Positions 1 through 36,202 of a DNA stretch of 36,202 nt are shown here, one piece after another (positions within the stretch are counted from its first letter, which is position 1; each line of letters starts with the position of its first letter). A program made the translations under genes and the position numbers. The notes below the pieces were generated by a model. The model was not told the DNA's origin and ran no database searches. It saw nothing but the letters and a program-made list of their open reading frames with translations. The DNA comes from Cellulomonas sp. (GTDB lineage Bacteria; Actinomycetota; Actinomycetes; Actinomycetales; Cellulomonadaceae): contig JAPSIR010000008.1 in NCBI GenBank assembly GCA_031178625.1, positions 1-36,202 of the forward strand, written 5' to 3'.

Positions 1-157
1 GCTTGACGCTGTTGACGTCGTTGATCGTCGTCAGCCCCGACTCGATCTCCTGGACACGGACCACGCCGAACGTCGCGACCCCCGCCATGGCGACGATCAG
101 GGCCGCGAACGTCAGCCCCAGCTTGCGTCCGACCGTCAGACGACCTCGTTCGCGCAT
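1..157 (-). CDS. Methyl-accepting chemotaxis protein, N-terminal fragment (runs off window start)
   Basis: Minus-strand translation from ATG at 157: MRERGRLTVGRKLGLTFAALIVAMAGVATFGVVRVQEIESGLTTINDVNSVK; cytoplasmic basic start plus TM helix and MCP-like extracellular start. Truncated by window edge. Confidence 0.6.
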   Translation of the reverse strand, partial: MRERGRLTVGRKLGLTFAALIVAMAGVATFGVVRVQEIESGLTTINDVNSVK

Positions 158-573
158 GTGCGCACCCCTTCCCTGTCCGCCACCCATCGGCCGGCCGGCC
201 GCGGCGCTGAGGTGGCGCGGCCAGGGACGAGGCGTGCGGGGAGGGCACGGGCAGGTCGGCACCGAGGGGCCGACGGTGTCGCGCCGGGTTCCGCCGGCGG
301 AGTGTGGTTGACGTCACGCGCGTGCGTCCGGTAGACCTGTCCGTCGGTGGCACAACGGCGTGGCGCCCGATGCATCACACGGGAGCGGTTCTCGGTAAAC
401 CGCACCCGACGTGCTCGCCGGCCGGAGACGGCTGCGGCGAGCACGTGCACGGTGAGAGCGCGACCATCGTCGCCCGTCCCCGCCGCTGAAGCCCGTCGCC
501 GCGCGGCCCCCGACGTGCCGCAGGCCCCGCGAGCCCGGGGCTCACGGGGCCTGCGCCGACCCACGCCGGGCGG

Positions 574-1368
574 TCAGCCCCGCGTGCCGAGCGCGTCGAT
601 CGCCGCGACCTCGTCGGCGGTGAGCTCGAAGCCGAGCGTGCCGAGGTTCTCCTCGATGCGCTCGCGCCGCACGGACTTCGGGATCACCACGACGTCGTGC
701 TGCACGTGCCAGCGCAGCACCACCTGTGCCGGCGTCACGCCGTGCGCCCGCGCGGCGGCGGCGATCGGCTCGGCGTCCAGGTCGGTGCGCTTGAGCGGGC
801 TGTACCCCTCGACGACCACGCCGCGCTCGCGGTGCGCGGCGAGCAGGTCCGGGTCGTGGTCGACCGGCGAGTACGGGATCTGGTTCACGGCCGGGGCCTC
901 GCCCGTGGCCGCGATCAGCTCGTCGATCTGCGCGATCGAGTAGTTCGAGACGCCGATGGAGCGCACGAGGCCCTCGTCGCGGGCCTTGATGAACTCTGCC
1001 CACACCTCGGGGCTCGCCTGCTTGTTCGGCGGCCAGTGGATGAGCCACAGGTCGAGGTGGTCGGTGCCGAGCGCGGCGAGCGACTCGGTGAGCGTCTGCC
1101 GCTCGCGGCCCGCGTGGTCCGGCGGCAGCTTGGTCGTCACGAAGACGTCGTCCCGGTCGATGCCGCGCGTCGCGAGCGCGCGGCCGACCCGGTCCTCGTT
1201 GCCGTAGCCGGTCGCGGTGTCGATGTGCCGGTAGCCGAGCTGCAGCGCGGTGCTGACGGCGAGCTCGGCCTCGTCGCCCTCGGCCTGCCACGTGCCGAAG
1301 CCGAGGACGGGGATGGCGCCGCCCGGCAGGGTGAGCGTCGGTGTCTGCGGGTGCGTGGTGTCCGTCAT
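574..1368 (-). CDS. Aldo/keto reductase (diketogulonate-reductase-like)
   Basis: MTDTTHPQTPTLTLPGGAIPVLGFGTWQ...HIDTATGYGNEDRVGRAL...DLWLIHWPP...IGVSNYS...QIPYSPVDHD...IPKSVRRERIEENL; classic AKR motifs. Confidence 0.95.
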   Translation of the reverse strand: MTDTTHPQTPTLTLPGGAIPVLGFGTWQAEGDEAELAVSTALQLGYRHIDTATGYGNEDRVGRALATRGIDRDDVFVTTKLPPDHAGRERQTLTESLAALGTDHLDLWLIHWPPNKQASPEVWAEFIKARDEGLVRSIGVSNYSIAQIDELIAATGEAPAVNQIPYSPVDHDPDLLAAHRERGVVVEGYSPLKRTDLDAEPIAAAARAHGVTPAQVVLRWHVQHDVVVIPKSVRRERIEENLGTLGFELTADEVAAIDALGTRG

Positions 1369-1423
1369 GCCTCCCATCCTCACCACGCGGGCGCCGCCGC
1401 GCGCGTCGGGGACGACGGGGTGC

Positions 1424-2632
1424 TCAGCCGACGGCCATGTCGTGCTCGCGGCCGGAGGCCCACTGCGCCACGAGGAGCGTGGCGTCGTCCTGGAGGTGCT
1501 CGCCCTGGTGCCGCAGCACCGCGTGCACGACCTGGCGCAGCGTCTCCGGTGCCGGCTCCCCGGCGGCGGCCGACCGCTCCAGCTGGTCGGTGAGCCGCTC
1601 GAGGCCGTAGAAGCCGCCCGCCGGGTCCCGCGCCTCGGTGATCCCGTCCGTGTAGAAGACGGCCCAGTCGTCGGGCTCGAGCCACTCCTCGGCCACGTCG
1701 GTCCGCCCGTCGCCCAGGCCCAGCACGATGCGGCGCCCGCCCGCGAGCTGCTTGACCACCTTGCCGCGGCGCATGAGCAGCGGGGCGGGGTGGCCCGCGT
1801 TGACGTAGCGCAGCCGACCTGTCGTCAGGTCGAGCTCCGCCAGGACGCCCGTCGCGAACGCCCGCTGCTCCCACTCGTCGGCGATCGCGTCGTCGATGCG
1901 CTGCAGGACGGCCGAGAGCGGGTACCCCTCGCGCCGCCCGTTGCGGTACGCGGACAGCGCCACCGCGGCGACGAGCGTGCCGCGCAGGTCGGGCCCCATG
2001 GCGTCGAAGACCGCCAGGTGCGCGACGCCGTCGACGACGCTGTAGTCGAACGCGTCGGCCGCGACGTCGTAGCAGGGCTCGAGGATCCCCGACACGAGCA
2101 GGCCCGGGCAGCCGGACGTGAGCGGCGGCAGGAGGCCGTGCAGGAGCTCGGTCGGGACCGTGCGGTGCCGGCGGCGCGCGGCCAGGTCGAACGCGTCCCC
2201 GTAGCCGGACTTCGCCACGACGAGGTGGCCGACGAGGTGGCTGAGCAGGCGCAGGCGGTCCTGCACCACCGCGTCGCCGAGGTCGGTGCCTGCGGGCAGG
2301 GTGTACTGGAGGATGCCGAGGCGGTGGACGCCGTCGAGCAGCGGGACCCACAGGGACGGATCGCCGCCGGGTACGGGCACCTGCTCGACGCGGCGGAACG
2401 CGCGGCCTGCGAGCGTGCCGTCGACCGCCACCGGCTCGGCGTCCGGGAGCGAGGGCGCCGGCAGCGGGACGAGGCGCGACTGCTCGTGGGCGACGACGTA
2501 CACGCGGACGGTCGACCCGAGGCGCGCCGCCGCGTGGGCGGCCACCTCGGGCACGTCGTCGGGCCGCGCGAGGTGGACCTCGGCGAGCAGGGCGCGCAGG
2601 CTGTCGAGGGTCCGCGTGTCGTCTGCCGTCAT
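1424..2632 (-). CDS. SpoIIE/PP2C-type serine phosphatase (RsbU-like) with N-terminal GAF-like region
   Basis: VAADAFDYSVVDGVAHLAVFDAMGPDLRGTLVAAVALSAYRNGRREG...LRYVNAGHPAPLLMRRGKV...WAVFYTDGITEARDPAGGFYGLERL; SpoIIE-family signature. Confidence 0.9.
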   Translation of the reverse strand: MTADDTRTLDSLRALLAEVHLARPDDVPEVAAHAAARLGSTVRVYVVAHEQSRLVPLPAPSLPDAEPVAVDGTLAGRAFRRVEQVPVPGGDPSLWVPLLDGVHRLGILQYTLPAGTDLGDAVVQDRLRLLSHLVGHLVVAKSGYGDAFDLAARRRHRTVPTELLHGLLPPLTSGCPGLLVSGILEPCYDVAADAFDYSVVDGVAHLAVFDAMGPDLRGTLVAAVALSAYRNGRREGYPLSAVLQRIDDAIADEWEQRAFATGVLAELDLTTGRLRYVNAGHPAPLLMRRGKVVKQLAGGRRIVLGLGDGRTDVAEEWLEPDDWAVFYTDGITEARDPAGGFYGLERLTDQLERSAAAGEPAPETLRQVVHAVLRHQGEHLQDDATLLVAQWASGREHDMAVG

Positions 2633-2708
2633 CCCCGACGCTAGACAGCCGTCCGGGATGCCGCCCGCCCGGGGGCGGTTCCCCGGGGGCTCGGGCGGCC
2701 GGGCGTGG

Positions 2709-3314
2709 TCAGTCGAGCGTCGCGCCGAGCGCCTTGCGCAGCGTCAGCAGGAGGTTGGTCACGACGGCGTGCCGGTCGGCGTCCCCCGCGCGGACGGTCG
2801 ACCACGCGAGGTACAGCGCCGACCACAGGACGCCCTGCGACCAGTCGTCGGGTATGCGCGCGTCGAGCGAGCCGTCCTGCCGGCCGCGGGCGCACACCGC
2901 GAGCAGGGCGTCGCCGTTGGCGACGTCGTCGGCCCAGGCATCCTCGGGGACGAGGCCCGTGAAGAGGATCGTCAGCAGGTCGCCGAGCTCGAGGTACTCC
3001 TGCGCCACGCGGAGCAGCGCCTCCAGCGCGGTCCCCTCGTCGAGGCGGGCGCGGGCGTGCGCGGCGGCGATGGCCGCGACGGCGTGGCGGGCGACGGCGT
3101 CGAGCAGGTCGGCACGCTCGGGGAAGTAGCGATGCAGCGTCGTGCGGCCCACGTCGGCGAGGTCGGCGACGGCGGCGAGCGAGGCGCCGGGGTCTGCTGC
3201 GAGGGCCCGGACGGCAGCGTCCACGATCGCCTGCCGGGTGCGGGCGCGCGCCCCCGTCTCGGCCGGCGGGGCGGCGGCGCCGACCGACCGCTGCTCGCGC
3301 GTGCTGTTCGCCAT
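2709..3314 (-). CDS. TetR/AcrR family transcriptional regulator
   Basis: TRQAIVDAAVRALAADPGASLAAVADLADVGRTTLHRYFPERADLLDAV N-terminal HTH; divergent to ABC transporter. Confidence 0.93.
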   Translation of the reverse strand: MANSTREQRSVGAAAPPAETGARARTRQAIVDAAVRALAADPGASLAAVADLADVGRTTLHRYFPERADLLDAVARHAVAAIAAAHARARLDEGTALEALLRVAQEYLELGDLLTILFTGLVPEDAWADDVANGDALLAVCARGRQDGSLDARIPDDWSQGVLWSALYLAWSTVRAGDADRHAVVTNLLLTLRKALGATLD

Positions 3315-3356
3315 GAGCGAACGGTACATCGCGATCCTGGGACGGAATTGCCGTTG

Positions 3357-3381
3357 ACCCATATGGAACATGGGTGTTCCA
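3357..3381. promoter_or_regulatory. Putative TetR-family operator: overlapping inverted repeats ACCCAT-N7-ATGGGT (3357-3375) and TGGAAC-N6-GTTCCA (3364-3381)
   Basis: Seen directly in the 75-bp divergent intergenic region between the TetR gene and the ABC transporter gene. Confidence 0.7.
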
Positions 3382-3389
3382 CTCGTGCG

Positions 3390-5342
3390 ATGAGCGCCGA
3401 GCCTGCCCAGGAGCCCCGCACCGCCGCGCCGACGGCCGCGCCGTCCTCTGCGCCGGCCACCACGGCCACGGCGACCGCCGCCGTGCCGCCGTCCACCCCC
3501 GACGCACCCGCACCCGCGCCCGGCGGGACGGGCGCGCTCCTCCCGCGCGGCGAGCAGCTGCGCATCCTGCTCGACCTCGTGCGCCCGCACCGCCGGACGC
3601 TCGCGCTCGGCCTCGTGCTGGGGCTGTTCAGCACCGCGCTGGCGCTCGCGACGCCGATGGTCACCAAGTGGGTGCTGGACACCCTGGGCGGCGACCGGTC
3701 GCTGGCCCAGCCGGTCGCCGTGCTGCTGACGCTGTTCGTCGTCGGCTCGGTCGTCGGGTACGTGCAGTGGGTCGTCATGGGCACGCTGGCCGAGCGCATC
3801 GTCCTCGACGCGCGCGAGTCGCTCGTGCGCCGCTACCTGCGCGCCACGGTCGCCGCGATCACGGGCCGCCCGACCGGCGAGCTCGTCACGCGCGTCACGT
3901 CCGACACGGTCCTGCTGCGCGAGGCGGCGTCGTCCAGCCTCGTCAGCCTCGTCAACGGGACGGTCGCGCTCGTCGGCACGCTCGTGCTCATGGGCGTGCT
4001 CGACCTGGTGCTGCTCGGCACGACGATGGCCGCGATCGTCGTGGTCGGTGCGGTGATGGCCGCGCTGCTGCCCGGCATCGGCGTCGCGGAGAAGGCGTCG
4101 CAGGAGGCGCTGGGCCGCCTGGGCGGGACGCTCGAGGGGTCGCTGCGGGCGATGCGGACCGTGAAGTCCAGCCGCGCCGAGGCGCGGCAGGCGGCGGCGA
4201 TCCTCGGCGCCGCCCGCGACGCACGCGACCACTCGGTGCGCGCTGTCCGCACGACCGCGCTCGCGTGGACCGTCGCGTGGGGCGGCATCCAGCTGGCGAT
4301 CATCGTGATCCTCGGCCTGGGCGCGTGGCGGGTGGCGCAGGGCGAGCTGCCCGTGTCGAGCCTCGTCGCGTTCCTGCTCTACGCCTTCAACATCGTCGGC
4401 CCGATCACCGAGCTGACGCAGAGCCTGACGCAGCTGCAGTCCGGCGTCGCGGCCGCGGCGCGGATCAGCGAGGTGCAGGCGATGGACGTCGAGCCGGACG
4501 GCCCGGCGGACCGCGCCCCGGCGGAGGTGCGGACGGACCCCGACGGCGACGCCGGCCGCGACGGCGGGGCCCGGCGCGAGGACGTCCCCGTGCTCGAGCT
4601 GCGCGGCGTCACCGCCGCCTACGGGCCCGACCGCGAGCCGGCCGTCCGCGACCTCTCGCTGGTCGTGCCGCGGCGCGGCCACACGGCGCTCGTCGGCCCG
4701 TCCGGCGCCGGCAAGACCACGGTGTTCTCCCTGCTCCTGCGGTTCCTCGAGCCGCAGGACGGCCAGATCCTGCTCGACGGCCGCCCGTACGCGACGTGGA
4801 GCCACGCCGAGGTGCGCGGACGGTTCGCCTACGTCGAGCAGGAGACGCCCGTCGTCCCGGGCACGATCCGCGACAACCTGCTGTTCAGCAACCCCGACGC
4901 CACCGAGGACGACCTCCGGCGGGCGCTCGCGGCCGTCCGCCTCGACGGCGCGTTCGACGACCTGCCGGACGGGCTCGGCACCCGCCTGTCGGAGACCTCC
5001 GTGTCCGGCGGGCAGCGGCAGCGCATCGCGCTCGCCCGGGCGATGGTCTGCCGACCGGACGTGCTGCTGCTCGACGAGGCGACGGCGCAGGTCGACGGCC
5101 TCACCGAGGCCGCCGTGCACGACGTCATCCGCGCGATGGCGACGACCGGCGCGGTCGTGACGGTGGCGCACCGCCTGTCGACGGTCGTCGACGCCGACAC
5201 GATCGTCGTGCTCGAGGACGGGCGCGTCCGGGCGCACGGCACGCACGCGGAGCTGCTCGCCACCGACGCGCTGTACCGCGATCTCGTCGAGGCCCTGCGG
5301 ATCCGCGACGCCACCGACGACACCGTGCCGGTCGACGCGTGA
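3390..5342 (+). CDS. ABC transporter, fused permease and ATP-binding protein (multidrug exporter type)
   Basis: TM region plus Walker A GPSGAGKTT, signature SVSGGQRQRIALARAM, Walker B VLLLDEAT, H-loop VAHRLSTV. Confidence 0.95.
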   Translation: MSAEPAQEPRTAAPTAAPSSAPATTATATAAVPPSTPDAPAPAPGGTGALLPRGEQLRILLDLVRPHRRTLALGLVLGLFSTALALATPMVTKWVLDTLGGDRSLAQPVAVLLTLFVVGSVVGYVQWVVMGTLAERIVLDARESLVRRYLRATVAAITGRPTGELVTRVTSDTVLLREAASSSLVSLVNGTVALVGTLVLMGVLDLVLLGTTMAAIVVVGAVMAALLPGIGVAEKASQEALGRLGGTLEGSLRAMRTVKSSRAEARQAAAILGAARDARDHSVRAVRTTALAWTVAWGGIQLAIIVILGLGAWRVAQGELPVSSLVAFLLYAFNIVGPITELTQSLTQLQSGVAAAARISEVQAMDVEPDGPADRAPAEVRTDPDGDAGRDGGARREDVPVLELRGVTAAYGPDREPAVRDLSLVVPRRGHTALVGPSGAGKTTVFSLLLRFLEPQDGQILLDGRPYATWSHAEVRGRFAYVEQETPVVPGTIRDNLLFSNPDATEDDLRRALAAVRLDGAFDDLPDGLGTRLSETSVSGGQRQRIALARAMVCRPDVLLLDEATAQVDGLTEAAVHDVIRAMATTGAVVTVAHRLSTVVDADTIVVLEDGRVRAHGTHAELLATDALYRDLVEALRIRDATDDTVPVDA

Positions 5343-5345
5343 GGC

Positions 5346-5377
5346 GGGGGTGCGCCGCCGGTCGGCGGCGCACCCCC
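5346..5377. terminator. GC-rich hairpin, 14-bp perfect stem, 4-nt loop (GGGGGTGCGCCGCC-GGTC-GGCGGCGCACCCCC)
   Basis: Lies between convergent ABC transporter (+) and YjbR-like (-) genes; symmetric, so possibly bidirectional. No T-tract. Confidence 0.75.
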
Positions 5378-5398
5378 CGAGCGCCTCTGTGCCGGGCC

Positions 5399-5761
5399 TC
5401 AGCCGGCGTCCGTTGCCGGCGCGGGCGGTCCGAGCCCCGGGTGCCGCCGCCGCAGCACCGGCGGCGCGGCCCACCACCACGACTCGGCGAGCAGCGCCCG
5501 GACGAGGTCCTCGTCGGCCGCCCGCAGGTCGACGAGCACCAGGTTCGTGCCCGCGTGGTGGTCGGTCGTCGAGAAGAGGCGTGGGTCCTGCGCGGCGAGC
5601 GCGCGGCGCTCGCCGTCGTCCTCGACGCGGACCGTCAGCCGGTCGTCGTCCCACATCCGCGCGACGAGCGCGCGGTGGAACCACGCGGGCTGCCCCCAGC
5701 TGGACCGCTCGGTCACCCCGGGCAGGGCGAGGGCCAGGCGACGCACGCCGTCGACGTCCAC
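5399..5761 (-). CDS. MmcQ/YjbR-like DNA-binding family protein
   Basis: VDVDGVRRLALALPGVTERSSWGQPAWFHRALVARMWDDDRLTVRVEDDGERRALAAQDPRLFSTTDHHAGTNLVLVDLRAADEDLVRALLAESWWWAAP; likely GTG start, exact start uncertain. Confidence 0.75.
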   Translation of the reverse strand: MDVDGVRRLALALPGVTERSSWGQPAWFHRALVARMWDDDRLTVRVEDDGERRALAAQDPRLFSTTDHHAGTNLVLVDLRAADEDLVRALLAESWWWAAPPVLRRRHPGLGPPAPATDAG

Positions 5762-5793
5762 CCGGCCAGCATGGGCGCACGGTGCCCCGAGTG

Positions 5794-6483
5794 CTACTCC
5801 TCGCCGCCCGGACCGCCGCGGCCCGGCGTCGCCGTGAGCCGACCGCCACCGTTCCCCGTGAGACCCAGCTCGTCGACGAGGTACAGGAACGCCCGCGCGT
5901 ACGGGTGGTCCGCCGTCTCCTCGCGGACCTGGTCCCAGTCGATCTGCTCGCGCAGCGCGCGGGCCATCGGCAGCAGCCACGTGAAGTCGCAGTAGTGCTC
6001 GCCGAGCACGCGCATCTTGGCCGAGATGATGTCGGTGGCCGGCAGCACCGGCATCCGCACCGCGAGGACCTCGAGCTGTTCCGCACGCTCGAGCTGCTCG
6101 TAGGTGACGGGCTCACCGACCATGCGGAAGAGCACGTCGACGAGCTGCCCGTGGTGGTACGCCTTGAACAGCCAGTTCTCCGCGGGCTGCTGCACGTCGA
6201 GGCCCGCTGACGCCAGCGCGTTCTTGGCGCGGTCGACGTCCTCCTCGGCGATCGCGAAGTCGGCGTCGTGGCTGGGCTCCGGCGCGCCCCGCGCCCACGC
6301 GGCGTAGCCGCCGACCAGGGCGAACGGGATCTCGGCGTCGAGGAGCGCGACGGCGGTGCGCCGCAGGCCGTCCTGGAGCGCGGCACGGTCGTCCGGGGTC
6401 TCCGCGCCGGTCGGCACGGGCAGCGGGGGCGGGGCCGCACCGACGAGCGGTGTGCCGCCGGTCGGCGTCGTCTCGGTAGGCAT
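5794..6483 (-). CDS. Nucleotidyltransferase-fold protein
   Basis: IPFALVGGYAAWARGAPEPSHDADFAIAEEDVDRAKNAL resembles the NTase GG...DxDF motif; remainder not assigned. Confidence 0.65.
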   Translation of the reverse strand: MPTETTPTGGTPLVGAAPPPLPVPTGAETPDDRAALQDGLRRTAVALLDAEIPFALVGGYAAWARGAPEPSHDADFAIAEEDVDRAKNALASAGLDVQQPAENWLFKAYHHGQLVDVLFRMVGEPVTYEQLERAEQLEVLAVRMPVLPATDIISAKMRVLGEHYCDFTWLLPMARALREQIDWDQVREETADHPYARAFLYLVDELGLTGNGGGRLTATPGRGGPGGEE

Positions 6484-6612
6484 GCACGGTGTCTACACGC
6501 CCCGCGCCCCGTCCGCAGGGCGAGCGGCGTCGGACGGGCCGGGGACGGGGCGACGACCGGCCCGCGGGGCCCATCCCGCGCGGCGACGCGGACACCGGGT
6601 CACAATCGCCGC

Positions 6613-7377
6613 GTGCGGCTGGCCACCTTCAACATCCTGCACGGGCGCTCGACCGTCGACGGGCGGGTCGACCTCGACCGGTTCGCGGACGCGGTGCGCC
6701 GCCTCGACGCCGACGTGCTCGCGCTCCAGGAGGTCGACCGCGGGCAGGCGCGCTCCCACGGCGCCGACCTGACGTCCGTGGCGGCGGACGCCATGGGTGC
6801 GCCGCACCACCGCTTCGTCGCGACCCTGCAGGGCGAGCCGGACCTGTGGGTCGCCGCGACCGGGGACGCGCAGCCGTCGGGCGCCGCCTACGGGATCGCG
6901 CTGCTGTCGCGCCTGCCCGTGCACGAGTGGCGCGTCGTGGCGCTGCCGGCGCTGCGCGGCCGCACGCCCATCCGGTTCCCGGGCGCCCGCTGGCCGGTGC
7001 TCGTGCGCGACGAGCCGCGGTCCGCCATCGCCGGTGTCGTGCAGACCGCCGACGGCCCGTGCACGGTCGTCGGCACGCACCTGACGTTCATCCCCGGCTG
7101 GAACGCGCGCCAGCTGCGGCACGTCGTCCGCGCGACCCGCACGCTGCCGGGCCCGCGCGTGGTGATGGGCGACCTCAACATGTCCGGCGACCGGCCCGCG
7201 CGCGTGTCCGGGCTGCGGCCGCTCGCGCGCGCGTCGACGTACCCGCTCGCGACGCCGCAGCGGCAGCTCGACCACGTGCTCGGCGGGGGCCGCGTCACCG
7301 CGACGTCGGGTGCCCGCTCGCTCGACCTCGGCCTGTCCGACCACCGCGCGCTCGTCGTCGACGTCGCGGTGGGCTGA
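6613..7377 (+). CDS. Endonuclease/exonuclease/phosphatase (EEP) family hydrolase
   Basis: VRLATFNILHGR...LDADVLALQEVDRGQ...VVGTHLTF...VMGDLNMSGD...LSDHRALVVDV. Confidence 0.9.
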   Translation: MRLATFNILHGRSTVDGRVDLDRFADAVRRLDADVLALQEVDRGQARSHGADLTSVAADAMGAPHHRFVATLQGEPDLWVAATGDAQPSGAAYGIALLSRLPVHEWRVVALPALRGRTPIRFPGARWPVLVRDEPRSAIAGVVQTADGPCTVVGTHLTFIPGWNARQLRHVVRATRTLPGPRVVMGDLNMSGDRPARVSGLRPLARASTYPLATPQRQLDHVLGGGRVTATSGARSLDLGLSDHRALVVDVAVG

Positions 7378-7576
7378 CGCCGCGGGCGGACCTTAGGCGA
7401 CGTCGCGGTGCCCGTGCACGTACGGCCGCGGGCGCGTCCGGCACGGTCTCGCGCAGCGGACGCCCGTTTGCGCGGGCGCGCGTCGTCCGGTCACGGTGGG
7501 TCGCGACCGACGGCGTCGGCCCCGACGGCTCCGGCCGGACGGGACGGCGTCACCAGGCGAGCAGAGAGGAGCACAC

Positions 7577-7849
7577 GTGCTCACCCTGACCGACAACGCC
7601 CGCACCGCCGTCGAGACCCTCACCCAGCGCGCCGGGCTGCCCGAGGAGGGCGGCCTGCGCATCGCCGAGCAGGACTCGGGCGGCTTCGAGCTCGCGCTCG
7701 TCGCCGGTCCGGACCCCGGCGACGACGTCGTGACCGCGGGGGACGCGCACGTCTACGTCGACCCCCGCACGGCGCACACGCTGACCGACCAGCGCCTGGA
7801 CGTCGAGGCGGTCGGCGACGGGTCGGCGTTCACGCTCACCCGGCAGTGA
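7577..7849 (+). CDS. HesB/IscA-like family protein lacking cysteines
   Basis: GTG start with upstream AGAGAGGAG; VLTLTDNARTAVETLTQRAGLPEEGGLRIAEQDSGGFELALVAGPDPGDDVVTAGDAHVYVDPRTAHTLTDQRLDVEAVGDGSAFTLTRQ. Confidence 0.8.
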   Translation: MLTLTDNARTAVETLTQRAGLPEEGGLRIAEQDSGGFELALVAGPDPGDDVVTAGDAHVYVDPRTAHTLTDQRLDVEAVGDGSAFTLTRQ

Positions 7850-7868
7850 CCGCGCACTGACGACGCGG

Positions 7869-7905
7869 CGACGCCCCCGGTGCCGGTGCGGCACCGGGGG
7901 CGTCG
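7869..7905. terminator. Hairpin with 16-bp perfect stem, 5-nt loop (CGACGCCCCCGGTGCC-GGTGC-GGCACCGGGGGCGTCG)
   Basis: Between convergent HesB-like (+) and FMN reductase (-) genes. Confidence 0.8.
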
Positions 7906-7940
7906 TGCGTCCGCGCCGGCTCGGCCTGCGTGGCTGGAGC

Positions 7941-8558
7941 TCAGGCGCCGAGCATGTCCTCGAAGGACGGCACCGCGTCGTACAGCCCCGCACGCCGGAC
8001 GGGCGCGCGGCCCGCCACGCGCTCGGCGAGCTCCTCGCCGGCGCGACGGATGCGGTCGGGCAGCGGACGGGTGTCGTCCGTGCCGGCGTCGGCCCAGTCG
8101 TCGGTCGCGGCGAACACGCCGGTGGGCACGACGTCCGCGCCGAGGTACGCGAACAGCGGGCGCAGCGCGTGGTCGACCGCGAGGGAGTGCCGCGGCGTGC
8201 CGCCGGTCGCGCCGAGGACGACGGGCGTGCCGCGCAGCGCGTCCTTGTCGAGCACGTCGACGAACGACTTGAACAGGCCCGCGTAGGACGCGGTGTAGAC
8301 GGGGGAGACGGCGACGACGCCGTCGGCCGCCGCGAGGGCCTCCTGCGCCTCGGCCAGCGGCCCGCGCGCGAAGCCGGTGAGGGTCATGTCGACGACGTCG
8401 TGCGCGAGGTCGCGCAGCTCGACGACGGTGACGCGGGCGGCGACGCCGCGCTCGGCGAGGGCGGAGACGGTGGCGTCGGCGAGCCGGTCGGCGAGCATGC
8501 GCGTCGACGAGGGCTGCGAGAGGCCGCCCGAGACGACGACGACGGAGCGTTCGCTCAT
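7941..8558 (-). CDS. NADPH-dependent FMN reductase, LLM-partnered type
   Basis: MSERSVVVVSGGLSQPSSTRMLADRLADATV...DGVVAVSPVYTASYAGLFKSFVDVLDKDALRGTPVVLGATGGTPRHSLAVDHALRPLFAYLGA; SD GGAGGAAG upstream. Confidence 0.9.
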   Translation of the reverse strand: MSERSVVVVSGGLSQPSSTRMLADRLADATVSALAERGVAARVTVVELRDLAHDVVDMTLTGFARGPLAEAQEALAAADGVVAVSPVYTASYAGLFKSFVDVLDKDALRGTPVVLGATGGTPRHSLAVDHALRPLFAYLGADVVPTGVFAATDDWADAGTDDTRPLPDRIRRAGEELAERVAGRAPVRRAGLYDAVPSFEDMLGA

Positions 8559-8671
8559 GGTGGTGCCTTCCTCCGGTGCTGCTGGTGCTGCGGGTGACTG
8601 CGGTGCGGTGCGCACCGGGCGCCCGCCCATCCGGGGGCGGCGGGGGCGGACGCCCGGCGGTCAGGGGTGCG

Positions 8672-9850
8672 TCAGCGGACGGTGGCCGCGTCGGCGGCCT
8701 CGACGTCGTCCTCGGCGGTGCGGCCGGTCCAGTGGTCGGCGGCTGCGACGGTCGCGGCGGGCACGGTGCCGGCGGCGCGGGCCGCGGCGACGCGCTCGGC
8801 GTGCGACGGCGGGTCGGCCGGCACGTGCGCGGGGCGGCGCGACTCGGCCTCGGCGCGCAGCACCGGGACGATGTCCTCGGCCAGCACGTCGATCTGCTCG
8901 AGGACGGTCTTCAGCGGCAGGCCGGCGTGGTCGATGAGGAACATCTGCCGCTGGTAGTGGCCGACCTGCTCCCAGAACGCGCCGTAGCGGTCGATGACCT
9001 GCTGCGGGCTGCCGACCGTGAGCGGCGTCTCGCGCGTGAAGTCCTCCATCGACGGCCCGTGCCCGTAGACCGGCGCGACGTCGAAGTAGGGCCGGAACTC
9101 GTCCCACGCGGCCTGCGAGCTCTTGCGCACGAAGACCTGCCCACCGAGCCCGACGATCGCCTGGTCGGCGCTGCCGTGCCCGTGGTGCTCGTAGCGCTCG
9201 CGGTAGAAGTTCACCATCTGCGCGGTGTGCCTCATCGGCCAGAAGATCGCGTTGTGCAGGAAGCCGTCGCCGTAGTACGCGGCCTGCTCGGCGATCTCGG
9301 GGGAGCGGATCGAGCCGTGCCACACGAACGGCGGCACGCCGTCGAGCGGGCGCGGGGTGGACGTGAAGCCCTGCAGCGGCGTGCGGAACTTGCCGCTCCA
9401 GTCGACGACGTCCTCCTCCCACAGGCGGCGCAGGAGCGCGTAGCTCTCGATCGCGAGCGGGATGCCCTGGCGGATGTCCTTGCCGAACCACGGGTAGACC
9501 GGGCCGGTGTTCCCGCGGCCCATCATGAGGTCCATCCGCCCGCCGCTGATGACCTGGAGCATCGCGTACTCCTCGGCGAGCCGGACCGGGTCGTTGGTGG
9601 TGATGAGGGTGGTGGCGGTCGACAGGACGATGTTCTTCGTCCGCCCGGCGAGGTAGCCGAGCATCGTCGTCGGGGACGAGGGCACGAACGGCGGGTTGTG
9701 GTGCTCGCCCGTGGCGAAGACGTCCAGCCCGGCGGCGTCGGCGTGCTCGGCGATGGTGAGCATCGCGCGGACGCGCTCGGTGTCGTCGGGGGTCCGCCCG
9801 GTCGTGGGGTCGGTGGTCACGTCGCCGACCGAGAAGATCCCGAACTGCAT
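8672..9850 (-). CDS. LLM class flavin-dependent oxidoreductase
   Basis: MQFGIFSVGDVTTDPTTGRTPDDTERVRAMLTIAEHADAAGLDVFATGEHHNPPFVPSSPTTMLGYLAGRTKNIVLSTATTLITTNDPVRLAEEYAMLQVISGGRMDLMMGRG. Confidence 0.95.
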   Translation of the reverse strand: MQFGIFSVGDVTTDPTTGRTPDDTERVRAMLTIAEHADAAGLDVFATGEHHNPPFVPSSPTTMLGYLAGRTKNIVLSTATTLITTNDPVRLAEEYAMLQVISGGRMDLMMGRGNTGPVYPWFGKDIRQGIPLAIESYALLRRLWEEDVVDWSGKFRTPLQGFTSTPRPLDGVPPFVWHGSIRSPEIAEQAAYYGDGFLHNAIFWPMRHTAQMVNFYRERYEHHGHGSADQAIVGLGGQVFVRKSSQAAWDEFRPYFDVAPVYGHGPSMEDFTRETPLTVGSPQQVIDRYGAFWEQVGHYQRQMFLIDHAGLPLKTVLEQIDVLAEDIVPVLRAEAESRRPAHVPADPPSHAERVAAARAAGTVPAATVAAADHWTGRTAEDDVEAADAATVR

Positions 9851-9876
9851 GGTGCGCACTCCTGGTTCCGATGAGG

Positions 9877-9894
9877 TCGATGCGTATGCATCGA
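9877..9894. promoter_or_regulatory. Inverted repeat TCGATGC-GTAT-GCATCGA, putative operator of the LLM oxidoreductase gene
   Basis: 7-bp perfect arms, 26 bp upstream of the ATG at 9850. Confidence 0.4.
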
Positions 9895-10001
9895 ACAGGC
9901 GCCTCAACCGTCGCACACGTGACGCTATTCCGTCACCGCCGGGCCCGGCGGGACACGTCACACCGTGCGCGTCGGCCTCGCCGGCCCCGCCGGGCGTCGC
10001 G

Positions 10002-10367
10002 TCAGCGGCGCGGGCCGCGGCGGGCGGTGGGCGCCAGGCGGGACGCCGGCGCGGGGTCCACGGTCGGGGTCGCGGTCGGGTCGGCCGTCGGCCCGGGGCT
10101 CGCGGTGGCGGCGGGCTCGGTCGGCGTCGGCGTCGCCGTCTCCGTCACCGTCGGCGCGGGCGTCGCCCACACGCCGGTCGTCACCGTCGCCGTGACGTCG
10201 TCCGTGTCGGTGAGCAGCGCGCTCGTGCTGCCGAGCGACGGCGTGACCGCCGCGCAGGCGCCGACGACGAGCACCGCCGCGAGGCGCAGCCACGTGCCCG
10301 CGGCCGCGCGAGGGCCGCGCCCCGGGCGGCTCCCCGGCGCGCAGGGGTCAGTCGAGGAGGAGCGCAT
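10002..10367 (-). CDS. Small secreted protein with SipW-type (alternate) signal and Thr/Pro-rich tail
   Basis: TWLRLAAVLVVGACAAVTPSLGSTSALLTDTDDVTATVTTGVWATPAPTVTETATPTPTEPAATASPGPTADPT...; start overlaps the end of the signal peptidase gene. Confidence 0.7.
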   Translation of the reverse strand: MRSSSTDPCAPGSRPGRGPRAAAGTWLRLAAVLVVGACAAVTPSLGSTSALLTDTDDVTATVTTGVWATPAPTVTETATPTPTEPAATASPGPTADPTATPTVDPAPASRLAPTARRGPRR

Positions 10368-11061
10368 CGACCCTCCTGTCGTCCGCGGTGCGCTGCCCGG
10401 TCCGGCCCCGGCGGCGTCGCGCGTCGAGCACGGACAGCACCTCCAGGGTGGCCAGGGCGAGCAGGGGCGGCACCAGCATGACGGCCCGGCCCGTCGACGA
10501 CGTCGCCCACACGAGCGTGTCGCCCCACCCGTGGTGCACGCGCAGCAGCACGCCGCGGACGCGCTCGACCGGGGTCGCGTTCGGGTCCGGCTCAGGGTTC
10601 GCGTCGCCCTGCGTGCGCATGTACTCCTGCCGCACCGGCTGACCCGACTCGTCGAGCAGCGGCTCCATGCGGCCCGTGCCGTCGTCCTGCATCGCGTCGA
10701 GGCTGTGCAGCGAGACGATCCGGTGCGTCACGAGGCCGGACCCGCCCACGGGCTGGAACGTGACGATGAGGTTCGGCTTCAGCTCGGAGGGATCGGTCAC
10801 GGACCGCAGCACGACCACGTCGCCCTCGACGAACCGCGGCGCCATCGAGCCCGACGTCACGACGAGCAGCCGCTCGCCCTGCAGCTGGTACCAGAGCGGC
10901 ACCAGCAGGGCCGCCGCGTACGCGAGCACGCCCGTCGCGGCGACGGCCCACAGCAGCACGGACACCGTGCGCCGCACGCGCCGGCCCGGGGTGGCGGGCG
11001 CGTCGGGGCGCGGGGCCCGTCGTTCGACGAAGGGCTCCGCGTGGACCGGCTGCGTGCTCAT
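10348..11061 (-). CDS. Signal peptidase I, SipW/ER-type
   Basis: GERLLVVTSGSMAPRFVEGDVVVLRSV...LIVTFQPVGGSGLVTHRIVSLHSLDA...; SGSM-P serine motif and THRI in place of a Lys-containing box; flanking TM helices. Confidence 0.9.
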   Translation of the reverse strand: MSTQPVHAEPFVERRAPRPDAPATPGRRVRRTVSVLLWAVAATGVLAYAAALLVPLWYQLQGERLLVVTSGSMAPRFVEGDVVVLRSVTDPSELKPNLIVTFQPVGGSGLVTHRIVSLHSLDAMQDDGTGRMEPLLDESGQPVRQEYMRTQGDANPEPDPNATPVERVRGVLLRVHHGWGDTLVWATSSTGRAVMLVPPLLALATLEVLSVLDARRRRGRTGQRTADDRRVDALLLD

Positions 11062-11078
11062 CACCCCGGGTGGACGGG

Positions 11079-11750
11079 TCAGGGGTTGTTGACGGTCTGC
11101 TCGGAGTCGAGGCGGAACGTCAGGTCGGCGGCGGTGTTCTGGTACTCGTTGCCGGCCGTGGCGGCCATGTCGACGCGGACGCAGAGCGTCTCGGTGCCGT
11201 TGACGCCGGCGAGCACGCGGTCGCCGGTCTGCGGGCCCGTGGCCGGGTCGCCGACGATCGGCGTGGGCGCGTCGGCGTTCGTCGGCAGGCCGAACTCCGC
11301 GGTCTCGGTCGCGGTGTCGCCCAGCACGGTGCCGGTGCAGTCGGCGGTGGCGAACACACGCGCCCGCAGCTGCTGGCGCAGGTCGCCGCTGCCCGTGTCG
11401 CCCCGGGCGGGCACACCCTCGGCGACGGCGGCGCTCAGGCTCACGGCGTAGCGCAGCTCGAGCGAGCCGGTGTTGTTGACCTGCACGGGCGCGATCACGG
11501 TGCCGCCGGGTGCGAGGCCCTCGACCGGCACGTCGAACGTCGCGCCCTGCGCGCCCAGCACGAGGGTGCCGGTGCTGATCCGGCCCGTGAGGCTGTCCTG
11601 GTCGGTGAACAGGGCCGACGTCGTCAGCGACGCCACGCCGACGGCGGCCAGCGCCAGGATGGAGCCGGTGGCCCACGCGCGGCGACGACGCGCGGCGTCC
11701 TCGCGCGACGGCGCCGGGTCGATCATCTCCTCGAGCAGCTCGTCCATCAT
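11079..11750 (-). CDS. SipW-dependent-type signal peptide-containing protein (TasA/CalY-like)
   Basis: WATGSILALAAVGVASLTTSALFTDQDSLTGRISTGTLVLGAQGATFDVPVEGLAPGGTVIAPVQVNNTGSLELRYAVSLSAA; adjacent to signal peptidase. Confidence 0.8.
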   Translation of the reverse strand: MMDELLEEMIDPAPSREDAARRRRAWATGSILALAAVGVASLTTSALFTDQDSLTGRISTGTLVLGAQGATFDVPVEGLAPGGTVIAPVQVNNTGSLELRYAVSLSAAVAEGVPARGDTGSGDLRQQLRARVFATADCTGTVLGDTATETAEFGLPTNADAPTPIVGDPATGPQTGDRVLAGVNGTETLCVRVDMAATAGNEYQNTAADLTFRLDSEQTVNNP

Positions 11751-11867
11751 GGTCGTCGTCCCCCTCGTCCGGTCCCGGTCCGGCGGTGCGCCGGTCTGCG
11801 GGTAGAGCTCACCTTCTCGGTCACTGTCGACATGGTCGGCCCCGACCTTGAGGAAGTGCGCCGAGGT

Positions 11868-13958
11868 TCACCCTATGGGGTGAAGCGACGGGTGGTCGCC
11901 GCGGGCCGTGTCACCCGGTGGGCGCACCTCCTCGGGCGGCGCGGGCCGGGCCCAGAGGTAGCCCTGCGCCTGGTCGACGCCGAGCCGCTGGAGCGTGCGC
12001 GCCGTGCCCTCGTCCTCGACGCCCTCCGCGACGACGCGCAGGCCGAACGAGTGCGCCAGGTCGACCATGGCCTGCACCACGACCTCCGAGCCCTCGCGCC
12101 CGCCGTCGCCGAGGTCGGCGACGAAGACGCGGTCGATCTTCAGCTCGTCGACGGGCAGGTCGCGCAGCTGGGAGATCGACGTGGTGCCGGTGCCGAAGTC
12201 GTCGATCGCGACCCGCACGCCCAGCTCGCCGAGGCGCTCGAGCACCGGCACGACGCGCGAGCGGTCGGCGACCAGCGCCGTCTCCGTGATCTCGACCTCG
12301 AGCAGCGCCGGTCGCACGCGGTGGCGCGCGAGCAGCTCCACGATCGTGTCGACCACGGCGGGGTCGGCGACGTCGTGCGCCGAGAGGTTGACGGCCACCG
12401 GCACCGCCCTGCCGTCGGCGGACCACTGCGCGAGCTGGCGCACGGCCGAGTCGAGCGCGAACGACGTGAGCCGGTGGATGAGGCCCGACTGCTCGGCGAG
12501 CGGCACGAACGTGCCCGGCCCGACGAGCCCGCGCGTCGGGTGCCGCCACCGCATGAGCGCCTCGAGCCCGACCGTCCGCTGCGACGCGAGCTCGATCTTC
12601 GGCTGGTAGTGCATCTCGAGCTGCGCGACGGGGGGCACGCCGAGGGCGTCGCCCGGGCCGCCGCGCGCGTCCCCGGCGGCACGCGCCGACTCGTGCTCCT
12701 CCAGCGCCGCGTGCAGCTCGCCCATCAGCACCAGGCGCGCCGGTGACGAGTCGTCGGCGTCCGGCGAGTAGACCGACACGCCCGACCGCTGGTGCTTGGC
12801 CGCGTACATCGCGATGTCGGCGGTCCGCATGAGCGACGACGGGTCGTCCGCGTGGTCGGGAAGGCACGCGACGCCGACCGACGTGTCGACGTGCAGCGCC
12901 AGGTCACCCAGCTCGAACGGCGCGGCGAACAGCCCGCGCACCCGCCGGGCGAGCCGCTCCGCGTTCGCGACGGACCGCACGTCGGGCAGCAGGATCGCGA
13001 ACTCGTCGCCGCCGAGCCGGGCCACGACGTCGTCGTCCCGCAGCGCGTTGCGCAGGCGTGCCGCGACCAGCTCGAGCAGCGCGTCGCCGTGGTCGTGCCC
13101 GAGCGTGTCGTTGATGTCCTTGAACCGGTCGATGTCCAGCAGGATCAGGCCGACGCGCGACCCGTCCTGGCCCGACTCCTGCACGGCCCGCTGCATCTGC
13201 TCGCTGAGCAGGCGGCGGTTGGGCAGGCCGGTGAGGGAGTCGAGCATCGCCAGGCGCGCGTTCTCGAGCGCGGCCGTGCGCAGCCGGCGGGACGTGGAGT
13301 GCACGATCCGGAACAGCAGCAGCCACAGCACGACGAGGCTGCCCGCGACCACGAGCGCCACGGTGCGCACCGTGCTCGTCAGCGTCTCCTGCGTCGCGGT
13401 GTGGTCGAGCATGACCTCGGCGGCGCCGACGACCTCCTCCGCGTCGACGCCCGTCACCGTCCCGCGGATGTCCGCCGCGTGCACCGGCACGTAGACGTCG
13501 AGCACCGTCTGCTTCTCGGTGGTCGGGGTCGCGTCCTCGACGCCGCGCACGTCCGGCTGCACCGCCGCGACGGGCTCGCCCCCGAGCAGCACGTGGTCGA
13601 AGCGCTCGGAGTGCGGCAGGCCCGTGCCCGCGTCGCGCGAGGAGTACATGAGCCGGCCGTCCTGGCTCCACAGCCGCAGCTCGACGAGCGCGGAGGAGAA
13701 CCCGGCCGTCGCGGCGGAGACCGCAGCCTGGTCCTGCTCCGGCAGGACGCCCGTGACGTACGCGTCCGCGGGCGTCGCGGCCGACGCGTACGCGGCCACG
13801 GTGGCGGCCAGGCTCGTGCCGTCCCGGACCGCCTGCGACCGCATCTGCGACGACGCGACGAGGACCAGGGCGGCCCCGACCACGGCCATGCCGATGAGGC
13901 TCACGACCGCGAACCGGCGCGTGAGGCTCGAACGACGGCGACTGGCGGGCACGTGCAC
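11868..13958 (-). CDS. Membrane diguanylate cyclase/phosphodiesterase (GGDEF-EAL) with N-terminal extracytoplasmic sensor
   Basis: Two TM segments flank a sensor region; GGDEF in VARLGGDEFAILLPDV; EAL in TVGLEALMRWRHPTRG; DDFGTGTTSISQL. Start (GTG) uncertain. Confidence 0.93.
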   Translation of the reverse strand: MHVPASRRRSSLTRRFAVVSLIGMAVVGAALVLVASSQMRSQAVRDGTSLAATVAAYASAATPADAYVTGVLPEQDQAAVSAATAGFSSALVELRLWSQDGRLMYSSRDAGTGLPHSERFDHVLLGGEPVAAVQPDVRGVEDATPTTEKQTVLDVYVPVHAADIRGTVTGVDAEEVVGAAEVMLDHTATQETLTSTVRTVALVVAGSLVVLWLLLFRIVHSTSRRLRTAALENARLAMLDSLTGLPNRRLLSEQMQRAVQESGQDGSRVGLILLDIDRFKDINDTLGHDHGDALLELVAARLRNALRDDDVVARLGGDEFAILLPDVRSVANAERLARRVRGLFAAPFELGDLALHVDTSVGVACLPDHADDPSSLMRTADIAMYAAKHQRSGVSVYSPDADDSSPARLVLMGELHAALEEHESARAAGDARGGPGDALGVPPVAQLEMHYQPKIELASQRTVGLEALMRWRHPTRGLVGPGTFVPLAEQSGLIHRLTSFALDSAVRQLAQWSADGRAVPVAVNLSAHDVADPAVVDTIVELLARHRVRPALLEVEITETALVADRSRVVPVLERLGELGVRVAIDDFGTGTTSISQLRDLPVDELKIDRVFVADLGDGGREGSEVVVQAMVDLAHSFGLRVVAEGVEDEGTARTLQRLGVDQAQGYLWARPAPPEEVRPPGDTARGDHPSLHPIG

Positions 13959-14139
13959 CTCATGGCTCGTCGGCGCCCCGGTGGCGGGATACCTCCCGGT
14001 CAGCGTAGGTCGTCCGGCCGCGCGCGCACGACACGGCGTCCCTGCGGCGCGTCGTGCGGGCCGCCCGGGAACGCGTCGCGCCCCGGCGGTGTTGTCGCAG
14101 TCGAGCCCGGCTGTCGAACCGGGCACGAAGGAGGACGAC

Positions 14140-14559
14140 GTGGGGTATCCCGTCCAGAAGACCGACGAGCAGTGGGCGCTCGAGCTCGAGCCGCAGGAGT
14201 TCGCGGTGCTGCGCCGCGCCGGCACGGAGCGCGCGTGGACCGGTGAGCTGCTCGACGAGAAGCGGGACGGCGTCTACCGCTGCCGCGCCTGCGGCAACGA
14301 GCTGTTCCGCTCGGACACGAAGTTCGACTCGCACTGCGGCTGGCCGAGCTTCTTCTCGCCGCTCGCGGGCGACCGCGTGGAGCTGCTGCAGGACCGCAGC
14401 CACGGCATGGTGCGCACCGAGGTGCGCTGCGCGCGCTGCGGGTCGCACCTGGGGCACGTCTTCGACGACGCCCCGCAGACGCCGACCGGCGACCGGTTCT
14501 GCATGAACTCCGTGAGCCTCACGTTCGAGCCCGCGGACGCGGGGTCGACGAGCGCCTGA
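14140..14559 (+). CDS. msrB: Peptide-methionine (R)-S-oxide reductase
   Basis: YRCRACGNELFRSDTKFDSHCGWPSFFSPL...EVRCARCGSHLGHVFDDAPQTPTGDRFCMNSVSLTF; zinc CxxC pairs and catalytic Cys in RFCMNS. Confidence 0.97.
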   Translation: MGYPVQKTDEQWALELEPQEFAVLRRAGTERAWTGELLDEKRDGVYRCRACGNELFRSDTKFDSHCGWPSFFSPLAGDRVELLQDRSHGMVRTEVRCARCGSHLGHVFDDAPQTPTGDRFCMNSVSLTFEPADAGSTSA

Positions 14560-14645
14560 CGACACGCCGCGGACACGCCGCGCCCCGACGAACTGCCCCC
14601 TGCAGGTGACTGAAGTCGGGTGCGCGGCGTGCCGATAATGACGGC

Positions 14646-15401
14646 GTGGAGGAGGTCCTGACAGTCCGGCGATGGCGGCGGTACGGAGCCGACCGCCTCT
14701 TCGTCACGCACGAGAGCGGCGGCCGCGTGGGCTCGGTCGACCTGCAGTCGGGCGAGGTCGTCGTCGACGACCCCGTCCTCGAGGCCGGCCTGCGCCGCGC
14801 CGCCCAGGAGTACCTGCGCGCCGACGTGCCCGAGCTCGTCCTGCCGCTGCCGCGCGTCACCGGCTCGCTCGACGCGCTCGACGAGGCCGGGCTCGACGCG
14901 TGGCTCGGCTCCGACCGTCCGCGCGGCGAGCGCGGCAGCCCGCTGGGCGTGCGCCTCGAGCGCCTCGCCGAGGTGGGCTGGCAGACCGTGCACGACGTCC
15001 CGCTCGGCCGGCAGGGCACGGTGGTCGAGCACCTGCTGATCGGCCCCGGCGGTCTGTTCACCGTGTCCGAGCGCCGGCACCCCGGCAGCCGGGTGAGCGT
15101 GCAGGCCCGCACCATGCAGGTCGACGGGCGCGCCGTGCCGTACCTGCGCGACGCGCGGCTCGAGGCGGGGCGCGTCCAGGGGCTGCTGCAGTCGGCCGGC
15201 TGCGCGGGTGTGAGCGTGCGTGCCGTCCTCGTCGTCACGGGCGAGCTCGAGCGCGACCCGGCGCACCCGCCGCAGGACGCGCTGGTCGTCGGCAAGCACG
15301 AGGTGCCGAACGTCTTCCGCCTGCTGCCGGAGCGTCTCGGCCATGCCCGGGTGCACGCGTTCGCCCAGGTCGCGCGCCGCCGCACCACCTGGGTGCGCTG
15401 A
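14646..15401 (+). CDS. NERD (nuclease-related) domain protein
   Basis: VGWQTVHDVPLGRQGTVVEHLLIGPGGLFTVSERRHPGSRVSVQARTMQVDGRAVPYLRDARLEAGRVQGLL resembles the actinobacterial NERD family. Confidence 0.7.
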   Translation: MEEVLTVRRWRRYGADRLFVTHESGGRVGSVDLQSGEVVVDDPVLEAGLRRAAQEYLRADVPELVLPLPRVTGSLDALDEAGLDAWLGSDRPRGERGSPLGVRLERLAEVGWQTVHDVPLGRQGTVVEHLLIGPGGLFTVSERRHPGSRVSVQARTMQVDGRAVPYLRDARLEAGRVQGLLQSAGCAGVSVRAVLVVTGELERDPAHPPQDALVVGKHEVPNVFRLLPERLGHARVHAFAQVARRRTTWVR

Positions 15402-15498
15402 CGCCCCCCGCCCCGCCGCGGCGCCGCCGCCGGGGGACGGGGCGCGTGGTCGCACCGGGCTGCCGTCCGGGCCCCCGGCGCTGCGCGAGGATGGGGCC

Positions 15499-15969
15499 AT
15501 GACCGACGACTCCCTGGTGCGTCTCGAGCGCGAGCTCGGGCTGTTCCTGCGCCGGGCGCGCGCGGCGGGGGCCAGCGTCTCGCGCGACGTCCACCCCGAC
15601 CTCGACCCGTCCGCGTACTCGCTGCTGTCCGCCGTCGCCGCCGACCCGGGCACGCGCGCGAGCGACCTCGCCGACCGGCTCGGCGTCGGGCGCGGGACGA
15701 TGTCGCGTCAGCTCGGCCGCCTCGAGCGGCTGGGGCTCGTCGCGCGCGATGCGGACCCGCACGACTCGCGCAGCCACCCGCTCACGCTGACCGCGGAGGG
15801 GGAGCGGCGCCTGGCCGTCGCCCGGACGGCCCGGCGCGAGTGGTTCCGCGCCGCGCTCGACAGCTGGGGCCCGCAGGAGATCGACGACCTCGCCGAGCAG
15901 CTGGCACGGCTGAACACGGCGCTGGGCGACCGTGCCCGCGCGACCTGGAGGGACGTCCACGGCTCCTGA
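15499..15969 (+). CDS. MarR family transcriptional regulator
   Basis: SAYSLLSAVAADPGTRASDLADRLGVGRGTMSRQLGRLERLGLVARDADPHDSRSHPLTLTAEGERRL. Confidence 0.95.
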   Translation: MTDDSLVRLERELGLFLRRARAAGASVSRDVHPDLDPSAYSLLSAVAADPGTRASDLADRLGVGRGTMSRQLGRLERLGLVARDADPHDSRSHPLTLTAEGERRLAVARTARREWFRAALDSWGPQEIDDLAEQLARLNTALGDRARATWRDVHGS

Positions 15970-16046
15970 CCGGTCGGCGCCCCGTCGTCGCCCGGTCGCG
16001 CCCGCGGCACGGCACCGACGGCGCGGACCCCGCGGCCCCGGGCGCG

Positions 16047-16084
16047 GACGAGCCCCGGCCCCCTCGCGAGGGCCGGGGCTCGTC
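16047..16084. terminator. Hairpin with 15-bp stem, 8-nt loop (GACGAGCCCCGGCCC...GGGCCGGGGCTCGTC)
   Basis: Between convergent MarR (+) and MFS (-) genes. Confidence 0.8.
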
Positions 16085-16095
16085 GGCGTCGTGGC

Positions 16096-17736
16096 TCAGG
16101 CGCCCGCGGTGCCCGCCTCCTCGGCGGCCAGCCGCTGCTCGATGCCGGAGCGGTTGCCCAGCGGCACCTCGCGCAGCAGCAGGACGGCGACGAACGCGAG
16201 GAGGGCGATCGGGGCGGCGACGAGGAACAGGTCGGCGACGCCGACGCCGAACGCGTGCTCGACGACGTGCCGCAGCGGCCCGGGCAGCGTCGCGACGTCC
16301 GGCAGGGACGACGTGCTGCCGCCGCCGGCGCCCCCGAGGGCCGCCGGGTCGACGCCGGCCGCGCGCAGCCCGTCGACCATGAGGTCCTGGACGCGGTGCG
16401 AGAGGAGCGCGCCGAGCGCCGAGACGCCGAGCGTGCCGCCGAGCGTGCGGAAGAACGCGATGGTCGCGGTGCCGGAGCCCACGTCCTGCACGGGCAGGGT
16501 GTTCTGCGCGGCGAGCACCAGGTTCTGCATGAGCATGCCGACCCCGATGCCGAGGACCGCCATGTAGATGCCGAGCAGCCAGAACGAGGTCGTCTCGTCG
16601 ATGGTGCCCATGAGGCCGAGGCCGGCGACGAGCAGCACCGAGCCGGCGACCATGAAGCGCTTGTAGCGGCCCGACCGGGAGATCGCCCGGCCCGACAGCG
16701 TCGAGGACAGGAACAGGCCGAGGACCATCGGGATGGTGAGCAGGCCCGACTCGGTGGGCGTGCGGCCGCGGGCGAGCTGCAGGTACTGGCTCAGGTACAC
16801 CTGCGTGCCGAACAGCGCGATGCCGACGGCGACGGACGCGACGACCGCGAGGACGACCGTGCGGTCCGTGAAGAGGCGCAGCGGGATGATCGGCTCGGCG
16901 GCGCGGTGCTCGACCGCGACCGCCGCACCGAGCAGGGCCAGCGAGCCGCCGACCATCGCGGCGGTCTGCCAGGACGCCCAGTCGAACGCGTCGCCGGCGA
17001 ACGTCACCCAGAGCAGCAGGGTCGCGATGCCGGCGGAGAGCAGCAGCGCGCCGGCCCAGTCGATCTGCACGCGCCGCCTGCGCACGGCGGGCAGGTGCAG
17101 CGTGCGCTGCAGCACGACGATCGCCGCGACGGCGAACGGCAGGCCGACGAAGAAGTTCCAGCGCCAGCCGGCCGCGTCGGTGATGACGCCGCCGAGCAGC
17201 GGCCCGCCGACCATGCCGACGGCCATGACGGCGCCCATGAGGCCCATGTACCGGCCGCGCTCGCGGGGGCTGATGATGTCGGCGATGAGGACGGTGCCGA
17301 GCGCCGTGAGGCCACCGGCGCCGATGCCCTGCAGGGCGCGCATGCCGATGAGCGTCTCGGTGGTGTGCGAGAACCCGGCGAGCGCCGAGGACACCACCGA
17401 GATGACGAGGGCGACCTGCACGAGCACCTTGCGGTTGGTGAGGTCGGCGAGCTTGCCCCAGATGGGCGTGGAGATCGTGGTCGTCAGCAGGGTGGCGGTG
17501 ACGACCCACGTGAAGGCGGACTGCGAGCCGTCGAGGTCGGTGATGATCCGCGGCAGCGAGGTCGAGACGACGCTCGTCGCGAGGATCGAGACGAACATCC
17601 CGAGCAGGATGCCCGAGAGGGCCTCGAGCACCTCGCGGTGCGTCATGGCGGGGCGGGCGTCGGCGACGACGGGCGGGACGTCGCCGGGGTGCGCGTGGTC
17701 GCGCGCTTCTGTGCGGGTGTCGGGCTGGGTGGTCAC
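16096..17736 (-). CDS. DHA2-family (EmrB/QacA-like) MFS drug transporter
   Basis: GILLGMFVSILATSVVSTSLPRIITDLDGSQSAFTWVVTATLLTTTISTPIWGKLADLTNRK; 14-TM-like hydrophobic profile. Confidence 0.93.
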   Translation of the reverse strand: MTTQPDTRTEARDHAHPGDVPPVVADARPAMTHREVLEALSGILLGMFVSILATSVVSTSLPRIITDLDGSQSAFTWVVTATLLTTTISTPIWGKLADLTNRKVLVQVALVISVVSSALAGFSHTTETLIGMRALQGIGAGGLTALGTVLIADIISPRERGRYMGLMGAVMAVGMVGGPLLGGVITDAAGWRWNFFVGLPFAVAAIVVLQRTLHLPAVRRRRVQIDWAGALLLSAGIATLLLWVTFAGDAFDWASWQTAAMVGGSLALLGAAVAVEHRAAEPIIPLRLFTDRTVVLAVVASVAVGIALFGTQVYLSQYLQLARGRTPTESGLLTIPMVLGLFLSSTLSGRAISRSGRYKRFMVAGSVLLVAGLGLMGTIDETTSFWLLGIYMAVLGIGVGMLMQNLVLAAQNTLPVQDVGSGTATIAFFRTLGGTLGVSALGALLSHRVQDLMVDGLRAAGVDPAALGGAGGGSTSSLPDVATLPGPLRHVVEHAFGVGVADLFLVAAPIALLAFVAVLLLREVPLGNRSGIEQRLAAEEAGTAGA

Positions 17737-17823
17737 GCAGGGTCTCGCTTCCGGACGTGCAGGGAGGGGGACCGGCGGCGTCGGCGGTCGGGATCGGTAG
17801 GGCGTCGAGGACGCCGGGAAAGA

Positions 17824-17865
17824 TTGCTTGAGGCAACTCTAAGATCGATCGTTACCTTGGGCAAC
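17824..17865. promoter_or_regulatory. Two copies of a degenerate repeat TTGCTTGAGGCAAC / TTACCTTGGGCAAC upstream of the MFS gene
   Basis: 17824-17837 and 17852-17865, 28 bp apart, each with dyad character (TTGC-N5-GCAA in the first). Confidence 0.55.
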
Positions 17866-17897
17866 CGTTCGACGGGCGAGGTTCTTCCCGGACGCAC

Positions 17898-17940
17898 GAG
17901 GGCCCGGTCACACCACGCGTGCGGTGCGGACCGGGCCCTC
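17898..17940. terminator. Hairpin GAGGGCCCGGTC...GACCGGGCCCTC with an inner CACC/GGTG pairing
   Basis: 12-bp perfect arms just beyond the stop of the sugar MFS gene (minus strand). Confidence 0.75.
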
Positions 17941-17952
17941 CTGCCGCCGGTG

Positions 17953-19446
17953 TCAGGTGCGCGGGCGTCGCCGCTGGACCTGCAGGCCCTCCATGTCCTC
18001 GAGCTGGACGCCCTTGGTCTCCGGCACCTTGGTGAGCACGAAGAAGAAGGAGAGCAGCGCGAACGCGGCGTACATGAGGTAGGGGATGGACGCGCCGAAC
18101 GCGTTGAGCATCGGCGGGAACGAGATCGTGATGAGGAAGTTCGCGATCCACTGCGCCGCGGCCGCGAGGCCGAGCGCCGCCGCACGGATGCGGTTGGGGA
18201 ACATCTCGCCGAGCAGCACCCACACCAGCGGGCCCCACGACGCCCCGAAGAAGACGACGAAGAGATTCGCCGCGACGACGGCGACCATGCCCCACGGCGC
18301 CGGCAGGCTCACGTCCTCGCCCGTGCCCGTGCTGTTCGTGAACGCGATCGCGACGACCGCGAGCGTCACCGTCATGCCGGCCGAGCCGATGAGCAGCAGC
18401 GGGCGCCGCCCGATCTTGTCGATGAGCGCGATGGCGATGAACGTCACGAGGACGTTGGTGATCGACGTGATCGTCGACGTCGTGAACGCGTCACCCTCGT
18501 CGAAGCCGACCGCCTGCCACAGCGTGTTGGAGTAGTAGAAGATGACGTTGATGCCGACGAACTGCTGGAAGACCGACAGCAGGATGCCGACCCACACCAC
18601 GGGCAGCAGGCCGAACCGCGGGCCCCTGAGGCTCGACTGCGACGCCAGGGCCTCGTCCGTGCGGATCGTGTGCTCGATCTCTCGGATGCGCTCGTCCGCG
18701 TCCTCGTCGGGCGGCAGCACCGACGCGAGGACCCGCCGGGCCTCCTCGCGCTTGCCGGTGCTCAGCAGGTAGCGCGGCGACTCGGGGATGCGCAGCGCGA
18801 GCACGCCGTAGATCGTCGCGGGGACCACGGCGACGAGGAACATCCACCGCCACGCCTCGAGCCCGAACCACAGCTCACCGCTCGCGTCCGCGCCGGGGCC
18901 CGGTGTCGCGCGGGCGAGCAGCTCGTCCGACAGCAGGGCGGCGAAGATGCCGATGACGATCGCTAGCTGCTGCAGCGAGCCCAGGCGGCCGCGGATGCGG
19001 GCCGGCGCGATCTCTGCGATGTACGCCGGGGCGATCACGGACGCGATGCCGATGCCGAGGCCGGCCATGAAGCGCCACGCGATCAGGTCCCACACGCCGA
19101 AGGCGATGCCCGACAGCACCGACGACACGAAGAACAGCACCGCGCCGAGGAACATGACGCGCGTGCGCCCCCAGCGGTCCGCCAGCCGGCCGCCCAGCCA
19201 CGCGCCGAGCGCACAACCCAGGAGCGCGACGGCGACGGCGAAGCCGGCGAGGCCGCTGCCCAGCTCGAACTGCTCGGTGAAGGCCTGCACCGCGCCGTTG
19301 ATCACGGAGCTGTCGAAGCCGAAGAGGAAGCCGCCGACGGCGGCGGCGACCGCGAGGCCGACCGCCTTGCCGGTGTGCTTGCCGTTGAGCTCGCCGGGCG
19401 GGTCGCCGCCCTGCGCGCCGACCCTGCGGGACACCGGATCGGACAT
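17953..19446 (-). CDS. Sugar porter family MFS transporter
   Basis: GGFLFGFDSSVINGAVQAF...RLADRWGRTRVM...PESPRYLL...KIGRRPLLLIG...VPETKGVQLEDME. Confidence 0.95.
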   Translation of the reverse strand: MSDPVSRRVGAQGGDPPGELNGKHTGKAVGLAVAAAVGGFLFGFDSSVINGAVQAFTEQFELGSGLAGFAVAVALLGCALGAWLGGRLADRWGRTRVMFLGAVLFFVSSVLSGIAFGVWDLIAWRFMAGLGIGIASVIAPAYIAEIAPARIRGRLGSLQQLAIVIGIFAALLSDELLARATPGPGADASGELWFGLEAWRWMFLVAVVPATIYGVLALRIPESPRYLLSTGKREEARRVLASVLPPDEDADERIREIEHTIRTDEALASQSSLRGPRFGLLPVVWVGILLSVFQQFVGINVIFYYSNTLWQAVGFDEGDAFTTSTITSITNVLVTFIAIALIDKIGRRPLLLIGSAGMTVTLAVVAIAFTNSTGTGEDVSLPAPWGMVAVVAANLFVVFFGASWGPLVWVLLGEMFPNRIRAAALGLAAAAQWIANFLITISFPPMLNAFGASIPYLMYAAFALLSFFFVLTKVPETKGVQLEDMEGLQVQRRRPRT

Positions 19447-19620
19447 CGTCCACCCCCGTCTGCCAGATGTTCGCGGCCGGGCCCAGTGCCTGGTCAGGAC
19501 CCACTCTGTCCCCGCCCGGGGGCACCCGCACCCGGAGGCTCCGCCTGCCGCACGGGTCCGGGCGGGCGGGAGCCCGCTGCATCGGTGGCACGTGCGGGCA
19601 CGGGGGTGCATCATCTCCCG

Positions 19621-20286
19621 GTGGCAGCGACCGGTGGGCACGACGGCGGCGCGGGGCAGGAGCCCCGGCGTCATCACCGGCCCGTGCCCTTCGACCCCGC
19701 GCAGGCCGACGCCCTGCCCGGCGACACCGACCCGCAGCTGCGCGGCGAGATCGCGCACACCACGGCGGCTGCGCTCGTGCACCGGGCACGCGCGTCGCAG
19801 GACCCCGACGTCGTGCAGCGGCTCGTCGCGCTCGTCGAGACCGAGGGGCTCGACATGGTCGCGGCGATGTGGGCGGACAGCCCGGCCGACACCCTGCCCG
19901 GAGCGCTGTGGCGCCTGTACGTCCTGCGCGAGTGGGTCCGCCGCGATCCCGCCACCGTCGCCGACCGCTACCGGATGGGCGTCGCGTCGGCGCCCGTGCA
20001 CGACGTGGTGGCGGGCGTCGTCAGCCCGCCCGGGCCCGCCGACGTGCGCGCCGTCGCGGACGCCGTGCTCTCGGGCGTCTACGCGGGCGACCTCGCCGTG
20101 GCGCTCGAGCGGGCGGCCGCGTTCTGCCAGGTGCTGGCCACGGGTGCGGCGTTCGACGCGGACCACCTCGACGTGGTCGACCCCGGGGCGGCGGCCCGCA
20201 CGACGCGGGGCGCGGTGTCGCTCGTGCGCACCGCCGAGGAGCTCGTCGCGGCCGCCGGCCTGTGGCGCGCGGGACGCCTCGAGTGA
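19621..20286 (+). CDS. Conserved hypothetical protein
   Basis: In-frame ORF with good GC3 pattern: ...PFDPAQADALPGDTDPQLRGEIAHTTAAALVHRARASQDPDVVQRLVALVETEGLDMVAAMWADSPADTLPGALWRLYVLREWVRRDP...; GTG start inferred. Confidence 0.7.
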   Translation: MAATGGHDGGAGQEPRRHHRPVPFDPAQADALPGDTDPQLRGEIAHTTAAALVHRARASQDPDVVQRLVALVETEGLDMVAAMWADSPADTLPGALWRLYVLREWVRRDPATVADRYRMGVASAPVHDVVAGVVSPPGPADVRAVADAVLSGVYAGDLAVALERAAAFCQVLATGAAFDADHLDVVDPGAAARTTRGAVSLVRTAEELVAAAGLWRAGRLE

Positions 20287-20658
20287 CGGGCGCCGGCGGC
20301 GTTCCGGGGGCCCCGGCCCGTCCGGACGCGTGACGGTGCTCACCGCCGCGGGCGTTCGACCGGTGCGTCCGGGACTCCCCGCCTAGACTGGTCGCGACGT
20401 CGGGTCGCGGTGGCCCCGGGCTCCAATCTCAGCCGCTTCGAGCGGCCATGCGCCGAGAGGCGCCCCGCGGCCCGGCGTCGTCATCCGCCGTGCCGTGCCG
20501 CGCGCACCTGCGGGGCGTTCTGCCGTCGTGGCGGCCGTCACCCGCCCGTGGCGGGGACGGGACCGGGGTCGGTGCACCCGCCGTTCACGGGCCGTTAGGC
20601 TGGGCGCCGCCCGTGCACCCGCCGGGCGTCTGTCTCGTCCCACGCCCCGGAGCTCTCC

Positions 20659-21279
20659 GTGCGCCTGCGCCTGACACCGCGCGACACCTCGTACTTCGAC
20701 CTCTTCGCCACCCAGGCCTCGTACCTGGTCACGGGGGCGAACCTGCTGGCCGAGATCCTGGGCGCGGACCGCGCCACCCGCAAGGACATCAACAAGCGGA
20801 TGGCCGAGGCGGAGCACGCGGCGGACGAGGCCACGCACGCGATCATGCGGCGGCTGAACCAGACGTTCGTCACGCCGTTCGACCGCGACGACATCTACAA
20901 CCTCGCGTCGAGCCTCGACGACTGCATGGACTTCATGGACGAGGCCGCCGACCTCATCGTCCTGTACAAGGTGGACGAGCTCCCGGCACGGGTGTCCGAC
21001 CAGGTCCAGGTGCTGCAGCGCGCCGCCGAGCTGACGGCCGAGGCCATGCCGCGCCTGCGCTCGATGGACTCCCTCCAGGAGTACTGGGTCGAGGTGAACC
21101 GCCTCGAGAACCAGGCCGACAAGACGCACCGCAAGCTCCTCGCGCAGATGTTCGACGAGATCACCGACGCCGTCCTGCTGCTCAAGCTCAAGGAGATCGT
21201 CGAGAAGCTCGAGGACGCGGCGGATGCCTTCGAGAAGGTGGCGAACAGCATCGAGACCATCGCGCTCAAGGAGTCCTGA
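20659..21279 (+). CDS. DUF47 / PhoU-like phosphate transport accessory protein
   Basis: MRLRLTPRDTSYFDLFATQASYLVTGANLLAEILGADRATRKDINKRMAEAEHAADEATHAIMRRLNQTFVTPFDRDDIYNLASSLDDCMDFMDEAADLI. Confidence 0.95.
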   Translation: MRLRLTPRDTSYFDLFATQASYLVTGANLLAEILGADRATRKDINKRMAEAEHAADEATHAIMRRLNQTFVTPFDRDDIYNLASSLDDCMDFMDEAADLIVLYKVDELPARVSDQVQVLQRAAELTAEAMPRLRSMDSLQEYWVEVNRLENQADKTHRKLLAQMFDEITDAVLLLKLKEIVEKLEDAADAFEKVANSIETIALKES

Positions 21280-21285
21280 GCACAG

Positions 21286-22290
21286 GTGGAGACCGCGCTC
21301 GTCGTCCTCGTCGTCGCGCTCGCGCTCGGGTTCGACTACACCAACGGCTTCCACGACGCCGCCAACGCCATCGCCACGTCGGTCTCGACGCGCGCGCTGA
21401 CGCCGCGGGCCGCGCTCATCATGGCGGCCGTCATGAACTTCACCGGTGCGCTCCTGGGCACCGAGGTGGCCGAGACGATCGCGACCGCCATCGTCGACCT
21501 CGAGGGGGAACCCGCGCACTCGGCGCTCGTCGTGGTGCTGTGCGCCCTCGTCGGGGCGATCACGTGGAACCTCATCACGTGGTGGTTCGGGCTGCCCTCG
21601 TCGTCGACGCACGCCCTCATCGGCGGCCTCGTCGGCGCCGGTCTCGCCGCCGGGTTCGGCATCTACGGCGCGGCGATCGTCGACAAGGTCGTCCTGCCGA
21701 TGATCTTCTCGCCGCTCATCGGGTTCGGGCTCGCGTTCCTGCTGATGGCCGGGCTGCTGTGGATCATCCGCAACCGCGCGCCCTCCAAGGTGAACCGCCG
21801 CTTCCGCATCGCGCAGACCATCTCCGCGGCCGCCATGGCGCTCGGGCACGGCCTGCAGGACGCGCAGAAGACGATGGGTGTCATCTTCCTCGCGCTCCTC
21901 ACCGTCGGCTGGGCCGACGCGGACGAGGGCATCCCGCTGTGGGTGAAGCTGTCCGCCGCCGCCGCGATCTCCCTCGGCACGTACGCCGGCGGCTGGCGCA
22001 TCATGCGCACGCTCGGCCGCAAGATCATCGAGCTCGACCCGGCCCGCGGCTTCGTCGCCGAGTCGGTGTCCGCGATGGTCCTGTACGTCAACGCGTTCTA
22101 CCTGCACGCGCCCGTCTCGACGACGCACACCATCACCTCGGCGATCATGGGCGTCGGCGCGACCAAGCGCCTGTCGGCCGTCCGCTGGGGCGTCGCGAAG
22201 AACATCGCCGGCGCCTGGATCCTCACCATCCCGGCCGCCGCGCTGGTCGCCGCCGTCGTCTTCTGGATCCTCCACCCGATCCTCGGCTGA
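21286..22290 (+). CDS. pitA: Low-affinity inorganic phosphate transporter (Pit family)
   Basis: ALGFDYTNGFHDAANAIATSVSTRALTPRAALIMAAVMNFTGALLGTEVA...VSTTHTITSAIMGVGATKRLSAVRW; immediately follows DUF47 gene. Confidence 0.95.
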   Translation: METALVVLVVALALGFDYTNGFHDAANAIATSVSTRALTPRAALIMAAVMNFTGALLGTEVAETIATAIVDLEGEPAHSALVVVLCALVGAITWNLITWWFGLPSSSTHALIGGLVGAGLAAGFGIYGAAIVDKVVLPMIFSPLIGFGLAFLLMAGLLWIIRNRAPSKVNRRFRIAQTISAAAMALGHGLQDAQKTMGVIFLALLTVGWADADEGIPLWVKLSAAAAISLGTYAGGWRIMRTLGRKIIELDPARGFVAESVSAMVLYVNAFYLHAPVSTTHTITSAIMGVGATKRLSAVRWGVAKNIAGAWILTIPAAALVAAVVFWILHPILG

Positions 22291-22390
22291 CCCCGCACGG
22301 ACGCCGCCGCGCGGCCGTCCCTCGCCGAGCGCAACAGCCCCCTCCGAGCGCCGCACCCCACCGCGTGCGGTACGTCCGACCGGTGAGGGG

Positions 22391-23407
22391 TCAGGCGCTC
22401 GTGCGGACGACCAGGCTCGCGGGCATCGTCACCGACTTGTGCGGCGCGCCGGCGATGACGTCGAGCAGCAGCCCGACCATCTCGGCGCTGATCAGGTCGA
22501 ACGGCTGGTGCATGGTCGTCAGCGGCGGGTCGAGGGTCGCGGCGAGGCCCGCGTCGTCGAAGCCGCCGACCGCGACGTCGTCGGGCACGCGGCGCCCGTG
22601 CTTGCGCAGGGTCGCGATCGCACCGGCGGCCATCGTGTCCGACGCCGCGAAGACCGCGTCCAGGTCGGGGGCGCGCACGAGCAGCTCCTCCATCGCGGCG
22701 GCGCCCGACTCCACCGTGTAGTCGCCGTACGCGACGTACCGCTCGTCGAAGTCGGCGCCGAGCTCGTCCCGGTAGCCGTCGAGGCGGTACCGGCCACCGG
22801 GGGTGTCGAGCGGGCCCGCGACCATCGCGACCCGCTGCCGCCCGGTCGCGCGCAAGTGCCGGACCATCGTCCGTGCACCGCCGATCTCGTCGACCGACAC
22901 GGACGCGACCTGACCCGTGAACCCGAGCGGCAGCCCGCACGACACGGTGGGGATGCCGCGGGCGACGAGGTCGGCGAGCAGCGGGTCGTCGGCGTGCGTG
23001 GAGATGAGCAGGACGCCGTCGACGTGGCCGTCGGCGACGTACGCGGCGGCGTTCTCCCGCTCGGTGGGTGTGCCGGCGACGAGCAGGACCAGGGTCATGC
23101 CGCGGCGGGCGAGGGCCTCGGCGGCGCCGCGCAGGAGGATCGCGAAGTTCGGGTCGGCGAACAGCATGTCCTGCGGCTCGGTGAGCAGGAACGCGAGCGA
23201 GTTGCTGCGGCCGGTCGCGAGGGAGCGCGCGTGCTGGTTGGTGCGGTAGCCGGTGTCGGCGATGGCGCGCTCGACGGCCTCGCGCGCCTCGGGCGACACC
23301 CAGTGGCCGCCGTTGATGACGCGGGAGACGGTGCCCCGCGAGACGCCGGCGGCGGCCGCGACGTCGCGGATGGTCGGGCGTCCTCGGCCCGTGGCGGTGC
23401 TGACCAC
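22391..23407 (-). CDS. LacI family transcriptional regulator (probable galactan/galactooligosaccharide repressor)
   Basis: RPTIRDVAAAAGVSRGTVSRVINGGHWVSPEAREAVERAIADTGYRTNQHARSLATGRSNSLAFLL; divergent to the galactan operon. Confidence 0.95.
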   Translation of the reverse strand: MVSTATGRGRPTIRDVAAAAGVSRGTVSRVINGGHWVSPEAREAVERAIADTGYRTNQHARSLATGRSNSLAFLLTEPQDMLFADPNFAILLRGAAEALARRGMTLVLLVAGTPTERENAAAYVADGHVDGVLLISTHADDPLLADLVARGIPTVSCGLPLGFTGQVASVSVDEIGGARTMVRHLRATGRQRVAMVAGPLDTPGGRYRLDGYRDELGADFDERYVAYGDYTVESGAAAMEELLVRAPDLDAVFAASDTMAAGAIATLRKHGRRVPDDVAVGGFDDAGLAATLDPPLTTMHQPFDLISAEMVGLLLDVIAGAPHKSVTMPASLVVRTSA

Positions 23408-23471
23408 GGGGGCGACTCTAGCCCTGCGGTCGCGCGCGCTGCGCCGCTGATCGCGGTCGGACGGGTCATCG

Positions 23472-23489
23472 CCTGTGCACGGTCACAGG
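23472..23489. promoter_or_regulatory. LacI-type operator site 1: CCTGTGCACGGTCACAGG
   Basis: Dyad with central CG; identical 18-mer repeated at 23540-23557. Confidence 0.8.
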
Positions 23490-23539
23490 TGCATAACGAC
23501 CCATTCGAGGGGTGGCGGGCCCTCAGGCGCCCATGTCAA

Positions 23540-23573
23540 CCTGTGCACGGTCACAGGCTGTGACCGTGCACAG
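23540..23573. promoter_or_regulatory. LacI-type operator sites 2 and 3 in opposite orientation, forming a perfect 33-bp palindrome (23541-23573)
   Basis: CTGTGCACGGTCACAG-G-CTGTGACCGTGCACAG directly readable. Confidence 0.85.
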
Positions 23574-23608
23574 TCGCACGGCTGTGCGCCACGACCCGAC
23601 GGAGCGTC

Positions 23609-25648
23609 ATGACCGACCCGACCACGTTCGCCCGCGAGCTCCTCCGCGACGCGATCGCCTACGGCGGGGACTACAACCCCGAGCAGTGGCCGCGCGAGGT
23701 GTGGCACGAGGACGTCGCCCTCATGCGCGAGGCCGGGGTCAACCTCGTCAGCGTCGGCATCTTCTCCTGGGCGCTGATGGAGCCCCGCGAGGGCGAGCTC
23801 GACCTCGGCTGGCTCGACGAGCTCCTCGACCTGCTGCACGCGAACGGCATCAGCGCCGACCTCGGCACGCCGACGGCCTCGCCGCCCGCCTGGTTCTTCG
23901 CCGCGCACCCCGACGCCCGCGTCGTGACGCGCGACGGCACGGTGCTCGGCTTCGGCTCGCGCGGCATGGCCTCCCCGAGCCACCCGGCCTACCGGGCCGC
24001 CGCCGTGCGCATCGCCGGCGCCCTCGCCGAGCGCTACGCCGACCACCCCGCCGTCGTCCTGTGGCACGTGCACAACGAGTACGGCGCCCCGGTCGGCGAG
24101 GACTTCTCGCCGGCCGCCGTCACCGCGTTCCGGTCGTGGCTGCAGGACCGCTACGGCGACCTCGACGCGCTCAACGCCGCCTGGGGCACCGCCTTCTGGG
24201 GTCAGCGCTACCTCGAGTGGGAGCACGTGGGCGCCCCCGCGGCGACGCCCAGCGTCGCCAACCCGGCCCAGCGTCTGGACTTCGCGCGCTTCACCGACCA
24301 CCAGCTCCGCGCGTGCTTCGTCGCCGAGCGCGACGCCATCCGCGCCCACGCCGCGCAGCCCGTCACGACGAACTTCATGGCCAACGAGTGCCCCACCACG
24401 GACCTGTGGGCGTGGGCGCGCGAGGTGGACGTCGTCTCGAACGACCACTACCTCACGGCCGCGGACGAGCGGAACCACGTCGGCCTGGCGCTCGCCGCCG
24501 ACCTGACGCGCTCGGTCGCGGGTGGCCGGCCGTGGCTGCTCATGGAGCACTCCACGTCGGCCGTGAACTGGCAGCCGCGCAACGTCGCGAAGCGCCCGGG
24601 GGAGATGGCCCGCAACTCGCTCGTCCACCTGGGCCGCGGCGCCGACGCCGTGCTGTTCTTCCAGTGGCGCGCCTCCCGCTCCGGCGCCGAGAAGTTCCAC
24701 TCGGCGATGCTGCCGCACGCCGGGACGCGCTCCCGCGTGTGGCGCGAGGTCGTCGCGCTGGGCCGGGACCTGGGCGCGCTCGCCGAGGTGCGCGGCTCCA
24801 CCGTGCGCGCCGACGTGGCGCTGCTGTGGGACACCGAGTCGTTCTGGGCCCAGGACCTCGAGTGGCGCCCGTCCGTCGACGTGCGCCACAAGGAGCGGGT
24901 CCGCGCCTACTACGAGCGCCTGTGGCGCGACGGCGTGACGGTCGACATGGCGCACCCGTCCCAGGACCTGTCCCGCTACCGGGCGGTCGTGGCGCCGGCG
25001 TCGTACCTGCTCACGCAGGCCTCGGCGGACAACCTGCGCCGGTACGTCGAGGGCGGCGGCACGCTGCTCGTCTCGTTCTTCTCGGCGGTCGTCGACGAGC
25101 ACGACGCGGTGCACGCGGGCGGCTTCGGCGCCCCGCTGCGCGACGTGCTCGGCCTGACGGTGGAGGAGTTCCTGCCCCTGCGCGCCGGCGCCACGACGCG
25201 CCTGGCCTGGACGCACGGCGGGGAGCGCGAGCTCACGGCGGCGGTCTGGCAGGACGACCTGGTGCTGGAGGGGGCCGACGTCGTCGCCACCTACCTCGAC
25301 GGCCCCGCCGCGGGCGGCCCGGCGATCACCCGGCACGCCGTCGGCGCGGGCACCGCCTGGTACGTCTCGACCGCCCTCGACGTCGACGCGCTCGCACCCG
25401 TGCTCGCCGCGGTCTACGCGGACGCCGGCATCACGCCGCCCGGGCTCCCCGAGGACGTCGAGGTCGTCACCCGGCACGGCGCCGACGCCGACTACGTCGT
25501 CGCCGTCAACCACTCGGACGACGACGCGAAGGTGCCCGTCGCCGAGGGGGTCGAGCTCCGCAGCGGCACGCCCGTCGCGGGCACGCTCGACCTGCCCGCG
25601 GGCGCCGTCGCCGTCGTCCGCGTCCCGCACGGGGGTGGTCGCCCCTAG
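23609..25648 (+). CDS. Beta-galactosidase, GH42 family
   Basis: YGGDYNPEQWPREVWHEDVALMREAGVNLVSVGIFSWALMEPREGELDLGWLD...VVLWHVHNEYGAPV...WLLMEHSTSAVNWQPRN; no signal peptide apparent. Confidence 0.96.
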   Translation: MTDPTTFARELLRDAIAYGGDYNPEQWPREVWHEDVALMREAGVNLVSVGIFSWALMEPREGELDLGWLDELLDLLHANGISADLGTPTASPPAWFFAAHPDARVVTRDGTVLGFGSRGMASPSHPAYRAAAVRIAGALAERYADHPAVVLWHVHNEYGAPVGEDFSPAAVTAFRSWLQDRYGDLDALNAAWGTAFWGQRYLEWEHVGAPAATPSVANPAQRLDFARFTDHQLRACFVAERDAIRAHAAQPVTTNFMANECPTTDLWAWAREVDVVSNDHYLTAADERNHVGLALAADLTRSVAGGRPWLLMEHSTSAVNWQPRNVAKRPGEMARNSLVHLGRGADAVLFFQWRASRSGAEKFHSAMLPHAGTRSRVWREVVALGRDLGALAEVRGSTVRADVALLWDTESFWAQDLEWRPSVDVRHKERVRAYYERLWRDGVTVDMAHPSQDLSRYRAVVAPASYLLTQASADNLRRYVEGGGTLLVSFFSAVVDEHDAVHAGGFGAPLRDVLGLTVEEFLPLRAGATTRLAWTHGGERELTAAVWQDDLVLEGADVVATYLDGPAAGGPAITRHAVGAGTAWYVSTALDVDALAPVLAAVYADAGITPPGLPEDVEVVTRHGADADYVVAVNHSDDDAKVPVAEGVELRSGTPVAGTLDLPAGAVAVVRVPHGGGRP

Positions 25649-25767
25649 CCGCCCGTCGCGCACCCTCGCGTGCGCCGCCGCCCGGCGGCCCACGCCGTAC
25701 GTCCCCGTCGCAGCGCCGCGATCCTCCCGGACGCGTGCACCGCGGCACCACACCGGAAGGAACGCTC

Positions 25768-27018
25768 ATGCGCAAGACCGCAGCACTCCCGGTCGCGATG
25801 GTCGCGACCGTCGCCCTGCTCGCCGCCTGCAGCGGCGGCGGCGACACCACCAGCTCGGCCGAGCCCACGTCCGGCGACGGTGCCGGCGCGGGCACCAGCC
25901 TGACCGTCTGGGTCGACGAGAACCGCGAGCCCGCCGTCGCGGCCGCCGCCGAGGCGTTCGAGGAGTCGACCGGCGTCACGGTCGAGCTCGTGCAGAAGAA
26001 CTTCGAGGACATCCGCGCGGACTTCCTCGCGCAGGTGCCGACGGGTGAGGGCCCGGACATCACGGTCGGCGCGCACGACTGGCTGGGCTCGCTCATCGTG
26101 AACGGCGTCGTCGACTCGATCGACCTGGCCGACGTCGAGGACGACTTCGAGCCCGTCGCGGTGGAGGCGTTCACCTACGACGGCCAGCTGTACGGCCTGC
26201 CCTACGCGCTCGAGTCGATCGCGCTGGTGCGCAACACGGCGCTCGCGCCGGACCCGGCGCCGGCGACCTTCGACGAGATGGTCGCGGCCGGGCGCGCCGC
26301 GGGCACGAAGCTGCCGTTCGTCATCAACACGAACGGCACCACCGGTGACGGCTACAACTACTACCCGCTGCAGACGTCGTTCGGTGCCCCGGTGTTCGTG
26401 CAGGAGGAGGACGGCTCCTACACGAACGAGATCGGCATGGGCGGCGAGGCGGGCCACGCGTTCGCGACGTGGCTGGGCCAGAACGGCATGGCCGGCACGG
26501 GCGTGTTCAGCACCGACTGGACCGACGAGATCGCGCGTCAGGAGTTCGCCGACGGCAACGCACCGTTCGCCATCACCGGCCCGTGGGCCATCACGGGCTT
26601 CGAGGAGGCCGGCGTCGACTTCGCCGTCGAGCCGATCCCGTCGGCCGGCGGGCAGACCGCCGCGCCGTTCGTCGGCGTGCAGGGCTTCTTCCTGTCGGCG
26701 CAGAGCGACAACGCGCTGCTCGCGCAGGACTTCCTCGTCAACTACCTGTCGACGCCCGAGGCGCAGCGCGCGCTGCACGACGCCGACCCGCGCGTCCCGG
26801 CGCTGCTCCAGGTCGCCGAGGACGTCTCGTCCGACCCGGTCGTCGGCGGCTTCGTCGCCCAGGTGAAGAACGGCACGCCGATGCCCTCCATCCCGGAGAT
26901 GGCGGACGTGTGGGACCACTGGAACGCGGCGGAGGCTGCCATCATCTCGGGCTCGGCCGACCCGGTCGCCGCCTGGGACAAGATGCTCGCCGACATCCAG
27001 GCATCCATCGGCGGCTGA
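25768..27018 (+). CDS. ABC transporter sugar-binding lipoprotein (maltose/galactooligosaccharide type)
   Basis: MRKTAALPVAMVATVALLAACSGGG lipobox; TSLTVWVDENREPAVAAAAEAFEESTGVTVELVQKNFEDIRADFLAQVPTGEGPDI; SD GGAAGGA. Confidence 0.95.
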   Translation: MRKTAALPVAMVATVALLAACSGGGDTTSSAEPTSGDGAGAGTSLTVWVDENREPAVAAAAEAFEESTGVTVELVQKNFEDIRADFLAQVPTGEGPDITVGAHDWLGSLIVNGVVDSIDLADVEDDFEPVAVEAFTYDGQLYGLPYALESIALVRNTALAPDPAPATFDEMVAAGRAAGTKLPFVINTNGTTGDGYNYYPLQTSFGAPVFVQEEDGSYTNEIGMGGEAGHAFATWLGQNGMAGTGVFSTDWTDEIARQEFADGNAPFAITGPWAITGFEEAGVDFAVEPIPSAGGQTAAPFVGVQGFFLSAQSDNALLAQDFLVNYLSTPEAQRALHDADPRVPALLQVAEDVSSDPVVGGFVAQVKNGTPMPSIPEMADVWDHWNAAEAAIISGSADPVAAWDKMLADIQASIGG

Positions 27019-27025
27019 CCCGCGC

Positions 27026-27067
27026 CGTGGGCGCCGGCCGGCGGTCGCCCCCCGGCCGGCGCCCACG
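27026..27067 (+). terminator. Intercistronic hairpin, 16-bp stem, 10-nt loop, between SBP and first permease genes
   Basis: CGTGGGCGCCGGCCGG...CCGGCCGGCGCCCACG starting 8 nt after the SBP stop codon. Confidence 0.75.
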
Positions 27068-27132
27068 CCACCCCGCGCGCACCCGCGCGCACGCACGTCG
27101 ACGTGACGAGACAAGGACGAGGCGGAGACCCG

Positions 27133-28748
27133 ATGTCCACGCAAGCGACCCACGCGCCGGCCGCGACCGGCACCGGCGCCCCCGAGCCGCACGCGCGCCG
27201 GTGGGACGGCCGCGGCGGCGGCTTCCTCGTGAAGCTGGCGCTCATGGCGCTGGTGAACGCCGTCGGCGTGAGCGTGCTGTGGGCGGCGTACGCGCAGGGC
27301 TCGTGGGCGATCTTCGCCGCGTCGCTCGTGCTGCTCGTCACCGCCGACTGGGTGTACGTCAGCAGGCGGGCGCTGCCGCTGAAGTACGTCCTGCCGGGGC
27401 TCGCGTTCCTGCTCGTCTTCCAGCTGTTCTCGATGGCGTACACCGGGTACGTCGCGCTGACGAACTACGGCACCGGCCACAACGCGACCAAGGAGCAGGC
27501 GGTCGACGCGCTGCTCATCCAGGCGGAGCGTCGCGTCGCGGACTCGCCGAGCTACCCGCTGACGGTCGTGCAGCGCGGCGACGAGGTCGGCTTCGCGATC
27601 GTCGACGAGGGCGACGTCCGGGTCGGTTCCGCCGAGGAGCCGCTCGCGGACGTCCCCGACGCGTCCGTCGACGGCCGGCGCGTCACGGCCGTCCCCGGGT
27701 GGGACGTCGTGCCCTACACGGCACTGATCTCCGACACCGCGCTCCAGCAGCGCGTCGTCGACCTGCGGGTCCCGGTCTCCGACGACGCGGACGACGGCTC
27801 GATCCGCACGCGCGAGGGCTCGACCGGCCAGGTCTACTCCTCGGCGCTGGTGCACGACGAGGCCGCCGACACCCTGACGAACACCGAGACGGGGGCGGTC
27901 TACCGCGCCACCGACGAGGGGCGGTTCGTCTCCGCCGACGGGGAGGCGCTCGCGGTCGGCTGGCGCGTCAACGTCGGCCTCGAGAACTTCACGCGCGCGT
28001 TCAGCGACGACACGTACTCCGGCCCGCTGCTGCGGATCACGGTGTGGACGTTCGGGTTCGCGATCGCCACCGTGGCGACGAGCTTCCTGCTCGGGCTCGT
28101 CCTGGCGCTCGTCTTCGACGACCCGCGGCTGCGCGGCCGGCGGGTCATGCGGACGCTGTTCATCCTCCCGTACGCGTTCCCGGCGTTCCTGTCCGCGCTG
28201 CTGTGGCGCGGCATGCTCAACGCCAACCCGGACTACGGCATCGTCAACCAGCTGTTCTTCCTCGGCACGCGCATCGCGTGGCTGGACGACCCGGTGCTCG
28301 CCAAGCTGGCGATCATCGGGGTGAACCTGTGGCTGAGCTTCCCCTACTGGTTCCTCGTGTGCACCGGCGCGCTGCAGTCGCTGCCGGGGGACGTCATGGA
28401 GGCCGCCCGCATCGACGGCGCCGGCCGGTGGCGCACGTTCCGCTCGATCACGATGCCGCTGCTGCTCGTCTCGACGACGCCGCTGCTCATCGCGTCGTTC
28501 GCCTTCAACTTCAACAACTTCACGCTGGTCTACATGCTCACGGGCGGCGGGCCGCGGTTCACGGACACGTCGGCCACCCTCGGGCACACCGACATCCTCA
28601 TCTCGATGATCTACCAGCTGTCCGGCGTCGCCGGCGGCCGTGCGGACTACGGCCTCGCGAGCGCCCTGTCGATCGTCGTCTTCGTCATCATCGGCACGAT
28701 CTCCGCGCTGGCGTTCCGCCGGACGCGCCGGCTGGAGGAGGTCCTCTG

Positions 28749-28749
<1 letters not shown>
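27133..28749 (+). CDS. ABC sugar transporter permease, MalF-like with P2-type extracytoplasmic loop
   Basis: ...LFSMAYTGYVALTNYGTGHNATKEQAVDALLIQAERRVADSPSYPLTVVQRG...; EAA loop EAARIDGAGRWRTFRSITMPLL. Confidence 0.95.
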
Positions 28750-32121
<3,372 letters not shown>

Positions 32122-32127
32122 ACCGTG

Positions 32128-32169
32128 GCCGCTCCCTCGGCCCGGCGCCCGGCCGGCCGGGGGAGCGGC
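32128..32169 (+). terminator. Hairpin GCCGCTCCC...GGGAGCGGC between convergent GH53 and mutT1-like genes
   Basis: 9-bp perfect outer stem with GC-rich self-complementary interior, 7 nt after GH53 stop. Confidence 0.6.
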
Positions 32170-32195
32170 GGCGCGTCCGGCCGGGACCGCGGCCG

Positions 32196-33173
32196 TCAGT
32201 CGCCGACGGTCGACCGGTGGGTCTCCACCGCGACCACCCGCGGCCCGCGACGCGTGACGGCCGAGTGGGCGACGAGCACCTCGCCGGGCTGCAGGTACGG
32301 GTTCTCCGCGGGCAGCCGGTTCGCCGCCGGGCGGCGCGCGTGCGTCGCCAGCACGTCCAGCACCGTCGGCAGCACGGGCCGGTGCGTGCACAGCACGGTG
32401 TCGACGCGCGCGTCGAGGCACCCGTCGACCATCGCGGCGACGCGCGCGGGCGACTCGTCGTGCCGCGCCTCGGTGAGCTCGTGCGCGATCTCGGGCGTCA
32501 GGCCCGCCGCGCGCGCGAACGGCGCGACGGTCGCGGCGCAGCGCTCCCACCCGCTCGTCACGACGCGCGCCACCCCGAACGCCGCGAGCACCGGCACCAT
32601 CGCCTCGGCCTGCCGCAGGCCGAGCGCCGTGAGGGGCCGGTCCCCCTCGGTGCCGTCCCACTGCGCGCGCTTGCGGGCCTGGCCGTGCCGCGCCACGACG
32701 AGCGCGCGGGTGTCCAGCCGGTCCTTCGCGTACACCTCGACGAGCGCGTCGAGGGGCCGGCGGTCCGCCTTGCGGGTCAGACGCCGGGCGGCGGCGGCCA
32801 CGTCGCACCACTCCCAGCGGTCGATCTCCTCCGCCCCCGCGGGCGTCACGCGGGGACGCGCCGCGAGCACGGTGCGGTCCTCGCGGCCGGCCACCTGCGC
32901 GGCCCAGTAGTGCACGACCTTGTGCCGGCCGTCCGACAGCTCGTACTCCAGCCCGGGCAGCGGCACACCCAGGACGACCGCCAGCCCCGTCTCCTCCTCG
33001 ACCTCGCGCACCGCCGCCGCGGTGACCGCCTCGCCCGGGTCGAGCTTGCCCTTCGGCCACGACCAGTCGCGGTACCGCGGCCGGTGCACGAGCGCGACCT
33101 GCAGCCGGCCTGCGCGCACGCGCCACACCAAGGCGCCGGCGGCCTGGACCGCCGGCGCGGCGGGTGCGCTCAC
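32196..33173 (-). CDS. mutT1: NUDIX hydrolase fused to histidine phosphatase domain (MutT1-like)
   Basis: Nudix box [23 protein letters not shown]; phosphatase [17 protein letters not shown]; start GTGA overlaps ppk stop. Confidence 0.9.
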
Positions 33174-35398
33174 CGCGACGAGCCCGGCCGGCGCCTCTGC
33201 CGCTGGACGAGGGCCTGCTGCACGTCGACGAGGGGCCCGTCGGGCCCGCGGTGGTGCCGCTCCCAGACGCCGTCCGCGCCGAGGTGCCACGACGACGTCC
33301 GCTCGTCGTTCGACTCGTCGAGCAGCTCGACCAGCTCGGCGACCTGCGCGGGGTCCGCCACGCGCACGAGCGCCTCGACGCGGCGGTCGAGGTTGCGGTG
33401 CATGAGGTCCGCCGACCCGATGAAGACCTCGGGCCCCTCGAACCCGTCCTCGGGCCCGGGCGTCGTGTGCGCGAACGCGAAGACGCGGGAGTGCTCGAGG
33501 AACCGCCCGAGGATCGACCGCACCCGGATCGTCTCGGACAGGCCGGGCACGCCGGGCCTGATGGCGCAGATGCCGCGCACGTTGATGTCGATCGGCACCC
33601 CGGCCTGCGACGCGCGGTACAGCGCGTCGATCGTCGCCTCGTCGACCATCGAGTTGACCTTGATCTTGATCCACGCGGGCTCGCCGCGGCGCGCGGCCTC
33701 CGCCTCGCGCTCGATCCGCTGCACGAGCCCGGTGCGCACCGAGCGCGGTGCGACGAGCAGGCGGTGGAACCGGGACTTCGGCGCGTAGCCGGAGAGCTGG
33801 TTGAACAGGCGCGTGAGGTCCTGGCCGACCTCCGGGTCGGCCGTCAGCAGGCCGAGGTCGGTGTACAGGCGCGCGGTCTTCGGGTGGTAGTTGCCCGTGC
33901 CGACGTGGCTGTACCGGCGCAGGCCGTCCGCCTCCTGGCGCACGACGAGCGAGAGCTTGCAGTGCGTCTTGAGGCCGACGATGCCGTAGACGACGTGCAC
34001 GCCGGCCTGCTCGAGCTTGCGCGCCCACGAGATGTTGTTCTGCTCGTCGAACCGCGCCTTGATCTCCACCAGCGCCAGCACCTGCTTGCCGGCCTGCGCG
34101 GCGTCGATGAGCGCGTCGACGATCGGGGAGTCGCCCGACGTGCGGTAGAGCGTCTGCTTGATCGCGAGCACGTGCGGGTCCGCCGCCGCCTGCTCGAGGA
34201 ACGTCTGCACCGACGTCGAGAACGAGTCGTACGGGTGGTGCAGCAGGATGTCCCGCGCGCGGATCGCGGCGAACACGTCGGTCGCGTTGGCGGACTCGAC
34301 CTCGGCGAGGTGGCGGTGCGTCGCCGGCACGAACCGCGGGAACTGCAGCTCGGGCCGGTCCAGGTCCGCGATGAGGTTGAGGCCCGTGTGGTCGAGCGGC
34401 GCGGGCAGCTCGTACACGTCGTCCTCGGACATGCCCAGCTCGCGCACGAGGAACCTGCGGACCCGGTTGCTGATGCCCTCGGCGACCTCGAGCCGTACGG
34501 GCGGCCCGAACCGCCGGCGGAGCAGCTCCTTCTCCATCGCCTTGAGGAGGTTCTCGGCGTCGTCCTCCTCGACCTCCACGTCCTCGTTGCGGGTGATGCG
34601 GAACGTGTGGAACTCGCGCACCTCCATGCCGGGGAACAGCATGTCGAGGTGCTGCGCGATGACGTCCTCGACCGGCACGAACGACATGGGCCCGCTCTCG
34701 GCGCCCGCGTGGTCCGGCGCGCTCGGCCGGCCGGCCGCGTCGACGGCGATGTACCGCGGGAGCAGCGGCGGGACCTTGACCCGCGCGAAGTGCTCCTTGC
34801 CGCTCGTCGGGTTGACGACGCTGACGGCCAGGTTGAGCGACAGGCCCGAGATGTAGGGGAACGGGTGCGCCGGGTCGACCGCGAGCGGCGTCAGCACGGG
34901 GAAGATCTGCCGGCGGAAGAACTTGTGCAGCCGGTCCTGCTCGGCGTCGCCGAGGTCGTCCCACCGCACGATCGTGATGCCCTCGGCCGCCAGCGCCGGC
35001 TGCACGTCGTCCTGGAACACCGCCGCGTGGCGCGCCATGAGCTCGTGCGCGCGCTCGCTGATCGCCTCGAGCACCTGGCGCGGCGACAGCCCCGACGCGG
35101 CGGTGACCGCGATGCCCGTCGCGATGCGGCGCTTGAGGCCGGCGACGCGGACCATGAAGAACTCGTCGAGGTTGGAGGCGAAGATCGCGAGGAAGCGCAC
35201 CCGCTCCAGCAGCGGCAGCTCGGGGTCCTCCGCGAGCTCCAGGACGCGCTGGTTGAACGCGAGCCACGAGAGCTCGCGGTCGAGGAAGCGGCCGTCGGGG
35301 AGGGGCCCGGTGTCGGGCAGCGCGTCGGTGTCCTCGGTGTCGACGTGCTCGGCGATGCTCGCGGCGAGCTCCGGGTCGATCGCGGGGGCGTCGGTCAT
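33170..35398 (-). CDS. ppk: Polyphosphate kinase 1
   Basis: [49 protein letters not shown]...[72 protein letters not shown]...[24 protein letters not shown]. Confidence 0.98.
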
Positions 35399-35480
35399 GT
35401 GCCCATGGTGGCATCAGCGCGTGAACTCGTCGTGTCGTCCGGGCGGCGCACCACCCGGCCGCCGTGCCGTCCGTGCGGCG

Positions 35481-36202
35481 TCACCCCTGGGCGGTCGCCC
35501 CGTCCTGCGCCTTGGGCCCGTACATGACGTCCACGGCGGCGCGCGTGAAGCCTGCGCGCTCGTACGTGTGCACCGCGACGGTGTTCTCCGCGCCCGTGTA
35601 CAGGATCGCCGTGCGCAGCCCGCGGTCGCGCAGGTGGGCGAGCCCCAGCGCCGTCAGCGCGCGGCCGAGTCCCAGCCCCTGCGCGTCCGGGTCGACGCCG
35701 ACGACGTAGATCTCGCCGACCTCCTCGTCGGGCTGCGCGTCGGGGGCCTCGCCGGCGGGGTGCACCTTGGTCCACACCGACCCGAGCAGCTGCCCGTCGC
35801 GCTCCGCCAGCAGGAAGCCGGCCGGGTCGAACCAGCGCTCCGCCTCGCGGGCGCGCAGGTCCGCGGACGTCATGCGGCCCTGCTCGGGGTGGTGGGCGAA
35901 CGCGCGCGCGTTGACGCGCCGCCACGCCTCCTCGTCCTGTCCCGGCACGAACGTGCGCACCTCGACGCCCGGCGGCAGCGCGGCGGCGACCGGCGGGTGC
36001 GCCTCCAGGTCGACCGCCATGCGCAGCAGCTCGCGCACCACCACCAGCCCGGCCGCCCGCGCCGTCGCGCGTGCTGCCGGGACGTCGCCGTGCGCCCACA
36101 CCGACAGCCGCCGGCCCGGGACCGTCGCGGTCTCCGTCTGCGCCCGTGCGAGCAGCGCCGACGCGACGCCGCGCCGGCGGTGGGACGGGTGGACGACGAG
36201 CT
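35481..36202 (-). CDS. mshD: Mycothiol synthase (tandem GNAT), N-terminus beyond window
   Basis: Frame stays open to the window end ([23 protein letters not shown]...[19 protein letters not shown]) then C-terminal [62 protein letters not shown]. Confidence 0.92.

Follow-up and report, generated by a model that had tools for sequence, protein, structure and literature searches.

The window analysed here is the whole stretch of 36,202 nucleotides of Cellulomonas DNA. Three genes lie back to back on its minus strand, with the coordinates that the first-pass annotation had given them, and a gene for a c-di-GMP enzyme precedes them. The features are the following:

11868..13952, minus strand: GGDEF-EAL (c-di-GMP) gene, directly upstream, 117 bp before calY; its GTG start is uncertain
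11079..11750, minus strand: calY/tasA-like fibre subunit gene, 223 aa (Pfam Peptidase_M73, TasA profile and fold matches)
11574..11612, minus strand: predicted CalY donor strand, following the A46/L47 site, LFTDQDSLTGRIS (aligned with TasA)
10348..11061, minus strand: sipW-like gene for an ER-type signal peptidase, 237 aa (TIGR02228)
10002..10367, minus strand: third (small) gene, 121 aa, with a SipW-type signal, a donor-strand-like segment and a Pro/Thr/Ala-rich tail
10176..10217, minus strand: predicted donor strand of the third protein, following the A50/L51 site, LLTDTDDVTATVTT (position profile of 56 genomes, TasA/TapA PSSM comparison)

The upstream gene matches Pfam EAL (1e-68) and GGDEF (6e-49), and both motifs are intact. 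The small gene had been said to overlap the peptidase gene by 20 nt, and this is the case, the small-gene start being at 10367 and the end of the peptidase stop codon at 10348. An AGGAGG ribosome-binding sequence is found upstream of the small gene. A scan for promoters and terminators found none.

Conservation of the locus

The peptidase was present in 57 of 61 Cellulomonas genomes at E<=0.001, although two of the 57 only had weak paralogues. We read 56 Cellulomonas loci in detail and the order calY-sipW-small gene was kept in all of them. The small gene overlapped sipW by 20 nt throughout, save in L089 and L090, where the overlap was 17 nt. In both CalY and the small protein, the Ala preceding the predicted cleavage site was invariant. 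Because order, overlap and this Ala are kept across the 56 loci, the grouping of the three genes is not due to chance. The trio is nearly universal in Cellulomonas; C. massiliensis (L191), a named strain, is without the small gene. In 56/56 Cellulomonas loci, and also in 6 of 7 sister-genus loci, calY is preceded at a distance of 107-324 bp by a GGDEF-EAL gene, therefore the true unit is a short operon adjacent to a c-di-GMP gene. In the C. cellasea/timonensis group (L113, L114, L168, L170, L174) calY and sipW are separated by about 200-530 bp, whereas they are nearly in contact elsewhere.

Among 199 genomes of the phylum, a search for this peptidase subfamily found it in the window genome only, and therefore it is lineage-restricted. 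Three Chloroflexi MAGs (L192, L193, L196) have ER-type peptidase genes overlapping genes whose products are longer but carry similar signals (TSALLTDTPSVGAN, STTALFNDIAPETGN), and an arrangement of this kind may therefore predate the Actinomycetota. In the literature, which we covered in part, we found no published link between Cellulomonas and SipW fibres and no experiment.

The putative fibre subunit and its peptidase

CalY matched Pfam Peptidase_M73 (PF12389) at 4e-8 with 33.7 bits, above the cut-off of 22.5, and the best PDB sequence match of its profile was the TasA fibre 8AUR (2.2e-8); 5OF1 was also matched. Its AlphaFold model (pLDDT 82) had the same TasA fibre as top fold match in the PDB, with probability 1.00, E 2.8e-6 and TM-scores of 0.44/0.42, followed mostly by chaperone-usher (donor-strand) pilins. 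This agrees with the jelly-roll/beta-sandwich fold of TasA. The modest TM-scores may be expected, since the model is a monomer with a free N-terminus. The low confidence of the strand segment in this monomer model (pLDDT<50 at residues 44-47 and 54-62) also speaks for the donor-strand reading. The predicted donor strand of CalY aligns with the TasA segment FNDIKSKDATF, and F48 is invariant. More generally, the proline-box residues F29, P62 and Q232 of TasA, which help to form its subunit interface (PMC10151520), have F48, P81 and Q218 as their aligned counterparts in CalY, and these are invariant in 48 CalY proteins. The CalY proteins also share two invariant cysteines, C138 and C190, which points to a disulfide.

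CalY reached only 17.6 bits against the TasA equivalog NF046066, below its curated cut-off of 450, and therefore CalY is a relative of TasA and not TasA itself. The search with the TasA/CalY and alternate-signal models, which the first-pass annotation had put forward as a check, gave PF12389 above its cut-off for CalY. Against TIGR04088 (cut-off 19) CalY scored 19.1 bits when the genome was searched and 17.8 bits by hmmscan, and the small protein only 10.0 bits. An actinobacterial counterpart of SipW/TasA, as proposed from the sequence, finds support in the families, in the best PDB sequence match, in the best fold match and in the genus-wide conservation.

The name of the Pfam family, camelysin metallo-endopeptidase, might suggest that CalY stays unpolymerised at the cell surface, for example as a camelysin-type protease, and that the small protein is an unrelated secreted peptide. 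We consider this hardly credible, as the conserved residues of CalY are those of the TasA subunit interface. Protease activity itself was rejected, because the window CalY does not contain any histidine and hence has no HExxH.

The peptidase scored 59.8 bits against the ER-type signal peptidase model TIGR02228 (cut-off 51.85) and 45 bits against the Bacillus SipW equivalog NF046067, missing the curated cut-off of 190. The SGSM serine motif and the THR in the place of the usual Lys, both pointed out before, were confirmed: Ser72 and His113 are invariant in 19 relatives, and Asp153 and Asp159 likewise, so that the Ser/His/Asp catalytic residues are present. CalY and the small protein had been described as "dedicated" substrates, and they can be called so only putatively, because the window genome has two more ER-type peptidase cassettes, whose substrates are different. 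Five TIGR04088 matches were found in this genome at E<=10, four of them adjoining ER-type peptidases. A second SipW-type cassette (L126:5531-8042, contig C12) consists of a substrate with TSAAWTDSAWF, then an ER-type peptidase, and also a second AAWTD protein and a protein whose C-terminus is a sortase-like tail (LATTGG-hydrophobic-Arg). Furthermore, one ORF (L079:3920-5266, contig C302) contains an ER-type signal peptidase-like part and an Ice_binding-like domain (PF11999, 7e-22), with the signal-like segment PAWARFSARTATTGNTF between the two, and has nearly full-length homologues in three other Cellulomonas genomes (L205-L207). This ORF might encode a peptidase and its own substrate in one chain.

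The small protein and its N-terminal strand

The motifs that CalY and the small protein had been said to share, SALFTDQDSLTGRISTG and SALLTDTDDVTATVTTG, are present. They lie directly after a conserved TSA, that is, in the same place as the mature N-termini of B. subtilis TasA and TapA, which start with AFNDI and AFHDI respectively (PMC10151520). In TasA, residues 28-38 are the donor strand, which is inserted into the next subunit (PMC9674648), and TapA has been proposed as the source of the first strand (PMC10151520). Judging from these alignments, the shared motif is a predicted SipW cleavage site plus an N-terminal donor strand of the TasA/TapA type, and thus of an already-known type.

The strands of the two proteins are alike, yet distinct, both by position and by PSSM. 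Counting from the predicted cleavage site, the small proteins of 56 genomes were hydrophobic at +2 in 98%, at +8 in 71%, at +10 in 61% and at +12 in 96% of cases, whereas CalY was hydrophobic in 100%, 30%, 0% and 79% respectively; the small protein of the window has an Ala at +10. The residues at the same four positions are F, F, V and L in TapA, whose sequence was checked against PDB 6QAY, and F, K, A and F in TasA. TapA was better described by the small-protein PSSM than by the CalY PSSM by 17.1 bits, and TasA by the CalY PSSM by 7.2 bits. TapA also has D60-F61 at +17/+18, where DF occurs in 11 small proteins and F at +18 in 19; from +19 on, F makes up only 0.4% of small-protein residues. 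The strand of the small protein therefore appears to resemble that of TapA more than that of TasA, and the CalY strand appears to resemble that of TasA. By their strands, then, CalY has the look of the repeating subunit and the small protein that of a starter.

The rest of the mature small protein is variable. Its length ranges from 16 to 112 residues with a median of 33, some of the shortest ones ending at contig ends, and its tail is composed of Pro, Ala and Thr at 25, 18 and 18%. No family matched it in the curated family searches. TapA/YqxM (TIGR04087) had no match in the window genome at E<=1, nor was it among the 25 families listed for 55 orthologues of the small protein; their scattered matches to other NCBIfam families look driven by low complexity and were rejected. 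The Ig domain with a disulfide of TapA is absent, as the mature protein is too short and only 1 of the 56 has a Cys.

Such a protein might be a mere SipW substrate, the motif being the recognition site of the peptidase and the Pro/Thr-rich tail the functional part, as a wall-spanning or glycosylated surface peptide, with no capping of a fibre. The cleavage site does lie within the motif, the Pro/Ala/Thr-rich tail is sometimes long and the sequence of the strand is weakly constrained. However, the tail is nearly absent in many species, in which complete proteins have a mature part of 19-22 residues, and therefore the strand is all that remains of the mature protein. Furthermore, the alternating hydrophobic residues at +8, +10 and +12 are unnecessary for cleavage, because CalY is mostly without them at +8 and always at +10. 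We regard this explanation as unlikely. The small protein looks instead, by its sequence, like more than a second substrate, namely a minimal TapA-like initiator. A B. subtilis strain secreting only TapA44-57, 14 residues, forms a proper biofilm (PMC10151520), so a short protein might suffice in principle. A TapA44-62 peptide (C58S/F61A) fell far short of the activity of whole TapA in vitro (PMC10151520), and therefore the tail or membrane retention may matter.

The pooled dN/dS was about 0.57 for the small-protein strand and 0.18 for the CalY strand. As the former evolves fast, it is mainly the hydrophobic pattern that is kept. Every part of the small gene had a dN/dS below 1, which indicates relaxed purifying selection only. 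Co-variation between the two strands beyond phylogeny was positive but weak (partial Mantel 0.17, control 0.10), too small to be relied upon. The fast strand, this weak co-variation, the missing TIGR04087 match, the weak TIGR04088 match, the Ala at +10 in the window copy, the low in vitro activity of the TapA44-62 peptide and the modest TM-scores all count against the initiator reading.

Lectin-like relatives and a model of fibre initiation

Beyond Cellulomonas proper, a protein of 254-400 residues, with a signal and strand similar to those of the small protein, occupies the same position in Actinotalea, Pengzhenrongella, C. aerilata, Nanopelagicales and other actinobacterial MAGs. Nine of ten scanned long relatives exceeded the cut-off of Pfam Laminin_G_3, the tenth being from the Chloroflexi. 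No Pfam match above the cut-off was obtained for L115 (the copy of C. aerilata), L117 or L119, yet they align with the other long relatives. The AlphaFold model of one LamG-type relative matched ConA-like jelly-roll folds of many proteins, among them neurotoxin receptor-binding domains, sialidases and a pentraxin, which we take as pointing to a lectin-like fold only and not to a relation with toxins. In the midpoint-rooted peptidase tree the short forms made up one clade (83/87), with the long forms outside, and all the more distant rows were long forms. The simplest reading is that the lectin domain was lost near the base of Cellulomonas.

The small gene might then be a decaying remnant of a LamG-domain protein, retained through its start overlap with sipW; its long version in relatives, its very variable tail length and its loss from C. 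massiliensis would all fit. Nevertheless, across so divergent a genus stops or frameshifts would be expected, whereas 56/56 loci are open, with the signal, the Ala and the strand pattern kept, and dN/dS is below 1 throughout the gene. Decay is thus a quite improbable explanation.

The reading that we favour, and hold to be probable, is that the small protein is a minimal TapA-like initiator of a TasA-type donor-strand fibre, derived from a lectin-tipped ancestor. The operon would make an extracellular fibre by donor-strand exchange, like tapA-sipW-tasA of B. subtilis. Sec would export CalY and the small protein, and the adjacent peptidase would cut both after the TSA motif, exposing the N-terminal strand. 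CalY would polymerise, the strand of one subunit entering the next, and the small protein would take the first position and start the fibre as a natural minimal TapA, because its strand is free and it offers no folded domain as an acceptor. Its probable origin is the loss of the laminin-G-like lectin domain still present in the same gene of relatives, where this domain would decorate the fibre end. The c-di-GMP enzyme may couple expression or assembly to biofilm signalling. We suggest more tentatively, and with some doubt, that the TasA-type fibres of Cellulomonas start from a naked donor-strand peptide, reduced from a donor-strand/lectin fusion that serves sister lineages as a tip adhesin.

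The closest known system, the B. subtilis operon, likewise has three adjacent genes for a camelysin-type subunit, an ER-type peptidase and an accessory protein with a matching N-terminal strand. Cellulomonas differs in the order (calY-sipW-small gene), in an accessory protein without the Ig domain and cysteines of TapA, in the fixed upstream GGDEF-EAL gene and in the invariant Cys pair of CalY. Bacillus cereus sipW-tasA/calY also forms camelysin fibres without TapA and has a separate accessory protein, CapP (BC1280). However, CapP has a 150-aa N-domain plus repeats and a mechanism reported to be different from that of TapA (PMC13082335), whereas the Cellulomonas accessory amounts to a short strand. 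Donor-strand exchange is also the principle of chaperone-usher pili with a FimH-type lectin tip adhesin, and in the sister genera a lectin-like domain is fused to a donor-strand-like segment, which would suit a tip subunit; nevertheless, fibres of the Cellulomonas type would have no usher or periplasmic chaperone and belong to a different subunit family, and their adhesion is presumed.

TapA has been reported to be non-conserved even within Bacillus (PMC10151520). The small protein suggests a simple natural starter peptide where a tapA gene is absent, and a genus-wide gene encoding little beyond the start strand offers a direct test of fibre initiation, in bacteria that degrade cellulose and for which attachment to surfaces may be important. 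The fixed c-di-GMP gene hints at a form of control other than that by SinR in Bacillus. As the lectin-fused relatives suggest, tip adhesins may be borne by donor-strand fibres of Gram-positive bacteria, like those of Gram-negative pili. If the naked-strand reading is true, fibre initiation would need only a strand without an acceptor, and tip adhesion would be a removable module.
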